From: Deltaproteobacteria bacterium
GTDB lineage: Bacteria; Myxococcota; Myxococcia; SLRQ01
Length of the DNA stretch: 64,000 nt
Reading direction: 5' to 3'
Assembly: GCA_029210625.1 (NCBI GenBank)
Contig: JARGFU010000002.1
Span: 62,001-126,000 of the forward strand
The position numbers were made by a program, and so were the translations under genes. The notes beneath the pieces were generated by a model. That model did no database searches and was not told where the DNA came from. It saw nothing but the letters and a program-made list of their open reading frames with translations. Positions 1-64,000 of this stretch are shown one piece after another (positions within the stretch are counted from its first letter, which is position 1; each line of letters starts with the position of its first letter).

Positions 1-1
1 G

Positions 2-748
2 CTGGGCGCGGTGCAGGTGAAGGACGTGGAGGTGCAGCTGGACCGGCTGCCCCGGGAGATCTCGGGGCTGACGGTGGTGCAGCTCACCGACGTCCACGTC
101 GGCTCGATGATCGGCCAGCCCTTCGTCGAGGGGCTGGTCGAGCGGGTCAATGCGTTGAAGCCCGACCTGGTCGTGATCACCGGCGATCTGGTGGACGGGC
201 CGGCGGAGCGCCTCGGCGCCGCCGTGGCGCCGCTCGGCAAGCTGGAGAGCCGCTGGGGAACGCACTTCGTCACCGGCAACCACGAGTACTTCTCGGGCTT
301 CGAGCCCTGGCGGGCCTTCCTCGCCTCCCTGGGCATCGAGGTGCTGGAGAACCGCCGGGTGACCATCGGCGAGGCCGGCGGCCCCTCGATCGACCTGGCC
401 GGGATCCCCGACCCCACCGTGGCCCGGATGGGCAACGGCGCCCCCGACCTGGCGGCCGCCGTCGCCGGCCGCGATCCCGAGCGAGAGCTGCTGGTGCTGG
501 CCCACCAGCCCCGCGCCATCGACGACGCGGTGACCCAGGGGGCGGGGCTCCTGCTCTCGGGCCACACCCACGGCGGGCAGATCTGGCCCTTCGGCCTCCT
601 GGTGGCCCTCAACCAGCCCTACGTCGCCGGCCTCCACCGCCGCGAGGACACCCAGGTCTACGTCAGCCGCGGCACCGGCTTCTGGGGGCCGCCGATGCGG
701 GTCGGAGCCCCGGCCGAGATCACCCGGCTGGTGTTGACCCCGAGCTGA
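2..748 (+). CDS. Metallophosphoesterase (YaeI-like), 5' truncated by window
   Basis: The reading frame is open back to the window edge, so the N-terminus, usually a membrane segment in this family, is probably missing. The visible 249 codons carry the full calcineurin-like metallophosphoesterase set: TDVHVG (D-x-H) near the start, GDLVDG, GNHEY, and GHTHGG near the C-terminus, which supply the two-metal site. These spacings match the YaeI/YkuE-type branch, which includes UDP-2,3-diacylglucosamine or other phosphodiester hydrolases; the substrate here cannot be read from sequence. The last 29 bp overlap the 3' end of the convergent aminopeptidase gene. No internal start is better than the open upstream frame. 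Confidence 0.85.
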   Translation: MGAVQVKDVEVQLDRLPREISGLTVVQLTDVHVGSMIGQPFVEGLVERVNALKPDLVVITGDLVDGPAERLGAAVAPLGKLESRWGTHFVTGNHEYFSGFEPWRAFLASLGIEVLENRRVTIGEAGGPSIDLAGIPDPTVARMGNGAPDLAAAVAGRDPERELLVLAHQPRAIDDAVTQGAGLLLSGHTHGGQIWPFGLLVALNQPYVAGLHRREDTQVYVSRGTGFWGPPMRVGAPAEITRLVLTPS

Positions 749-3440
749 GGGTCCGCTTCAGGTAGGCCTCCGCCGAGGCCCGGCCCTTCGCCTGCTGGGC
801 GATGCAGCGGTCGGCGCTCTCCTTGCCCAGCGCGAGGTAGCGCTCGTGGCCGGGGGCGTCCTTCTCCTGGAAGAAGGCGATGGCCGCGTCGCGGCCCTCC
901 TCGTCGCAGAAGGCCCCCACCAGGCGGGCGAGGCGGGCGGCCGAGCGGCCGGCGAAGGAGGGCAGGCGGGCCTGGAGCTCGTCGTAGTTCTCCTTCAGGA
1001 AGGCGAAGGTGCGGGCCGTGCGCTCCTTTCCGTCGAAGCCGCCGCCGAAGAGGTACCAGACGTCCTGGGCGCGAACCCGGGGATCGAAGGCGAGGGCCAG
1101 CGCCGCGTCGAGCTCCTCGCCCGCCGGCGCCGCGCCGAGGCCCGAGAGCAGGGTGAGGCGCTCCTGGCTGCCGCTGGCCTTCTCGAGGGCCGAGAGCAGC
1201 TCGTCCTGGGTGACGGCGCCCTCGCGGCGCGCCAGCCGGAGGGCCGTGCCCGCGACGTCCGCCGAGACCTTCGTCGGATCCTCGAGGTAGAGGCGGGCCT
1301 GCGCGGCGGCGCCCTCCTTCACTCCCGCGTCGCTGCCGTGGCGGCCCAGGGTCCACAGGAGGCTCCCCCGCATGAGGGTGTGCGCGCGCCGCTCGCCCTC
1401 GGCGGGCCGCCAGCCCAGCGCCCGGGCGCGCGCGCCGAGCACCCGGTCGGCGAAGGCCCGGTAGGCCGGGGTCTCGGCGAGGTCCGGCCAGAGGTCGGCG
1501 ACGCCGGCGACCTTGCCCGCGGCCATCCGCTGGAGGCGCGGATCCTCGCTGGCGCCGGCCAGCTCGATCAGCGCCAGGCCCTCGGCGGGATCGAGGGCGC
1601 CGGCCGCCACCGCGCCCCAGGCCTGATCGAGGAGGCTCACCCGCATCCGGCGAAGCTCGGGCGCGTCCTTCCCCTCGAGCCAGCGGGCCATCTCGGAGAG
1701 CTGGCCGGCCGGGGCCTGCCAGCGGAAGTAGCCGTGCTCCCCGGCGTTGGGGTGCACCCAGCGCGGGCACTGCTCGGTGGCGAGGACGACCTCCTGCTCG
1801 GCCTCCTCGAGGAGGAGGCACTGGCGGGTGAGGCTCTCGCGCTCGGGCCAGGCCACGCAGAGGGGGAGGACCCAGGGCTCTCCTCCGCCGTCGATCTTCG
1901 CTCCGCCGAGGGCCTGGTAGGGACGCTGGACCAGGCGCAGGCGGACGCCGGCGTCCTCCCCGCAGCGCAGCTCGGTCTCGAGGAGCGGCACCCCCGGCCG
2001 GTCGAGGAAGGAGCGGGCGACCCGCTCGACCGGCTCCTCCGAGACCGCCTCGAGGGCGGCGAAGAGGTCGTCGGCGGTGGCGGTCCGCCAGGCGTGCTCC
2101 TGCAGGTAGCGCTGGATGCCCGCCTGGAAGAGCTCCGGGCCCAGCCACGCCTCGAGCATCGAGAGGATGCTGCCACCCTTCACGTAGGTCAGGCCGTCGA
2201 AGGCGGCCTCGGCCTCGGCCACCGACTGCACCGGCTGGCGCACCGCCCGGGCGGCCGCGAGGCTGTCGGAGTGGAAGACCTGGTTGCGGCCGGCCAGGAG
2301 GTCGAGGCCCTGCTCGTACTCCGGGCGCCAGCCGTCGACGATCTTGGCGGCCATCCAGGTGGCGAAGGCCTCGTTCAGCCAGAGATCGTCCCACCACGCC
2401 ATCGTCACCAGGTTGCCGAACCACTGGTGGGCCAGCTCGTGCGCGGCCACCGAGCCGATGCGCTCCTCGGCGCCGAGGGAGCGGCTCTCGGGATCCGAGA
2501 GGAGGAGCTCCTCCCGGTAGACGATCAGCCCCGCGTTCTCCATCGCGCCGGCGGCGAACTCGAGGAGCGCCGCCAGGTCGAGCTTGGCGTAGGGGTAGGC
2601 GATGCCGAAGTAGGCCTCGAGGCGCGGCAACAGCTCGGCGTGGGTGGCGAGGGCCTCCTTCAGGCGCGCGCCCTTGCCCTTCGCGGCCAGCCCGGTGAGG
2701 GGCAGCTCGCCCACCGAGGTGCGCACGGTCTCGAGCTCACCCACGACCAGTGCGACCAGGTAGGTGGGCAGGGGCGGCGTCTCGCGGAAGACCACCCGCT
2801 GCACCTCGCCCTGCGCCTCGACCCGCTCGACGGGGGCGTTCGAGTGGATCTCCAGCCCGGCGGGGCTGATCACGGTGATGGCGAAGGGCGTCTTGAAGCC
2901 GGGCTCGTCCAGGCAGGGGAAGGCCTTGCGGGCGTAGGCGGGCTCGAGCTGGGTGTAGACGTGGGCCTGCCCCTCCCGCTCGACCCGGTAGAGGCCGGTG
3001 AGGCGGGTGTCGAAGGGGGCCTCGAAGTCCAGCACCAGGGTCGCCGCGCCGGCCGGCAGCGGGCGCGCGGGCAGGGCGAGCCACTGATCGACCGGGCGCC
3101 CCTCGGCCGCCGGGACGGCCTGCAGGCGGGCCTCGATCCGGCCCGAGGGCTCGACCGAGGCGTCGACCAGGAAGTGCGGCGCGCGCAGCTTCATCCCCTC
3201 GGCGTGGAAGCGCAGGTGCTCGGTGGCGCCGGTCAGCTCCAGGTCGATCTCCACCCGGCCCGAGAACTCGGTCTTCGCCGGGTCGATCCGCCACTCGATG
3301 GTGTAGCGGGTCGGCGCCGCCGTCGCGGGCAGGCGGTGGGGCAGCGCCGCCAGCTCGGCCTCGGGCAGGCCGAGGGTGGCGCAGCCCGTGCTCGCCAGCG
3401 TCGTGAGGAGGAGGGCGGTGAGGGAGCGGGGGATCCTCAT
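720..3440 (-). CDS. M1 family zinc metallopeptidase (secreted, probable lipoprotein)
   Basis: A 906-residue gluzincin aminopeptidase. The exopeptidase motif GAMEN lies at residues 298-302. The zinc motif HELAH (H334, E335, H338) is followed 19 residues later by E357 in NEAF. An N-terminal hydrophobic segment ends at C20 (ASTGC), suggesting export and perhaps lipidation, although Ser at -3 makes the lipobox weak. It likely removes N-terminal residues from peptides in the periplasm or outside. The start overlaps the stop of the upstream M1 paralogue by 4 bp (ATGA), so the two are probably co-translated. Its 3' end overlaps the metallophosphoesterase gene on the other strand. Confidence 0.93.
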   Translation of the reverse strand: MRIPRSLTALLLTTLASTGCATLGLPEAELAALPHRLPATAAPTRYTIEWRIDPAKTEFSGRVEIDLELTGATEHLRFHAEGMKLRAPHFLVDASVEPSGRIEARLQAVPAAEGRPVDQWLALPARPLPAGAATLVLDFEAPFDTRLTGLYRVEREGQAHVYTQLEPAYARKAFPCLDEPGFKTPFAITVISPAGLEIHSNAPVERVEAQGEVQRVVFRETPPLPTYLVALVVGELETVRTSVGELPLTGLAAKGKGARLKEALATHAELLPRLEAYFGIAYPYAKLDLAALLEFAAGAMENAGLIVYREELLLSDPESRSLGAEERIGSVAAHELAHQWFGNLVTMAWWDDLWLNEAFATWMAAKIVDGWRPEYEQGLDLLAGRNQVFHSDSLAAARAVRQPVQSVAEAEAAFDGLTYVKGGSILSMLEAWLGPELFQAGIQRYLQEHAWRTATADDLFAALEAVSEEPVERVARSFLDRPGVPLLETELRCGEDAGVRLRLVQRPYQALGGAKIDGGGEPWVLPLCVAWPERESLTRQCLLLEEAEQEVVLATEQCPRWVHPNAGEHGYFRWQAPAGQLSEMARWLEGKDAPELRRMRVSLLDQAWGAVAAGALDPAEGLALIELAGASEDPRLQRMAAGKVAGVADLWPDLAETPAYRAFADRVLGARARALGWRPAEGERRAHTLMRGSLLWTLGRHGSDAGVKEGAAAQARLYLEDPTKVSADVAGTALRLARREGAVTQDELLSALEKASGSQERLTLLSGLGAAPAGEELDAALALAFDPRVRAQDVWYLFGGGFDGKERTARTFAFLKENYDELQARLPSFAGRSAARLARLVGAFCDEEGRDAAIAFFQEKDAPGHERYLALGKESADRCIAQQAKGRASAEAYLKRTLSSGSTPAG

Positions 3441-5962
3441 CGGGCGTCCAGGAAGGCGACGAGCTCCTCGCGGTAGCGCTGGCCCAGGGCGATGGCGTGG
3501 GTGGCCGCCTGCAGGCCCTGCTCGATCGGGCGCTCGCCACCCCGGACGGCCTTCTCCCGCAGGCGGCGCACCGCCTCGTCGAGCGCCCCGGCGCTGCGGT
3601 ACTCGCCGAGGATCTGGCCGATGTGGATGAAGGTGAACTCCGGCTGCCGCTTGCGGACGGCCTCGAAGTTCGCCATCAGCCAGTCGAAGGCCGCGTCGCG
3701 GGTCTCGTGGCGGCGCATCATCCCGTAGAAGACGCTGCCGAAGTCCTGGGCCCGGAAGCGCTCATCGAGGAGGAGGGCCAGGGCCTCTCCCGCGGTAGCG
3801 GCGGGCAGGCTGGCCAGGCCGCCGAGGAGGGCGGTCCGCCGCTCGGGATCGGTGGCCGCGAAGAGGGCCTCGGCCAGGGCTTCGGAGCCGAGGGCGCCCT
3901 CCCGGGCCGCGAGGGCCAGGGCGACCCGGGCGATCTCCGGGCTGGCCTCGGCGCCCGAGACCAGCGCCGGCCCGAGGGTGAGGACGTGATCCAGCACCTC
4001 CTGCGAGCGGGCGTGGTGGCCCGCCGCGGCGAGGACCGCGGGGCGGGCGATGGTGTCCCCGTCGGGCTCGCCCTCACGGGGCGCGAGGCCCAGCCGCTCG
4101 AGGGCGCTCCCGGTGAGGGAGGCCGCGAAGGAGCGGAAGCCGGGATGCTCGTCGATGCCCGGGAAGAAGCTGTGCAGGCGGGCGGGGCTGCCGGCGACCT
4201 GCTCGACGATCGGGCGGGCCGTGACGTCCTCGAGGGCCTCCACGGTGCGCAGGTAGCTCGAGAGGGGCGCCGCGCCTCCGGTGACCGCCGCCCAGGTCGC
4301 GCCCACCACGCCCAGCTGCTCCCGGGTGTCGAGCTCGGCCGCCCGATCGAGGAGCGCGCTCATCGCCTCCTCGGGGAGGGCCCAGCGCAGATAGGTCGCC
4401 TCGGCGGGGTTCGGGTGGCCGGCCCGCAGGGGCGTGGGGAGGGTGGCGCGCTCCTCCCCGAAGACGAGGTCGGCGCCCCCCGCGAGGTGGAGGGGGATCT
4501 GCCAGCGCGCCTGGGGGTCGGCGGGCTCGAGGCCCACCAGGGCGTAGGGCGCCTGCCTCACCCTCGGCGCGTCGCCGGCCTCCTCGACCACCAGCAGGGG
4601 CACGCCCGGCTGCTCGATGAAGCTGCGGATCACGCCGGTGACGTCCTTGCCGCTCGCGGCGTCGAGGCGGGAGAAGAGGTCCTCCCCCCTGGCGTTGCCC
4701 CAGCGGTGCGCCTCCAGGTAGGCGCGCACGCCGCTGCGGAAGGCGTCCTCGCCGATCCAGCGCTCGATGGTCTCGAGGACCGCGGCGCCCTTCAGGTAGG
4801 TGATGGCGTCGAAGGCCTGCTCGGCGTCGCCCACGCTGTGCACCGGCTGCCGGATCTGGCGAGCCGCCGGCAGGGCGTCCTGGGCCATGACCCGGCCGCG
4901 CACCTCCAGCAGGGCGAGGACCTGCTCGTACTCGGGCCGCCACTGGTCCACGACCCGGGCGGCGACCCAGGTGGCGAAGGCCTCGTTCAGCCAGAGGTCG
5001 TCCCACCACTCCATCGTCACCAGGTTGCCGAACCAGTGGTGGGCCAGCTCGTGCGCGACCACCTCGGCGATCTCCCGGGCCCGGGAGCGGGTGAGGTTCG
5101 CCTCGTCGGCCAGCAGGTAGATCTCGCGGAAGGTGACCAGGCCGGCGTTCTCCATCGCGCCGGCGGCGAACTCGGGCACCGCGACCACGTCCAGCTTCGA
5201 ATAGGGGTAGGGCAGGCCGAAGAGGTCCTCGAGGGCCATCAGCAGCTCGGGCGTGAAGCGCCGGGCGACCTCCGCCAGGTGCGCCTTGCCCTCGGGGACG
5301 ATCACCCGCACCGGCGTCGCGCCCGCGGGCTCGGCCTCGACGATCTCGAAGGGGCCCACGCAGAGGGCCAGGAGGTAGGTGGGGATCGGCGGCGTCTCCT
5401 CGAAGCGGACGACCGTGCGCTCTCCCTCCTCCCGGCGCTCGACCTCCGGGCCGTTGGCGAAGCAGGGGGTGCCGGACGGGACCCGGAGGGTCAGCTCGAA
5501 GGGAACCTTGAAGGCCGGCTCGTCGAAGCAGGGGAAGCAGCGCCGGGCGTCGGCGGCCTCGAACTGGGTGGCCAGGTAGGGCTTGCCGCCGTCCACGACC
5601 TTGTAGAGGCCGCACATGCTGCCGTTGAAGGGGCCGTGGAAGTCGATCCGGAGGAACGCCTCACCGGCGGGGATCGGCTCGCCGTCCGAGAGGACGAGCT
5701 CCCCGTGCTCGGGCTCGCGGCCCGGGCCCTCGGCGGGGCGGGCGGTGAGGGCGCGCCGAGACTCGCCGACCTGCAGCTCGATCCGGTCGAGGGTGAGATC
5801 GAGGGCGTGGAGGTGCACGCCCCCGGCGGCCTGCTCGACGGCGAGCTGGATCTCGACCCGCCCCTCGAAGCCGTCCCGGGCGGGATCGGTCTCGAGCGAG
5901 AGGGCGTAGCGCGTGGGGCGGGGGTCGGCGGGGAGGCGTCCGGGCTCGGGTGTGGTGCTCAT
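3437..5962 (-). CDS. M1 family aminopeptidase (cytosolic)
   Basis: An 841-residue PepN-like aminopeptidase without a signal peptide, expected in the cytoplasm for peptide turnover. GAMEN is at residues 268-272, HELAH at 304-308 (H304, E305, H308) and the third zinc ligand E327 in NEAF. The N-terminal beta domain (about 1-200) and C-terminal helical domain (about 450-841) have the usual M1 order. It is the first gene of a two-gene operon with the exported paralogue at 720-3440, with a 4-bp ATGA overlap. The shared GAMEN to NEAF block suggests tandem duplication followed by a change in cellular location. Confidence 0.94.
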   Translation of the reverse strand: MSTTPEPGRLPADPRPTRYALSLETDPARDGFEGRVEIQLAVEQAAGGVHLHALDLTLDRIELQVGESRRALTARPAEGPGREPEHGELVLSDGEPIPAGEAFLRIDFHGPFNGSMCGLYKVVDGGKPYLATQFEAADARRCFPCFDEPAFKVPFELTLRVPSGTPCFANGPEVERREEGERTVVRFEETPPIPTYLLALCVGPFEIVEAEPAGATPVRVIVPEGKAHLAEVARRFTPELLMALEDLFGLPYPYSKLDVVAVPEFAAGAMENAGLVTFREIYLLADEANLTRSRAREIAEVVAHELAHHWFGNLVTMEWWDDLWLNEAFATWVAARVVDQWRPEYEQVLALLEVRGRVMAQDALPAARQIRQPVHSVGDAEQAFDAITYLKGAAVLETIERWIGEDAFRSGVRAYLEAHRWGNARGEDLFSRLDAASGKDVTGVIRSFIEQPGVPLLVVEEAGDAPRVRQAPYALVGLEPADPQARWQIPLHLAGGADLVFGEERATLPTPLRAGHPNPAEATYLRWALPEEAMSALLDRAAELDTREQLGVVGATWAAVTGGAAPLSSYLRTVEALEDVTARPIVEQVAGSPARLHSFFPGIDEHPGFRSFAASLTGSALERLGLAPREGEPDGDTIARPAVLAAAGHHARSQEVLDHVLTLGPALVSGAEASPEIARVALALAAREGALGSEALAEALFAATDPERRTALLGGLASLPAATAGEALALLLDERFRAQDFGSVFYGMMRRHETRDAAFDWLMANFEAVRKRQPEFTFIHIGQILGEYRSAGALDEAVRRLREKAVRGGERPIEQGLQAATHAIALGQRYREELVAFLDAR

Positions 5963-6054
5963 GCGGGGAAAATCTCATCCCGGGGCGGACTCTTCAAGCC
6001 AGGGCATCGAGCCCCCCGGCCGAGCCGGGTCAGCTCGAGGCCCGCGGGAAAAGC

Positions 6055-6086
6055 CGTGCGCGTGCACGTGCACGTGCACGTGCACG
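6055..6086. repeat. Alternating purine-pyrimidine (CGTGCA)n tract
   Basis: A perfect 32-bp alternating pyrimidine-purine run made mostly of CGTGCA units. It lies in the divergent intergenic region between the aminopeptidase operon and the membrane-protein gene at 6154. Such tracts can form Z-DNA under negative supercoiling and are self-complementary, so they can also form a cruciform. The placement about 70 bp upstream of a start codon fits a regulatory or supercoil-sensitive site, which is inference. Confidence 0.6.
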
Positions 6087-6153
6087 GTTTCTGCCGTGCA
6101 TCGGGGTCGGCCTCCGTTGGTACGGGAAACCCTCCGCGGTCTATGGTGCTTGC

Positions 6154-7377
6154 ATGGGGGTGAGATGCGTCAGGTGGGTGATCGGGGGGTGGCTCCTGCT
6201 GGCCTCGGCTTTGCCCCTGCCAGCGGCCGGTACCGAGCCGATCCTGCCCCCCGCGGAGCCCGACCCTTTCGACACGCGTCCGGTCGAGGCCGTCGAGCGG
6301 TCCGAAACGGTCGATGGCAGGGAGGTGGCGGCGCCTCCCCCCCGAGAGGTGGACCCGGTCTGGCACCTCTACGATCAAGCCTTCGCCACCCTGATGGGAG
6401 GGGAGAAGCAGGAGGCGTTGCGGCTCTTGGCCCGTATCCGGGACCGGCACCCCGACCACCCGGCTGCTCTCCTGGCCGGCGATCTGCTCGCGGTCTATGT
6501 GGTCGATCCCGCCGACCCGCGGAATGGGGCGCTCCCGGTCACCACGCGGACCGAGCTGCGGAGCCGGCTGCTGGAGCGCGAGCAGCCCGACGGGCGCGCC
6601 CGGGCCGAGCTGGCGGTCGTGCAGACCCTCCACGGAATCGGGATCGGCATCGAGCTCTGTTTCATCGCCCAATGCTGGAATACGCGGGCGGTGGCGGGTG
6701 CGCTCACCCTCGGTGGATCTCTCGGATTGGTCCTCTCCCTCACCCTGACCTCCGGGGGTGTCACGGCCGCGCAGGCCTCTGCATCCAACTCCGGCGCCGC
6801 CTGGGGTTTCTGGAACGGTCTGGCCATTCTCGGGGGGGCCGGGCTGCTCGGTTGGCCGGCTGGGCCAGAGAATCTGGGCATCCCAGTCGTGCTGCAGCTC
6901 GGGTGGCTGGCGGTCGGTGCGATCGTCACTCGTCACGTGCCCGTCCACGCCGGCCAGATCTCCCTGGCGAACAGTGCTGGGATCTGGAGCGGGGTCCTCG
7001 TCCTTCTGCTCCATGGTGTGACCTGGTGGGAGGCGGATCCGGCGCTGATCTGGTGGACCTTGCTGGCCGCCTCCGACCTCGGGCTCGTGGCGGGTGCGGT
7101 CCTCGGTACGGTCTTTCCGATCAGCAGGACCCGCGCGCTCCTGATCGACGCGGGTGGCCTGCTGGGGATGTTGCTGGGCATGGGGGGGGCGGCGATCATC
7201 TTTGGAGATCGGCTGGAGCTTCCGGTCTTCTCCGCCATGGCAGCCGGGGGAACGGTGGCCGGGCTGCTCACCGGCTACCTGCTCACCGATACCTGGGACT
7301 ACCGCGGGGTGAAGCCCGAGGTGGCCCTCCTTCCGCTTCGCGACGGAGCGGCAATCGTGCTCGGGGGGAGATTCTAG
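6154..7377 (+). CDS. Polytopic membrane protein of unknown function
   Basis: A 407-residue protein I do not recognise. The start chosen is the ATG at 6154, which begins a clear signal peptide ending near LPAAGT; the frame is open further upstream, but that part is low-complexity RARARA from the CGTGCA repeat and is not believable coding. Residues about 50-170 are soluble and helical with a TPR-like look (HLYDQAFATL, HPDHPAALLAGDLL). The rest contains about seven or eight hydrophobic segments. The stop codon abuts the next ATG with no spacer, so translation of the two genes is likely coupled. Confidence 0.75.
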   Translation: MGVRCVRWVIGGWLLLASALPLPAAGTEPILPPAEPDPFDTRPVEAVERSETVDGREVAAPPPREVDPVWHLYDQAFATLMGGEKQEALRLLARIRDRHPDHPAALLAGDLLAVYVVDPADPRNGALPVTTRTELRSRLLEREQPDGRARAELAVVQTLHGIGIGIELCFIAQCWNTRAVAGALTLGGSLGLVLSLTLTSGGVTAAQASASNSGAAWGFWNGLAILGGAGLLGWPAGPENLGIPVVLQLGWLAVGAIVTRHVPVHAGQISLANSAGIWSGVLVLLLHGVTWWEADPALIWWTLLAASDLGLVAGAVLGTVFPISRTRALLIDAGGLLGMLLGMGGAAIIFGDRLELPVFSAMAAGGTVAGLLTGYLLTDTWDYRGVKPEVALLPLRDGAAIVLGGRF

Positions 7378-7974
7378 ATGAACAAGACCGCCGTCTTTCT
7401 GCTGGGCATGGGCGCCGGCCTCCTCGTCGGGGGCGGCTGCGGGGTGATGGTGGGGATCTTCTCCACGGAGGCCGGGATGAACATCCTCACCGGCGCGCTG
7501 GAGTCGAGCGAGCCGGCGGAGGTCTCGAGCCCCCAGACCCTGCGCGGTCGCTACTTCACGCTCGACTATCCAGGCAACTGGCGGGTCGACACCGATGACG
7601 CCGACTACGATCCGGACGGCTACTTCGATCTCAACGCCCCGGGGCAAGGGAAGGTGATGATCTACATCGTCCCGCCGGAGTCGCCGGTGGAGGGCATCCT
7701 CGCCGAGTGGGAGCAGAACCTCACCACGAACATCGTCAGCGATCACGAGCGGCGGACCTTCACCACCTGGGGCCGCTTCGAGGGGACGGGGGTCGAGCTG
7801 GACGGCCGCCTGCTGGTGGCCGAGGGGCGGGTGCGGATGTTCGGCACCCTGGGTGAGCCCCGGGGCCTGGCCATCATGGAGATGCGCTACGACGAGGACG
7901 AGGCCAACAACGGGCCGGGCTACGACCTGATCGAGCGCACCCTCGCGCCGGTCGAGGCGGCGGCCGGTCGCTGA
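7378..7974 (+). CDS. Membrane-anchored protein of unknown function
   Basis: A 198-residue protein with one N-terminal transmembrane segment (about residues 4-30, Gly-rich, with CGVMVGIF) and a soluble domain after residue 55. The soluble part starts with a YFTLDYPGNWRVD stretch, which resembles the opening of PsbP/DUF1795-type domains, where a short hydrophobic strand precedes a P-x-N/D-W turn. That match is weak and the function is unknown. It begins directly after the stop of the polytopic membrane protein, and the two probably work together at the membrane. Confidence 0.75.
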   Translation: MNKTAVFLLGMGAGLLVGGGCGVMVGIFSTEAGMNILTGALESSEPAEVSSPQTLRGRYFTLDYPGNWRVDTDDADYDPDGYFDLNAPGQGKVMIYIVPPESPVEGILAEWEQNLTTNIVSDHERRTFTTWGRFEGTGVELDGRLLVAEGRVRMFGTLGEPRGLAIMEMRYDEDEANNGPGYDLIERTLAPVEAAAGR

Positions 7975-8518
7975 GGGCACACTCGTCGTCGCCGCGGCAG
8001 CTACCGGCGTCGCAGACCGGGTCAAGGCCACGACTGTCACGGATCGGTTACCGGGGTCGATGCAAAGCTGGCGTCTGGATGCAACGATTACGTGCGCCGC
8101 CTGCAACCAGCCAGGGGAGGTGTACAGGGCGTCGGAGTCGAATCCTGCGCAGGTCGCCGTGGGCTGCAGACGCTGCACGACCGCAGATTGTGCGACGGGT
8201 GATCCTCCGAGGTACCCCATCGTCAGGGTCCCCTGCCCATCTGCGGGGCGATCGCCCACGGGCATGGCGCGTGCACTCTCGCCGACCCATGTGCGACGCC
8301 GGATGGGCCGGCGCCGGCATACCTGGGGAGTAGCTCCCTGGGGAAGAGTCCGGGGGACATACCAGCTGGCCGGGGCGTCTTCTCTCGAGGAGGTGGCCCG
8401 CGCCGCTGGGGGTAGCGTGGTGCGCTCCAGCGTGGCGGTCTCGGGTCGACTCGACGCGTGACGCGGGAGCGGTGCGTCCCTCTCTCGGCGATGGGAACGA
8501 AAAGAGAGAGAGGCGCCC
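7975..8518. other. 544-bp stretch without a convincing gene
   Basis: No frame on either strand has both a good start and normal codon bias. One plus-strand frame from 8060 starts with two CxxC-like pairs but then becomes Arg-rich and has no ribosome site. The minus-strand frames are Arg/Pro-rich shadows. The stretch contains several short inverted repeats and one segment near 8338 that recalls the GAGGAAAGUCC core of RNase P RNA but does not match it. It could be a decayed gene or an uncharacterised RNA. Confidence 0.5.
8479..8513 (+). promoter_or_regulatory. Hairpin in front of the small ORF at 8519
   Basis: CCTCTCTC (8479-8486) pairs with GAGAGAGG (8506-8513) around a 19-nt loop. The 3' arm is the only purine-rich segment just upstream of the GTG at 8519, so the stem would hide the ribosome-binding site. 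This could act as translational control if the small ORF is real. Confidence 0.35.
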
Positions 8519-8755
8519 GTGACCGTGGATCGGTTGAAGGTACGCAAGCACCTGGTGCTCCTGGGGGAAGACGAGCACGAGCTGCTCTGTCGGATCGTCG
8601 TCTTCCGGCAGGCGCTCCGCGAACGCGAGGGGGCCATCCTCGACTTGCGCTGGCACCTCGAGGAGGGCCGGGCCCCCTGCTGTGTCCTGGTCCTCTACCA
8701 GATCGCGATCCAGCCCTGCGCCTGCAGCCGGGTAATGGAGCGGAGACCGAACTAG
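8519..8755 (+). CDS. Possible small hypothetical protein
   Basis: A 78-residue ORF with high third-position G/C and a plausible amino-acid mix: a charged amphipathic N-terminal half (KHLVLLGEDEHELLCRIVVF) and a Cys-containing C-terminal half (APCCVLV, CACS). It starts with GTG after a GA-rich segment. It lies 41 bp upstream of the CBS-domain gene in the same direction and could be co-transcribed. I recognise no family. The competing frame is Arg/Pro-rich and looks like a shadow. Confidence 0.4.
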   Translation: MTVDRLKVRKHLVLLGEDEHELLCRIVVFRQALREREGAILDLRWHLEEGRAPCCVLVLYQIAIQPCACSRVMERRPN

Positions 8756-8796
8756 AGGTCCTGTCCGGACCCCACTGAACCGAAGGAGAAGACCCG

Positions 8797-9306
8797 ATGA
8801 AGGTCGAGAAGATCATGAATGCACCGGTGGTCAGCTGCCGGGAGGACCAGACCTTGAACGATGCCGCGCACCGGATGTGGAGCTCGGATCTCGGGGTGGT
8901 CCCGGTCCTCGACGGCGAGGGCCGGCTGGTCGGGATGGTCACGGACCGCGACGTCTGCATGTCGGCCTACTTCGCGGGCCGGGACCTGAGCTCCATCCCG
9001 CTCGCCCGTGCCATGTCCCGGGACGTGGTCACCTGCCGGGCGGACGAGGAGCTGGAGGTCATCGAGGAGCGGATGGGGACCCACCAGATCCGCCGGCTGC
9101 CGGTCGTCGACGACGAGGACCATCCGATCGGGATGATCTCCCTGGCGGACCTCGCCCGCTTCGCCCTGGCCGCCCGCAAGAAGAACGGCCTCGACCGGGA
9201 GATCTCCCAGACCCTGGCCCGGATCTGCCGGCCGCCCGCGGAGGACGAGGTGCGCCCGGTGACGACGCCGCGCGCCCGCACCTCCCGCCAGCGCGCGACC
9301 CTCTGA
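8797..9306 (+). CDS. Tandem CBS-domain protein
   Basis: A 169-residue protein with two CBS domains (about residues 1-60 and 70-135), with repeated MxxxVVxCxxDxxLxxAxxxM openings and RLPVVDDEDHPIGMIS near the end of the second. The pair should form a Bateman module that binds adenine nucleotides or S-adenosylmethionine and works as an energy or ligand sensor. No enzymatic domain is attached, so it probably acts on a partner protein. A strong GAAGGAGAA ribosome site sits before the ATG. The C-terminal tail (about 140-169) is basic and disordered. The 3' end nearly touches the convergent radical SAM gene. Confidence 0.88.
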   Translation: MKVEKIMNAPVVSCREDQTLNDAAHRMWSSDLGVVPVLDGEGRLVGMVTDRDVCMSAYFAGRDLSSIPLARAMSRDVVTCRADEELEVIEERMGTHQIRRLPVVDDEDHPIGMISLADLARFALAARKKNGLDREISQTLARICRPPAEDEVRPVTTPRARTSRQRATL

Positions 9307-9308
9307 GG

Positions 9309-10328
9309 CTAGAAAAAGAGCTCGCCCTGGGGTCCGGGGGGCCGCCGGAAGGCGGTGGTCTCCGGGCTATGGGGGTGGGTCTCGAGGCCGAGGCGAGCGC
9401 AGGTCCTCGAGAAGAGCTGCTCGACGGCTCTCCAGCGGGGACCCTGGCCCTGCATCCTGGTCGCGAGGTCCGGATCGTTGAGGCGCCCGCCGCGCAGCTC
9501 GCGGACGGCGCCCTCGATCTTGCGAGCGCGGGAGGGACCGAGGACCGCGATCCGCTCCAGGAAGACCGGCGCGACCTCCCGGGGCAGGCGCAGGGGGATG
9601 CGGAAGGCGTGGGAGGCGCCCGCGGCGCGCGCCGCCTCGAGCACCCTCGGCACCTCCGGCTCGGAGAGCCCGGGGATGATCGGCGCGACGGCCACGCCGA
9701 CCTCCAGGCCGGCCTCGCTCAGGCGGCGGATCGTCTCGAAGCGGCGGGGGATGCTGGCCGCCCCCGGCTCGAGGGCCCGCGCCAGGTGCGGGTCGTGGAA
9801 GGGGATGCTCAGGGCGATCCAGAGGTGGCTCTCCCGGGCGAGGGCGGTGAGCAGATCGAGGTCGCGCTCGACGAGGGCGCCCTTGGTGATGATGCCCACC
9901 GGGTTCCGATACTCGAGGCAGACCTCGAGGCAGCGGCGGGTCAGCTCGTAGCTGGCCTCGAGGGGCTGGTAGGGATCGGTGTTGCCCGAGAAGGCCACCC
10001 GCTCGCCCTGCCAGCTGCGCCGCTCGAAGCGGCGGCGCAGCAGCTCCGGGGCGTTCACCTTCACCACGATCTGGCTGTCGAAGTCGGTCCCCGCGCCGAG
10101 GTCGAGGTAGCCGTGGGTCGGGCGGGCGTAGCAATAGGCGCAGGCGTGGGTGCAGCCCCGGTAGGGGTTGAGGCTGAACCGGAAGGGGACGTCCTCGCTC
10201 TCGTTCTGCGAGAGGATGCTGCGCGCCCGCTCCTCGTGGACCCGCAGCGGCGCCGGGGGCGGCTCACCGAGGTACTCGACGACCGTGCTCCGCCAGGGGT
10301 TCGGCGGGTTGGAGAGGGGACGCGGCAT
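9309..10328 (-). CDS. PA0069-family radical SAM protein
   Basis: A 339-residue radical SAM enzyme of the PA0069/Rv2578c type, distantly related to spore photoproduct lyase. The cluster motif CTHACAYC supplies C59, C63 and C66 for the 4Fe-4S cluster that cleaves S-adenosylmethionine. Flanking text typical of the family is present: NPYRGCTHACAYCYARPTH, then FSGNTDPYQPLE and TKGALVERDLDLL. The ATG at 10328 (MPRPLSNPP) is preferred to a GTG 12 bp upstream because the family N-terminus normally starts just before the SNPxN stretch. The reaction of this family is not established. Confidence 0.88.
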   Translation of the reverse strand: MPRPLSNPPNPWRSTVVEYLGEPPPAPLRVHEERARSILSQNESEDVPFRFSLNPYRGCTHACAYCYARPTHGYLDLGAGTDFDSQIVVKVNAPELLRRRFERRSWQGERVAFSGNTDPYQPLEASYELTRRCLEVCLEYRNPVGIITKGALVERDLDLLTALARESHLWIALSIPFHDPHLARALEPGAASIPRRFETIRRLSEAGLEVGVAVAPIIPGLSEPEVPRVLEAARAAGASHAFRIPLRLPREVAPVFLERIAVLGPSRARKIEGAVRELRGGRLNDPDLATRMQGQGPRWRAVEQLFSRTCARLGLETHPHSPETTAFRRPPGPQGELFF

Positions 10329-10363
10329 GGCGTCCCCCACGGTGCGGCACTACTGAACGGGTG

Positions 10364-10762
10364 TCAAGTGCCGCTCTGACCGAGGGTGAGGATGAAGACC
10401 GCGAGGGCCTGCACCTCCTCGTCGGTCAGCTTCTCCTGGGGGGGCATGGTGGTGGAGCCGTCGGCGGTCCTCGGACCGCAGCCGTGGGTGATGGACTCGA
10501 CCAGCTCGTCGTAGGGCCGCGAGCGCTGCCAGGACTGGGTGGTGAAGTCGGGCACCGCGTGCTCCGCCCCGTAGGTGGTCTGCGCCTTGCCGTCCTCACC
10601 GTGGCAGAACTTGCAGCGCCCCCAGAGCTCCTTGCCCATCGCGACGGCCTGGGCCTGGCGGACCTCCACCTCGGCGTTGGGATCCGCCTTCCCCGTGGGG
10701 GTGCTGGTCGCCGCGCAGCTGGTGGTGAAGAGGAGCGCGATGCCGAAGAGGAGGGTCCTCAT
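10364..10762 (-). CDS. Exported mono-haem c-type cytochrome
   Basis: A 132-residue class I cytochrome c. The hydrophobic leader ends at C16 (FTTSC), a possible but imperfect lipobox. The haem motif CKFCH is at C50, C53 and H54, and M106 in TMPP is a good sixth ligand. It should carry electrons in the periplasm or on a membrane face. The ATG at 10762 is chosen because it directly precedes the signal peptide; a longer frame to 10819 adds charged residues before it. It is a single transcription unit between the radical SAM gene and a divergent methyltransferase gene. Confidence 0.85.
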   Translation of the reverse strand: MRTLLFGIALLFTTSCAATSTPTGKADPNAEVEVRQAQAVAMGKELWGRCKFCHGEDGKAQTTYGAEHAVPDFTTQSWQRSRPYDELVESITHGCGPRTADGSTTMPPQEKLTDEEVQALAVFILTLGQSGT

Positions 10763-10892
10763 GGTCGCTATGCCTCCGAGTCGATCTCGTAGATCCGTGC
10801 TGTGCCGGCTGGCCCCCACCGCGTGCTCGACGCCGGTACCCTAGGCACTCGACCCGGAAGCGGCAGGGCCGCGCCCACCCGGCGCTTCGGCT

Positions 10893-11732
10893 ATGCTCCT
10901 CGCCTTGAGCGAGAAGGGGCCAGGGCAGGGCGGGGAGCTGGGGGTGACGGCCCTCTACACGGCCGGGGTCTGGGAGTGGGCCGGCTTCCCCGGCGCCGGG
11001 CGCCTGGCCGGGGAGGACACCCGGGCGGTCTTCCGCTGGGTGAACCGCTTCCTCGCCCTCTCCCGCCTCTTCCGGCCGGGGCTGCCCTCCCTGCGCCACT
11101 CCCTGGCCCGGCGCCACGCGATCATCGATCACCTCGCCGCCCGGGAGCCCGGCACCCTCCTCCTGGAGATCGGGGTGGGGCTCTCGCCGCGAACCCTGGC
11201 GGCGGCGGCGGAGGGGAGGCGCTGCGTCGAGGTGGACCTGCCCGAGGTTATGCGCCTGCGGCAGGAGCGCCTCGCTCTCGGCGAGGGCGGCCCGCTCCCC
11301 CGGGCGGTGGGGGGTGACCTGCGCGACGAGGCCGCGATCGGGGCGCTGCTCACCGAGCCGGCGACGGTGGTGGTCGAGGGCGTCTTCCCCTACTTCGACA
11401 CGCAGGAGCGCGAGGCGATCTGGCGGGGCCTCGCCCGGGCGCTCGCGGCGCGGGGCGGTCGTCTGATCTTCGACCTCACCCCGGCCGGGGAGCAGCCCCG
11501 GCCCGGTCTGCTCGGGCGGCTCCTGGGCTTCCTGATGCGCCGCTTCACCCGCGGCCGCGACTTCGTGCCCGGCCACCCCGATCGGGAGGCGATCGAGGCG
11601 GCCCTGCGGGCGGCGGGCTTCGCCTCGGTCGCCTGCTTCGACCAGGACCACCCCCCCGAGGGCTGCGTCCTGCCGGGCGCTAGTTTGCCCACCCAGACCG
11701 TCGTCTTCGAGGCGGGGACCGAGGTGCGCTGA
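10893..11732 (+). CDS. Class I SAM-dependent methyltransferase, leucine-carboxyl-MTase-like
   Basis: About 279 residues resembling the PPM1/TcmP O-methyltransferase group. The glycine-rich SAM motif LLLEIGVGLSPRT is near residue 90, the acidic end of strand 2 is VEVDLPEVM, and VVVEGVFPYF follows strand 4, as in this family. Methyl acceptor unknown. Three in-frame starts are possible (ATG 10893, TTG 10905, GTG 10944); the family typically begins just before VTALYTAG, so the true N-terminus may be shorter. Its stop is followed immediately by the convergent PilZ gene. Confidence 0.8.
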   Translation: MLLALSEKGPGQGGELGVTALYTAGVWEWAGFPGAGRLAGEDTRAVFRWVNRFLALSRLFRPGLPSLRHSLARRHAIIDHLAAREPGTLLLEIGVGLSPRTLAAAAEGRRCVEVDLPEVMRLRQERLALGEGGPLPRAVGGDLRDEAAIGALLTEPATVVVEGVFPYFDTQEREAIWRGLARALAARGGRLIFDLTPAGEQPRPGLLGRLLGFLMRRFTRGRDFVPGHPDREAIEAALRAAGFASVACFDQDHPPEGCVLPGASLPTQTVVFEAGTEVR

Positions 11733-12476
11733 TCAGCTCTTCCGCTTGCGGGCGGCGTTCAGGATCGGGGTGCGCAGGTGGCCGCCGCGCACCAGGACGC
11801 GCAGCTCCCCGAAGTTCACCAGGGGGATCATCTTGATGGCCACCGGCACGGGCGTCTTGGGGTTGCGCAGGAGCGCCATGGCTATCTCCGGGCGGCTGAT
11901 CCACTCCCGGCGCTCGCTGATGGTCTTCAGGCTGGGCGCCGTGGCCCTCGACATCGAGGCGATGAACTTCACCTCCGCGAGGGTGATGCCCGGGTTCATC
12001 AGGACGAAGCGCTGCAGGGCGCCGTCGCCCTCCCGGATGGCCGCCTCCCGCTCGCCCCGGTCGCCGGCGCGGGCCTTGCGGATCTGCTCGGCCCGGGTGG
12101 GGCCCCTCGCCCGTCCGCTTTCCGCCCCCTCGTCCTCCGCCTCGAGCGCCTCCTCTTCCGCGTCACCCTCCTCCTGCAGCGCGTGCACCGCCGGGCTGCC
12201 CCCCGCGCCGGTGCGCGCCCGGGCCGCCTCCAGCAGCGCCGCGAGCTCCTCGCTGGCCTCGAAGCCCACCGCCACCCCGGCCCCCGGCAGCACCTGCATC
12301 ACCGTCCCCTCGAGGACGGCCTCGTCCGGGCCGAGGCGGAAGGTGAGGCGGGCGTCGGCGTAGAGCTCCGCGCCGGGGGGAGGGTCCACCCGCACCAGGA
12401 AGCCCCCCTTCGAGAGCTGGGCCTCGTGGTCCGCCAGCAGTTCGTCCGGATCGCTGTAGGTGACGAGGAATCTCAT
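11733..12476 (-). CDS. PilZ-like domain protein with C-terminal helical domain
   Basis: A 247-residue protein. Residues 1-95 look like an atypical PilZ domain of the kind common in myxobacteria, with a GGFLVRVDPPP turn and a VAVGFE end; the RxxxR and DxSxxG motifs needed to bind cyclic di-GMP are not evident. A charged disordered linker (about 100-150) leads to a helical domain with repeated short helices (MNPGITLAEVKFIASMS, RNPKTPVPVAIKMIPL) that resembles LRV/HEAT-like repeats. It overlaps the sulfotransferase gene by 4 bp, so the two are likely co-translated. Confidence 0.72.
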   Translation of the reverse strand: MRFLVTYSDPDELLADHEAQLSKGGFLVRVDPPPGAELYADARLTFRLGPDEAVLEGTVMQVLPGAGVAVGFEASEELAALLEAARARTGAGGSPAVHALQEEGDAEEEALEAEDEGAESGRARGPTRAEQIRKARAGDRGEREAAIREGDGALQRFVLMNPGITLAEVKFIASMSRATAPSLKTISERREWISRPEIAMALLRNPKTPVPVAIKMIPLVNFGELRVLVRGGHLRTPILNAARKRKS

Positions 12477-13552
12477 GACCCGCTCCCGACGCTACCATCC
12501 CTCTCCCCGAGCAGGGGTGGCGGCGGGGGCATCACGAAGCCGGGGTAGTGGGACCAGGCCCGGGGGTTGAGGCGGGCGAAGATCCGGTCGCGGCGCGGAT
12601 CGTCGAAGGCCTCGGCCCTCCGGTGCATCATCCCCAGCCGGGCGAAGTGAAAGGCGAAGCGCAGCGCCTCGGGGATCTGCCCCAGGATCGAGAGCAGCAC
12701 CCGCAGCCCGCCGGGCTCGCGGGTGCCCCCGGGGAGGCTCGCGGCCTCGTAGCCGTAGGCGCGCATGCTCTTCTGGCAGAGCCCCTCGATCCGCCGGATC
12801 CGCAGGGGCGTGAGCCCCTCCCACTGTGCCGTGGGCGCCCCCCGCGGCCGCCCGGAGGAGGAGAGCCAGGGGAGGGGAGGGGTCGAGGGGAAGCGGGAGG
12901 GGTGCTCGGCGTGGGCCAGCACCGCCGGGTCGAAGTCCTCGCCGACGAAGGCGAGGACCTCGCGCATCCTGGCCTCGGGGTCGGCGAGGAGATCCTCGAG
13001 GCGGAGGCGCAGGATCTTCTCGAGGAAGGGCTCGGTGGCCCGCCAGTCGTTCTCGTAGAGGAGGGCGTTCGCCACGTCGGAGGCGCTGGCCCAGGGCATC
13101 CGCGAGAGGGAGAGGAGGGTGCCCCGCGGATCCCGCACGATGTGGATCACCCGCGCGCCGGGGAAGTCCGCCAGCAGCCGCCCGAGGTGGGCCGCGTGGC
13201 TCGGGGTCTTGTCGCCGAAGCGCGCCTTCCCCTCTCGCTCGGCCGCGAGCTGCATCGCCTCCCGGAAGATGCGGTGGCCCTCCTCTCGCCCCGCGAGGGC
13301 GCCGAGGCGCTCGCGCAGGGGGGCGGCGGGCAGCTCGAGCCAGCGGAAGGAGAAGGAGCGCAGGAAGTAGTCGAGGAGCTCGGCGGCGCTCGCGCCCCGG
13401 TCGAAGAGCTGGTCCCAGACGTAGAAGGAGAGCTCGTGGGTGAGGTGGATCCGCGGGTGTGCGGAGAGCATCCGCCGCAGGAGGGTCGTCCCCGAGCGGC
13501 CGGTGCCGACCACGAAGATGGGCGCGTCCGCCCGCTCGCCTCCCACCGCCAT
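12473..13552 (-). CDS. Sulfotransferase family protein
   Basis: A 359-residue PAPS-dependent sulfotransferase-like protein. The 5'-phosphosulfate loop IFVVGTGRSGTTLLRRML is right at the N-terminus, and the 3'-phosphate motif VIHIVRDPRGTLLSLSRMP follows at about residue 125. The ATG at 13552 is used; an ATG at 13573 would overlap the divergent gene start. The substrate could be a carbohydrate, lipid or peptide. It is the first gene of a two-gene unit with the PilZ-like protein and diverges from the YgfK-like gene with only about 20 bp between start codons. Confidence 0.85.
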   Translation of the reverse strand: MAVGGERADAPIFVVGTGRSGTTLLRRMLSAHPRIHLTHELSFYVWDQLFDRGASAAELLDYFLRSFSFRWLELPAAPLRERLGALAGREEGHRIFREAMQLAAEREGKARFGDKTPSHAAHLGRLLADFPGARVIHIVRDPRGTLLSLSRMPWASASDVANALLYENDWRATEPFLEKILRLRLEDLLADPEARMREVLAFVGEDFDPAVLAHAEHPSRFPSTPPLPWLSSSGRPRGAPTAQWEGLTPLRIRRIEGLCQKSMRAYGYEAASLPGGTREPGGLRVLLSILGQIPEALRFAFHFARLGMMHRRAEAFDDPRRDRIFARLNPRAWSHYPGFVMPPPPPLLGERDGSVGSGS

Positions 13553-13571
13553 TGTGGGGATACTGTCGCGC

Positions 13572-16500
13572 ATGTCGGATCGATTCCACCCCCTCTCGAC
13601 CGCACAGCTCGTGGACTGGATCTTCGACGAGCTCGAGCAGAAGGACGCCATCTTCGGCATCCCCCGCTCGCTCTTCTTCCGGCCCGACCCTGCCGACCCC
13701 TTCCGCCGCGAGGCCTACGGCGTGACCCTCGACACCCCCTTCGGGGTGGCGGCCGGTCCCCACTCGCAGATGGCGCAGAACATCGTCGTGGCCTGGCTCT
13801 GCGGCGCGCGCTTCATCGAGCTGAAGACCGTGCAGACCCTCGACGAGCTCGAGATCGTCAAGCCCTGCATCGACATGGAGGACGAGGGCTACAACGTCGA
13901 GTGGTCCCAGGAGCTGAAGGTCCACGAGAGCTACGAGGAGTACCTGCGCGCCTGGGTGCTCATCCACGCCCTCCACCGCCGCCTGGGCTTCCCGGGTGAG
14001 GCGCCGGGCCTGGTCTTCAACGTCAGCGTCGGCTACGACTACGCGGGCCTGCAGAACGAGAACATGCAGTGGTACCTGCGCAAGGTGCGCGACGCCGGCG
14101 AGGATCTCGAGCGCGTGCGCGCCGAGGTGCGCCGCCGCTTCCCCGAGGTCGACGGCCTCGCCATCCCCGCGGCCCTCTCCGACTCCATCACCCTCTCGAC
14201 CATGCACGGCTGCCCGCCGGACGAGATCGGGAAGATCAGCGCCTACCTGATGCGGGAGTGGGAGTACCACACCAGCGTGAAGCTCAACCCGACCCTCCTC
14301 GGGCCCGAGCGGCTGCGGGGGCTGCTGAACGAGCAGCTGGGCTTCCGGGACGTGCACATCCCCGACGAGGCCTTCGGCCACGACCTGAAGCGGGAGGACG
14401 CCCTGCCGCTCCTGCGGGGTCTACACGAGGTGGCCGACGAGAAGGGCCTGCGCTTCGGGGTGAAGCTCTCGAACACCCTGGAGGTCGAGAACCACCGCAC
14501 GGTCTTCGATGCCCGGGAGAAGATGATGTACCTCTCCGGGCGGCCGCTGCAGGTGATCACGGTCGCCCTGGCCTGCCGCCTCCAGGAGGCCTTCGACGGC
14601 GGCCTCTACGCCTCCTACGCCGGCGGCGCCGACGCCTTCAACGTGGCGGATCTCCTGCGCTGCGGGATGCAGACCGTCACCAGCTGCTCGGATCTCCTGA
14701 AGTCCGGGGGCTACCTGCGCCTGCTCCAGTACATCGAGGAGACCCGCGCGGCGATGGAGGCCATCGGGGCGACGAGCCTCGACGACCTCGTGCGCCGCTC
14801 GGCCGCCGCCGAGCGCTGGTCCGAGGCCGGGCCGACCGCGCCGGCCGCGGGTGAGCTCGAGGCGCTGCAGCTGAAGAACCTCGGCCGCCACGCCCTCGCG
14901 GCCCTGACCGATCCCGCCGCCCGGGCCGGCGGTCACCTGCGCTCCCGCAGCAAGAGCGCCCGGAAGCTCGAGCTCTTCGACTGCATCGAGGCGCCCTGCA
15001 TGGACAGCTGCGCCATCGATCAGCAGGTCCCCGCCTACCTGCGGGCGGTCGCCGAGGGGCGCGACGCCGACGCGGTGGAGATCACCCTGGCCGACAACGC
15101 CATGGCCACCTCGCTGGGCCGGGCCTGCGATCACAAGTGCGAGCTCACCTGCATCCGCACTCACCTCGACGAGCCGGTGGCCATCCGCCAGATCAAGCGC
15201 TTCATCATGGAGCACGAGGGCGCGCCCGCCCGCGCGCTGCCCAGCCGCGACGTGCGCGTCGCCATCATCGGCGCCGGCCCCTGCGGGCTCTCGGCGGCGA
15301 CCTTCCTCGGGCAGGCCGGCTACCGGGTGACCCTCTTCGAGGCCCACGACTACGCCGGCGGCATGGTCAGCGGCACCATCCCCACCTACCGCACGCCCGA
15401 CGACGCCATCCGCGCCGACCTCGAGCGGGTGGCCGCCCTGGGGGTCGAGATCCGCTACGGGCAGGTGGCCGGCCGGGACTTCGTCCTCGATCAGCTGCTG
15501 GGGGTGAACTTCGACTACGTGATCTACGGCGCCGGCGCGCAGCAGGGCGCGCGCCTGGGCATCCCCGGCGAGGAGGCCGAGGGCGTGATCGAGGGCCTGG
15601 CCTTCCTGCGCGACACCCGCCACGGCACGCCCGCGCAGCTCGGCGAGCAGGTGATCGTCATCGGCGGCGGCGACGTCGCCATGGACTGCGCCCGCACCGC
15701 CCTGCGCCTCGCCAGCGGCGAGGTGCACGTCGTCTACCGCCGCACCCGGGATCAGATGCCGGGCCAGAAGGAGGAGGTCGACGACTTCCTGGACGAGGGC
15801 GGCTTCCTCGACGAGCTCCTCTCGCCCATCGAGATCGAGCTCGAGAAGGGGCGGATGATCGCCCTGAAGGCCGAGAAGATGGTGCTCGGCGAGCGCGGCG
15901 CCGACGGCCGCCGCCGGCCGGTGGGCACGGGAGAGACCGTGCGCCTGATGGCCGACTCGCTGATCCTCGCCATCGGCCAGGAGCCCGACCTCTCCTTCTT
16001 CGGCGACGCCGTGATCCAGCGGACCCGCTCGGGCTACCTCGTGGTCGAGCCCGACACCTGCCGCACCAACCTCGAGCGGGTCTACGCCGGCGGCGACGTC
16101 GTCAACGACGGGCCCGAGTCGATCGTGGCTGCCCTCGAGGACGGCCGCCGCGCCGCCTGGGACATCCGCCGCCGGGAGGAGCCCGGCTTCGTGCCGCCGC
16201 CCGCCTACGCCTCCCCGGAGCGGGAGCGCGCCGCCCTGATCGGCCGGCGAGCCCGGCGCGAGCCGAGGGTGAAGGTGCCCCACCTCCACCCCGAGCAGCG
16301 CAAGGGCTTCGCCGAGGTCGTGAGAGGCTACGACGAGGCCGCCGCCCGCGCCGAGGCCGTGCGCTGCCTGGACTGCGACACCTTCTGCAGCCTCTGCGTG
16401 AGCGTCTGCCCGAACCTGGCGTTCCTCACCTACGAGGCCGCGCCCCTCTCGGTCGAGCTGCCCGTCTACCGGGCCGCGGGGGCCGCCGCCGAGGAGGTGG

Positions 16501-16937
16501 GCCGGGAGGCCTTCGCCCTGGCGCAGGGACCGCAGGTCGCGGTGCTCACCGACTTCTGCAACGAGTGCGGCAACTGCGAGACCTTCTGCCCCACCTCGGG
16601 GGCGCCCTATCGGGTGAAGCCGCGCCTCTACCTCGACGCCGTGGACTTCGCCGCCCAGGCGGACAACGCCTTCATGCTGGGCCGTGATCCGAAGGGCGCG
16701 CCGATGATCCTCGGCCGCTTCGGCGGGGAGGAGCACCGCCTCGTCCTCGGGCCGGTGCTCGGCTACCGGGCCCCCGGGCTGGAGGTGAAGCTCGATCGCG
16801 ACCTCTCGGTGCTGCAGGTGGAGGTGGGGGAGGGCGCCGCTCCCGGCGAGCGCCTCTCCCTGTGGCCGGCGGCGGTGCTCTTCGCCCTGGGCGACGCCCT
16901 GGGGTCCTCCGCGCGCTACCTGCCCCGCAAGGTCTGA
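13572..16937 (+). CDS. ygfK: YgfK-like iron-sulfur flavoprotein (putative selenate reductase subunit family)
   Basis: A 1121-residue multidomain oxidoreductase. Residues about 1-440 form a dihydroorotate-dehydrogenase-like barrel (TPFGVAAGPHSQMAQN). Residues about 470-540 hold the Cys motifs of a GltD/DPD-type FeS domain (CIEAPCMDSC, CDHKCELTC). Residues about 560-890 hold FAD and NAD(P)H Rossmann motifs (IIGAGPCGLSAA; VIGGGDVAMDCA). The C-terminal part has ferredoxin motifs at about 931 (CLDCDTFCSLC) and 995 (CNECGNCETFC). The domain order matches YgfK, named as a putative selenate reductase subunit in Escherichia coli with unproven function. It ends 3 bp from the convergent BzdR-like regulator, which makes a link with the box genes possible but unproven. 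Confidence 0.85.
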   Translation: MSDRFHPLSTAQLVDWIFDELEQKDAIFGIPRSLFFRPDPADPFRREAYGVTLDTPFGVAAGPHSQMAQNIVVAWLCGARFIELKTVQTLDELEIVKPCIDMEDEGYNVEWSQELKVHESYEEYLRAWVLIHALHRRLGFPGEAPGLVFNVSVGYDYAGLQNENMQWYLRKVRDAGEDLERVRAEVRRRFPEVDGLAIPAALSDSITLSTMHGCPPDEIGKISAYLMREWEYHTSVKLNPTLLGPERLRGLLNEQLGFRDVHIPDEAFGHDLKREDALPLLRGLHEVADEKGLRFGVKLSNTLEVENHRTVFDAREKMMYLSGRPLQVITVALACRLQEAFDGGLYASYAGGADAFNVADLLRCGMQTVTSCSDLLKSGGYLRLLQYIEETRAAMEAIGATSLDDLVRRSAAAERWSEAGPTAPAAGELEALQLKNLGRHALAALTDPAARAGGHLRSRSKSARKLELFDCIEAPCMDSCAIDQQVPAYLRAVAEGRDADAVEITLADNAMATSLGRACDHKCELTCIRTHLDEPVAIRQIKRFIMEHEGAPARALPSRDVRVAIIGAGPCGLSAATFLGQAGYRVTLFEAHDYAGGMVSGTIPTYRTPDDAIRADLERVAALGVEIRYGQVAGRDFVLDQLLGVNFDYVIYGAGAQQGARLGIPGEEAEGVIEGLAFLRDTRHGTPAQLGEQVIVIGGGDVAMDCARTALRLASGEVHVVYRRTRDQMPGQKEEVDDFLDEGGFLDELLSPIEIELEKGRMIALKAEKMVLGERGADGRRRPVGTGETVRLMADSLILAIGQEPDLSFFGDAVIQRTRSGYLVVEPDTCRTNLERVYAGGDVVNDGPESIVAALEDGRRAAWDIRRREEPGFVPPPAYASPERERAALIGRRARREPRVKVPHLHPEQRKGFAEVVRGYDEAAARAEAVRCLDCDTFCSLCVSVCPNLAFLTYEAAPLSVELPVYRAAGAAAEEVGREAFALAQGPQVAVLTDFCNECGNCETFCPTSGAPYRVKPRLYLDAVDFAAQADNAFMLGRDPKGAPMILGRFGGEEHRLVLGPVLGYRAPGLEVKLDRDLSVLQVEVGEGAAPGERLSLWPAAVLFALGDALGSSARYLPRKV

Positions 16938-16940
16938 TCG

Positions 16941-17690
16941 TCAGTCGAGCTGGGCCTCGACCTTCGCGACGACCTCGTCCACCGAGCGCTCCTGGGTGGG
17001 GATGGTCAGCTGCGCCCGCGCGTAGAGGGGCGTGCGCTGATCGAGGAGGGTGCGCAGCTCGGCCATGGCGTGGGGGTTGTCGGCCATCGGCCGCTCGTCG
17101 CCCTGATCCACGACCCGGTGCCAGTGATCCTCCGGTCGCGCCTGCAGCCAGACCGTCGTGGTCTCGCGCAGGAGCAGGGCGTAGGCCTCGGGGGCGGTGA
17201 CGATCCCGCCGCCGGTGGCGATCACGGCGCTGCCGCCCTCCCGCAGGAAGCGATCGAGGGCGTCGTACTCGAGGCGCCGGTAGTAGTCCTCGCCGTGGAA
17301 CTCGAAGATCTCCGCCAGGGAGAGGCCCGCCTCGGCCTCGACCAGCGCGTCGAGCTCCCGGAAGGGGACGCCCATCCGGTCGGCCAGCGCCTGCCCCACG
17401 CTGCTCTTGCCCGCGCCGCGCAGCCCGAGGAGGGAGACGATCTGCCGGCCCCCGGCCTCGCCCGGCTCGGGGATCAGCTCCCGCACGCTCACCCGCAGGG
17501 CCCGCGCGACGTCGGCCAGGCGCCCGACCGAGATGTTCCCCTTCCCGCCCTCGAGGCTGGAGAGGTAGCGCTCGCTGACCCCGCTGGCGCCCGCGAGCTC
17601 CTTCAGGGTCACCCCCTGGCGGCGGCGCAGCTGGCGGACCCGGGCGCCCAGGCCCTTCAGAAACGAGGCCTTCTCATCGATCGGCGACAT
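16941..17690 (-). CDS. BoxR/BzdR-like transcriptional regulator (HTH plus shikimate-kinase-like domain)
   Basis: A 249-residue fusion of an XRE helix-turn-helix (about 15-71) with a shikimate-kinase-like domain (about 83-249). The latter keeps the P-loop GLRGAGKSS (89-97), D114 and the GGG of strand 4 (160-162). This architecture is diagnostic for the BzdR/BoxR family, where the kinase-like domain senses benzoyl-CoA and the protein represses benzoate genes. It is divergent from boxC with an 83-bp gap holding palindromes, as expected for autoregulation and operon control. The ATG at 17690 is chosen over an upstream start at 17729 that would run into the operator region. Confidence 0.92.
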   Translation of the reverse strand: MSPIDEKASFLKGLGARVRQLRRRQGVTLKELAGASGVSERYLSSLEGGKGNISVGRLADVARALRVSVRELIPEPGEAGGRQIVSLLGLRGAGKSSVGQALADRMGVPFRELDALVEAEAGLSLAEIFEFHGEDYYRRLEYDALDRFLREGGSAVIATGGGIVTAPEAYALLLRETTTVWLQARPEDHWHRVVDQGDERPMADNPHAMAELRTLLDQRTPLYARAQLTIPTQERSVDEVVAKVEAQLD

Positions 17691-17773
17691 GGCGGAACTA
17701 TAGTTCTGACCTACCCGTTCGGCCAGCACTATCGTGCTTGCGTGGGTGGGGGCCCGGACTAGATCTCCGGGCC
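17691..17773. promoter_or_regulatory. Divergent promoter/operator region of the box locus
   Basis: This 83-bp gap separates the BzdR-like regulator from boxC. It contains a perfect 12-bp palindrome GAACTATAGTTC at 17695-17706 and an inverted repeat AGCAC-tatc-GTGCT at 17725-17738. Both are good candidates for the regulator's operator and for the AT-rich parts of overlapping promoters. The first palindrome is one of the few AT-rich spots nearby. Confidence 0.6.
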
Positions 17774-19426
<1,653 letters not shown>

Positions 19427-19450
19427 ACGAACGAAAAGGGGAGAACGAAG

Positions 19451-20866
<1,416 letters not shown>

Positions 20867-20886
20867 GGCCCACGATCCGCTAGCGC

Positions 20887-20900
20887 CCGCCGACCGGCGG
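20887..20900 (+). terminator. Weak hairpin between boxB and bolA
   Basis: CCGCC (20887-20891) pairs with GGCGG (20896-20900) around the 4-nt loop GACC, followed by TCCATATTTCC. The T-run is poor, so it is at best a weak or attenuating terminator between boxB and the bolA gene. Confidence 0.3.
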
Positions 20901-20916
20901 TCCATATTTCCAGACC

Positions 20917-21177
20917 ATGACCCCCGACGAGATCCGCGAGTCCATCGAGCAGGCCCTCTCCGGCGCGCAGGTAGAGGTCCGTGACCTCACCGGCACCGGC
21001 GACCACTACCACGCGGTGGTGGGCTACGCCGGCTTCGCCGAGAAGGGGCTGATCCAGCAGCACCAGATGGTCTACGGCGCCCTCGGCGGCAAGGTCGGGG
21101 GAGAGATCCACGCCCTGATGCTCAAGACCTGCCTGCCCGAGGAGTTCGAGGCGGCGGTCGCGGCCGAGGCCGAGTAA
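20917..21177 (+). CDS. BolA family protein
   Basis: An 86-residue BolA-like protein. The family core is visible: [38 protein letters not shown], with the HY/H residues used to share a 2Fe-2S cluster with a CGFS glutaredoxin and the invariant H in QQHQMVY. That partner is encoded 16 bp downstream, which strongly supports a BolA-Grx iron-sulfur trafficking pair. It follows the box genes, whose di-iron and FeS enzymes could be clients, but this pair is widespread and may be only a neighbour. Confidence 0.92.
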
Positions 21178-21193
21178 TCCAAGGAGAGAGAAG

Positions 21194-21523
21194 ATGTCCG
21201 ACATCAAGACCCGTATCCAGGAGACCATCGCGAGCGGACCCGTCGTGATCTTCATGAAGGGCTCCCCGATGCTGCCCCAGTGCGGCTTCTCGGCCACCGC
21301 GGTCGAGGTCCTCAAGCGCGCCGGCGCCCCCAACCCGGTGGCCGTCGACGTCCTGCAGGACCCCGAGGTGCGCCAGGGCATCAAGGACTTCAGCGGCTGG
21401 CCCACCATCCCCCAGGTCTACGTGGGGGGTGAGTTCCTCGGCGGCTCGGACATCGTCCGCGAGCTCTACGAGAAGGGCGAGCTGCAGGAGAAGATCGCCG
21501 CGGCCAACTCGCCGGCGGCCTGA
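21194..21523 (+). CDS. grxD: Monothiol CGFS-type glutaredoxin (Grx4 family)
   Basis: A 109-residue monothiol glutaredoxin. The active site is C30-G-F-S33 ([14 protein letters not shown]), preceded by VVIFMKGSP and followed by [19 protein letters not shown], which provides glutathione-binding residues. Proteins of this type hold a 2Fe-2S cluster with glutathione and pass it on, often with BolA, encoded just upstream. The AAGGAGAGAGAAG ribosome site before the ATG is strong. Confidence 0.95.
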
Positions 21524-21568
21524 TCGCCCCGACGACGCTGGCCCCCGAGCTGTGGTAGCGAGGGGGCC

Positions 21569-22321
21569 ATGAGCGAGCACTTCGACTGGCGGGGCCGCAC
21601 GGCCCTGGTGACCGGGGCCTCGGCGGGCATCGGCGCGGCGGTCGTCCGCCGGCTGGTGGCCGAGGGCCTGAACGTGGTGGCCGTCGCCCGGCGCGAGGAG
21701 CGCCTGGTCGCGCTCCGCGAGGAGCTGGGCGAGGCCCTGCTCCCGGTGCGGGCCGATCTGCGGGTCGAGGCCGAGATCCTCGGCGCCTTCGAGCGGGCCC
21801 GGGAGGTCTTCGGCGGCGTCGATCTGCTCGTGAACAACGCGGGGCTGGGGCACCACGCCCCGCTCTCCTCCGGCGAGACCGAGGCCTGGCGCGACATGCT
21901 CGAGCTGAACGTGCTGGCCCTCTGCGTCTGCACCCGCGAGTGCATCGCGGACCTGCGCCGCCGGGGGCTCGACGACGGCTTCATCGTCCATGTCTCCTCC
22001 ATGTCCGGCCACCGGGTCGCCCAGGGCTCCGGGGTCTACTCGGCGACCAAGCACGCCGTCTTCGCCCTGACCGAGGGGCTGCGCCAGGAGCTGCGCGAGG
22101 CCGGCAGCAAGATCCGCGTCGGCGCCGTCAGCCCCGGCTTCGTCGAGACCGAGTTCGCCGCCCTCTACCACCGCTCGGAAGAGGCCGCCCGCAAGACCTA
22201 CGACCGCTACCCCTGCCTCACCCCCGACGACGTCGCCGAGGCCATCTGGTGGCAGGTCACGCGGCCCGCGCACTGGAGCGTCCACGACATCCTGATGCGC
22301 CCCACCGAGCAGGTGTCGTGA
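21569..22321 (+). CDS. Short-chain dehydrogenase/reductase
   Basis: A 250-residue classical SDR. It has the cofactor motif TGASAGIG (15-22), NNAG (89-92), N114, the catalytic Ser in VSSMS (143-145) and Y157-x-x-x-K161. The Arg pair after strand 2 (VARREERL) suggests NADP preference. Close relatives are annotated as serine/3-hydroxy acid or 11-beta-HSD-like dehydrogenases; the substrate is not known. It follows the glutaredoxin gene after 45 bp and precedes two GC hairpins, so it may be the last gene of the box-bolA-grx transcript. Confidence 0.9.
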   Translation: MSEHFDWRGRTALVTGASAGIGAAVVRRLVAEGLNVVAVARREERLVALREELGEALLPVRADLRVEAEILGAFERAREVFGGVDLLVNNAGLGHHAPLSSGETEAWRDMLELNVLALCVCTRECIADLRRRGLDDGFIVHVSSMSGHRVAQGSGVYSATKHAVFALTEGLRQELREAGSKIRVGAVSPGFVETEFAALYHRSEEAARKTYDRYPCLTPDDVAEAIWWQVTRPAHWSVHDILMRPTEQVS

Positions 22322-22323
22322 GA

Positions 22324-22384
22324 TCCGGGGGGCGCTCCGCTCCCCCCGGACCCCCCAACTCAACCTCGGTCCCTCCCGGGACCG
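22324..22384. terminator. Two consecutive GC-rich hairpins after the SDR gene
   Basis: TCCGGGGGG (22324-22332) pairs with CCCCCCGGA (22342-22350). CGGTCCC (22367-22373) pairs with GGGACCG (22378-22384) around TCCC. They lie 3 bp after the SDR stop. Neither is followed by a T-run, so they may stop transcription in a Rho-assisted way or protect the 3' end of the mRNA. Confidence 0.45.
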
Positions 22385-22463
22385 CTGCGCTCCGCCGGCT
22401 GTGCGCCGCCTGCGCGCGCTGCTTCCATGTGCCTATGATATCGGTCAGGTAGGAGGGAATTCC

Positions 22464-22829
22464 ATGAAGACGCTCTCGATGATCGGCCTGTTCGCCGTTG
22501 CGCTGCTCTGTGTCTCCTGTGGCGGCAGCCCGGAGATCACCGTCGGGTCGGGCACGACGCCGACCTACACCTGGGACTCGGGTCCCGTGCGCCAGCTCAC
22601 CGTGATCCGGGGCACCCTGGAGAGCGGCACCACCATCTGGGCCATCGGCGCCAGCGGCGACGAGATCGCCTCGCCGGTGACCCACGGCACGGTGCCCTCC
22701 GGCGCCACCGAGCTGACCCAGGCCTACACTGGCAGCCCGGAGCCGGTGCTCACGGCCGGGGCGGACTACCAGGTCTGGTTGGAGCGCGGCGAGGGCGAGC
22801 GGGTCTTCGTCGACTTCACGGCCGAGTAG
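22464..22829 (+). CDS. Small lipoprotein, unknown function
   Basis: A 121-residue exported protein with the lipobox VSCGG after a hydrophobic leader (MKTLSMIGLFAVALLCVSC). AGGAGGGAATTCC before the ATG at 22464 is a strong ribosome site and fixes the start. The mature part is rich in Thr, Gly and beta-type residues (TYTWDSGPVRQLTVIRGTL), suggesting a small beta-sandwich. I recognise no family. A second small lipoprotein gene follows in the same direction, so both may be envelope-associated. Confidence 0.75.
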   Translation: MKTLSMIGLFAVALLCVSCGGSPEITVGSGTTPTYTWDSGPVRQLTVIRGTLESGTTIWAIGASGDEIASPVTHGTVPSGATELTQAYTGSPEPVLTAGADYQVWLERGEGERVFVDFTAE

Positions 22830-22890
22830 CCGGGCGCGTGCTAGGGTCGGGGGGACCGCTTGCTCCCAACCCGTACCCAGGATCAGCACC

Positions 22891-23484
22891 ATGACTCGCA
22901 CCGTGCGCTGTCTCGCGCTCGCCCTCGCTCTGCCTCTCCTCTTCGCCTGCGGTGAGGGTGGCGGCGGGGGAGGGGGCGGCAACGACGCCTCCTTCACCCT
23001 CGAGGGGACCTTCGCCACCTCGCCCCGCCCCTCGGACAACAAGGGGATGATCCACTTCGGGCTCTTCGCCCGGGGCGACCTGACGGCCAGCTATCCCAGC
23101 GTCGTCAACGACGGCTACCTCGACGCCTACAGCCGGGCCGGCTCCCACGAGGTGATGGTGGCGGGCACCGCCGGCGACCGCTCCGATCCCGGCGTCTTCA
23201 ACATCTTCTTTCCCGCCGAGCTGGTGACCTCCGAGCCCTTCATCCCCCTGCTCTGGGCGGACAGCAACGAGCTCGGAACCCTCGAGGTCTACGAGGGCCA
23301 CGGGCAGGGCGACTGGAACAGCCTGGTGGCCATCGACGGCCGCGCCATCGTCGAGCTGCGCATCGACGGCGACCGGCTCTTCTACAGCACCATCGACGAC
23401 GCCCAGGGCCTGATCGAGCTCGAGCTCGACGCCGACGACGCCCGCCGCCTCACCGCCGTCCACGACTGGCGCGACGCCTGGTAG
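22891..23484 (+). CDS. Lipoprotein with poly-Gly linker, unknown function
   Basis: A 197-residue lipoprotein: the leader ends in LLFACG and the lipidated Cys is followed by [10 protein letters not shown], a flexible Gly tether. The globular part (about 35-197) is acidic and beta-rich, ending in ELELDADDARRLTAVHDWRDAW. No catalytic motif is visible. Such Gly-tethered lipoproteins are common in myxobacterial envelopes. It lies 61 bp downstream of the other small lipoprotein. Confidence 0.75.
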   Translation: MTRTVRCLALALALPLLFACGEGGGGGGGGNDASFTLEGTFATSPRPSDNKGMIHFGLFARGDLTASYPSVVNDGYLDAYSRAGSHEVMVAGTAGDRSDPGVFNIFFPAELVTSEPFIPLLWADSNELGTLEVYEGHGQGDWNSLVAIDGRAIVELRIDGDRLFYSTIDDAQGLIELELDADDARRLTAVHDWRDAW

Positions 23485-23512
23485 TCCGCGGCCCGCCGTT
23501 ACCTGCCCGTGA

Positions 23513-23579
23513 CAGCCTGCAGGCTGGCCGCTCGCTAGCCTCGACTCGAGAAGCCTTCACCCTCTCTCGATCGAGGTGC
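23513..23579. promoter_or_regulatory. Palindrome cluster upstream of the ARPP-1 gene
   Basis: This intergenic segment holds a perfect 14-bp palindrome CAGCCTGCAGGCTG (23513-23526), then CTCGACTCGAG, then CTCGATCGAG close to the start codon at 23585. The first could end the lipoprotein transcript; the latter two could be a regulator site. No typical promoter boxes are evident. Confidence 0.35.
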
Positions 23580-23584
23580 TCGCG

Positions 23585-24808
23585 ATGCTACGACCTGCCG
23601 CCTTCCTCTCCCTGGCCGCCGCCGCCGGCCTGATGGCCTTCATGTCCCGGGGACCCGTCCCCGTGGAGCCCCTCGCTCCCTCGCCGTCGGGCGCGGCCCG
23701 CGAGGCGCCCCTCCCGGAGCCGGCGCTGGCCGGCCTCGCCGGCCCCTTCGTCCACGAGAACCTCGCGCTCTACCTGGTGCGCGCCGGACCCGATCACCCT
23801 GCGGACCCCGTCGACTACCTCACCCTGAGCGAGGGCCTCGAGGCCGGGCAGGTCGCGGTGGAGGAGACCGGGGACGTCAACGAGCTGAAGGTGAAGAACC
23901 GCGCCGGGCGTCCCCTCTTCATCCAGGCCGGGGAGGTCATCCGCGGCGGCCGCCAGGACCGCACCGTCGGGGTGGACCTCATCGTGCCGCCGAGCCCCGA
24001 GGGGATCGCCCTGCCCAGCTTCTGCGTCGAGCAGGGGCGCTGGTCGCAGCGAGGCGGGGAGCGCTCCGACTCCTTCGCCACCAGCACCAAGATGGTCGCC
24101 TCCAAGGGCCTGCGGGGCGCGGTGAACCATTCCAAGACCCAGGGCGCGGTCTGGCAGAACGTGGAGGCCACCAAGCAGAAGCTCTCCGAGAACCTGGCCG
24201 TGCAGGTCGACGACGCCCGCTCGGCGAGCAGCTACGAGCTCGCCCTCGATCACGAGGCCATCAAGGAGGTGCAGGGCGCCTACCGGGAGGAGCTCTCCGG
24301 CCTCCCCGCGAAGGTCGAGGACGCCGTCGGCCTGGTCTGGGCGGTGAACGGTGAGCTGGTGGGGGCCGAGGTCTACGGCAGCCGCAAGCTCTTCCTGAAG
24401 CTCTGGCCCAAGCTCCTCGACGTGGCCGTCATCGAGGCGGTGGCCGAGCGGGACGCGAAGGCGAAGGCGCCGGCGCCTACCCCGGCGCAGGTGGCGCGCT
24501 TCCTGGTGGTGCCCGGCGGTGAGGCCGAGCAGCAGACGCCGACCTCCCGCACGCGGGTCGACTACCGGCGCACGCCGGAGCACGGCTACTACGAGACCAC
24601 CGACACCGAGGTGAAGGCCTGGGTGCACCGCAGCCACACCGATCTGGACGCGGTCGCCACGCGGGCACCGCAGCCGGCGAGGCAGCTGCAGAACCTGCTG
24701 GGCGGCTCCTCCTCCGGCGCGCTGAGTAACGTCTTCGACCCGGGGCAGGGCCTGCAGGTGAACAACGCCCTCGGACTCGGCGGGCTGGGCAGGGGGAACG
24801 CGCCCTAG
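23585..24808 (+). CDS. ARPP-1 (DUF6569) domain protein, exported
   Basis: A 407-residue protein with an N-terminal hydrophobic segment (AAFLSLAAAAGLMAFM), so probably exported or membrane-anchored. The ARPP-1/DUF6569 core is recognised by the text LKVKNRAGRPLFIQAGEVIRGGRQDRT, followed by IPSFCVEQGRW-like residues (here LPSFCVEQGRWSQRGG) and VGLVWAVNGELVGAEVYGSRKLF. The molecular function of the family is unknown; it was named from association with ARG and rhodanese-phosphatase genes. The C-terminal about 100 residues are polar and Gly-rich. The same CTAG tetranucleotide is its stop and the stop of the convergent pyrophosphatase gene. Confidence 0.78.
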   Translation: MLRPAAFLSLAAAAGLMAFMSRGPVPVEPLAPSPSGAAREAPLPEPALAGLAGPFVHENLALYLVRAGPDHPADPVDYLTLSEGLEAGQVAVEETGDVNELKVKNRAGRPLFIQAGEVIRGGRQDRTVGVDLIVPPSPEGIALPSFCVEQGRWSQRGGERSDSFATSTKMVASKGLRGAVNHSKTQGAVWQNVEATKQKLSENLAVQVDDARSASSYELALDHEAIKEVQGAYREELSGLPAKVEDAVGLVWAVNGELVGAEVYGSRKLFLKLWPKLLDVAVIEAVAERDAKAKAPAPTPAQVARFLVVPGGEAEQQTPTSRTRVDYRRTPEHGYYETTDTEVKAWVHRSHTDLDAVATRAPQPARQLQNLLGGSSSGALSNVFDPGQGLQVNNALGLGGLGRGNAP

Positions 24809-25344
24809 GCGCCGGCGGGGTACTTCCCGGCGTAGAGGTCGAGGCAGCGGCGGACCTCGTCGACGGCCTCGACCGGGCCGCGGAAGTCGTCGACGACGAC
24901 CTCCTTGTTCTCCAGGATCTTGTAGTCCTGGAAGAAGCGCTTGATCTCCTTGAGGGTGTGCCCCGGGAGCTGATCGCAGTGGCCGTAGTGGTTCACCGCC
25001 GGATCGTCCACGGCCACGGCGATGATCTTGGTGTCGAGGCCCTGGTCGTCGCGCATCTCCATCATGCCGATGGCCTTGGCGTCGATGATCGAGAGGGGCT
25101 GGATGGGCTCCTGCATCAGCACCAGCACGTCCAGGGGGTCGCCGTCCTCGCACCAGGAGCGGGGGATGAAGCCGTAGTTCGCCGGGTAGAAGACGGCGCT
25201 GTAGAGGACCCGATCGACCCGGAGGAAGCCGGTCTCCTTGTCGAGCTCGTACTTCACCCGGGAGCCCCGGGGGACCTCGACGACCACGGGAAAGCGCTCG
25301 GGGACGCGGGACTTCTCGACCACGATGTCGTGCCAGGCGTGCAT
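24805..25344 (-). CDS. ppa: Inorganic pyrophosphatase (family I)
   Basis: A 179-residue soluble pyrophosphatase that hydrolyses diphosphate to two phosphates and pulls biosynthetic reactions forward. The signature D67-G-D-P-L-D72 (EDGDPLDVLV) binds the metals, and upstream residues KYELDKETG and YPANYGFIPRS match the substrate pocket. Length is normal for bacterial family I enzymes. The start at 25344 (MHAWHDIVVE) is chosen because the much longer open frame upstream is the mirror of the opposite-strand lipoprotein gene. Confidence 0.95.
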   Translation of the reverse strand: MHAWHDIVVEKSRVPERFPVVVEVPRGSRVKYELDKETGFLRVDRVLYSAVFYPANYGFIPRSWCEDGDPLDVLVLMQEPIQPLSIIDAKAIGMMEMRDDQGLDTKIIAVAVDDPAVNHYGHCDQLPGHTLKEIKRFFQDYKILENKEVVVDDFRGPVEAVDEVRRCLDLYAGKYPAGA

Positions 25345-25428
25345 CGGCTCCTCCTCTTCGGCGGGGGCGAGAGCAGAGAATACGCCAGCCATTGTCAGGC
25401 CGGGAGGGGAGTGAGTAGTTCCTGGGTC

Positions 25429-27909
25429 ATGGTTCAGCGCGCGCCGGGGCTCCTGACTCTCCTCCCTCTCCTCCTGCTCTCCGCCTGCGGGGAGCCCAGC
25501 CTCCTGGAGTGCTTGCCGCCCTCGATGGAGGCCGTGGTGGGCAGCTCCGTCGAGGTGCGGGTCGACTGCTTCCTCGAGCCGCCCGACGAGAAGGTTCGCC
25601 TGCGTCTGGAGACCCTGGAGGTGAGCTCGCCCTTCGAGGCTCGCATCGACGGCGGGGGGCAGGTCCGGGTGATCTTCACGCCCGAGGCCGCGGGGCCCGC
25701 GAGCGGCGTCCTCACCGTCCGCCACCGCCTCGACGGAGAGGCTCAGCCTCCCCTGGAGGTCGCGCTCTCCGCGGTGGGCCTTTCGCCCCTCGACTGGGAG
25801 GCCGGGCCCGAGCCGCTCCCGTGTCCGGTGGACACCGCCGCGCCCCTCCTGGAGCAGGCCCTCGCCCTGGCCGGCCTCGACCTCTCCACCTTCGGCTTCG
25901 ACGAGCTCGATCTCGCCTCCTCCGGCTACTGGTCCGGGGGCTGGCTGGACGATCCCTTCCTCCTCTCCTGGTTCCTCGCCCTGCGGGAGGCGCCGGCCCG
26001 GGCGGGCTGCTTCGCCGGCGAGCTGGTCCGGCCCCTGGATCACCACCTCGCCGGGCGCCACCCGGTCTCGGCGGCGATCCGGCAGGCCGCGGGGCTCCTC
26101 GATCGGCCGGTGCCCGCCGGGCTGCCGGTGGACGGCCGGGTGGCCGGCGGCGATCCGATCGAGGCCCTGGAGGCGATCTGCGCCCTGGCCGGGGAGCCGT
26201 GCTGGTTCCCGGGGGAGGGCGAGCTGCCCCCCGACCTCGGCGAGGCCCTGGCGCCCATCCTCTGGGCGATGGCCGACGGCATCGCCGCCCGCCTCTCCCT
26301 CGACGAGACCAGCGCCCGGGGCCCGCAGTGGTGGTTCGAGAACGGCGGGCACATCAACCTCATCGGCTTCGTCGGCGAGAGCCCGGATTCCACCGACGCC
26401 GACGATCGCGCCTACCTCCTGGGCGAGACGGGGAGGGCCGAGCTCTACCTGGCCGCGGCGCGGATCGCGCACGCCGTCGAGAGCGCCGACTGGACCCCCT
26501 TCCGCGACCGCCCGGGGGTGGCCTACCAGCTGCGCACCCCCTTCGGCTGGGTGCGGATCAGCGGCGGCGAGGCGGACGTGCACCCGCCGCAGGACGAGCC
26601 GACCCTCCTCCAGCTCGATCTCGGCGGTGACGACGAGTACCTGGGAGAGGTGGGCGCCAACCGCTCGGGCGATAACCCGGTGGCCCTCGCCATCGATCTG
26701 GGCGGCGCCGACACCTACCACTACGAGGTGCGGGCGACCCCCCACGACCAGCCGCGGCTGCCGCCGGCGGACGAGCACGGCCGCTACCGCGCCGACGATC
26801 CCAACATCGGCCCGGTGAGCCGCTCGGAGCTCTCCCGCCAGGGTGCCGGCCGCAACGGCATCGGGATGCTCTTCGACCTCGGCCCCGAGGGCGACACCTA
26901 TGCCTCCCTGCGTGCCTCCCAGGGCTACGCCCACCAGGGGGTGGGCGTCCTCTACGACGCCGGGGGCAGCGACACCTACGTGGGCGAGGTCGGCGTCCAG
27001 GGCTCGGCGCAGTTCGGCATCGGCCTCTCCATCGACGCCGGCGAGGGCGACGATCTGCGCCACGCGTTCGCCTTCGCCCAGGGCTACGGCTACTCGGCGG
27101 GCGCCGGCCTCCTCGTCGACGGCGGCGGCAACGACGACTACCGCTGCGACCACGGCGACCCCAACCAGGGCGGGCTGCCCCTCTACTACTCCGCGCAGCT
27201 CGGCTCGAACGGCAACTCCTCCTTCTGCCAGGGCGCGGGCTTCGGCCGCCGCGGCGACGCGAACCGCACCTTCTGGTCCGGGGGCCTGGGGGTCCTGCGC
27301 GACCTCGGCGGCGACGACACCTACGAGGCCTCGGTCTTCGCGCAGGGCACGGGCTACTGGCAGGGCACCGGGCTGCTGGCCGACGCCGACGGCGCCGACG
27401 TCTACGACGCCTACTGGTACGTGCAGGGCGCCGCCGCCCACTACGCCATCGGCATCCTCACCGACGGCGGCACGGGCGACGACCTCTTCGACGCGACCCG
27501 CCGCACCCGGAACATGAGCCTCGGCTCGGGCCACGACTACAGCGTGGGCGTGCTCCTCTCCGAGGGCGGGGCCGACGAGTACAACATCGGCACCCTGGCG
27601 GTGGGCTCCAGCAACTGCAACGGCGTGGGCCTCTTCGTCGACAACGCCGGTGACGACCGCTACCTGGCCTTCTCCGACTACTCGAGTGGCATGGGCAACG
27701 TCAGCTCCGAGTGCCTCGCCGACCGCCCCGACGCCGTGAGCATCGGGGTGATGATCGACGCCGGCGGCAGCGACACCTACGACTACCCGGCGAGCACCTT
27801 CCCCACGCCCTCCGAGGGCGGCACCTGGGGTCACGCCCGCAACGACCTGCCCTCCGAGTACGGGGCCGGCCTCGACGCCGAGGGCGAGAGCAGCCTGCAC
27901 GCCGAGTAG
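25429..27909 (+). CDS. Large lipoprotein with DxGGxDxY repeats
   Basis: An 826-residue lipoprotein: leader ending L17-S-A-C20. After a beta-rich N-terminal domain (about 25-115) and a helical domain (about 120-370), residues about 385-815 consist of some twelve repeats. Each has an aliphatic-x-D-x-GG-x-D-x-Y/L core (LDLGGDDEYLGEV, YDAGGSDTYVGEV, RDLGGDDTYEASV) followed by a QGxGxxxGxG turn. Regular Asp/Gly spacing suggests a beta-solenoid that may bind calcium as in RTX proteins, but the RTX nonapeptide itself is absent. The ATG at 25429 is fixed by the signal peptide. I know no characterised member. Confidence 0.85.
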   Translation: MVQRAPGLLTLLPLLLLSACGEPSLLECLPPSMEAVVGSSVEVRVDCFLEPPDEKVRLRLETLEVSSPFEARIDGGGQVRVIFTPEAAGPASGVLTVRHRLDGEAQPPLEVALSAVGLSPLDWEAGPEPLPCPVDTAAPLLEQALALAGLDLSTFGFDELDLASSGYWSGGWLDDPFLLSWFLALREAPARAGCFAGELVRPLDHHLAGRHPVSAAIRQAAGLLDRPVPAGLPVDGRVAGGDPIEALEAICALAGEPCWFPGEGELPPDLGEALAPILWAMADGIAARLSLDETSARGPQWWFENGGHINLIGFVGESPDSTDADDRAYLLGETGRAELYLAAARIAHAVESADWTPFRDRPGVAYQLRTPFGWVRISGGEADVHPPQDEPTLLQLDLGGDDEYLGEVGANRSGDNPVALAIDLGGADTYHYEVRATPHDQPRLPPADEHGRYRADDPNIGPVSRSELSRQGAGRNGIGMLFDLGPEGDTYASLRASQGYAHQGVGVLYDAGGSDTYVGEVGVQGSAQFGIGLSIDAGEGDDLRHAFAFAQGYGYSAGAGLLVDGGGNDDYRCDHGDPNQGGLPLYYSAQLGSNGNSSFCQGAGFGRRGDANRTFWSGGLGVLRDLGGDDTYEASVFAQGTGYWQGTGLLADADGADVYDAYWYVQGAAAHYAIGILTDGGTGDDLFDATRRTRNMSLGSGHDYSVGVLLSEGGADEYNIGTLAVGSSNCNGVGLFVDNAGDDRYLAFSDYSSGMGNVSSECLADRPDAVSIGVMIDAGGSDTYDYPASTFPTPSEGGTWGHARNDLPSEYGAGLDAEGESSLHAE

Positions 27910-27916
27910 GGCGGCT

Positions 27917-28753
27917 TCAGCGCAAGCGCGGCAGGCAGCACCTCTTGTACTTCTGGCCCGAGCCGCAGGGGCAGAGGTCGTTGCGCCCGACCTTGCGGCC
28001 GCTGGGGACGCCGTCGAGATCGTCGCTGGCGGGGTCGAAGCCGTAGAAGGCCTGCATGACGCCGTAGAGCTCCGGGGTGCGCTTCTGCATCTGCCGGGGC
28101 TTCTCGAAGAAGGCCTCGGTGGCCACGGCGAAGAACTCGGCGGCGTTGGTGGCGCCGTAGGGGCGCAGCACCTTGCGCACCTGCGGGTTCTCGGCCCGCA
28201 GCCTCTCGAAGTGCTCGTGCATCACCGGCAGGAAGGCGACGTAGTCCTCGCGGGCTCGCAGCTCCGGGATGCCGTCGAAGCTGCCGTCGAGCAGATCGAT
28301 GGCGTGGGCGAACTCGTGGGTGGCCGTGTCGTGGCCGTCCTTCAGGTTCTTCAGGCCGGAGAGGACCGACGGCCAGGAGAGCACGATGGTCCCGAAGGTG
28401 TGCACCTCGCCCAGGATCCCACCCTCTCGCCCGGGGTGACGGTACGCATGGGGGTAGACGACGATCTCCTTCACCCGGTCGAGGTGCTCGAGGCCGAGGT
28501 GCAGGGTGAGCCGCACGGCGGCGGCCGAGATCACGACCCGGTGCCGGTCGCCGAGCTCCAGCCCGCTCGCGCCGTAGAAGCGCTCGTGCTTCTCGAGGAC
28601 GAAGACCTGGAGGTCCGAGAGGAAGCGCTCCCGCAGCTCGCCCTCGAGCAACGAGAAGAAGGGGACGTCGGCCTGCAGGTAGACCAGCCACTCCGCGGGG
28701 AGGGGCCGTCCCCGCAGGCGAGCGCGTCTCCAGCGGCGGTAGAGGCCGAACAT
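27917..28753 (-). CDS. MtfA/M90-like zinc peptidase with SEC-C tail
   Basis: A 278-residue protein. The zinc motif HEFAH is at residues 146-150, within the MtfA-family context KDGHDTATHEFAHAIDLLDGSFDG; the N-terminus (ADVPFFSLLEGELRERFL) and YPHAYRHPGREGGILGE also match. MtfA is an aminopeptidase that also interacts with the Mlc regulator in Escherichia coli. Unusually, the C-terminus carries a SEC-C zinc-binding motif (NDLCPCGSGQKYKRCC, about 258-273). Its ATG overlaps the stop of the upstream CruF-like gene (TGATG). Confidence 0.9.
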   Translation of the reverse strand: MFGLYRRWRRARLRGRPLPAEWLVYLQADVPFFSLLEGELRERFLSDLQVFVLEKHERFYGASGLELGDRHRVVISAAAVRLTLHLGLEHLDRVKEIVVYPHAYRHPGREGGILGEVHTFGTIVLSWPSVLSGLKNLKDGHDTATHEFAHAIDLLDGSFDGIPELRAREDYVAFLPVMHEHFERLRAENPQVRKVLRPYGATNAAEFFAVATEAFFEKPRQMQKRTPELYGVMQAFYGFDPASDDLDGVPSGRKVGRNDLCPCGSGQKYKRCCLPRLR

Positions 28754-29571
28754 CAGCCGATCGGCAGGGAGAGCGGCGCGCGCCGGCCGCGCAGGCACAT
28801 CGCCAGCCAGGGCAGGGAGAGCGCCAGCAGCCAGACGACCAGCGGGGTCGACGGCGGGTAGAGGGCGAGCAGACCCACGAAGAAGATCGCGCCCGGCAGG
28901 CGCAAGGTGACCAGCCGGATCGGCACCGGCCCGCCGAGGCGCAGCGCGGCGAGCAGGCCGGCCCCACCGATCACCAGCGCCGCGGCCGCCGCCACGGCGT
29001 CGCCGACGGGCACCGAGAGCCAGCGCAGCCCACCCCACCAGAGGGCGAGCAGCGCCAGGTGCAGGGCCGGCAGGACCGCGAGGAGCGCCAGCCAGCCGTG
29101 GCGACGTCGGCCCACCTGCTCGAGGGCGGCGGCGACCAGGCCGCCGTAGAGTCCCCAGCCCAGGATGCCGATGACCGGCACCCCGAAGACGCCGGGGACC
29201 GTCCAGGACCAGAGGCCGGCGTGGACGGCGGAGGCCTCGACGAAGGCCGCGTCGGTGATCACCACCGCGAGGGTGAGCCCGGCGACGGGCAGGGACCGCT
29301 CGCCCAGCCAGACGCGCACCACGTCGCGGGCGGAGATGACCACCACCGGCCAGATCAGCAGGACCGTCAGCGGCACGCTGCCGACCATCACCCACCAGCG
29401 CGCGGGGTCGTAGGCGTAGAAGCCGTACCAGGAGATGCAGCTCTGCTCGCCGGCCCAGGCCAGGAAGGAGACGGTCGCGGCCTCGCCCAGAAGGCGCGCC
29501 CGGGCGTCGCTCCAGAGCAGGCGCACGGCGAACCAGCCCGCCACGATGAGCAAGCAGACGAGGGCGAGCAT
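28753..29571 (-). CDS. CruF/DUF422-like carotenoid-biosynthesis membrane protein
   Basis: A 272-residue integral membrane protein with about eight helices. The text SWYGFYAYDPARWWVMVGSVPLTVLLIWPVVVISA resembles the DUF422 carotenoid-biosynthesis family that includes bisanhydrobacterioruberin hydratase CruF, and DAAFVEASAVHAGLWSW adds family-like polar residues. In haloarchaea and actinobacteria such proteins act after a UbiA-type prenyltransferase, and here a UbiA gene directly precedes it with a TGATG overlap. The activity is inferred; no other carotenoid gene is in this window. Confidence 0.62.
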   Translation of the reverse strand: MLALVCLLIVAGWFAVRLLWSDARARLLGEAATVSFLAWAGEQSCISWYGFYAYDPARWWVMVGSVPLTVLLIWPVVVISARDVVRVWLGERSLPVAGLTLAVVITDAAFVEASAVHAGLWSWTVPGVFGVPVIGILGWGLYGGLVAAALEQVGRRRHGWLALLAVLPALHLALLALWWGGLRWLSVPVGDAVAAAAALVIGGAGLLAALRLGGPVPIRLVTLRLPGAIFFVGLLALYPPSTPLVVWLLALSLPWLAMCLRGRRAPLSLPIG

Positions 29572-30473
29572 CAGAGGTCCACCCCCGGCAGGCCGAGCTC
29601 GACCCAGAGGTGATAGGTGGCGAGGAGCCCGGCCCCCAGCCAGGTCAGGCCGATGCAGTGCGCCGAGCTGAGGCCCGCGCGGCGGAAGCGGCGGACCAGG
29701 AAGAGCTGCATCAGGGGCGCGGCCACCATGATGAAGATACGCCAGGGCAGCGGCCCGACCGTCCAGCCGATGACGGCGACGACCACCGAGGCCAGCATCA
29801 GGCCGTTGGCGATGGTGCCGGCCGTCCGCTCCCCGTGGACGGCCGCGTAGGAGTGGACCCCGGCGGCGCGATCCCCCTCGGCGTCGCGCAGGTCGTAGAC
29901 CACCTCGTAGGAGAGCTCGAAGAGGAGGAAGAAGGCCACGGTCCAGCCGATGATCGGCCAGGTGATCCCGTCCGCGAGCGCGACCCCCTCGTCGGCGGCG
30001 ACCACCAGCGGGTAGATGAAGACGGTGATGAGGAAGCCGACGGCCGAGGCGGTGTTCTTCCAGAAGTAGAGGGTCTTGATCCGGCCGACCCACGGCAGGA
30101 GCGGCCAGTTGTAGGCCGTCCCGAGGAGGTGGTAGCCGATCCGCCAGGGCGTGATGGCCGGCCAGAGCAGATGGAAGAGCGGGAAGGAGAGCGCCATCGC
30201 GCCGAGGCCGACCACGAGGACGCCCCGCTTGTGGCGGGCGACGAAGGCGGTGCCGACGATCCGGTTGGTGGTGTCCTCCTCGAGATCGACCACGCGGTTG
30301 AGCAGGTTGACGACGAACCAGTCGAGGGCCACCACCGCCGCCAGCCCCCAGGGCCGGGCGCCGGTGAAGATCCAGCCGAAGGTCAGGGTGCCCAGGGCGG
30401 CGATGGCGACGATGTGCAGGCGGCTGATCGAGGCGAGGGTCGAGAGCCAGCCAGCGGTGCGGGTCTGCGTCAT
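29571..30473 (-). CDS. UbiA-family prenyltransferase
   Basis: A 300-residue polytopic prenyltransferase. It has both Asp-rich motifs that hold the prenyl diphosphate through magnesium: N59-R-V-V-D63-x-x-x-D67 and Y193-D-L-R-D197-x-x-x-D201. About nine hydrophobic segments surround them. Members transfer prenyl groups to quinone, haem, chlorophyll, lipid or carotenoid acceptors. The CruF-like partner immediately downstream favours a lycopene elongase-like role, but this is inference. Its start overlaps a short upstream ORF by 4 bp. Confidence 0.85.
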   Translation of the reverse strand: MTQTRTAGWLSTLASISRLHIVAIAALGTLTFGWIFTGARPWGLAAVVALDWFVVNLLNRVVDLEEDTTNRIVGTAFVARHKRGVLVVGLGAMALSFPLFHLLWPAITPWRIGYHLLGTAYNWPLLPWVGRIKTLYFWKNTASAVGFLITVFIYPLVVAADEGVALADGITWPIIGWTVAFFLLFELSYEVVYDLRDAEGDRAAGVHSYAAVHGERTAGTIANGLMLASVVVAVIGWTVGPLPWRIFIMVAAPLMQLFLVRRFRRAGLSSAHCIGLTWLGAGLLATYHLWVELGLPGVDL

Positions 30474-30622
30474 GGTGCTCCCGGCGTCATATCCGCTGGG
30501 CGCACCATCGCCCAGTCCGTGACGCCGGTTCCGGGCACCCGGACCTCGTCGAGGTTGGCGCGGGCGAGGAGGCGGGCGGCCTCGGCGATGCGGGCGGCAG
30601 GCAGGGGAGCGGGGGGAGCCAC
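30470..30622 (-). CDS. Possible 50-residue leader or small protein upstream of the UbiA gene
   Basis: A short minus-strand frame from a GTG at 30622 to a TGA that overlaps the UbiA ATG (ATGA). Its third codon positions are almost all G or C, and the middle (ARIAEAARLLARANLDEV) would form an amphipathic helix, followed by PGTGVTDWAMV. The tight overlap and codon pattern resemble a real coupled gene. Upstream the frame stays open only to a TGA about 30 bp away. No family recognised. Confidence 0.4.
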   Translation of the reverse strand: MAPPAPLPAARIAEAARLLARANLDEVRVPGTGVTDWAMVRPADMTPGAP

Positions 30623-30673
30623 GGGGTACGAGTGTACCCGAGAGCCCGTGGGTCAGCCGCGGCTCGCGGCTGA
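30619..30673 (-). terminator. Clustered hairpins between the PDZ gene and the UbiA operon
   Basis: Three inverted repeats lie just after the stop of the minus-strand PDZ gene: TCAGCCGCG (30653-30661) with CGCGGCTGA (30665-30673); CCACGGG (30619-30625) with CCCGTGG (30645-30651); and nested GGGTAC (30624-30629) with GTACCC (30634-30639). There is no T-run. They probably end or stabilise the upstream transcript. Confidence 0.45.
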
Positions 30674-30680
30674 AGGTGCG

Positions 30681-31319
30681 TCAGTCGAGCCGCTCGTAGG
30701 TGTGGGTGATGATCTCGCCGCGGCGGCGCAGCTCGACCTGCACCGGGAGGGTCAGCGACTGGTAGACCTCGAGGGCGGCGTCGGGGCTCGTGATCGAGCG
30801 GCCGTTCACCTTCAGGATGACGTCACCGGGCCGGAATCCGGCGGAGCCGAGGAGGGTGTCTGGACCAGGAAACACCTTGAAGCCCTCGGCGACGCCGTTC
30901 ACGAAGGAGGGGACGATCCTCGGGTGGGCGGCGAGGCCCGAGTCGCGGATGAGCGGGCATCCCTCTGTTCCGGGCCAGACGCCCCACCGTCGCGGACCGA
31001 GGGGAGTGATCATGTCCCGCACGGGAAGGCAGCCCTCGTATCGATCGCGTTGCTCGGGATAGGCGACGAAGGGATCCTCGGCCACCTTCTTGTGTTCCCT
31101 GGCTCTCGCGTATGGCGCCACGGTGACGACCTTCACCCGGACCGGCGGCTGCTCCTGCCCGGCGAAGACCAGCCGGGCCTGCGCCGGGGGTGGTGGGGCC
31201 GGGCAGGAGTGCGGGGCCAGGGCGGCCACCATCGTCAGCCAGCCGGTCATCACTCCGGCCCCGAGGAGCGCCCAGACACTCCAGCGGAGCCCTCTCCGGA
31301 GAGGGGTCGGTCTTGCCAT
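30681..31319 (-). CDS. Membrane-anchored PDZ (GspC-like) protein
   Basis: A 212-residue protein with one N-terminal transmembrane helix (about 13-35), a Pro-rich segment, a periplasmic region with three Cys, and a C-terminal PDZ domain (about 120-205; SAGFRPGDVILKVNGRSITSPDAALEVYQSL). This layout resembles the type II secretion clamp protein GspC, but it is shorter and no other gsp gene is nearby. It may instead be a stand-alone substrate or partner binding factor. Hairpins follow its stop. Confidence 0.75.
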   Translation of the reverse strand: MARPTPLRRGLRWSVWALLGAGVMTGWLTMVAALAPHSCPAPPPPAQARLVFAGQEQPPVRVKVVTVAPYARAREHKKVAEDPFVAYPEQRDRYEGCLPVRDMITPLGPRRWGVWPGTEGCPLIRDSGLAAHPRIVPSFVNGVAEGFKVFPGPDTLLGSAGFRPGDVILKVNGRSITSPDAALEVYQSLTLPVQVELRRRGEIITHTYERLD

Positions 31320-31408
31320 GGTGCCTCCAACCCTGGAGGGCCCGCTTTCCTTCCCGAGGAGGAGGCGCGGCTGGTGGGGACCCTCGGGGTCGGGCTACGA
31401 TCGGCCCG

Positions 31409-32332
31409 GTGCGAAGGCTCAAGATCACGCTCGGGGGGCTGCTCGCGGCTGCCCTCCTGGTTCCGGGCTCCCCGGCCCGGGCCGCGCCGGTCGCGATCGG
31501 CGTGATGGACTTCGTCTCGAAGGGCGGCCTGCCCCAGGAGCGGGTCGAGGCGCTGGCCGACCTGGCGGCCGACGCGATCCGGGGGCAGGGCGATTACCAG
31601 GTGATCACCACGCAGGACATCCGCTCGGCCCTGCAGCTCGAGGAGCAGAAGCAGCTGCTCGGCTGCTTCGACGAGAGCTGCATGGCGCAGATCGGCGGCG
31701 CCCTCGGCGTGCGCTGGATCGTGACCGGGAACCTGAGCGCCTTCGGGGAGGCCTTCCTGCTCAACGTGAAGCTCTTCGACTCGGAGGAGCTGCGGGTCGT
31801 GGCCTCGGCCTCGAGGACCGTCGAGGGCGGCGAGGCCCGTCTGCTCGCGGTGATCCCGGAGGCGATCGAAGAGATCCTGGGGGCGGCGCGCCCGGCGCTG
31901 CACCCCCCGCGCGAGACCCCGCCGGTGGCGGAGGCCGGAGCAACCGCGGGCGAGGCGGAGCCCGCCGCGCCCCCGCCCGGGGTGGCCGAGCCGGCCCCGG
32001 AGGCCACCGTGGCGCTCGCGAGCCCCGCCCCGCGAGGTGGGGCGCTGAAGCACCTCTCCCTCTGGTCGGGGGTCGGGCTGCTGGCCTTCGGCGGCGCGGC
32101 GATGGGCGTCGCGAGCCAGGCGGGCAAGGACTACAACTCGGGCGACATGAGCGCCTACGACCGCAGCCGGGGCTGGGCCGGGGCGGGCTGGGCGGCCCTC
32201 GGCGTCGGCGCCGCCCTGGTCGGGGGCGGGGTCTACCTCTGGACCCGCGGCGGCGCGGAGCGCCCCACCACCGCGGTGGTCCTCGCGCCGGGGCCCGGCG
32301 GCGCCGCGCTCCAGCTGAGGGGGCAGTGGTGA
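31409..32332 (+). CDS. CsgG/TolB-N-like exported protein
   Basis: A 307-residue exported protein starting at the GTG at 31409; the signal peptide ends at ARA-A. Residues about 28-160 form the alpha/beta domain often seen in myxobacterial envelope proteins: DFVSKGGLPQERVEALADLAADAIR, then TTQDIRSALQLEEQKQLLGC, GALGVRWIVTGNLSAFG. It resembles the N-terminal domain of TolB or CsgG. A Pro/Ala-rich linker follows, then two hydrophobic segments (about 220-275) that could be membrane helices. It is coupled by a GTGA overlap with the next lipoprotein gene. Confidence 0.75.
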   Translation: MRRLKITLGGLLAAALLVPGSPARAAPVAIGVMDFVSKGGLPQERVEALADLAADAIRGQGDYQVITTQDIRSALQLEEQKQLLGCFDESCMAQIGGALGVRWIVTGNLSAFGEAFLLNVKLFDSEELRVVASASRTVEGGEARLLAVIPEAIEEILGAARPALHPPRETPPVAEAGATAGEAEPAAPPPGVAEPAPEATVALASPAPRGGALKHLSLWSGVGLLAFGGAAMGVASQAGKDYNSGDMSAYDRSRGWAGAGWAALGVGAALVGGGVYLWTRGGAERPTTAVVLAPGPGGAALQLRGQW

Positions 32333-33162
32333 CGCGCCTCTCGTCGCTGCTCGCGCTGCCGGGGCGCCTCCTGCTCGGCGCGATCCTCCTCCTCCCGATC
32401 ACCGGCTGCGAGATCTTCCTGGAGCCCGCGGGTGGGCTGGGAGAGTCCTGTGTGATGCACCAGTTCTGCCGGGACGACCTGGTCTGCATCGGCGATATCT
32501 GCTCCGAGCTCACCTTCGAGTTCTCGGAGGACTTCGAGGGTCACAGCTCGATGGCCACCCTCACCGACTGGGAGGGGGCCATCGGCGGCAACAACGGCTT
32601 CGCCATCGACGAGACGACCTTCTCGGGTGATCGCGTGCTGGCGGCCAACGAGATCGGCTGGTCCGATCAGAACCTCGACTACACGGGAGGGGTGTCGAGC
32701 CTCTGGCACGACTACGAGTTCCGGGCCGAGATCGCCCGCGAGGACCGCGGGAGCCAGCCGGGCACGGCCGCCCTGCAGATCCTCAAGAACGGCTCGGCGA
32801 TGGGCCACTACTCGGTGATGGGCATGGAGAGCGAGTACCGGATCTACCGGAGCTTCGAGTCCGGCGACTGGTCGATCCTCGCCAAGGTCTCCGGCTGGCG
32901 GCTCACCTCGGGCGTCTGGTACGAGGCGAAGTTCCGCAACGTGGTCGAGCCCGACCAGACCCTCCTCGACGCCGTGGTCTGGGAGCGCGGTACGCCCGAG
33001 CCCCAGTACGGCTGCACGTCCACCCCGACCGATGCCTTCGTCTGCATCTCGGCCGTCGACGACACCGCCGAGCGCCTGACCGCCGGGAGCATCGCCTTCC
33101 AGGCGAACCAGGGCGATCAGTTCAAGTACTTCGACGACGCTCGGGTCCTCATGAACCCCTGA
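32329..33162 (+). CDS. Lipoprotein with concanavalin-like domain, unknown function
   Basis: A 277-residue lipoprotein starting at a GTG that overlaps the upstream stop; the lipobox is PITGC. A short Cys-rich segment follows (CVMHQFCRDDLVCIGDIC, four Cys in a C-x5-C-x4-C-x4-C pattern, common in myxobacterial surface proteins). The rest (about 60-277) looks like a beta-sandwich of the laminin-G/concanavalin kind (FSEDFEGHSSMATLTDWEG at the start, FKYFDDARVL at the end). The stop overlaps the convergent MFS gene. Confidence 0.72.
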   Translation: MTRLSSLLALPGRLLLGAILLLPITGCEIFLEPAGGLGESCVMHQFCRDDLVCIGDICSELTFEFSEDFEGHSSMATLTDWEGAIGGNNGFAIDETTFSGDRVLAANEIGWSDQNLDYTGGVSSLWHDYEFRAEIAREDRGSQPGTAALQILKNGSAMGHYSVMGMESEYRIYRSFESGDWSILAKVSGWRLTSGVWYEAKFRNVVEPDQTLLDAVVWERGTPEPQYGCTSTPTDAFVCISAVDDTAERLTAGSIAFQANQGDQFKYFDDARVLMNP

Positions 33163-34318
33163 GCAGGCGGTGCTCCAGGGCGACCCAGAGCGCTAGCACG
33201 GCCGTCCCGACCACCGCCGCGAAGGAGAACATCGTCGCGTCGTCCCAGCGGTCGGCGATGCCTCCGAAGACGGGGGTGAGCACCAGGGCGGCCAGGGCGA
33301 AGAGCGCGGTGTAGAGGGCCATGCTGCTGCCCCTCAGCCGCACGGGCGTTCGATCGACGACCTGGGTGGTGAGGACCGGGAAGCCGTAGCCGTGGCCGAT
33401 GCCCCCCAGCGCGCCGGCCAGGACGAAGGCCTCGCCGCTCCAGGCGCCCGCGGCGATCAGGAAGGCGACGAGGTAGCTGGCGATGGCCGGCACCACGATG
33501 TTGGTGGGGCCGATCCGGTCCGGGATGCGGGCCCCGATCGTGCGGACCAGGGCCGCGGCGCCGGCGTAGGCGAACCAGAGGGTGGCAGGGTTCCGGATGC
33601 CGCGCCCCTCCGCGACCACGGTGACGAAGGCGGTGAAGAGGGCCACCAGGCTGGAGAAGAGGGCGGCCGCCACCCAGACCGGGATGAGCGGGCGCGCGGA
33701 GAGGGCGGTGAGGGTGCCGCGCACCGAGAAGGGCTCGCGCTCGTGATGAGAGGAGGCCTCGGGCACCCGCCAGAGGAAGAGGAGGGAGCCGGCGACGCCG
33801 AAGCCGACCACCGGCAGGAAGAAGCGCAGGTCGGGGGCGTCGATGCCGGCGTGATCCACGATGGGGCCCACGACGATCGGGATCAGGCCCGAGATGCCGA
33901 AGATGGCGATGCCCTCGGAGCGCCGGGACTCGGGGATGAGGTCGGCGGCGAAGGCGAAGTAGCCGGTGAAGAGGGCGCCCTCGCCCGCGCCGGTGAGCAG
34001 CCGCGAGAGGACGAGGGTGGCGCCCAGGTCCTGCACGCCGAAGATCAACCACAGCCCGCTCGCCATCACCAGGGTGCCTGCGGTGAGGGTGGGGCGGCGG
34101 CCCAGGGTGTCGATGGCCCAGCCGACCACCGGCCGGGCGACGAGACCGCTGACGGAGGAGACCGCCACGATGGCGCCGATCTCGGTGCGGCTCGCGCCGA
34201 GGTGGGCCAGGTAGAGGGGCAGGAGGAGCAGCGAGGCGTAGCCCAGCGCCTGGAGGAAGTGAGCTCCGACCAGCGCGAGGAAGGGCCGCGTGAGGATGGG
34301 CTCGGGCGCCTGGCTCAC
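33149..34318 (-). CDS. Major facilitator superfamily transporter
   Basis: A 389-residue MFS protein with twelve predicted helices. The loop 2-3 signature appears as GLVARPVVGWAIDTLGRRP and a related motif recurs in the second half (RTIGARIPDRIG). The family has many substrates; here nothing specific is visible. It is the last gene of a minus-strand run with the App1-like phosphatase (4-bp overlap), the GpsA-like protein and the acyltransferase, so a lipid-related solute or lysolipid is a reasonable guess. Confidence 0.85.
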   Translation of the reverse strand: MSQAPEPILTRPFLALVGAHFLQALGYASLLLLPLYLAHLGASRTEIGAIVAVSSVSGLVARPVVGWAIDTLGRRPTLTAGTLVMASGLWLIFGVQDLGATLVLSRLLTGAGEGALFTGYFAFAADLIPESRRSEGIAIFGISGLIPIVVGPIVDHAGIDAPDLRFFLPVVGFGVAGSLLFLWRVPEASSHHEREPFSVRGTLTALSARPLIPVWVAAALFSSLVALFTAFVTVVAEGRGIRNPATLWFAYAGAAALVRTIGARIPDRIGPTNIVVPAIASYLVAFLIAAGAWSGEAFVLAGALGGIGHGYGFPVLTTQVVDRTPVRLRGSSMALYTALFALAALVLTPVFGGIADRWDDATMFSFAAVVGTAVLALWVALEHRLLRGS

Positions 34319-35196
34319 CGGGCGGCTAGCTCCAGGAGTGCGACCTCCACCCCCAGGCGGTCCACGGCGTCGTCGAGCTCTTCTTCCATCCGGGCCTCGT
34401 CGTGCCCGCGGCGGCGCAGCTCCGCCGCCACCGCGGTGACGGCGTCGGGCCTCACCTTCCCCATCTGGCAGAGCACCAGGATGGTCTGGAGGTAGCTGCG
34501 GGTGCGCACCACCCGGCCGGCGGGCTCGGTGGGCGTCTTGCCGGTGGCCGAGTGGATGAAGATCCGCTCGACGGGATCGGCGGTCACCGGCAGCTCCTCC
34601 GCCAGGCGCAGGATGGGGCGGCGATCGTCCGGGTGCACCCGCTCCTTGCGCAGGAGGCGCTCGAGCTCTCCTCCGCGCAGGCCGGCGCAGACCGCGCCGA
34701 AGCGGGTGAAGACCTCGGCGTCGGACTCGACGTCGTCGCCGAAGCAGAGCCAGCGGGCGCCGTCGGGCAGCTCCGACCGGTAGCGCAGGAGGGCCTGGAG
34801 CTTGTAGCCCACCTGCCCCTTCACGTCGGCGAAGCGGCGGGCGAGGAGCAGGCCGAACTGATCCTTGAAGGTGATGCCGTCGAACTGCACCGCGTCGAGG
34901 TTCATCCGCTGCTCGACCACGCCGCGCAGCTGCGGCGGGCTGCCGCTGACGAAGTAGAGGGGGGTCAGGGCGATCTCGTCCCCCGCCCCCCGGCGCAGGG
35001 CGCGCAGCACGGGCACCGAGCCCGGCACGGTGACCTTGTCGACCGCCAGCTCGAAGGGGATCCGCGCCAGGCCGCGCCAGGAGGAGAAGTGGGTGTCGAG
35101 GTAGGTCTTGTCGATGTCCCAGAGGAGGACCTCTCCGCGATAGTCGGCGGGGAGGCGGCGCTCGTTGGAGCGCTCCATGAAGACCCGGTGACTCAC
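34315..35196 (-). CDS. App1/DUF2183-like HAD-superfamily phosphatase
   Basis: A 293-residue HAD-type protein. The nucleophile motif is D27-I-D29-K-T (LLWDIDKTYLDT). The text LYFVSGSPPQLRGVV supplies the motif II Ser, and LCFGDDVESDAEVF gives the motif IV acidic pair. This arrangement resembles the App1 catalytic domain (DUF2183/LNS2), whose yeast member removes the phosphate from phosphatidate. The acyltransferase and GpsA-like neighbours support a lipid substrate. A Met at residue 7 is an alternative start. It is separated from the GpsA-like gene by only 8 bp. Confidence 0.68.
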   Translation of the reverse strand: MSHRVFMERSNERRLPADYRGEVLLWDIDKTYLDTHFSSWRGLARIPFELAVDKVTVPGSVPVLRALRRGAGDEIALTPLYFVSGSPPQLRGVVEQRMNLDAVQFDGITFKDQFGLLLARRFADVKGQVGYKLQALLRYRSELPDGARWLCFGDDVESDAEVFTRFGAVCAGLRGGELERLLRKERVHPDDRRPILRLAEELPVTADPVERIFIHSATGKTPTEPAGRVVRTRSYLQTILVLCQMGKVRPDAVTAVAAELRRRGHDEARMEEELDDAVDRLGVEVALLELAAR

Positions 35197-35204
35197 GTCG
35201 CCCT

Positions 35205-36155
35205 CTAGCCCAGCTCGAGATCCAGCTGCAGGATCTCGTCGAGGGCAGCCCGGGGATCGGCCTCGCCGTGGACGAGCATGTCCACCGCGTGGATCAGGGG
35301 GAGCTCCAGCCCGCGCCGGCCGGCCAGGCGGGTCGCCTCCTGCGCGGCGAGGATCCCCTCGACCTCACCCCGGATGGGCCCGAGCGCGTCCTCGAGCTTC
35401 TGACCGGCGGCCAGCGCCTCACCCACCTTGTGGTGCCGGTGGGTGGAGCTCACCTTGCGGGGGATCAGGTCGCCGACCCCGGCGAGCCCGGAGAAGGTGT
35501 CGCGCGTGGCGCCGAGCACGCCGCCGAGCTTGGAGGCCTCGACCAGCCCCCGGGTCAGGATCACGCCCCGGGCGGTGTCGCCCAGGCCCAGGCCGTCGCA
35601 GATGCCCACGGCGAGGGCGGAGATGTTGGCGACCAACCCGGCCACCTCCACCCCGATGAGGTCCCTCGAGCGGTGCAGGTGGACGTTCTGCCCGCCCACC
35701 GTGGCCCTCACCGAGGCGTAGGCGTCGTCGTAGCGGGTGGCCATCACCGCGGCGATCGGGCGGCCCGAGGTCAGGTCCTTGAAGTGGAGGGGGCCCCCGA
35801 GGACGCCCACCTTCCGGATGCAGGTCTCCTCCCGCAGGATCCGGGAGGGGAGGACGAAGCCCTCCTCGACCCCCCGGGTGGCGTGGAGGACGATCTGATC
35901 CCCCCGGGCCACCTCACCGAAGGCGGCGGCGACCTCCCGGAAGCCTCCGGCCGGCACGGCGAAGATCACGAGGCCGGCGTCGAGGCAGGCGTCGGCGACG
36001 GTCTCGACGACCGTGCCGAGCTCCTTCTTGGCCAGGCCGGCGCGCGCCGCCTTCCGGCGGGTCCAGACCCGGACGTCGGCGCCCGCGGCGTTCAGGATGG
36101 CGGCGACGGACTGCGCCAGGCGGCCTCCGCCCAGGATGGCGACCGAGCTGTTCAT
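35205..36155 (-). CDS. GpsA-like glycerol-3-phosphate dehydrogenase homologue with altered active site
   Basis: A 316-residue protein with the whole GpsA fold: Rossmann VAILGGGRLAQSVA at the N-terminus, VIFAVPAGGFREV, and the C-terminal EVAGLVANISALAVGICDGLGLGD. In GpsA the last motif reads G-A-L-K-N-V and its Lys is catalytic; here the equivalent residue is A176. The GxSRNRRxG-like stretch is also altered (THRHHKVG), although one Arg remains. It may be a regulator, use another substrate, or be inactive. It overlaps the PlsB-like acyltransferase gene by 4 bp (ATGA). Confidence 0.82.
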   Translation of the reverse strand: MNSSVAILGGGRLAQSVAAILNAAGADVRVWTRRKAARAGLAKKELGTVVETVADACLDAGLVIFAVPAGGFREVAAAFGEVARGDQIVLHATRGVEEGFVLPSRILREETCIRKVGVLGGPLHFKDLTSGRPIAAVMATRYDDAYASVRATVGGQNVHLHRSRDLIGVEVAGLVANISALAVGICDGLGLGDTARGVILTRGLVEASKLGGVLGATRDTFSGLAGVGDLIPRKVSSTHRHHKVGEALAAGQKLEDALGPIRGEVEGILAAQEATRLAGRRGLELPLIHAVDMLVHGEADPRAALDEILQLDLELG

Positions 36156-37792
36156 GCGCGTGCTCCCAGGTGGAGGTGATCCTCGGCGAGCGCCGGACGG
36201 GTGCCCGCGGTGCGGTCGAGCCGGTAACCCTCCAGGCGGTTCTGGTAATAGAAGAGCAGCATCCGGTCGGTCGCGAAGATGCGGTCCCCCCGCCGCTTGA
36301 GGGCCGGCTGCTTGTGGTAGATGGCGAAGTGCCGCAGGCCGTCGGCGACGATCCCCGTGGGGTCCTCACCGGCGACCGTCTCGCCCAGGCGGACCCCGCC
36401 GCGCGCCGCCAGGCCCACCAGCTCGTCCTTGAGGCGCTCGACCTCGGTGTAGACCTCGCGCATCCCCAGGTCGTCGGTCTTGCCGCCCACCCGGATCAGC
36501 CGGATGAGGTCGGTGTCGGGGTTGGCCTTGCGCAGGAGCGAGAAGACCGCCCGCGCCGTGACGTGGGTGCTCTGGATGACGTTGTCCCGGGAGAAGGCCT
36601 CGGCGATCCGCAGTCCGGCCTCGTGGGTGTACTCGGCGTCGCGCTGCGGGACGATCCTGGGCTCGCCGTCCACCATCACGTAGCGGGCGATGTCGACCTC
36701 CCGGCCGCGGGGGTCGAGGCTGATCCCCTCGTCCGTGACGTCGTTGCCGAAGGGATCCAGGCCCCGGCTGATGGTCACGTAGATCTTCGAGTGCAGCGAG
36801 AAGAGCTGGGAGACGAAGTCCCAGACCCGGCGCGGCTTCGCCGACTCGTCGTCGGTGATGATGTAGCGCGACTTGCCGACCTCCTTGAGGAAGTCGTCGA
36901 TGAGGGTCTCGGCCTCCAGCACCAGCTGGAAGGAGAGGGTGGCCGGCACGATGAAGATGCGCGGCTGGTTGGCGCCGCGCTTGAGGTTCTGGACGTAGGC
37001 GCCGACGCTGGTGCCCAGCAGGCCCAGCTTCAGCCGGCGCTCGATGGCGCCGGAGCGGGCGCGGGTGCCGCCCGGGAAGAAGAGGTTGTTGTAGCCGAGC
37101 TCGAGGGTGAGGCCGGCGTAGCTCTTCAGGACGTCCTTGTAGAGCGGATCCCGCTTCTTCCGATCGACGGTGTAGGCGCCGAGGTTGTGCATGAAGAAGG
37201 AGAGCATGGGGTTGGTGAAGAGGTTGAGCCCCGCGCCGTAGACGAAGGGGGGCAGGCCCATGCGGTAGATGGCGTAGCCCAGGATGGGGCTGTCGAGGTT
37301 GGAGACGTGGGTGGGGCAGAGGATGACGGTGCCCCTCTCCTGGAGGGAGCGCAGGTGCTCGACCTCCCCCTGCACCACCACCGTCGACTCCAGGCCGAAG
37401 CCCGCCTGCCCGCCGAGGAGGCGGCGAGGGGAGACGGCGTTGAGCAGCACGCCGAGGGCGGGCGGCAGAATCGAGGTCGAGACGTCGTAGACCCTCGGAT
37501 CGAAGTTGCCGCAGATCTCCTCGCCGTAGCGGCTGACGATCTCACCGAGCATGTCCCGGCGCCGCTTCTCGGTGGAGCGGGGCAGCTCGCTCTGGATCGC
37601 CGACCAGAAGGCCTTGTCCGCCCGGACGAGCTTGCCGTCCCGCTCCTCCTTCAGGCGCCGGCGCTCGTGGTAGATGCTCTCCGCGAGGACCTCCTCGAGG
37701 CTCTCCTGGCCCCGGCCGGAGCGCTCGACGCGCTCGGCGACGATCCGTGACCGCAGCTCGGTGAGCAGGCGTTCCTGGTCTTCCCTCCGCAT
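36152..37792 (-). CDS. PlsB-like glycerol-3-phosphate/lyso-lipid acyltransferase
   Basis: A 546-residue acyltransferase. The catalytic H162-V-S-N-L-D167 (HxxxxD) lies in PTHVSNLDSP. A block II-like NLGAYTVDRKKRD follows, then block III as FPGGTRARSG (239-248). Block IV is FIVPATLSF. In most PlsB/PlsC enzymes block III has a Glu before the Gly (FPEGTR or VEGGR); here it is Gly. The N-terminal about 100 residues are charged and helical. The start at 37792 (MRREDQERLL) is preferred to one 54 bp upstream. It is the first gene of the minus-strand lipid module. Confidence 0.85.
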   Translation of the reverse strand: MRREDQERLLTELRSRIVAERVERSGRGQESLEEVLAESIYHERRRLKEERDGKLVRADKAFWSAIQSELPRSTEKRRRDMLGEIVSRYGEEICGNFDPRVYDVSTSILPPALGVLLNAVSPRRLLGGQAGFGLESTVVVQGEVEHLRSLQERGTVILCPTHVSNLDSPILGYAIYRMGLPPFVYGAGLNLFTNPMLSFFMHNLGAYTVDRKKRDPLYKDVLKSYAGLTLELGYNNLFFPGGTRARSGAIERRLKLGLLGTSVGAYVQNLKRGANQPRIFIVPATLSFQLVLEAETLIDDFLKEVGKSRYIITDDESAKPRRVWDFVSQLFSLHSKIYVTISRGLDPFGNDVTDEGISLDPRGREVDIARYVMVDGEPRIVPQRDAEYTHEAGLRIAEAFSRDNVIQSTHVTARAVFSLLRKANPDTDLIRLIRVGGKTDDLGMREVYTEVERLKDELVGLAARGGVRLGETVAGEDPTGIVADGLRHFAIYHKQPALKRRGDRIFATDRMLLFYYQNRLEGYRLDRTAGTRPALAEDHLHLGARA

Positions 37793-37898
37793 GTCGTCCC
37801 TCCGGCTCCTCCCGTCGCCCTCGAATCGAGGCGGGCGCGGAAGCATAACGCCTGCGGGAGGCTGCCTGCCAGGGCAGGAACGAGTATGCTGCGCGGCG

Positions 37899-39209
37899 AT
37901 GCGATTGCAGCTCCCGGCGATCGAGCGCGAAGACCTCGGAACGGATCCCGCCGTCGCGGTGGCGCGGATCGCTGAGGTCCTGAGCGCGGGCGCCGGCGTC
38001 CCGGGTTACCTGCAGGTCGACTCCTCCCGGCACAACCGCCTGCTGATGATCCACCAGGGGAAGATCTTCGGCGCCGGCCAGGCCGAGTCCGGCCGCTTCG
38101 CCCCGCTCTCCCTGGCGGCCTTCTTCGCCGGCCTGGAGCCCGGGCAGGCGTTCACCTTCTGCCAGACCGACCTGCCCCTCTTCCTCTGCATCGCGGTGCT
38201 CTTCCGCAAGGCGCCGGCCGCCCAGATCCCCAGCGGGCTGGTCGACTCAGCCTCGCTCCTGGACTCGGTGCGGCAGATGGGCAAGGACGCGGTCCTGGTG
38301 GTGCGCCGCCAGGAGACCCGCTCCCTGGTCTTCTGCCACGAGGGGGAGCCCGTCGCCCTCTACCCGGGGCCGGAGGCGGGCTTCCCGGCCGAGGGCAGCG
38401 TCGCCGACCGGATCATCGAGTACGTCTACGCCGGCACGGCGCGGCCCGACGTCACCCTCGACCTCTACGACGAGATCCGGATCCAGCCCTCCGCCGACGG
38501 GGGCCGGCCCCTCGACGAGTACGTCGCCGCCGGGGCCGAGGCGGGCGACGACGGCCGCGAGCCCTCGCTGGTGGTGCTGCTCGGGGGGCGGGTGGTCTTC
38601 CGCTACCCCGTCTTCCTGGACACCTTCCGCATCGGACGCGGCGGGGAGAACGACCTGCCGCTGGACAACCTCTCGGTCTCCCGCCAGCACGCCGTGGTGC
38701 GGCGCAAGGGCGACAACCTGATCTTCGAGGATCAGGGCAGCGAGAACGGCCTGCGGGTGGGGGACAACCGGGTCTCCCACGTCGAGCTGCGCCCCGGAGA
38801 CGACCTCGAGATCGGGAAGTACACGCTGCTCTACCGGATCTTCGAGGAGGGCGAGGCCGAGCTGCCGGCGGTCGTGCCGGCGAAGAAGGGCGGCGGGGGC
38901 GGCGAGGAGACCGTGGCCCTCGGCAGCGAGACCCGGGCCGAGCTCGAGTGGGACGGGAAGCGCCACAAGATGAGCGGCTTCATCTTCAGCATCGGCTCGG
39001 GCTCCCTGGCCGATCTGCGCATCCCGGGCTTCTTCGTCGCGCCGGTCCACGCTCGCGTGATGCGGGAGGCCGACGGTGGTTTCCGCCTCGATCACGTGAA
39101 GGGCCGCCGTGCGGTGCGGGTCAACGGGGAGAAGATCACCCGCCACAGCCTGAAGGACGGCGACGTGATCGCCATCGGCAAGGTGGAGCTGACCTTCGTC
39201 CTGCCCTGA
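37899..39209 (+). CDS. Dual FHA-domain signalling protein
   Basis: A 436-residue protein. Residues 1-200 resemble a PATAN/DUF4388-like module (GYLQVDSSRHNRLLMIHQGKIFGAGQAESG). A first FHA domain at about 220-320 has the phosphothreonine-binding signature IGRGGENDLPLDNLSVSRQHA and SENGLRVGDN. A Gly-rich linker leads to a second, less conserved FHA domain (about 345-436; SIGSGSLADLRIPGFFVAPVHARV and GEKITRHSLKDGDVIAIG). It probably reads Ser/Thr phosphorylation, frequent in myxobacteria. No kinase is encoded nearby. Confidence 0.88.
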   Translation: MRLQLPAIEREDLGTDPAVAVARIAEVLSAGAGVPGYLQVDSSRHNRLLMIHQGKIFGAGQAESGRFAPLSLAAFFAGLEPGQAFTFCQTDLPLFLCIAVLFRKAPAAQIPSGLVDSASLLDSVRQMGKDAVLVVRRQETRSLVFCHEGEPVALYPGPEAGFPAEGSVADRIIEYVYAGTARPDVTLDLYDEIRIQPSADGGRPLDEYVAAGAEAGDDGREPSLVVLLGGRVVFRYPVFLDTFRIGRGGENDLPLDNLSVSRQHAVVRRKGDNLIFEDQGSENGLRVGDNRVSHVELRPGDDLEIGKYTLLYRIFEEGEAELPAVVPAKKGGGGGEETVALGSETRAELEWDGKRHKMSGFIFSIGSGSLADLRIPGFFVAPVHARVMREADGGFRLDHVKGRRAVRVNGEKITRHSLKDGDVIAIGKVELTFVLP

Positions 39210-39213
39210 TCGC

Positions 39214-40392
39214 TCAGGGCGTCGCGATCTGGCACCAGTCCGGCCAGCCCGCGGAGAGGCCGGTGGCCTGGTAGGGCGAGGTGCCCGCGGGGGTTCCCCA
39301 GGGGTGGTCCTGCATGAAGGTCCACAGGACGTGGAACATCGTCTCGCCTGGCGGCGGGTCCATCGGCGGGACGGCGTGCCCGGCGTCGTGCATGCAGGTG
39401 ACGACGAAGTGCCCGTCGGCGATCAGGGCGTCCCGGTAGGCCTGGGAGGCCGCGTGGAAGTCGACGGCCACCAGGTTGTCGGTGGGGCCGCCCCAGACCA
39501 CGACGGCCGGGAACTTGTTGGCCTGCGGGGCGTACTGCATCGCCCAGAAGCCCAGGGGGTCGGCGCCCAGCCCGCCGGAGATGGGGACCACCGTGGCGAA
39601 GCGATCGATGGCGGGCAGGGTCGAGAGGTAGGTGAGCCAGAGGCCACCGGCGCTCACCCCCATGCCGTGGATCTTCGCCGGATCGACCCCGAACTGCTCG
39701 CCGACGCAGGCGATGACGTCCTCGTGGAAGACGACCTCCTTCTCGGCGCCCCAGGTCTCCACGAAGGGCCAGTCGAACTGGTAGGCCTTGTTGCCGCTGG
39801 TCTCCAGGCGATCGAGGAGGGCGAAGATCATCCCGGTGGCCTCGGCCGCGGTGGCGACCTCCCCGTCGTCGTAGAAGGAGCCGCTCGAGGCGTTCAGCCA
39901 GTGCCAGCCGATGACCAGGCCGGCCGGGTTCGCGGGATCGTGGGTGGTGGGCACCACCAGGCGGAACTCCCGGGCGTCGCCGGAGGAGCCGAAGCCGGTG
40001 TTCACGGCGCCGCTGCGGTCCGGTCCCGGGTTGAGGGTGGGGCAGACGCCCCCGGAGTAGGTGGGCAGGGCAGGGGGCGTCGGGCCGCCCCCCCCGCCGT
40101 CGGTGCTGCCGCCATCGGCGTCGCCGCCGTCGGGCGCGCCACCGTCGCTCTCGCCTCCGTCCGTGCTCCCGCCGTCGCTCCCTCCGCCGTCGGGGAGGCC
40201 TGCGTCGCTCTCCCCTCCATCGCTCTGCCCGGCGTCGCCGACGCCCCCGTCCTCGCCGCCCGCGTCGCCCGGGCCGGCGTCGGCGGACCCGTCGGCCGCG
40301 CCCCCATCCCCGGCGTCCACCGGGGAGCCGCAGGCCGCGATCCCGAGCAGGAGCGCGAGAAGGAGGGCCGGGGAAGAGCGCGGGCGCGACAT
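39214..40392 (-). CDS. Lipoprotein esterase (PHB-depolymerase-like) with Asp/Gly linker
   Basis: A 392-residue lipoprotein: leader ending G-I-A-A-C21. Residues about 27-104 are a low-complexity tether of DGG/DAG units (SDGG, STDGG). The catalytic domain (about 110-392) is an alpha/beta hydrolase like polyhydroxybutyrate depolymerases and feruloyl esterases; the nucleophile S247 lies in G-M-G-V-S-A-G-G, and [11 protein letters not shown] has the likely catalytic His. It should act on esters outside the cell while fixed to the surface. It is convergent with the FHA gene, 4 bp apart. Confidence 0.85.
40080..40310 (-). repeat. Degenerate DNA repeat encoding the Asp/Gly tether
   Basis: This stretch consists of tandem imperfect 9-15-bp units with GCCGTC or GCCATC cores. 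On the minus strand they give DGG, SDGG or DAG. It is the coding basis of the tether in the esterase lipoprotein, and its length probably varies between strains. Confidence 0.65.
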
Positions 40393-40429
40393 GCTCCGAT
40401 GATAGTGGATCCGATGCTAGTCTGCCCCG

Positions 40430-41284
40430 ATGGCGAGAGGCTCGAAGGGACCCGCCCGCAAGGCGGTGCAAGGCAAGGCGGTCGCCGCCGAGCTCGATCC
40501 CGGGCAGAGCAAGGCGCTCCTCCAGAGCCTCCATCTCCTCGATCGCAACGGGAACCTCCAGGCGGACACCCGGCGCAAGCTCAAGCAGGTCAACCACCTG
40601 ATCCGCCTCCTGGCGCCGGCCCTCGAGGACGCCTTCGAGCGCCACGAGGAGCCCCTCTTCCTCGACGCCGGCGCCGGCAACGTCTACCTGGGCTTCGTCC
40701 TCTACGAGCTCTACTTCCAGCCCCGGGGGCGGGGGCGGGTGCTCGCGGTGGAGCCGCGGCCCGAGCTGGTCGCGCAGGCCCGGGAGCGCGCGGCGAAGCT
40801 GGGCTTCGAGCGCCTGGAAGTCCAGGAGGGCACCCTGGCCGAGGTCGAGCTCCCCGAGCGGCTCCACCTGGTCGGCGCCCTCCACGCCTGTGACACCGCC
40901 ACCGACGAGGCCCTCCTGCGGGCGCTCGCGGCCCGGGCGGATCACGTCGCGCTGGTGCCCTGCTGTCAGGCCGAGGTCGCCCGCCAGCTGGGCGAGCTGG
41001 CCAAGGAGGAGGCCTCGCCCCTCTTCGCCCGCCCCCTCCACCGCCGGGAGTTCGGCGCGCACCTCACCAACGTGATCCGCTCGCTGGTGCTCGAGGCGCG
41101 GGGCTACAAGGTGACGGTGACCGAGCTCACCGGCTGGGAGCACTCCCTGAAGAACGAGCTGATCCTGGCGCGGCGGATCCACGATCGGAACCCGGGCGCC
41201 CGCCGGCGCCTCGAGGCCCTCCTCGAGCAGTACCCGGTGCGGCCCGCGGCGCTGGCCGCCCTCGAGCCCCAGACCGCGGGATGA
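40430..41284 (+). CDS. Methyltransferase of the Methyltransf_32 (Trm13/GSTCD-like) type
   Basis: A 284-residue class I methyltransferase. The SAM motif is FLDAGAGNVYLGFVLYE (about 83-99), preceded by QVNHLIRLLAPAL. The family markers LHACDTATDEALLRAL and VPCCQAEVARQL follow. Together these match Pfam Methyltransf_32, found in tRNA methylase Trm13 and GSTCD. RNA is a reasonable but unproven target. The basic N-terminal about 20 residues support nucleic acid binding. It overlaps the dehydrogenase gene by 4 bp (ATGA). Confidence 0.8.
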   Translation: MARGSKGPARKAVQGKAVAAELDPGQSKALLQSLHLLDRNGNLQADTRRKLKQVNHLIRLLAPALEDAFERHEEPLFLDAGAGNVYLGFVLYELYFQPRGRGRVLAVEPRPELVAQARERAAKLGFERLEVQEGTLAEVELPERLHLVGALHACDTATDEALLRALAARADHVALVPCCQAEVARQLGELAKEEASPLFARPLHRREFGAHLTNVIRSLVLEARGYKVTVTELTGWEHSLKNELILARRIHDRNPGARRRLEALLEQYPVRPAALAALEPQTAG

Positions 41285-42309
41285 GCGAGCGCCTCCCCTG
41301 GCCCGGGCCGGCGGCCGAGGTGCACGCGGTGCGTGACGAGGCGAGCGGCCTCGAGGCCTGGATCGTCCTGGACGATCTCACCCTCGGCCCGGCGGCCGGC
41401 GGGATCCGTACGCGCGGCTACGCGACGGCCGATGCAGCCCGCGACGAGGCCGCGGCCCTGGCGCGGATGATGACCCTCAAGTGCGCCCTGGCCGGCCTGC
41501 CCGCCGGGGGCGGCAAGGGGGTGGTGCGCCTCCCGGCCAGCGCGGCGGGCTGGCGGCGCGAGGAGGCCTTCGAGGCCCTGGGCCGCTTCGTCGAGTCGCT
41601 GGAGGGCCGCTTTCGCACCGCGGGCGATCTGGGTACGGGCCCGGAGGACCTGCAGGCGATGGCGCGGCGCACCCGCTGGGTGCATCCCGAGGAGGGGGCC
41701 CTGGCGGCGGCCAGCGGCCGCAGCGCCCGCCGCTGCTTCGAGGCCATCGCGGCCCGGTGGGGCGCCTCCTCCCTCGAGGGGATCTCGATCCTCGTCCAGG
41801 GCTGCGGCGCCATCGGTGGCGCCGTCGCTCGCGCCGCGAGCGAGGCCGGCGCGCGGGTGGAGGTCTGCGATCTCGAGGAGGGGAGGGCGGCAGCCCTCGC
41901 CGCCGACTGCGGGGCCAGCGTCGTGCCCCTCGCCGGCGCCCTGGAGCGAGAGGTCGACATCCTCTCCCCCTGCGCGGTGGGCGGGGTGATCGACGCGGCG
42001 CTCGCCGGCCGCCTGCGGGCGCGGGCCCTCTGCGGGGGCGCCAACGGCATCCTGGCCGAGGCCGAGGCCGATCGGGTGCTGCTGCGGCGGGGCATCCTCC
42101 ACGTGCCGGACGCCCTCGCCTCGGCCGGCGCGGTGGTGGAGGGCCTGGGGCGCTCTCTGATGGGCCGGTCGGACACCTCCGACCTCGTCGATCGCCTCGG
42201 GAGCGTGGCGGCCGAGATCCTGGAGGCCTCGGCCACCGAGGGGCGGCCCGCGGGCGAGGTCGCCATCGCGCGGGCTCGCGACCGGCTCTCGGTCGCCGCC
42301 CGGAATTGA
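41281..42309 (+). CDS. Leu/Phe/Val dehydrogenase-like amino-acid dehydrogenase
   Basis: A 342-residue member of the Glu/Leu/Phe/Val dehydrogenase family, at the short length of leucine and phenylalanine dehydrogenases. Catalytic lysines are K67 (MMTLKCALAGL) and K79 (PAGGGKGVV), and D116 lies in AGDLGTGPEDL. The NAD-binding domain begins at ISILVQGCGAIGGAVARAA. It oxidises a hydrophobic amino acid to its 2-oxo acid with NAD. This could feed the 2-oxoacid dehydrogenase encoded at 54-56 kb, though the genes are not linked. Confidence 0.9.
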   Translation: MSERLPWPGPAAEVHAVRDEASGLEAWIVLDDLTLGPAAGGIRTRGYATADAARDEAAALARMMTLKCALAGLPAGGGKGVVRLPASAAGWRREEAFEALGRFVESLEGRFRTAGDLGTGPEDLQAMARRTRWVHPEEGALAAASGRSARRCFEAIAARWGASSLEGISILVQGCGAIGGAVARAASEAGARVEVCDLEEGRAAALAADCGASVVPLAGALEREVDILSPCAVGGVIDAALAGRLRARALCGGANGILAEAEADRVLLRRGILHVPDALASAGAVVEGLGRSLMGRSDTSDLVDRLGSVAAEILEASATEGRPAGEVAIARARDRLSVAARN

Positions 42310-42371
42310 GCTATCGTCGGGAGGTTCGACGCCCACGATCGTGGGGTCACTCCTCGGGAGGGAGAAGCAAG

Positions 42372-44105
42372 ATGCGTCTTTTCTGGACCTCCGGTCTCGC
42401 CCTGGCCCTGGTGCTCGTCGTCTCCGGCTGCCCCGGACCCTCGACCGGTTGCGACGAGGGCTGCGACGACGGCATCGCCTGCACCGTGGACTCCTGCGAC
42501 GAGGTGGCCGGCGCCTGCCGCCACACGCCCGACCACGGCCAGTGCACCCAGCCCGAGGTCTGCGACACCGACAACGGCTGCACCCTGCCGAGCGGCGCCT
42601 GCACCAACGACGCCGCCTGCGACGACACCAACCCCTGCACCTCCGACACCTGCAACCTGACCAGCGGGAGCTGCGTCCACGGCATCCTCGTGGGGCAGAG
42701 CTGCGACGACGGCGACGTCTGCACCGACGGCGACGAGTGCCAGATGAACGGCCGCTGCGCGGGCGCGTCCATGCAGTGCGAGGATGGCGACCCCTGCACC
42801 GCCGACAGCTGCGATCCCTCGACCCTGGGCTGCATCTCCGTCCCCGCGGCGGGCGCCCCCTGCAGCGACGGAGACGCCTGCACCACCGGGGACGTCTGCC
42901 AGGCCGACGGCAGCTGCGCCGGGCCGACGGCGGTCACCTGCGACGACGGAAACGAGTGCACCAACGACAGCTGTGACCCCACCACCGGCTGCGTCGCCCA
43001 GCCCGTCCTCGGCGGCGCCTGCGACGACGGGGACGCCTGCACCAGCGGAACCACCTGCCAGGCGGACGGGAGCTGCGGCGGCGGCTCCGGCGTGACCTGC
43101 GACGACTCGAACCCCTGCACCGCCGACTCCTGCGACCTCGGCGGGAACTGCGTTTACGAGCCGGCCCCCGGCGGCGCCTGCGACGACTCGGACCTCTGCA
43201 CCGAGTCGACCACCTGCCAGGCGGACGGGAGCTGCGGCGGGGGAACCACCGTGAACTGCGACCGGGGCAACGGCTGTGAGACCTTCAGCTGCAACCCGGC
43301 CTCGGGCTGCATCTACACCCCCGACACCGGCGCGGTCTGCGACGACAACGACGCCTGCACCAGCGGCACCACCTGCCAGGCCGACGCGAGCTGCGGCGGA
43401 GGCACCACCACCAACTGCGGCGACGGCAACGCCTGCACCGACGACAGCTGCAACCCCTCGACCGGCGCCTGCGAGAACCCCATCGACATCACCAACCCCT
43501 GCTCGGACGCCGACCTCTGCACCCTCTCCGATGCCTGCCAGACCGACGGCACCTGCGCGGGCACCACCAGGAACTGCGACGACGGCAACCCCTGCACCAA
43601 CGACAGCTGCGACGGTGGCAGCGGCGACTGCGTGTCCAACGACACCGGGGTCTGCTCGAGCGTCGACTGGTGCCGCCTGCAGTGGCCCCTGGATCTGACC
43701 GCCGCCGCCGGCACCTCGACGACCTTCTACGGGCGCGTCTACATCACGGGCATCACCAGCCAGAGCGACGGGGTGGACGCCTCGGCGCCGCTGGTGGCCG
43801 AGCTGGGCTGGGGTCCCGACGGCAGCGATCCCTCGCTCCCCGCCAGCGGCTGGACCTGGAACACGGCCCAGGCCAACGCCGGCTGGAGCGCCGCCGGCGC
43901 CGGTGAGCCGAACAACGACGAGTACGAGGCGACCGTGCCCCTGCCGGCCGCGGCGGGCTCGCCCTACGACTTCGCCTTCCGCTTCTCCCACGACTACGGC
44001 CAGACCTGGCTCTACTGCGATCGCGACGCGACGGGCACCGGCGGGGCCGACGGCTCGGGGGACGGCTACGCCGCGGCCGACGCCGGGCAGCTCGTCACGA
44101 ACTAG
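42372..44105 (+). CDS. Cys-rich repeat lipoprotein
   Basis: A 577-residue lipoprotein (leader ending V-S-G-C20). Residues about 26-430 hold roughly a dozen CDDGxxCTxDxCxxxGxC repeats with six or more Cys per pair of units; all would be disulfide-linked outside the cytoplasm. The C-terminal about 150 residues form a separate domain without Cys clusters ([24 protein letters not shown], then [18 protein letters not shown]). Such repeats are frequent in myxobacterial surface proteins, but the role is unknown. The ATG at 42372 follows a GGGAGGGAGAAGC ribosome site and begins the signal peptide. Confidence 0.88.
43051..43240 (+). repeat. Near-identical DNA repeats inside the Cys-rich gene
   Basis: A 31-bp block starting at 43051 recurs without mismatch at 43210, encoding [10 protein letters not shown] in both copies. 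A third, diverged copy lies near 43372. This shows recent duplication or gene conversion of repeat units. Confidence 0.75.
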
Positions 44106-44554
44106 AGCACCGCCTCCTCCTCCTCCTCCTCCTCCCCGGTGCGGCTCGCCCAGGCCCGGCCCAGCCGGACGAGGGCGAGCCGCTCGAGCTGGCGGACCCG
44201 CTCCCGGGTGAGATCGAGGAGGCGGCCCACCCGATCGAGGGTCGTGCCGCCGCGCTCGGCCACGTCGAGGGCGCAGGTCTCCTCCAGCTCCCAGACCTCG
44301 AGGTCGGGGAAGTTCAGCCGCAGCGATCCGGTGCGGGGGCTGACGTCGAGGTAGAGGTGATAGCGGCAGGAGATCCAGGGGCAGGGCCGCGGCTCCTCCC
44401 GGCACTCCCCCCGGCTCCGGGGGCGGGGAGGCCCGGAGACGATCACCGCCGGGTCCGGCGCCTTGCGGGAGGCTCGCAGGAGCCGGCGGAGCTCCCGGAC
44501 GGTGACGGTCCGTCCCCGGCGGAGACGGTGGATCCGCTGCGGGCTTGGCTTCAT
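44102..44554 (-). CDS. Sigma-region-4-like helix-turn-helix protein
   Basis: A 150-residue protein. Residues about 90-138 match sigma-70 region 4: [27 protein letters not shown], where RERVRQLE is the recognition helix. There is no region 2, so it is not a complete sigma factor. An upstream segment has a C-x3-C-x5-C-x4-C pattern ([17 protein letters not shown]) that could bind zinc. The C-terminal run of seven Glu is encoded by a CCT repeat. Start uncertain: ATG at 44554 is used, with an alternative at 44572. It may be an anti- or co-regulator. Confidence 0.65.
44113..44133. repeat. (CCT)7 microsatellite
   Basis: Seven perfect CCT units, read as Glu codons at the 3' end of the minus-strand sigma-region-4-like gene. 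Changes in copy number would alter only the length of the acidic tail, not the frame. Confidence 0.8.
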
Positions 44555-44776
44555 GCTCCAGCCCGATTGCATTCCCGGTACCGGACTCCAACCATCTGAA
44601 ATCACTGGGTAGCGGTGTGGGTGGATGTGGGAGGGCGGACACACCCCGTGGAATCCCCCCTCCGTCATCGGTGAAAAAAAACAGTGTTGCTACTTGCGGA
44701 TCCGCACTCGCGCCCGACAGAATGATCGCGGGGAATAGCAGGGCGGCGACCCGGGGAAGCCGCAGGAGCACGCACC

Positions 44777-45223
44777 ATGAATCTCGCACCCCTCCTCGCC
44801 GAGCTCGCCGGCCTGCGCGCTCTGCCCTCGGGATTGCTCCGTCCGCTCCAGCGCGAGCGCCTCGAGACGGTGCGTGCGGCGCTCGCCCTGGCGCAGCACA
44901 TCCTCCCTGGCGGGCAGGACGAGCTCCCGCGGATCCGGGTCGAGTCGGACGAGGGCGTGGCCGAGGGCCGGGTGCTCAGCTTCGCCGATCAGCGGGCGCT
45001 CTTCCGCCTCGCGAAGGGGAGCTGCGCCGGCGAGGCGGGCGTGGCGCTCATCCACTTCACCGACGGCCGTCCTCCCCTGGCCGTGCGCGGGAGGATCACC
45101 GCCGGACCCACCCCGGGCTACTGGAAGCTCGAGTCGCTCGACGGCTCGCTCGATCCCTCGCCGGAGCAGGGCGGCCAGCGCGGCGGCAGCAGGGCGCGAG
45201 GCCTGGACCGGATCGCGCTCTAG
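44777..45223 (+). CDS. Hypothetical protein, 148 residues
   Basis: A soluble 148-residue protein I do not recognise. The first half is helical and Leu-rich (LLAELAGLRALPSGLLRPLQRERLETVRAALALAQHIL). The second half is beta-like (VALIHFTDGRPPLAVRGRITAG), distantly recalling PilZ-type barrels, then a polar tail. It has a CCGCAGGAGC ribosome site and lies 222 bp from the divergent sigma-region-4-like gene. That gap has an A-rich run (GAAAAAAAACAG) that may belong to a promoter. The sulfatase gene follows after 42 bp. Confidence 0.6.
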   Translation: MNLAPLLAELAGLRALPSGLLRPLQRERLETVRAALALAQHILPGGQDELPRIRVESDEGVAEGRVLSFADQRALFRLAKGSCAGEAGVALIHFTDGRPPLAVRGRITAGPTPGYWKLESLDGSLDPSPEQGGQRGGSRARGLDRIAL

Positions 45224-45265
45224 CAAAGGGAGGCGTCTGGGCTAGGGTGTGTCCCCTCCCAGCCG

Positions 45266-47137
45266 ATGCATCCCGACCCCTCCCAGCCACGCCCCGCGCG
45301 CCTCCGGGCCTTCCTGCCGCCCTCGCTGGCGATCCTCTGCGGGATCTACCTGCTCTCCGACCTCGTCCTGACCGGGGTCGAGCAGTACAAGCACGAGTTC
45401 GCTCTGGGGGACTGGAGCGTCCTGGGCGCGCTGCTCGCCAAGCTCGCCTTCGACCTCTGCCTCTTCGGCGCGATCACCGGGCTGCTGATCAAGGCCCTGC
45501 CCACGCGGCTCCCCGCCGTGGCCTTCGTCGCCTTCGCGGTGCTCCTCCACTGCGTCGACGCGGCCCTCTACCTCTACGGCAACACCCTCTTCGAGCGGGG
45601 GCAGCTCGATCTCATCGAGACCTACAGCCTGGAGGGCTGGCTCGGCCCGCCCCTCTACGGGCTGCTGGCCGGCTGGCTGGGGACGATCGCCGCCGCTTGG
45701 TGGCTGGTCCCCCGCGTGGCCCGCACCTTGAGGTGGCGAGGCCTCGCTCTCTGGGCCCTCGCCCTGGCCCTCTCCACCGGCGCCTCGCTCGGCCTCACCC
45801 GGGTGGTCTACGAGATCGAGGGACCCGAGGAGCTCGACACCCACCTGCGGCAGTTCCGGGGAGAGCAGCTCGCCTACGTCACCCGCAGCTCCCTGATCAA
45901 CGCCCTGCGCGAGCTCTCGCGCCGGGGCTCCGGTGAGGGCTTCCGGCGCCTCGACTCGATCACGCCCTACCGGCCGGTCATCGAGGCGCAGGGGCTGGGG
46001 CTCGGCGCCGGCCGCCCTCCCGAGCTGGGCCTCGCCCCTTTTCGCCGGGTGATCCTCTTCACCGTGGAGTCGCTGAGCCTGGAGCTGATCCAGGCCCACA
46101 ACCCCCGCCTGCCCATAGAGCCCTTCCCCTTCCTCCTGGGGCGGCCGGAGATCGTGGCGCGCACCTACCGCAACGTGCGCACCACGGCGGCGCCCACCCT
46201 CGAGGGTCTCTCGGTCACGCTGACCTCTCACCCGAACTTCGGCCGGCAGCGGGACGCCAGCGACTACCAGCGGCAGGATCGCGAGCAGCGGCCCCTCTAC
46301 CACCAGCTGGCGCTCCCCTGGCTGCTGCGGCGGGCCGGCTTCGAGACGATCTTCCTGCGCAGCGCCTCGAAGTACTACGCCCACGAGAACATCATCTTCC
46401 AGGACATGGGCTACCAGGAGGTCATCGGCCGCGAGGACTTCCACGCCGATCCCGAGCTGCACCCGCACGTCCAGGGCTGGGGGCTGCGGGACCGCCTGCT
46501 CTACGACGAGCTGGTCGAGCTCCTCGAGGCCCGCCGGGACGAGAAGGTCTTCGTCACGGTCCTCGGGGTGGACACCCACCCCCCGGCCGGGAGGGGGGAC
46601 TACGGAGCGCTCGACTACCCCGCGCTCGAGCGGGTCCAGCTGGCGCGCCTCCAGCCACGCAGCCGCGGCTTCGTCACCTCGATGTACCGCAAGGACCACG
46701 ATCTCGCGCGAGTCCTCAGGGCCCTCGAGGACCGGGGCCTCCTCGACGAGGAGACCCTGGTCGTCATCACCGCGGACCACGCCTCGCCGCTCACCCCGGC
46801 CGTGACGCACCTTCCGGGCTACGAGCGCACCGCCCTGGCGCGCGTCCCCCTGCTCTTCCTCTCCGGGCAGGCGCTGCCGGCGCCCCCGGTGGACGAGCGG
46901 GGCTCCCAGCTGGACATCGCCCCCACCCTCGTCCACCTCCTGGGGTTGGAGCGGCCGGTGGGGTGGTGGGGCCAGAGCCTCCTCGATCCCGCGCGCCGGG
47001 GCACCGTCATCGGCTTCCACCGGGATCGGCTGCGGATCGAGGGGCCGGCCGCGAGGCTCGTCGTCGACACCGAGCACCCGGCCCCCGAGCAGGCCGAGCT
47101 GATCGAGCTCTTCGAGGGCATCCTCCTGCCGCGCTAG
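45266..47137 (+). CDS. Membrane-anchored sulfatase-family (LTA-synthase-like) hydrolase/transferase
   Basis: A 623-residue protein with five N-terminal membrane helices (about 15-180) and a periplasmic alkaline-phosphatase-fold domain (about 255-620). Metal and catalytic motifs are visible: VILFTVESLSLELI with the Glu ligand, the likely nucleophile Thr in RTTAAPTLEGLS, GVDTHPPA, and VVITADHASPL with the Asp-His pair. This layout fits LtaS or phosphoethanolamine-transferase relatives that move phospho-head groups onto envelope polymers or lipids. Substrate unknown. It overlaps the 3' end of the convergent MATE gene by 4 bp. Confidence 0.82.
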   Translation: MHPDPSQPRPARLRAFLPPSLAILCGIYLLSDLVLTGVEQYKHEFALGDWSVLGALLAKLAFDLCLFGAITGLLIKALPTRLPAVAFVAFAVLLHCVDAALYLYGNTLFERGQLDLIETYSLEGWLGPPLYGLLAGWLGTIAAAWWLVPRVARTLRWRGLALWALALALSTGASLGLTRVVYEIEGPEELDTHLRQFRGEQLAYVTRSSLINALRELSRRGSGEGFRRLDSITPYRPVIEAQGLGLGAGRPPELGLAPFRRVILFTVESLSLELIQAHNPRLPIEPFPFLLGRPEIVARTYRNVRTTAAPTLEGLSVTLTSHPNFGRQRDASDYQRQDREQRPLYHQLALPWLLRRAGFETIFLRSASKYYAHENIIFQDMGYQEVIGREDFHADPELHPHVQGWGLRDRLLYDELVELLEARRDEKVFVTVLGVDTHPPAGRGDYGALDYPALERVQLARLQPRSRGFVTSMYRKDHDLARVLRALEDRGLLDEETLVVITADHASPLTPAVTHLPGYERTALARVPLLFLSGQALPAPPVDERGSQLDIAPTLVHLLGLERPVGWWGQSLLDPARRGTVIGFHRDRLRIEGPAARLVVDTEHPAPEQAELIELFEGILLPR

Positions 47138-48471
47138 ACCTCGAGGCTCTTCCAGCGGCCGCGGGCGTAGGCGAGGCCGAGCCAGACGGTGCGCAGGGTC
47201 CAGTCGAGGGTGGTGGCCACCCAGACCCCGACCAGCCCCCAGCCGAGGTGGAAGGCCAGGAGCCAGGTGGCGGTGATCCGCACGAAGACCGGCCCCACCA
47301 GCGCCACCCGCATCGGGGTGGCGGTGTCGCCTGCGCCGCGCAGGGCCGAGGAGTAGACCGCGGCGGCGGCCATCAGGGGCTGGGCCACGGCCGCGACCAG
47401 GAGGCAGCGGGCCCCCAGGGAGATGATCTCCCGCTCGTCGGCGAAGAGGCTCATCAGGGGCTCGGGGAGGAGCACGAAGAGGAGCGAGACCGCCAAGAGC
47501 GTGACCACCGCCAGCCCCAGGGCGACGTAGCCCGCCTGGCTCGCCCGCTCGGGATCCCCGCGGCCGAGGTTCGAGGCGATGAGGGTGCCCGCCGCGATCC
47601 CGAAGCCGTCGGCGGTGATGAAGCCGAGGGACTCGATGGCGATCAGGGCCTGGTTGGCGGCCATGGCCACGTCGCCCAGGCGGGAGATGAGGGCCACGAA
47701 GCCCAGGAAGCCCACGTGGAAGATGATCTTCTCGACGTAGGCCGCCTTCGAGGGCCGGAGGATGGCCCGCAGGGTCTGCCAGTGCTCCGGACCCAGCCGC
47801 AGCCCGCCGAGGCGCGCGCCCCTGCGTCGGCGGCGGAGGATGTAGAGCAGCACCAGCGCCTGCATCAGGAAGGCGGCGGCGCTGGCGATGGCCGCGCCCT
47901 GCACGCCGAGCTCGGGGCAGCCCCCCAGCCCGAAGATCAGCAGGGCGTCCCCGCCCAGGTTCACCGTCTGGGCCAGGGCCGAGACGATCATCGGGGTGCG
48001 GGTGTCCCCCGAGGCCTGGAGGGCGGTGACGGCCAGCACCCCGGCGAAGGCGAGGGGAGCGGCCGGCGCGACGATGGAGAGGTAGGTCACGGCGGCGTCG
48101 CGGACCGGCAGGCCCGTCCCCGCGCCGGCGAGCAGCTCGGTGATCGGCACCCGGGCGAGGAAGACCACGCCGCCGGCGATCACGCCGACGCCGAGGGCGA
48201 AGGCGAGGATGGCCTCGGTGGAGAGCCGGGCGCGCTCCTCGTCCCCGGCGCCGTAGGCCCGGCCGACCACCGCCACGGTGCCGGCGGAGGCCGCGGTCGC
48301 CACCGAGACCATCGACCAGAGGAGGGGGCCGCTGACCTGCATCGAGGCCAGGGCGTCGGCCGAGTACTGCCCGAGGAGGAGGCGATCGACCTGGAAGGCC
48401 AGGGTCAGGAGCAGACCCTGGAGGACCGCCGGCCAGGCCAGGCGATAGGCCTCGGCCAGGAGGCGCCTCAT
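47134..48471 (-). CDS. MATE-family efflux transporter
   Basis: A 445-residue protein with twelve predicted helices and the internal two-fold repeat of MATE exporters: the N-terminal half opens AWPAVLQGLLLTLAFQVDRLLLGQ, the second SKAAYVEKIIFHVGFLGFVALISRLGDVAMAANQAL. These proteins expel cationic drugs or metabolites using sodium or proton gradients. It lies downstream of the small hypothetical gene and queF in the same direction. Confidence 0.92.
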   Translation of the reverse strand: MRRLLAEAYRLAWPAVLQGLLLTLAFQVDRLLLGQYSADALASMQVSGPLLWSMVSVATAASAGTVAVVGRAYGAGDEERARLSTEAILAFALGVGVIAGGVVFLARVPITELLAGAGTGLPVRDAAVTYLSIVAPAAPLAFAGVLAVTALQASGDTRTPMIVSALAQTVNLGGDALLIFGLGGCPELGVQGAAIASAAAFLMQALVLLYILRRRRRGARLGGLRLGPEHWQTLRAILRPSKAAYVEKIIFHVGFLGFVALISRLGDVAMAANQALIAIESLGFITADGFGIAAGTLIASNLGRGDPERASQAGYVALGLAVVTLLAVSLLFVLLPEPLMSLFADEREIISLGARCLLVAAVAQPLMAAAAVYSSALRGAGDTATPMRVALVGPVFVRITATWLLAFHLGWGLVGVWVATTLDWTLRTVWLGLAYARGRWKSLEV

Positions 48472-48501
48472 GTCTTCACGCGAGCCGGAGGGGAGGGGGC
48501 G

Positions 48502-48831
48502 TCAGGCGCGGTCCCCGTGCCGGGGCCGGGCCGGCGCGAAGCCGGCCATCTTGCGGACCTTGATGTCCTTCGGGGAGCCCCCCTCGGGGAGCTCGAGCTT
48601 GCCGCTCTCACCGAAGACGCCGAGGGCCTCCTCGTAGTCGCGCCGGGCGCGCTCGCGCAGCTCGGCCGTGGTGGAGAAGCCCTCATCGGCACCGAGAGCG
48701 CCCGCCAGGCGATCCCGCAGGACGATGATCTGCAGCCGCCGATCGTCCTCGATGTCGCTGTCGATCAGCGCGTCGAGGCGCTCGACCATCTTCGCCAACT
48801 GGTTCCGCCAGGCACGATCACGAAGGTTCAT
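48502..48831 (-). CDS. Hypothetical protein, 109 residues
   Basis: A soluble, mostly helical 109-residue protein ([35 protein letters not shown]) ending in a basic tail. I recognise no family. It overlaps the queF gene by 4 bp (ATGA), so it is translated with it; a link to queuosine synthesis is possible but unsupported otherwise. The MATE gene follows after 30 bp. Confidence 0.7.
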
Positions 48832-49196
48832 GGCCCCTCCTTATCACGTTCGTGGCTGGCCTCCACCACCGTGCGGATGCCGCCCCGGACGTTGAAGTCG
48901 CCCCGCACCGTCAGCTGCCGGGGCTGCAGCACGCACACCAGATCGTCGAGGATCCGGTTGGTCACGGCCTCGTGGAAGTGACCCTCGTCCCGGAAGGACC
49001 AGAGGTAGAGCTTCAGGCTCTTGAGCTCGACGCAGAGGGCGTCGGGCACGTACTCGATCTCGAGGTGCGCGAAGTCGGGCTGCCCGGTCATCGGGCAAAC
49101 ACAGGTGAACTCCGGGCAATCGAAGTGGATGACGTAGTCCCGCTGGGGGGCGGGGTTCTCGAAGGTCTGCAGGTCCTTGGTGGGCTCACTCGGCAT
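48828..49196 (-). CDS. queF: NADPH-dependent 7-cyano-7-deazaguanine reductase
   Basis: A 122-residue type I QueF. It reduces preQ0 to preQ1 in the synthesis of the tRNA nucleoside queuosine. The catalytic Cys is C34 in [16 protein letters not shown], which also holds D41. The QueF motif [20 protein letters not shown] (58-76) binds NADPH, with H75/E76. Length is normal for the unimodular form. It is the first gene of a minus-strand group and lies 14 bp after the HD-GYP gene. Confidence 0.95.
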
Positions 49197-49210
49197 GGCC
49201 CGAGGGCATA

Positions 49211-50857
49211 TCAGCTCGCCGCCTCGGCGCGAACCTCACCGTCGGTCTCGTCGTCGTAGCGCTGCCGGATGGCGAGGATTTCCGGCTCCCGGGCCAGGAA
49301 GGCCTCGACCAGGCGCTGCTCGAACTTCACCCCGGAGAGGCCCTCGAGGATCCGCCGGGCCTTCTCGTGGGGCACCGAGGGCTTGTAGACCCGCCGCGAG
49401 GTGATGGCGTCGTAGGTGTCCGCGATGGACACGATGCGCGCCTCGAGGGGGATCTCCTCCCCGCTGAGGCCGAAGGGGTAGCCGCTGCCGTCGATGCGCT
49501 CGTGGTGGTAGTAGGCGATGTTCTTCCCGATGTGGAGGATGCTCTCCGGGGAGTCGTGGCCGGCGTTGTGGGCCGCCTCCTCCAGGGTCTGGCCGCCGAT
49601 CACGGGGTGGGTGCGCATGACCTCCCACTCCGCCGGCGAGAGGCGGCCGGGCTTGCAGAGGATCCGGTCCGGGATGCCCACCTTGCCGATGTCGTGGAGG
49701 GGCGCCGCCCGGTAGATCGCGTCGACGAAGGCCTCGTCGACCCGCTCGTAGCCGGGCTGGCCCTCGATGGCCTCGGCGATGAGCCGGGAGTAGCTGCGCA
49801 TCCGGTCGAGGTGGGCGCCGGTCTCGAGGTCGCGGTACTCGGCCAGCCGCGTCAGGCCCATCACCGTGGCGTCCTGGAGGGCCTCGAGCTCGTCGAGGTG
49901 CTTCCGGAGCCTCGACTCGGTCCGCATCAGGCTGGCGTTGGTCCGGGTCAGCTTCTCGTTCACGGTGACCAGATCCAGGAGCAGCCGCTGCTTCTCCCGC
50001 CCGAGCCGCTGGTGGTCGAGGGCGCGGTTGACCACCTTGCGCAGGAGGTTGATGTCCGAGAGCGGCTTGCGCAGGAAGTCGAAGGCGCCGGCCTCCAGGG
50101 CCTCGATGGCGGCCTCGGTCGAGGCGTAGGCCGTGATCACGATACCCACCAGGTCGGGGTGCATCCGCCGTGCGACGCGCAGCACCTCCAGGCCCGAGCC
50201 GTCGGGGAGGTTCTTGTCGCAGACGATGAGGTCGCAGGCCCGGGCGCCGAGGTGGTCGAGGGCCTCGCGCCCCGAGCGGGCCGTGACGATCTCGTGGTCG
50301 TCCATCGAGAGGACCGCCTCGAAGACCTCGAGGGAGCCGTCGTCGTCCTCGACGATCAGGACCCGGGCCCGGCCCTCGTCGGCGCCCTCCCGCAGGGCCG
50401 CCATCCGGCGGGAGACCTCGGCCTGGGCCTGGCGGTCGGTCACCGTCCGCTCGGCCTCGGCGCGGAGGGTCTCGGCGTCGAGGGGCTTCACGTAGAAGCG
50501 GTCCACCGCGGCGTCGTTCACCGCCCGCTGGGCCAGCTCGATGGAGGGGGAGCCGGTGATCAGGATCCGGGCGGCGTCCGGCGCCAGCACGAGGCTCCGG
50601 GCCAGCAGCTCGATGCCGCTGGACTCGGGCAGGTGCTGGTCCGCCACGATCAGAGCGAAGGGGCCCTCGCAGAGGAGCTCGAGGGCCTCGGTGGTGCTGG
50701 CCGCCGGGACGCAGTCGAAGGCCCCGGCCAGGGCCTCACGGACGATCGTCCGCAGGAGCGCGTCGTCGTCGACGATCAGCGCCCGCGGCAGCGGGGGCTC
50801 GCCCTCGGCGGTCGAGATGGGCTCCAGCGCCCCTTCTGGATCGTTCCTTCGGCTCAC
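49211..50857 (-). CDS. Response regulator with two REC domains and HD-GYP domain
   Basis: A 548-residue regulator. REC1 (about 25-140) has the phosphoacceptor D73 in VADQHLP; REC2 (about 165-280) has D214 in VCDKNLP. A coiled coil (about 285-335) joins them to an HD-GYP domain with H388-D389 ([11 protein letters not shown]) and [11 protein letters not shown] (451-461). HD-GYP proteins hydrolyse cyclic di-GMP, so this protein should lower its level upon phosphorylation. No cognate kinase is adjacent. Two receiver domains allow two inputs. Confidence 0.93.
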
Positions 50858-50909
50858 GGCTCCACCCGGTACGGAAGGAGATCAGTATAGCAGTGAGCCG
50901 GCCGGAGCT

Positions 50910-51752
50910 TCAGGGAGCGAGGCGCTCCAGGAGACCCCGGTCGAGGAGGTGGCTGGGGATGACCTGCCCCAGGGAGGCCAGGACGTTGCCCTTCACCGCC
51001 GGGTTCTCGGCGGAGAGGTCCTCCAGGAGCCGCTTGATCTTCTGACGGTGGAGTCCGTCCTGGGAGCCGCAGAGGTTGCAGGGGAGGATCGGGAACTGCA
51101 TCAGGGCGGCGAACTCGATGATCCGCGACTCGGCAACCAGCGCCATGGGGCGGATGACCTCGAAGCGGCCGTCGTCCGTCGTCAGGCGAGCGGGCATCGA
51201 CTTGATCTGCCCGGCGTAGAGCACGTTGAGGAGCAGGGTCTCGATCAGATCGTCCCGGTGATGGCCCAGGGCGATCTTGTTGAAGCCCTCCTCGCCCGCG
51301 AAGCGGTAGAGGACGCCGCGGCGCAGCCGGGAGCAGAGGGAGCAGTAGGTCTTGCCCTCCTGCACCTTGTCGAGGACCACCGAGTAGGTGTCCTGCCGGA
51401 GCATCCGGAAGGGGATGCCCTCCCGATCCATGTAGTCCTGGATCTTCTGGCCCTCGAAGCCGGGCTGGCCCTGATCGAGGGTGACCGCCATCAGCTCGAA
51501 GCGCACGGGCGCCCGGGCCTGCAGCTTCCGCAGCAGGTGGAGGAGCGTATAGCTGTCCTTGCCGCCCGAGACGGCGACCATCACCCGGTCGCCCTCCTCG
51601 AGGAGGTCGTGCTCCTTCACGCAGCGGCCCACGTCGTTGAGCAGGCGTCGCTCGAGGGCCTCCAGCTTCTGTCGGGTCTCCAGTCCGTCCACTTCGTCTC
51701 CTGATCTTGCGGTGGGAGGAGCGGCGAGCGGCTCTATAGCGGATGGATCCAT
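50910..51752 (-). CDS. TtcA/TtuA-family tRNA thiolation enzyme
   Basis: A 280-residue PP-loop ATPase. The loop is SGGKDS (62-67). Two CxxC pairs (C137/C140 in YCSLCSRLRRG, C225/C228 in PCNLCGSQ) hold the 4Fe-4S cluster that defines TtcA. It adds sulfur to a tRNA base, cytidine 32 in Escherichia coli. GHHRDDLIETLLLN is also typical of TtcA. The ATG at 51752 is used; upstream codons lie in the region shared with the divergent response regulator gene. Confidence 0.9.
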   Translation of the reverse strand: MDPSAIEPLAAPPTARSGDEVDGLETRQKLEALERRLLNDVGRCVKEHDLLEEGDRVMVAVSGGKDSYTLLHLLRKLQARAPVRFELMAVTLDQGQPGFEGQKIQDYMDREGIPFRMLRQDTYSVVLDKVQEGKTYCSLCSRLRRGVLYRFAGEEGFNKIALGHHRDDLIETLLLNVLYAGQIKSMPARLTTDDGRFEVIRPMALVAESRIIEFAALMQFPILPCNLCGSQDGLHRQKIKRLLEDLSAENPAVKGNVLASLGQVIPSHLLDRGLLERLAP

Positions 51753-51823
51753 CGATCGGGAACCGCCGGGGCAGCAGTTCACGATATGGCTACACTCCTG
51801 GCCCGATGGTACCCTCCCCACGG

Positions 51824-52510
51824 ATGTCCACGATCCTCGTCGCAGACTCGGATGAGAGCCGCCTGAAGCACCTGCGGCGACTCGTGCGTCTGGAGGGGCA
51901 CCGAACCCTCGCGGCGACCACCGGGCCCTCGGCGCTGGACGGCACCCTGCGCACCCAGCCCTCGATGCTGGTGGCGGATACGGCCCTCCCGGGCCTCGAC
52001 GGCTACGGGCTCGCCCTCTCCGTGCGGGAGGAGCTCACCCCGGACCAGACCCGGATCATCCTCCTCAAGGAGGCCGTGGCCGCCGACGACCGCACCACCG
52101 CCCGGGCCGTCGGGGCCGACGAGCTGGTGCCCCGCATCCTGGGCGACCAGGGCCTGATGGACGTGATCCGGATGACCCTGGCGACGCGGACGGCCACCGA
52201 GGGCGGCGTCGCCGGCGAGATCGACGACGAGCGCCTCTTCCCCATCCTCCAGTTCCTGCACCAGCGGCGGGTCACGGGCACCCTCTCGGTGACCTGCAAG
52301 GTGCCCGGCACCATCGTCCTGGCCGGTGGCGAGATCATCGGCGCCCGCACCCGCGACGGGCAGGGCACCGACGCCTTCGCGCAGCTCCTGGGGGAGATCG
52401 AGGGTCGCTACTGCTTCGACACCGGGCTGGTCGATCCGGCCTCCCGCTCGATCGAGAAGGCCTTCGACCCCCTGATGATGGACGTCTTCGCGCTCCTCGA
52501 CGACGCCTAG
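51824..52510 (+). CDS. Receiver-domain protein with DUF4388-like (PATAN) domain
   Basis: A 228-residue protein. Residues 1-125 form a receiver domain (ILVADSDESRLKHL; phosphoacceptor Asp in MLVADTALPGLDGY; Lys in IILLKEAV). The second part (about 140-228) looks like a DUF4388 module (FPILQFLHQRRVTGTLSVTCKVPGTIVLAGGEIIGARTRDGQGTDAFAQLL), found in many deltaproteobacterial signalling proteins and thought to mediate protein contacts. Starts at 51824 (MSTILVADSD) and 51806 are both possible. It converges with the DHH gene with a 4-bp overlap. Confidence 0.85.
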   Translation: MSTILVADSDESRLKHLRRLVRLEGHRTLAATTGPSALDGTLRTQPSMLVADTALPGLDGYGLALSVREELTPDQTRIILLKEAVAADDRTTARAVGADELVPRILGDQGLMDVIRMTLATRTATEGGVAGEIDDERLFPILQFLHQRRVTGTLSVTCKVPGTIVLAGGEIIGARTRDGQGTDAFAQLLGEIEGRYCFDTGLVDPASRSIEKAFDPLMMDVFALLDDA

Positions 52511-53472
52511 GAGCCGTCGCCCTCGAGGTGCTCGACGATCCGGTAGGCGATCGCTCGCAGGTCCTCGACCGCCTCCAGGCGCCGGGTGATGGCGCCGACG
52601 TAGGGGTGCCCGCCGCCGCCCTCGGCCCGGCAGATCGCCGAGATGTCGTGGCGGCGAGCCTCCGGGGCGTGCCAGGCGTTGTAGCCGACGCTCACCTTGG
52701 CCGTGTCCCCGGTGCGGCTCAGGATCACCGCGTACCCGGCCTCCGGGTGCAGGTGGTAGGGCACGAACTTGTTGATGGCGTCGAGATCGAAGCCGGAGAG
52801 GTCGCAGAAGACGACGTCGGAGCCTCGCTGGCAGTGGGAGGCGATGAGCTCGGCGGCCTGCTGGTGCTCCTCCAGGTAGCGGCCGAGGTGCCGGGCGACG
52901 ATCGGGAGGGCCACGGCCTCGGCGACGCCCCCGCGCCCGAGTGCCCGCACCACCTCGACGCGATCTTCGAAGCGCTCGCTGCGCTCGATCCAGAGCATGA
53001 GCTGGCAGGCCGGGCTGCTGAGCTCCACGGCCTCCCGGGGGCTGGAGAAGCTCGCCGAGTCGATCCGCTCGGCCGCGGCGATCAGCTCGGAGTGGCCCGA
53101 GGTGTCGAAGCCGAAGTGCTCGCCGAGCATCCGGGCGATGAAGCCGGTGCAGGAGGGCGCGGTGGGATCGAAGAACTTCTGGCCGCTGCGGTCGGCGCGG
53201 AAGTGCTCCTCGTCGCCGGGGCGCTCGAAGGCGGTGCGGTGGTGATCGAACCACCAGGTCAGCCGCTCGGAGGCGAGGTAGGCGAAGTCGACCACCGCGT
53301 TCTCCTCCGGTCCCAGGCGGCCCTCGCCGAGGCCCCCCTCGGGGCCGTGGGAGAGGCCGACCAGGGTGATCGGGCTCTCCTCTCCGTGGCGCGCGCGGTG
53401 GAAGACCGAGAAGAGCGCGGCGCTGGCCAGCCCATCGAAGCAGCGATCGTGGAAGAGCAGGTGCAGCTTCAT
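52507..53472 (-). CDS. DHH-superfamily phosphoesterase-like protein
   Basis: A 321-residue protein with the DHH hallmarks: HDRCFDGLASAALFS near the N-terminus, VVDFAYLASERLTWWFDHH (the DHH metal motif), and a C-terminal GGGGHPYVGAI stretch as in DHHA1 domains. Relatives include NrnA-type oligonucleotide phosphatases, RecJ and cyclic-dinucleotide hydrolases. I cannot choose between these. The sspB gene lies 10 bp upstream in the same operon. Confidence 0.85.
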   Translation of the reverse strand: MKLHLLFHDRCFDGLASAALFSVFHRARHGEESPITLVGLSHGPEGGLGEGRLGPEENAVVDFAYLASERLTWWFDHHRTAFERPGDEEHFRADRSGQKFFDPTAPSCTGFIARMLGEHFGFDTSGHSELIAAAERIDSASFSSPREAVELSSPACQLMLWIERSERFEDRVEVVRALGRGGVAEAVALPIVARHLGRYLEEHQQAAELIASHCQRGSDVVFCDLSGFDLDAINKFVPYHLHPEAGYAVILSRTGDTAKVSVGYNAWHAPEARRHDISAICRAEGGGGHPYVGAITRRLEAVEDLRAIAYRIVEHLEGDGS

Positions 53473-53482
53473 GCGCGCGGGA

Positions 53483-54010
53483 TCACTTCACCAGGCGAAG
53501 CCGCGGGGGGCTGCTCTCACCCGCCTCCCGAGCCTGCTCACCCTCGGTGTCCTCTTCCGTCTCCACCGCCGGCGGAGCGCCGCCGTCGATGACCGAGAGC
53601 TTCGGCCGCTCGGGCACGGCCGCCTCGGTGGCGGGCACCTCCGAGATCGCCCCCTCGCCGTCCTCGAGGGCCGCGGCGAGCGCGGCCAGCGCCGAGGGGG
53701 GCGCCTCGGTGGGGAAGAAGAAGCCCTCGCCGGTGTCGTGGGAGACCATCGCGTAGACGGCGTCGAAGGGCAGGGCGCAGGCGTAGGGCTCGCCGGAGAA
53801 GGAGAGGGTCGCGTAGACCCCGGCCTCGTCCACGGCCAGCGGGCCGGCGAAGCGATAGGAGAGGTTCAGGCCGAGCTCGTGCTCGTCGCGCAGCCCGGGA
53901 GGGACGTCCACGCCCGGGTTGCTCGCGTCGAGGTGGATCAGCACCATGCCCTCGGCGAGGAGCGACTCCAGCAGCTCGCGCTTGCTCGGTTGGTTCTCTC
54001 GGTCATCCAT
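53483..54010 (-). CDS. sspB: SspB-like ClpXP adaptor
   Basis: A 175-residue protein. Residues about 8-105 match the SspB fold (KRELLESLLAEGMVLIHLDASNPGVDVPPGLRDEHELGLNLSYRF, then PYACALPFDAVYAMVSHDTGEGFFFPT). SspB delivers ssrA-tagged proteins to ClpXP. The remaining tail is acidic and disordered, ending in SSPPRLRLVK, which resembles the short hydrophobic XB motif that docks on ClpX. It is followed by the DHH gene. Confidence 0.85.
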   Translation of the reverse strand: MDDRENQPSKRELLESLLAEGMVLIHLDASNPGVDVPPGLRDEHELGLNLSYRFAGPLAVDEAGVYATLSFSGEPYACALPFDAVYAMVSHDTGEGFFFPTEAPPSALAALAAALEDGEGAISEVPATEAAVPERPKLSVIDGGAPPAVETEEDTEGEQAREAGESSPPRLRLVK

Positions 54011-54065
54011 GCTCGACCTCAGTCATAGCGCATCCGAGCGGCTCGCGCAGTCGAGTCCGGATCGA

Positions 54066-54103
54066 GGGGAGTCGTCCCCCCTTGACAGCTTCGAGCGGAA
54101 GCT
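54066..54103 (-). terminator. Hairpins between the 2-oxoacid dehydrogenase and sspB genes
   Basis: AGCTTC (54087-54092) pairs with GAAGCT (54098-54103), and GGGGA (54066-54070) with TCCCC (54075-54079). They sit at and just past the stop of the E1 beta gene on the minus strand. No U-run follows, so any termination is probably weak or Rho-assisted. Confidence 0.35.
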
Positions 54104-55202
54104 ACTTGCCGCCCTCGACGACGTAGGGCGCGGCCTGCTCGCCGAGGCCCCGCTCGGTGGCGATGGCGCGCATCGCCTCGAGGACGTCCGCGGGCTGCGG
54201 CACGGTGGCGTGCTCGAGGTTCGGGTGGAGGCCCACGCCGGGGACGTTGGCGGCCGCGAGCAGGCGCGGGCGCGCCTCGAGCACGTAGAAGAGCTCGTCG
54301 ACGATCCGGCGGATGAGGTGCTCGCCGAAGTTGGTCACCTCACTGTCCTCGTTGATCACCAGCACCCGGCGGGTCTTCTCGACCGACTGGCAGATCGCGT
54401 CCCAGTCGTAGGGGAAGAGGGTGCGCAGGTCGATGACGTCGAAGGTGTAGCCCTCCATGGCCAGCTGGTCGGCCGCCTTCGCGGCCATCTGGGCCTGCCG
54501 CGAGTAGGAGAGGATCGTGGCGTGCTTGCCCTCGCGCATCAGCTTGGCCTTGCCGATCGGCACCCGGTAGAGCTCGAGCTCGGGCCAGTCGGGCTCCCAC
54601 TGTGCGCCGTCGGCGCCCACCGGTTTGTCGATGCGGCGCGAGAGCTCACGGGCGTCGGCCGGCTCGCCGGGGATCAGCTCCTTGCCCTTCACCCGCAGCA
54701 GGCCCTTGGGCTCGAGGTAGAGCACCGGGTTCGGATCCTCGATGGCCGAGAGGAGCAGGCCGTAGGCGTCCAGCGGCGTCGAGGGGCAGACCACCTTCCA
54801 GCCGGGGAGGTGAGTGGCGATCGTGTCGAAGGAGTGCGAGTGGTAGATGGAGCCGTGGATGCCGGCGCCCACCGGCGTGCGCACCACGATGGGCAGGTCG
54901 AACATCCCGCGGGTCGCCCAGTGGATCATGCCGGCGATGCGGAGGTGATCGATGGCGTTGAGGATGTAGTCGGCGAACTGGATCTCGGCGACGCAGCGCT
55001 GGCCGGTCAGGCCGATGCCGATCGCCACGCCGATGATGCCGCGCTCGTCGAGGGGAGAGTTCCAGGCGCACTTGATGCCCTGGGTGCAGGTGAAGGCTCC
55101 CCCCAGGGGAGGGCCGACGTCCTCTCCGAAGACGTCCTTGAGCTCGAGGTGCTCCTCCGCCATGTGGAGGGCCATCCGGATCGCCTGGGCCATGTTCGCC
55201 AT
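54102..55202 (-). CDS. 2-Oxoacid dehydrogenase E1 component, beta subunit
   Basis: A 366-residue transketolase-like E1 beta subunit (branched-chain 2-oxoacid or acetoin dehydrogenase type). The pyrimidine domain starts at MAQAIRMALHMAEEH and GIIGVAIGIGLTGQRCVAEIQFADYI; the C-terminal domain has ATILSYSRQAQMAAKAA and DVIDLRTLFPYDWDAI. It binds thiamine diphosphate with the alpha subunit encoded 35 bp upstream. A 22-nt pure pyrimidine run on the plus strand (55211-55232) gives a GA-rich ribosome region before its ATG. E2 and E3 genes are not in this window. Confidence 0.92.
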   Translation of the reverse strand: MANMAQAIRMALHMAEEHLELKDVFGEDVGPPLGGAFTCTQGIKCAWNSPLDERGIIGVAIGIGLTGQRCVAEIQFADYILNAIDHLRIAGMIHWATRGMFDLPIVVRTPVGAGIHGSIYHSHSFDTIATHLPGWKVVCPSTPLDAYGLLLSAIEDPNPVLYLEPKGLLRVKGKELIPGEPADARELSRRIDKPVGADGAQWEPDWPELELYRVPIGKAKLMREGKHATILSYSRQAQMAAKAADQLAMEGYTFDVIDLRTLFPYDWDAICQSVEKTRRVLVINEDSEVTNFGEHLIRRIVDELFYVLEARPRLLAAANVPGVGLHPNLEHATVPQPADVLEAMRAIATERGLGEQAAPYVVEGGK

Positions 55203-55237
55203 CGTCTCGTCCTCTCTTCTCTCTTCTCTCTCGCTGC

Positions 55238-56230
55238 CTAGGCGTAGATGTTCTCGTAGATGGTCTCGGGCCGCGGGAAGGGCTCCTGCCGTACCTCCTC
55301 GAGGTCCCGGGCGGCCTGCTCGCGCTCCTCGATCCAGGCGGCGGCGAGCTGGTCGGCCTCGGCGACGCCCCGCTCGATGAGCTGGGCCTCGAAGGCGAGG
55401 ATCGCGTCCTCCTCGTCGTGGGTGCGGGCGGCGCCCGAGGCCGACGAGTGGCCGTGGAGGCGGGAGACGTTCGCCTGCAGGGCGTAGGGCTTCCGCTCCC
55501 GCCGGCAGTAGGCGATCGCCTCGTGGAGGGCGTCCCAGGACTCGAAGAAGTCGTTGCCGTCGATCATCTTCCAGGGGATGCCGAAGGGCTCGGCCCGGGA
55601 GATGAGCTCGCGCATCGGCCACTGGGTCTCGCGGCGGGTGCTGATGCCGTACTCGTTGTTCGTCATCAGGATGAGCAGGGGGATCTCCTGCTGCGGCCGC
55701 GACGACCAGATCAGCGCGGTGGCGAAGTCGCCCTCCGCCGAGCCGGCGTCGCCCCCCGTCACGATCGAGATGCCGGTGCCGCCGTGGCGCCGCTGCACCC
55801 AGGCGGTGCCCGGGGCCTGGGAGTACTGGGTGCCGATGGTCGAGGTGGTCGGCATCCAGTTCCAGTCGCGCACCGCGATGTGGTTCACGAAGTTGCGGCC
55901 GCCCGAGAAGGGGTCGGTCGCCGTGTTGCGCATCTGGCGCATCAGGTCCTTGGGATCACCGCCCAGGGCGAGGTAGGTCGCCGCCTGCCGGTAGTGGAAG
56001 TGCAGGTAGTCGTGGTCGGGGCCGAAGCCCCGGTCGATCTGCAGCCCCAGGGGCACGTTGAAGGCCTCCTCACCGGGGCCTCCGATCCAGAAGAAGCCAT
56101 CACCCCGGCGGTAGAGCGAGATGACGCTCTCCTCGGTCACCCGCGCCCGCACCATCACCCGGTGGGCGTGGAGGAGCTCCTCCGCCGTCAGCTGGTCGGC
56201 CCTCTTCTCGCGAATCTTCTCTCGGTCCAT
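55238..56230 (-). CDS. 2-Oxoacid dehydrogenase E1 component, alpha subunit
   Basis: A 330-residue E1 alpha subunit. The thiamine diphosphate motif is GGDAGSAEGDFATALIWSS followed by MTNNEYGIS, and the neighbouring SRLHGHSSASGAARTHDEED resembles the phosphorylation-loop region of branched-chain E1 alpha. It decarboxylates a 2-oxo acid and passes the acyl group to lipoyl-E2. The start is the ATG at 56230; a GTG lies one codon upstream. A palindrome CAACGCGTTG (56250-56259) upstream may be an operator. Confidence 0.92.
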   Translation of the reverse strand: MDREKIREKRADQLTAEELLHAHRVMVRARVTEESVISLYRRGDGFFWIGGPGEEAFNVPLGLQIDRGFGPDHDYLHFHYRQAATYLALGGDPKDLMRQMRNTATDPFSGGRNFVNHIAVRDWNWMPTTSTIGTQYSQAPGTAWVQRRHGGTGISIVTGGDAGSAEGDFATALIWSSRPQQEIPLLILMTNNEYGISTRRETQWPMRELISRAEPFGIPWKMIDGNDFFESWDALHEAIAYCRRERKPYALQANVSRLHGHSSASGAARTHDEEDAILAFEAQLIERGVAEADQLAAAWIEEREQAARDLEEVRQEPFPRPETIYENIYA

Positions 56231-56233
56231 CAC

Positions 56234-56547
56234 TCACTCACCTTCGACGCAACGCGTTGAAATCACGAGGCTTTGCCGTATCGAGACCGCAACTTGGGTC
56301 CGGCCTCTCCGATGCGCAAGCCCCCGCGCCGGGTGGACCGGCGCCGCGGAGGGTGGACCGTGGTGAATCTCGACACCCGGCCGCCCCGATCCCACGCCCG
56401 CCCGGCCCGCAGACCTCGAAGACGGGCCGCCAGGGCCCGATCCGCGAGGGGAGGGAGCAGGCCCCCGCCTTGCAGTGGCGAGGGAGTGTAGCCCGTCGGC
56501 AGGCAAGAGGCCTGACCGCGAGGGCTGCAAAAAAAAGGAGGCAGCTC
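56234..56547. promoter_or_regulatory. 314-bp divergent intergenic region
   Basis: It separates the E1 operon from the electron-transfer cluster. I see the perfect palindrome CAACGCGTTG (56250-56259) close to the E1 alpha start and an AT-rich patch right beside it. A run of eight A followed by GGAGG (56529-56541) gives a very strong ribosome site for the H-protein-like gene at 56548. I found no convincing sigma-54 or sigma-70 boxes and no gene. Confidence 0.5.
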
Positions 56548-57312
56548 ATGCGCGCCAACTCTCCGCTCCTGCGAGCCGCCCGGATCACCGGGCTGGCCGT
56601 GGTCTCCCTGCTCATCGTCACCCTCGTCGTCCTCCCCAGCATCCTGATCGGCGCCTTCTTCCTCCGGCCGCTGGGGCTGCTCCTGGCCATCGTGGGCATC
56701 GTCGCGATCGCCGCCAGCCCGGGCTTCCGCCGCTGGTTGGGGCTGGAGAAGGCCGAGCACCCGGTGCCCGAGGGCCTGAACCTGCCGGTGGACGTCGCCA
56801 TCCACCCCCACCACGCCTGGGCCGCCCGGGTCGACCGGGACCGGGTCCACGCCGGGGCGGATCATCTCCTGCAGCGCGCGCTCGGCCCGCACGAGAGCAT
56901 CGCGCTGCCCCTGCCCGGCACCCGGGTGGAGCAGGGACAGACCCTCTTCACCCTCGCTCGCGGAGATCGACGCGTCGACGTCCAGGCGCCGGTCTCCGGC
57001 AAGGTCCTGCGCACGAACCCCGAGCTGCAGCGGAGCCCGGACCTCCTCGAGGCCGACCCCTACGTCGACGGCTGGGTGGTCGAGCTCGAGGCGCCGCACT
57101 TCGAGGAGGAGCGCGTCACGCTGCTGCGTCACCCCGACGCCTGGTCCTTCCTCGCCCGTGAGCAGGAGCGCCTGATCCACCTGGCGCACGCCTTCAAGGG
57201 CCAGCCGGTCCTCCTCGCCGACGGTGGCGAGCTGGTCGGCGGCTTCCACTCCCGGATCGACGACCGGGCCTGGCGAAAGATCCTCGTGCGCCTCTTCGGG
57301 GCCGAGGCCTGA
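56548..57312 (+). CDS. Membrane-anchored H-protein-like subunit A (no lipoyl lysine)
   Basis: A 254-residue protein with two N-terminal membrane helices (about 13-58) and a glycine-cleavage-H-like domain (about 80-182). The H-fold text is HHAWAARVDRDRVHAGADHLLQRALGPHESIALPLPG, then VEQGQTLFTLARGDRRVDVQAPVSGKV and DPYVDGWVVEL. Where GcvH carries the lipoylated Lys (11 residues before the Gly of APVSG) it has D140. A C-terminal region (PVLLADGGELVGGFHSRIDDRAW) is shared with the two paralogues at 59463 and 60185. It starts the cluster with the HybA- and HybB-like genes. Function unknown. Confidence 0.8.
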   Translation: MRANSPLLRAARITGLAVVSLLIVTLVVLPSILIGAFFLRPLGLLLAIVGIVAIAASPGFRRWLGLEKAEHPVPEGLNLPVDVAIHPHHAWAARVDRDRVHAGADHLLQRALGPHESIALPLPGTRVEQGQTLFTLARGDRRVDVQAPVSGKVLRTNPELQRSPDLLEADPYVDGWVVELEAPHFEEERVTLLRHPDAWSFLAREQERLIHLAHAFKGQPVLLADGGELVGGFHSRIDDRAWRKILVRLFGAEA

Positions 57313-57351
57313 CCCCTCTCTTCTCTCGTCTCGAACGAAGGAGCCCTTCCC

Positions 57352-58215
57352 ATGAAACGCCGCACCTTCCTGTCCTTCGTCGGCCTGGCCGGGGGCACGG
57401 CGCTCGCCAGCAAGCTCGCGAGCGCCCGGCCCTCGACCGGCGAGGCCGCGCCCGATCCCGAGATGAACGGGATCCTCATCGACACCACCCGCTGCGAGGG
57501 CTGTCACACCTGCGAGGAGGTCTGCGCCGAGGCGCGGGGCTTCCCGGAGCCCGACCTCTCCGACGAGGCCCTCGCCAGTGTGCGCGACACCACCACGAAG
57601 AGCCTGACGGTCGTGAACACCTTCGAGGTGGACGGCGAGGAGATCTACGTGAAGCGGGGTTGCATGCACTGCTCGCAGCCCGCCTGCACCTCGGCCTGCC
57701 TGGTGAACGCCATGCACAAGGATCCCACCGGGCCCGTGACCTGGGACTCCCGTAAGTGCATGGGCTGCCGCTTCTGCATGATCTCCTGCCCCTTCGACGT
57801 GCCGAAGTTCGAGTACGACGAGGCGGTCCCGAAGATCCTCAAGTGCACGATGTGCCTCGATCGCCAGCAGGCGGGCGAGGTGCCCACCTGCGTGGAGAAC
57901 TGCCCCGGGGAGGCGCTGAAATTCGGCAAGCGCCGCGAGCTGCTCGAGGAGGCGCGCCGGCGCATCTACGGCAGCCCGAAGGGGACCTACTTCCCGCACA
58001 TCTACGGCGAGCACGAGGCCGGCGGCACGGGGGTCCTCTACCTCTCCGCGGTGCCCTTCGAGAAGCTCGGCTTCCCCACCCGGATCGGGAACGAGGCCTA
58101 CCCCGGCTACAGCCGCGGCTTTCTCTACTCGGTCCCCTTCATCTTCATGGTCTGGCCGCTGGCCCAGCTGGGCTTCCGCCAGGCCGCCGTCGCGCGTGAG
58201 GAGGAACAGGAATGA
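57352..58215 (+). CDS. HybA-like four-cluster ferredoxin subunit (Tat-exported)
   Basis: A 287-residue iron-sulfur protein. The N-terminal KRRTFLSFVGLAGGTALA is a twin-arginine signal, so it folds before export. Sixteen Cys make four 4Fe-4S sites: C48/51/54/58, C104/107/112/116, C136/139/142/146 and C165/168/180/184. A C-terminal membrane helix (about 257-275) is as in HybA. It should pass electrons between a periplasmic partner and the HybB/NrfD-like subunit, whose gene overlaps it by 4 bp. No catalytic molybdopterin or hydrogenase subunit gene is in the cluster. Confidence 0.92.
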   Translation: MKRRTFLSFVGLAGGTALASKLASARPSTGEAAPDPEMNGILIDTTRCEGCHTCEEVCAEARGFPEPDLSDEALASVRDTTTKSLTVVNTFEVDGEEIYVKRGCMHCSQPACTSACLVNAMHKDPTGPVTWDSRKCMGCRFCMISCPFDVPKFEYDEAVPKILKCTMCLDRQQAGEVPTCVENCPGEALKFGKRRELLEEARRRIYGSPKGTYFPHIYGEHEAGGTGVLYLSAVPFEKLGFPTRIGNEAYPGYSRGFLYSVPFIFMVWPLAQLGFRQAAVAREEEQE

Positions 58216-59438
58216 GCCCCCCGACCCAGACCCTCGCTGGCACCCCCGGCTCCCTCCTCGGCTTCGTCGGCCGGGAGCTCAAGCCCAAGGGGAAGATCTT
58301 CACTCCCTTCAACCTGATCTCGGCCCCCCTGATCCTCCTGGGCCTGGTGCTGATCGTCATCCGCTTCGCCTACGGGCTGGGCTCGGTGACGAACCTCTCC
58401 CAGGCCTACCCCTGGGGCCTGTGGATCGGCTTCGACGTGATCACCGGCGTCGCCTTCGCCGGCGGCGCCTACGTGCTGACCTTCATGGTCTACATCCTGG
58501 GGATGGAGAAGTACCGGCCCATCGTGCGGGCGACGGTGCTCAACGGCTTCCTGGCCTACGCCTTCTACGCCGGCGCGCTCCTCCTCGACCTCGGCCGCCC
58601 CTGGAACATCGTCAACCCGATCATCGGCAACTCCTTCGGCTACAGCTCGGTCCTCTTCCTGGTGGCCTGGCACTTCCTCCTCTACATGGCCGCGCAGTTC
58701 CTCGAGTTCTCGCCGGTCGTGGCGGAGTGGCTCGGCCTGAAGCGCGCGCGGAAGATCCTCGCCGGCCTGACCGTGGGGGCCGTGATCTTCGGCGTCACCC
58801 TCTCCACCCTCCACCAGTCCGGGCTCGGCGCCCTCTTCCTGATGGCCAAGGGGAAGATCCACCCCCTCTGGTACTCGGAGTTCATCCCGGTGCTCTTCTT
58901 CTGGTCGAGCATCTTCGCCGGGCTCTCGATGGTCATCATCGAGGGGTCGATCAGCCACCGTGTCTTCCACGACCGGCTCTCCCCGGACGTGAAGCGCTCG
59001 AACGACGCGATCCTCGTGGGCCTCTCCCGCATCTGCGGGGTGGCGATCTTCGGCTACCTCTTCATGAAGGTGCTCGTGCTGATCCACGACGGCGGCTTCG
59101 CCGAGCTCGCGAGTGGCTGGGGCGGCTGGTTCCTCCTCGAGGTCGTGGGCTTCGTCGCCGTGCCGATGGTCCTCTTCCTCTGGGGCGCCGCGAAGCGCGG
59201 CCTCTGGATGATCCGGATCGGCGCGGGGATGACCCTGATCGGCATCATCCTCAACCGGCTCAACATCTCGGTGATCGCCTTCAAGTGGTACGAGGTGAAC
59301 CGCTACGTCCCGAGCTGGGAGGAGATCGCGGTCACCCTCGCGGTCATCCTGGCCGAGATCTGGGTCTTCCGGTGGGTCATCCGCCGCATGCCCGTCCTCT
59401 CCGAGTCCCCGAGCTGGGCCCAGGAGCAGGGCCACTGA
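58212..59438 (+). CDS. HybB/NrfD-family quinone-interacting membrane subunit
   Basis: A 408-residue integral membrane protein with about ten helices. It matches the HybB branch of NrfD proteins (FNLISAPLILLGLVLIVIRFAYGLGSVTNLSQAYPWGLWIGFDVITGVAFAGGAYVLTF region, described by its Trp, Asp and Gly-Gly positions). Such subunits pass electrons between a ferredoxin subunit and menaquinone. The gene overlaps the HybA-like gene by 4 bp. Direction of flow cannot be read from sequence. Confidence 0.92.
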   Translation: MSPPTQTLAGTPGSLLGFVGRELKPKGKIFTPFNLISAPLILLGLVLIVIRFAYGLGSVTNLSQAYPWGLWIGFDVITGVAFAGGAYVLTFMVYILGMEKYRPIVRATVLNGFLAYAFYAGALLLDLGRPWNIVNPIIGNSFGYSSVLFLVAWHFLLYMAAQFLEFSPVVAEWLGLKRARKILAGLTVGAVIFGVTLSTLHQSGLGALFLMAKGKIHPLWYSEFIPVLFFWSSIFAGLSMVIIEGSISHRVFHDRLSPDVKRSNDAILVGLSRICGVAIFGYLFMKVLVLIHDGGFAELASGWGGWFLLEVVGFVAVPMVLFLWGAAKRGLWMIRIGAGMTLIGIILNRLNISVIAFKWYEVNRYVPSWEEIAVTLAVILAEIWVFRWVIRRMPVLSESPSWAQEQGH

Positions 59439-59462
59439 TTGCACCTCCAAGGAGCCAACCCC

Positions 59463-60185
59463 ATGGACGCCTTCCACTACATCGACATGTTCGCCACCAA
59501 GGGGGTCGAGTACCTCCTGGTCATCGCCTTCCTCGCCGCGATCGTCCCCTTCTGGATCTGGCTGCAGCGCTCGAGCAGCGAGGAGCGGCCCCGCCGGCTC
59601 GTCCTGGAGACGGGCGCCGGGCTGGCGCTGATGCAGCGCCCCTTCGCCCCGGCCGACGTGCTCATCGACGCGGGCCACACCTGGGTGCGCCCGGCCCGGG
59701 CGCCGGGGCTGCTGGCGGTGGGGATCGACAACCTGGTCACCGAGGTCCTCGGGGATCTCGACGCCATCGAGGTGCCCCCGGCCGGCACCCCGCTGAAGGT
59801 CGGGGACCCCCTCTTCACCCTCCGGCTGGGGGAGCGCGCCTGGGTGCTGCCCGCCCCCGTCGACGGGGTGGTCGCCAAGATCGACGACGACGCCATCGCC
59901 CGGCCGCGCTCGATCATCGCTGACCCCTACGGCGGAGAGTGGCTGACCCTCGAGCCCGGAGAGAGCACCCCCGAGCCCGGGAGGCTGCGGGAGGGCGAGC
60001 GGGCCAACGCCTGGCTCGACGACGAGTTCGACCGGCTGATCGACCTGCTCACCTCGCACCCGGCCCAGGCCACGCCCTACTTCGCGGACGGCGCCTACCC
60101 GGCGGTCGGCGTCCTGGCCCGGACCGACGACGCCCTCTGGCAGGCCTTCCAGGATCACTTCCTGACCCAGCAGAGGAACGAGTGA
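59463..60185 (+). CDS. Membrane-anchored H-protein-like subunit B (no lipoyl lysine)
   Basis: A 240-residue protein with one N-terminal helix (about 16-35) and an H-protein-like domain (about 68-165): DAGHTWVRPA, LAVGIDNLVTEVLGDLDAIEVPPAG, LKVGDPLFTLRLGERAWVLPAPVDGVV. The position of the lipoyl Lys is E124. The C-terminal region has the paralogue signature YFADGAYPAVGVLA. AAGGAGCC before the ATG at 59463 is a good ribosome site and rejects the earlier in-frame codons. Its stop overlaps the start of subunit C by one base (TGATG). Confidence 0.82.
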   Translation: MDAFHYIDMFATKGVEYLLVIAFLAAIVPFWIWLQRSSSEERPRRLVLETGAGLALMQRPFAPADVLIDAGHTWVRPARAPGLLAVGIDNLVTEVLGDLDAIEVPPAGTPLKVGDPLFTLRLGERAWVLPAPVDGVVAKIDDDAIARPRSIIADPYGGEWLTLEPGESTPEPGRLREGERANAWLDDEFDRLIDLLTSHPAQATPYFADGAYPAVGVLARTDDALWQAFQDHFLTQQRNE

Positions 60186-60880
60186 TGAACGCCACCTCCC
60201 TCATCCTGGCCCTCGTCGCCCTCGGCCTCGCGCTCCTGGCGCTCGTCTTCCTGCTGCCGCGCCGCAACCTCCTGCCGCGGGCTCCCGAGCCCCGGCCGGG
60301 GGTGCCCGGGATGCGCCCCCCCCACCTGCCGAGCGGGACCTTCCTCGACGCCGGGCACACCTGGCTGCGGATCGCCCCCGACGGCTCGCTGCGGATCGGG
60401 GTGGACGCCTTCCTGGCGGAGGCCCTGGGGCGGGTGGAGCGGGTCCACCTGCCGGCGCCGGGGCGCTGGGTCGGCCGGGGTGAGGCGCTGCTCGAGCTCG
60501 AGCTGGGCGGGCGGCGCCTGCGCCTCTTCTCACCGGTCGAGGGGGAGGTGCAGCGGGTGAACGAGGCGCTCGAGGAGCAACCCGGCCGGCTGACCGACGA
60601 TCCCTACGGCAACGGCTGGGCGCTCACGATCTGGAGCCGCAACCACAAGGCGGCGATCCGTCCCCTCAAGATCGGCCCGGTGGCCGTCTCCTTCCTGCGG
60701 CGGGAGCTCGAGCACCTGCTCGACTTCCTCCCCCGCACCGAGGGCCGGGCGGCCTCACCGCTGCTGGCCGACGGAGGCCTGCCGCGGCGGGGGGTGCTGG
60801 CCGAGCTCGGGGAGCGGGGTTGGCCCCTCTTCCAGCAGGAGTTTCTGGATCCGGTGGTCCGTCGCGCCTCTCCTCCCTAG
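60185..60880 (+). CDS. Membrane-anchored H-protein-like subunit C (no lipoyl lysine)
   Basis: A 231-residue paralogue of subunit B. One N-terminal helix (about 5-24) precedes an H-protein-like domain (about 53-150): DAGHTWLRIA, LRIGVDAFLAEALGRVERVHLPAPG, VGRGEALLELELGGRRLRLFSPVEGEV and DPYGNGWALTIW. The lipoyl Lys position is G109. The C-terminal signature is SPLLADGGLPRRGVLAEL. It is translationally coupled to subunit B. Three such paralogues with one HybA-HybB pair suggest that they form a fixed part of the complex. Confidence 0.82.
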   Translation: MNATSLILALVALGLALLALVFLLPRRNLLPRAPEPRPGVPGMRPPHLPSGTFLDAGHTWLRIAPDGSLRIGVDAFLAEALGRVERVHLPAPGRWVGRGEALLELELGGRRLRLFSPVEGEVQRVNEALEEQPGRLTDDPYGNGWALTIWSRNHKAAIRPLKIGPVAVSFLRRELEHLLDFLPRTEGRAASPLLADGGLPRRGVLAELGERGWPLFQQEFLDPVVRRASPP

Positions 60881-60904
60881 GTTGGGAGGGAAGGGCGGTG
60901 CAAC

Positions 60905-62524
60905 ATGCGGCGACTCCTCGCCAAGCTCCGCTGGGACACCCTCGCGAGACACCTCTCGGGCACCCTGATCGTCTCGGTGGCGTTCCTCCTGGCGGCGCAG
61001 GCGATCATCCAGATCCAGCTCCAGGACGGCTACGCCCGCCGCAGCCTCCAGGACAGCGCCCTGCGCCTCTCGGACGTGCTCTACAGCGCGCTGCACAGCG
61101 CCATGCTGGCCAACGACCGGCAGCGCCTCCACGACGACGTGCACGCCATCGCGGAGCGCTCACCCACCACCCGGATCCGGGTGCTGAACAAGGAGGGCGT
61201 GGTCGTCTTCTCCTCGGCCCACGGCGAGGAGGGGAGGGCGGTCGACCTGAGCTCCGAGGCCTGCATCCGCTGTCACGGCGACGAGCAGCCCCTCTCCGAG
61301 CTGGCGCCCGGCGACCGCGTCCGGCGCTTCGCCTACGAGGGGCTGCCGGCCATCGGGGTGATCCGGCCCATCGACAACGAGCCCGCCTGCGCCGTGGCGG
61401 GCTGCCACGCCGGGCCGGAGAAGCAGCGCCTCCTCGGGGTGCTCGACGTGACCCTGCAGATGACCGAGGTCGAGCGCCGGCACGAGCCGACGGTGCTGCT
61501 CATGGGCGGGACCGCCACCCTGGCCCTGGTCTTCATCGTGCTCATCGTCCTCGCGGTCGTGCGCAACGCCGTCCACCGCCCCCTGGGGAGGCTGATCGAC
61601 ACCCTCGATCGCATCGGCAAGGGCGACTACACCGCCCGCCACACCCCAGAGCGAATCACCGAGTTCGACCGGCTGGGCGACGCCGTGAACCAGGCGGCCC
61701 GCGACCTGGAGAAGGCCAACGCCGATCTGGTGGTCTGGGCCCAGTCCCTCGAGCGGCGGGTCGACGCGAAGACCGAGGAGCTGCGCGTCGCCCAGGAGCA
61801 GATGCTGGCGGTGGAGCGGATGGCCTCCCTCGGCCGCCTGGCCGCGGTGGTCGCCCACGAGATCAACAACCCCCTGGCCAGCGTGCTGGTCTACTCCCGC
61901 CTGCTCCTCAAGCGGGTGAAGGGGCGCAGCGCCTCGCCCCGGGTGGGGGAGGAGGACCTGGAGATCCTCGATGGCATCGCCTCGGAGTCGGCGCGCTGCG
62001 GGGAGATCGTCTCGAACCTCCTCACCTTCGCCCGGCAGGGTGACACCCGGATGGAGCCCACCGAGATCAACCCCGTGATCCGCCGGGTGGTCTTCCTGCT
62101 CAAGCACATGATGGACCTCGAGGAGGTCGAGCACCGGCTGGAGCTGGACCCCGAGGTGGGGGAGGTGCTGGTCGATCCCTCCCGCTTCGAGCAGGCCCTC
62201 CTCGGCCTCTGCGTGAACGCCATCGACGCCATGTCCGGGGGCGGCGTCCTCACCCTGAGCTCGCGGCCCGAGCCGCCCTCGGGGGTGCGCATCGAGATCC
62301 GGGACACGGGGGTGGGGATCCCCCAGGGGATCCTCGACCGGATCTTCGAGCCCTTCTTCACCACCAAGGATCACGGCGACGAGCGCGGGCTCGGCCTCGG
62401 TCTGGCGGTGGTCTACGGGATCGTCCAGCGCCACGGCGGGACGATCGATGTCGAGAGCTCGGTGGGGCAGGGCACCCGCTTCGTGCTGGTCTTCCCCGGC
62501 CGTCCCACCCCCGACCTGGAGTGA
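60905..62524 (+). CDS. Sensor histidine kinase with haem-c-like periplasmic sensor
   Basis: A 539-residue kinase. TM1 is about 20-38 and TM2 about 198-220. The periplasmic part has C120-I-R-C-H124, a canonical c-haem motif, and C162-A-V-A-G-C-H168, a CX4CH variant. A HAMP region follows (221-274), then a coiled coil, the phosphoacceptor H318 (VAHEINNPLAS), and an HATPase with NAIDAM, DTGVGIP and GLGLGLAVV. It likely senses redox state or a haem ligand and phosphorylates the next gene's product, encoded 3 bp downstream. Confidence 0.93.
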   Translation: MRRLLAKLRWDTLARHLSGTLIVSVAFLLAAQAIIQIQLQDGYARRSLQDSALRLSDVLYSALHSAMLANDRQRLHDDVHAIAERSPTTRIRVLNKEGVVVFSSAHGEEGRAVDLSSEACIRCHGDEQPLSELAPGDRVRRFAYEGLPAIGVIRPIDNEPACAVAGCHAGPEKQRLLGVLDVTLQMTEVERRHEPTVLLMGGTATLALVFIVLIVLAVVRNAVHRPLGRLIDTLDRIGKGDYTARHTPERITEFDRLGDAVNQAARDLEKANADLVVWAQSLERRVDAKTEELRVAQEQMLAVERMASLGRLAAVVAHEINNPLASVLVYSRLLLKRVKGRSASPRVGEEDLEILDGIASESARCGEIVSNLLTFARQGDTRMEPTEINPVIRRVVFLLKHMMDLEEVEHRLELDPEVGEVLVDPSRFEQALLGLCVNAIDAMSGGGVLTLSSRPEPPSGVRIEIRDTGVGIPQGILDRIFEPFFTTKDHGDERGLGLGLAVVYGIVQRHGGTIDVESSVGQGTRFVLVFPGRPTPDLE

Positions 62525-62527
62525 GCC

Positions 62528-63811
62528 ATGGAAGATCCGATCCGGCTGCTGGTCGTCGATGACGAGGCGCACGTCTGCATCTCCCTGGAGGGCTGGTTCC
62601 TGGAGGAGGGCTACGCCGTGAGCACGGCGCGCTCGGGGCTCGAGGGCCTCGAGGTCGCCGCCCGGGAGCAGCCGCAGATCATCCTGGTCGACTTCAAGAT
62701 GCCGCAGATGGACGGCCTCACCTTCCTCACCCGCGTCCTGGAGGTGCTGCCGAACGCGACGGTCGTGCTGATGACCGCCTTCGGCTCGGTGGACAGCGCC
62801 GTGCAGGCGCTCAAGGAGGGGGCCTACGACTACATCCTCAAGCCCTTCGATCCCGAGCAGCTCTCGCGCCTGGTGGCCAAGGCGGCGGCTCGCTACGCCA
62901 CGCCGACCGCGGCGCGTGCGGTGGAGGAGCGCCTCGAGGCCGCCTTGCCCCCGGTGATCGCGGCCGAGGGCGGGGAGATGGCGCAGGTGCTCGAGCAGCT
63001 CGAGCGGGTCGCCGGCTCCCGGGCCTCGATCCTCCTGCGGGGGGAGAGCGGCACCGGCCGGCGGCTGCTGGCCCGGCGGATCCACGCCCACAGCCCCCGG
63101 CGCTTCGGCCCCTTCGTCACCGTGGACTGCTCCTCGGTCTCGGCGACCGACGTCGGCTGTGATCTCTTCGGTGACGGCGAGGGGCGGCAGGGCGGGATGG
63201 AGCTGGCGCGAGAGGGGACCCTCTACCTCGCCTCCCTCGACCGGATGATGCCGCGGATCCAGATCGAGCTCCTGCGCCGCCTCGAGGCGGCGCGGGAGGC
63301 TCCTTCCGAGCTGCGGCTGATCAGCGCCACCGAGGGCGACCTCGAGCTCGAGGTCGCGTCCGGGCGCTTCCGGCGGGATCTCTTCCTGCGGGCGGCCGTC
63401 TTCACCGTGGACCTGCCGCCCCTGCGCGAGCGGCCGGAGGACCTGCCCCTCCTGGCCCGGCACTTCCTCGCCGGGCTCGGAGAGGGGCGCGCCCGGCCCG
63501 TCGAGAGGATCAGCGAGGCCGCCCTCGAGCTCCTGCTCCACCACTCCTGGCCGGGCAACGTCCGAGAGCTGCAGCAGGTCATCGAGGCCGCGGTGCTCCG
63601 CTGCGAGGGCGCCGAGCTGAAGGCCGAGCACCTGCAGCTCGCCGATCCCCTCGCCACCCGGGACCTGCGCCTCGCCACGGCGGAGGCGCGGCACCTGCGC
63701 CGCGTGATGCTGCTCTGCGGGCACGACGTGGATCGGGCCGCGCGGGAGCTGGGGCTGGAGCTGCCCGCGCTGCTCGAGAAGCTTCACCATCACGGCATCG
63801 CGCAGCGGTGA
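62528..63811 (+). CDS. NtrC-like response regulator with degenerate ATPase
   Basis: A 427-residue protein. A receiver domain (1-120; D55 in LVDFKMP, K105) is followed by an NtrC-like AAA domain (about 145-370) and a short Fis-like helix-turn-helix end. The AAA core is degraded: Walker A is GESGTGRR with R178 for Lys; the GAFTGA loop that touches sigma-54 is absent (LFGDGEGRQGGMELA); Walker B lacks Asp-Glu (TLYLASLD, A235 S236). FRRDLFLR and WPGNVREL remain. It probably regulates without sigma-54 or ATP hydrolysis. GTGA overlap with the next gene. Confidence 0.9.
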   Translation: MEDPIRLLVVDDEAHVCISLEGWFLEEGYAVSTARSGLEGLEVAAREQPQIILVDFKMPQMDGLTFLTRVLEVLPNATVVLMTAFGSVDSAVQALKEGAYDYILKPFDPEQLSRLVAKAAARYATPTAARAVEERLEAALPPVIAAEGGEMAQVLEQLERVAGSRASILLRGESGTGRRLLARRIHAHSPRRFGPFVTVDCSSVSATDVGCDLFGDGEGRQGGMELAREGTLYLASLDRMMPRIQIELLRRLEAAREAPSELRLISATEGDLELEVASGRFRRDLFLRAAVFTVDLPPLRERPEDLPLLARHFLAGLGEGRARPVERISEAALELLLHHSWPGNVRELQQVIEAAVLRCEGAELKAEHLQLADPLATRDLRLATAEARHLRRVMLLCGHDVDRAARELGLELPALLEKLHHHGIAQR

Positions 63812-64000
63812 GGATCGACCTCACCCTCATCGGGCGCGTTCCCCGGGAGGCCGCCGAGGAGGTGCTCGCGCGCCTGCCGCCCCCCTGGGTGGCGGGCAAG
63901 ATCGTCCCCTCCCGGCTGGTGCCCGACGACTTCCTCGATCCCGGGCGGGGGCAGGTGGACGCCGGCCAGCTCCTCGAGGCCCTCCCTCCCTCGCGGGCGG
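63808..64000 (+). CDS. Archaemetzincin-like metalloprotease, 3' truncated by window
   Basis: Only the first 64 codons are in the window, from a GTG overlapping the upstream stop (GTGA). The N-terminus (IDLTLIGRVPREAAEEVLARL) and especially VPDDFLDPGRGQVDAGQLLEALP match the opening of archaemetzincins, where the family has P-x-x-A/F-x-x-P-x-R-x-Q-Y/V and a following LL-x-x-L helix. The zinc motif HExxHxxGxxHC would lie beyond the window, so assignment rests on this short stretch. Coupling to the response regulator gene suggests one transcript with the electron-transfer cluster. Confidence 0.6.
   Translation, partial: MRIDLTLIGRVPREAAEEVLARLPPPWVAGKIVPSRLVPDDFLDPGRGQVDAGQLLEALPPSRA

Follow-up and report, generated by a model that had tools for sequence, protein, structure and literature searches.

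At the end of the window, the 64,000-nucleotide stretch of DNA that was analysed, lies an operon of eight plus-strand genes that encode H-like A (HlA), a ferredoxin (Fd), an NrfD-type subunit, HlB, HlC, a sensor kinase, a response regulator, and an archaemetzincin (table 1). An earlier note on this DNA had described five genes. All five are found at 56548–60880 on the plus strand, but the operon is longer, with the kinase, regulator, and archaemetzincin genes coming after HlC. Gaps of 39, 24, and 3 bp separate HlA from Fd, HlC from the kinase gene, and the kinase gene from the regulator gene, respectively, and overlaps of 4 bp, 1–4 bp, and 4 bp join Fd to NrfD, HlB to HlC, and the regulator gene to the archaemetzincin gene. 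NrfD and HlB are adjacent if the TTG start of HlB is used and 24 bp apart if the ATG start is used. The archaemetzincin gene ends ∼350 bp past the window. A tie to the divergent E1 alpha/beta dehydrogenase gene upstream was dropped because this gene is missing from the cassette that is conserved in relatives.

Table 1. Features of the operon (positions are those of the window).
Feature	Position	Strand	Evidence
HlA: hydrophobic hairpin (∼2 TM helices), GcvH-like barrel, C-terminal ADGG region	56548..57312	+	Pfam GCV_H, hydropathy, charge
Fd: Tat-type 16-Cys ferredoxin, HybA/HmcB/DsrO-like	57352..58215	+	NCBIfam HmcB, Cys positions, RR leader
NrfD/HybB/HmcC-type integral membrane subunit, ∼10 TM helices (hydropathy)	58212..59438	+	Pfam NrfD, NCBIfam HmcC, HybB residues
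HlB: GcvH-like barrel behind an HmcD-like TM segment; ATG at 59463 is the likely start	59439..60185	+	Pfam GCV_H, HmcD profile, AF2
HlC: one TM helix, GcvH-like barrel, ADGG region	60182..60880	+	Pfam GCV_H
Sensor histidine kinase: two TM helices enclosing the sensor region; HAMP, HisKA, HATPase	60905..62524	+	
NtrC-family response regulator	62528..63811	+	Pfam Response_reg + Sigma54_activat
Archaemetzincin (M54), cut by window end, continues to about 64347	63808..64000	+	L053:11809-12348, Pfam Peptidase_M54

The ferredoxin was correctly described earlier as Tat-exported with 16 Cys; it has an RRTFLSF Tat-type leader and its cysteines form four clusters. Its top NCBIfam match is HmcB (296.6 bits, under the equivalog cut-off of 420). 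The membrane subunit exceeds the Pfam NrfD cut-off (43.3 vs. 25.8 bits) and matches NCBIfam HmcC at 404.2 bits, under the equivalog cut-off of 550. Both proteins also score below the NCBIfam equivalog cut-offs for HybA and HybB. The functional residues R89, Y99, E148, and H184 of HybB (PMC8076601) correspond to R106, Y116, E165, and H201 in the window NrfD and are retained in 78–80 of 80 NrfD relatives (the best 80 of 264). The subunit has a putative quinone site and proton path.

HlA, HlB, and HlC have the H-protein barrel previously claimed for them. All three exceed the Pfam GCV_H cut-off of 22.2 bits (56.9, 44.6, and 63.2 bits, respectively) and share 32–34% pairwise identity. The fold matches that of GcvH at target-normalised TM-scores of 0.8–0.9. 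Their scores on NCBIfam gcvH (37–59 bits) are under the equivalog cut-off of 115.85, and a separate true GcvH is encoded in this genome as well as in the relatives examined. The DPYxxxW motif, cited earlier as a shared feature, is present in all three proteins but is ruled out as distinctive by DPYGDAW in this genome's GcvH. The C-terminal ADG-x5-G region, on the other hand, is present in all three and missing from that GcvH, as had been proposed. At the position of the lipoyl lysine, HlA has Asp, HlB has Glu, and HlC has Gly, and in only a few of ∼250 related barrels is there a Lys in this column, outside the ESxKA context. A role as lipoyl carriers is rejected for HlA, HlB, and HlC because the lysine is missing, a loss that in this respect fits the earlier suggestion of barrels that are structural or bind an unknown carrier.

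HlB resembles a membrane subunit of HmcD type that bears a barrel. Its AF2 model (pLDDT of 87) has a TM helix at residues 9–39 and a GcvH fold, the HmcD profile matches residues 17–42 below its cut-off (E of 0.0014), and plain HmcD-like peptides at loci L111 and L112 match its N-terminus. Charge bias places the HlB barrel on the inside in 69 of 72 cases. From the topology that we infer, barrels are predicted to face the cytoplasm, across the membrane from the ferredoxin. In Bacteroidota relatives, the position of HlA is occupied by a fusion of a PstS-like domain, a TM segment, and a barrel.

The sensor region of the kinase has two haem-c-type motifs, CIRCH and CAVAGCH, which are candidate haem sites; a CxxCH/CxxxxCH pair is present in kinases of 59 of 63 relatives. 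The archaemetzincin passes the Pfam Peptidase_M54 profile (51.4 bits), scores 107.7 bits on NCBIfam archmetzin (below the cut-off of 145), and has the motif HEAGHxxGLVHC...CAM...CPSC (locus L053), which fits HExxHxxGxxxC...CxxC. In 13 of 13 relatives examined, the sole M54 gene of the genome sits in the cassette. By hand count across 29 genomes, 33 of 42 M54 genes have an H-like gene within 8 kb. We know of no established role for bacterial archaemetzincins.

Across relatives, the cassette is conserved while its flanks are unconserved or unrelated. Neighbourhoods were counted for the best 80 of 264 NrfD relatives, which are 64–70% identical to the window NrfD and represent at least six phyla. 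In 51 of these 80, the complete order HlA–Fd–NrfD–HlB–kinase–regulator–archaemetzincin is present, and the operon type occurs in many unrelated anaerobic bacteria. An H-like gene is 5′ of the ferredoxin gene in 69 of the 80 and directly 3′ of NrfD in 73, consistent with the predicted co-occurrence with hybAB, and conservation of this make-up likewise supports the proposal of a quinone-linked module. The cassette is self-contained and lacks a catalytic subunit, cytochrome, or ligase gene. The claim that no cytochrome is encoded with these genes stands for the operon here but not for related loci, where 3-, 4-, 9-, or 13-haem cytochromes adjoin the pair. Three barrel-less loci of the NrfD clade encode a 13-haem cytochrome as well as a peptide of HmcD type, the latter detected in L111 and L112, and the sequence examined at these three loci contains neither a matching regulator nor an archaemetzincin.

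The H-like family is wider than the NrfD complex. We sampled 40 H-like loci from two phylum-wide searches, in two other phyla, picked from ranked matches and not at random, and in only 15 of the 40 is this NrfD within 6 kb. The remaining 25 have no NrfD nearby, 14 of the 40 lack both NrfD and archaemetzincin, and in the window's own phylum the same is true of 15 of 18 further loci (again ranked picks, not random). Some of the loci without NrfD adjoin the kinase/regulator/archaemetzincin set. H-like domains are also fused to Fe–S electron-transfer proteins (one HdrA-like) and to MvhD-type, Nqo3-type, receiver, and PstS-like domains. The earlier note had held that H-like genes found mostly apart from hybAB would count against its complex; in these ranked samples they are, which weakens the idea of an obligate complex of three barrels dedicated to hybAB alone. 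The most fitting reading of the barrels is accordingly as adaptors that link redox modules with the signalling set, not as dedicated subunits of one complex.

NrfD-type complexes are central in anaerobic respiration and, to our knowledge, in the named ones the membrane subunit is paired with a catalytic enzyme or cytochrome. The conserved partners of NrfD here are barrels without a cofactor site, a kinase with haem motifs, a regulator, and a rare metalloprotease. Similarity to Hmc (HmcABCDEF) of sulfate reducers lies in Fd and NrfD, which match HmcB and HmcC best (NCBIfam), and in HlB, which appears to start like HmcD. However, HmcA (the 16-haem cytochrome), HmcE, and HmcF are encoded neither in the operon nor in its flanks, the putative HmcD-like subunit bears a GcvH-like barrel, and the operon has its own haem-motif kinase, regulator, and archaemetzincin. 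With HybA/HybB of [NiFe]-hydrogenase 2 it has in common a Tat ferredoxin and an NrfD-like subunit with the same four residues, but the sequences fall under equivalog cut-offs and the hydrogenase subunits HybO and HybC are not encoded in the operon or near flanks. DsrO-DsrP, Qrc, Nrf, and other NrfD-type modules combine a ferredoxin with a quinone-interacting NrfD-like subunit (PMC8076601). The pair is alike, but the catalytic partner is missing here, and a term search of the text of that review found no mention of glycine-cleavage-type subunits.

H-like proteins have the fold of GcvH but differ in lacking the lipoyl lysine and in having a membrane anchor or 4-Cys N-terminus and a C-terminal ADGG extension. 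LbpA of sHdr sulfur oxidation is similarly a GcvH-like protein that works alongside an Fe–S redox complex (PMC6067878). LbpA keeps the lipoyl Lys, is lipoylated, has two conserved Cys, and has hdr genes nearby, and its described clusters are not known to include NrfD, kinase, or archaemetzincin. In contrast, HlA, HlB, and HlC have no Lys at the site and no Cys at all, and there is no hdr gene in their operon. A literature search, with subscription journals largely outside its coverage, found no published description of such a complex, in agreement with the statement in the earlier note that no named one was known, and no paper that pairs archaemetzincin with NrfD or a histidine kinase, or GcvH with NrfD.

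We tentatively favor a reading of the operon as a quinone-linked Fe–S membrane module with a signalling set, in which barrels act as docking adaptors. NrfD would bind (mena)quinone and swap electrons with the periplasmic 16-Cys ferredoxin, probably with proton movement. The ferredoxin would swap electrons with c-type haems of periplasmic cytochromes encoded elsewhere in the genome and possibly also with the kinase of the operon at its two haem-type motifs. In the cytoplasm, the non-lipoylated HlA, HlB, and HlC, with the barrel of HlB presumably built on an HmcD-type subunit, would dock the kinase, regulator, and archaemetzincin onto the redox complex, and the signalling set would control, and perhaps also read, the Fe–S membrane module. 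Co-occurrence in operons and fusions do not prove that barrels dock. More broadly, non-lipoylated H-like domains could be a general adaptor family through which a haem-sensing two-component system and archaemetzincin are plugged into several redox complexes (NrfD/HybA, HdrA/MvhD-like, and Nqo3-like), a possibility that we hold with some doubt.

Alternatively, the operon could encode an ordinary quinone–cytochrome electron-transfer complex with barrels that are only structural and a kinase, regulator, and archaemetzincin that just control expression or quality. Consistent with this are the putative HmcD-type subunit continued in HlB, the barrels conserved next to NrfD in almost every one of the best 80 of 264 relatives, and the multihaem cytochromes of related loci, but H-like domains recur next to these regulators at loci without NrfD and also occur in fusions with receiver domains, and members of the NrfD clade that lack barrels also lack the regulators; we consider it unlikely. 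It is improbable that the operon as a whole works as a redox sensor with little catalytic flux, in which NrfD and ferredoxin relay the quinone redox state to haems of the kinase. The self-contained cassette and conserved haem motifs would suit a sensor, yet retention of the HybB proton-path residues suggests turnover, and those relatives that have attached cytochromes resemble electron carriers.

The two remaining explanations concern the barrels themselves. Given their intact GcvH fold, they could carry a non-lipoate group, covalently attached or bound, for example on the basic residue (Lys/Arg) that follows the old lysine position in 65 of 67 HlA and 66 of 70 HlB barrels of the cassette. But this residue is Arg in window HlA, HlB, and HlC and is not retained across the wider H-like family, and with no ligase in the cassette we find such a role very hard to credit. 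That gene order is incidental and H-like genes serve glycine or one-carbon metabolism, as the Pfam name GCV_H would imply, has a negligible chance of being right; the true GcvH encoded elsewhere in the genomes speaks against it, and conservation of the cassette across phyla and the lost lipoyl lysine refute it in practice.

The operon may represent an undescribed wiring between a respiratory complex and regulators of its own, and the same barrel is elsewhere joined to other electron-transfer proteins and receiver domains. If barrels are adaptors, they would connect electron transport with gene control in a form that can be used repeatedly, spread over many phyla of bacteria from sediment and groundwater, and it would become possible to test what bacterial archaemetzincins do. 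If the adaptor family is general, respiratory complexes would have a shared means of signalling their own redox state, and bacterial archaemetzincins would gain a first functional setting.

By motif comparison, both GAFTGA and Walker B have been lost from the window regulator. No sigma-54 promoter is conspicuous in the window either, with an equally high score reached in 69 of 500 shuffles; sigma-54 autoregulation is thus unlikely in this organism. In relatives, GAFTGA is kept in 60 of 61 regulators, and a sigma-54-type motif is 5′ of HlA in 53 of 65 (0.3 expected) and before the other six cassette genes in 0–1. With a sigma-54 activator as regulator and a single sigma-54-type promoter on the operon, the system is probably autoregulated in these relatives.

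Gene reading confirmed the five genes described in the earlier note at their positions; they encode three H-protein-like barrel proteins (HlA, HlB, and HlC), a ferredoxin, and an NrfD protein. All three barrels exceed the GCV_H Pfam cut-off in profile searches and, with an ordinary GcvH encoded on another contig, are the only four matches in the genome. The ferredoxin has a Tat-type leader and 16 cysteines in four groups, and its gene overlaps that of NrfD by 4 bp. Downstream, the operon runs on through genes for a sensor kinase with CIRCH and CAVAGCH motifs, an NtrC-type regulator, and an archaemetzincin (peptidase family M54) whose gene ends ∼350 bp past the window.

We searched contigs, one genome per species, with the window NrfD and studied the best 80 of 264 relatives (64–70% NrfD identity), found in Bacteroidota, Chlorobiota, Gemmatimonadota, Krumholzibacteriota, Eiseniibacteriota, Acidobacteriota, Neomarinimicrobiota, and other phyla. 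Among these 80, a ferredoxin gene is present in 78, an upstream H-like gene in 69, and an H-like gene directly 3' of NrfD in 73; kinase, regulator, and archaemetzincin genes are present in 63, 61, and 54, respectively. The full cassette is found in 51, with contig ends interrupting several of the remainder, and gene content of its flanks varies between relatives without conservation. In a tree, cassette NrfDs group with those of one family of relatives' genomes (f3) and others in a well supported set that excludes HybB and further paralogs; five more distant NrfDs with H-like linkage are outside the cassette set. Within the window's own class, the nearest ferredoxin–NrfD pairs are only ∼41–48% identical and most genomes lack the pair, which makes horizontal acquisition of the window copy probable.

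The ferredoxin and NrfD fall below the HmcB/HmcC and HybA/HybB equivalog cut-offs of NCBIfam profiles. HybB residues at which substitutions impaired hydrogenase 2 (PMC8076601) are kept in the window NrfD as R106, Y116, E165, and H201, and in 78–80 of the best 80 of 264 relatives, making a quinone- and proton-linked role likely. In f3 genomes, genes for a haem-motif kinase, an M54-like protein, and a regulator typically lie ahead of the ferredoxin–NrfD pair; after it come an H-like gene, one for a three-haem cytochrome c7, another H-like gene, and one for a nine-haem cytochrome. These cytochromes, and four-haem cytochromes at other loci, make a c-type cytochrome the probable periplasmic partner.

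The structure model of HlB (pLDDT 87) has one TM helix, the GcvH fold, and C-terminal helices; its start resembles HmcD. Charge bias predicts a cytoplasmic HlB barrel in 69 of 72 cases, and the layout of Bacteroidota HlA (signal-like helix, PstS-like domain, TM helix, then barrel) fits a cytoplasmic barrel opposite a periplasmic ferredoxin. Residues at the lipoyl-lysine position are Asp, Glu, and Gly in HlA, HlB, and HlC; across 137 cassette barrels (67 HlA, 70 HlB), Gly is the usual residue there and the next is typically Lys or Arg. Lys occupies this column in three of 87 further family members, in each case outside the ESxKA context seen in GcvH. The window barrels lack the traits that define GcvH and LbpA.

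The barrels look like portable adaptors that would link redox proteins to a kinase–regulator–protease set. H-like proteins that carry the C-terminal extension also turn up where NrfD is missing. Two phylum-wide searches supplied 20 loci each; within 6 kb, NrfD is found in nine and six of these, archaemetzincin in five and 14, and a regulator in 13 and 15. Of 18 further H-like loci from the phylum of the window, picked for lying away from known NrfD clusters, three have archaemetzincin. Some barrels are fused to redox or receiver domains (table) or to a 4-Cys N-terminus. The main rival is that the barrels are purely structural. The three NrfD-clade members without a barrel are likewise missing the matching regulator and protease within the sequence available at those loci, a co-absence that fits the adaptor reading. 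Two of these loci (L111 and L112) encode plain HmcD-like peptides beside 13-haem cytochromes. The component families are known; we found no description of this gene set in the open-access literature searched.

Coordinates of features in the window and in loci extracted from genomes (L-numbers; L053 continues the window locus)
Feature	Coordinates	Strand	Remarks
2-oxo acid dehydrogenase E1 alpha and beta genes	54102-56233	minus	divergent, directly upstream of HlA; outside conserved cassette
Operon NtrC-type regulator	62528-63811		receiver and Walker A intact
Canonical NtrC regulator	L053:12327-13652	minus	just past window end; has GAFTGA
Frame with 14 CxxCH motifs	L053:13694-15538	minus	follows canonical NtrC gene; signal-peptide-like start in another frame, same strand, so frameshift possible
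Small Cys-rich protein	L038:6800-7018		∼73 aa, MSCPYLTEVSMVFCRAYPVKKLVP..., just upstream of ferredoxin; also at similar f3 loci; no Pfam match
PstS-like phosphate-binding domain–TM helix–barrel fusion	L078:7347-9014		52 similar loci, mostly Bacteroidota
Two tandem barrels in one protein	L113:11222-12475		Gemmatimonadetes MAG
Barrel + HdrA-type Fe-S/flavin protein	L203:5708-9109
Barrel + MvhD + Fe-S	L200:6607-9522
Barrel + Nqo3-like ferredoxin	L162:4898-6289
Barrel + receiver domain	L187:6434-8077; L188; L163
Soluble H-like proteins	L206:6319-7239; L061:3659-4390; others		N-terminal motif like CIWMxAGVVxYKxCxxxxDCxxC, possible metal or Fe-S site; no Pfam match for motif

Upstream of HlA, TGG[CT]A[CT]-N5-TTG is present in 53 of 65 relative loci versus 0.3 expected from shuffles, and it precedes any other cassette gene in at most one locus each. 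This near-exclusive placement, along with retention of GAFTGA in 60 of 61 relatives' regulators, points to a single sigma-54 promoter for the operon in relatives. The window regulator, unlike those 60, has lost the GAFTGA loop and Walker B, and no comparable sigma-54 promoter is evident in the window operon, which argues that its regulation differs from that of relatives or has decayed.

In all 13 cassette genomes examined, the sole M54 gene sits in the cassette, and a hand count in 29 genomes selected for having H-like genes found such a gene no more than 8 kb from 33 of the 42 M54 genes; bacterial control genomes had no M54. Three further archaemetzincin-like M54 genes are on contigs C1, C4, and C43 of the window's own genome, none adjoining H-like genes.
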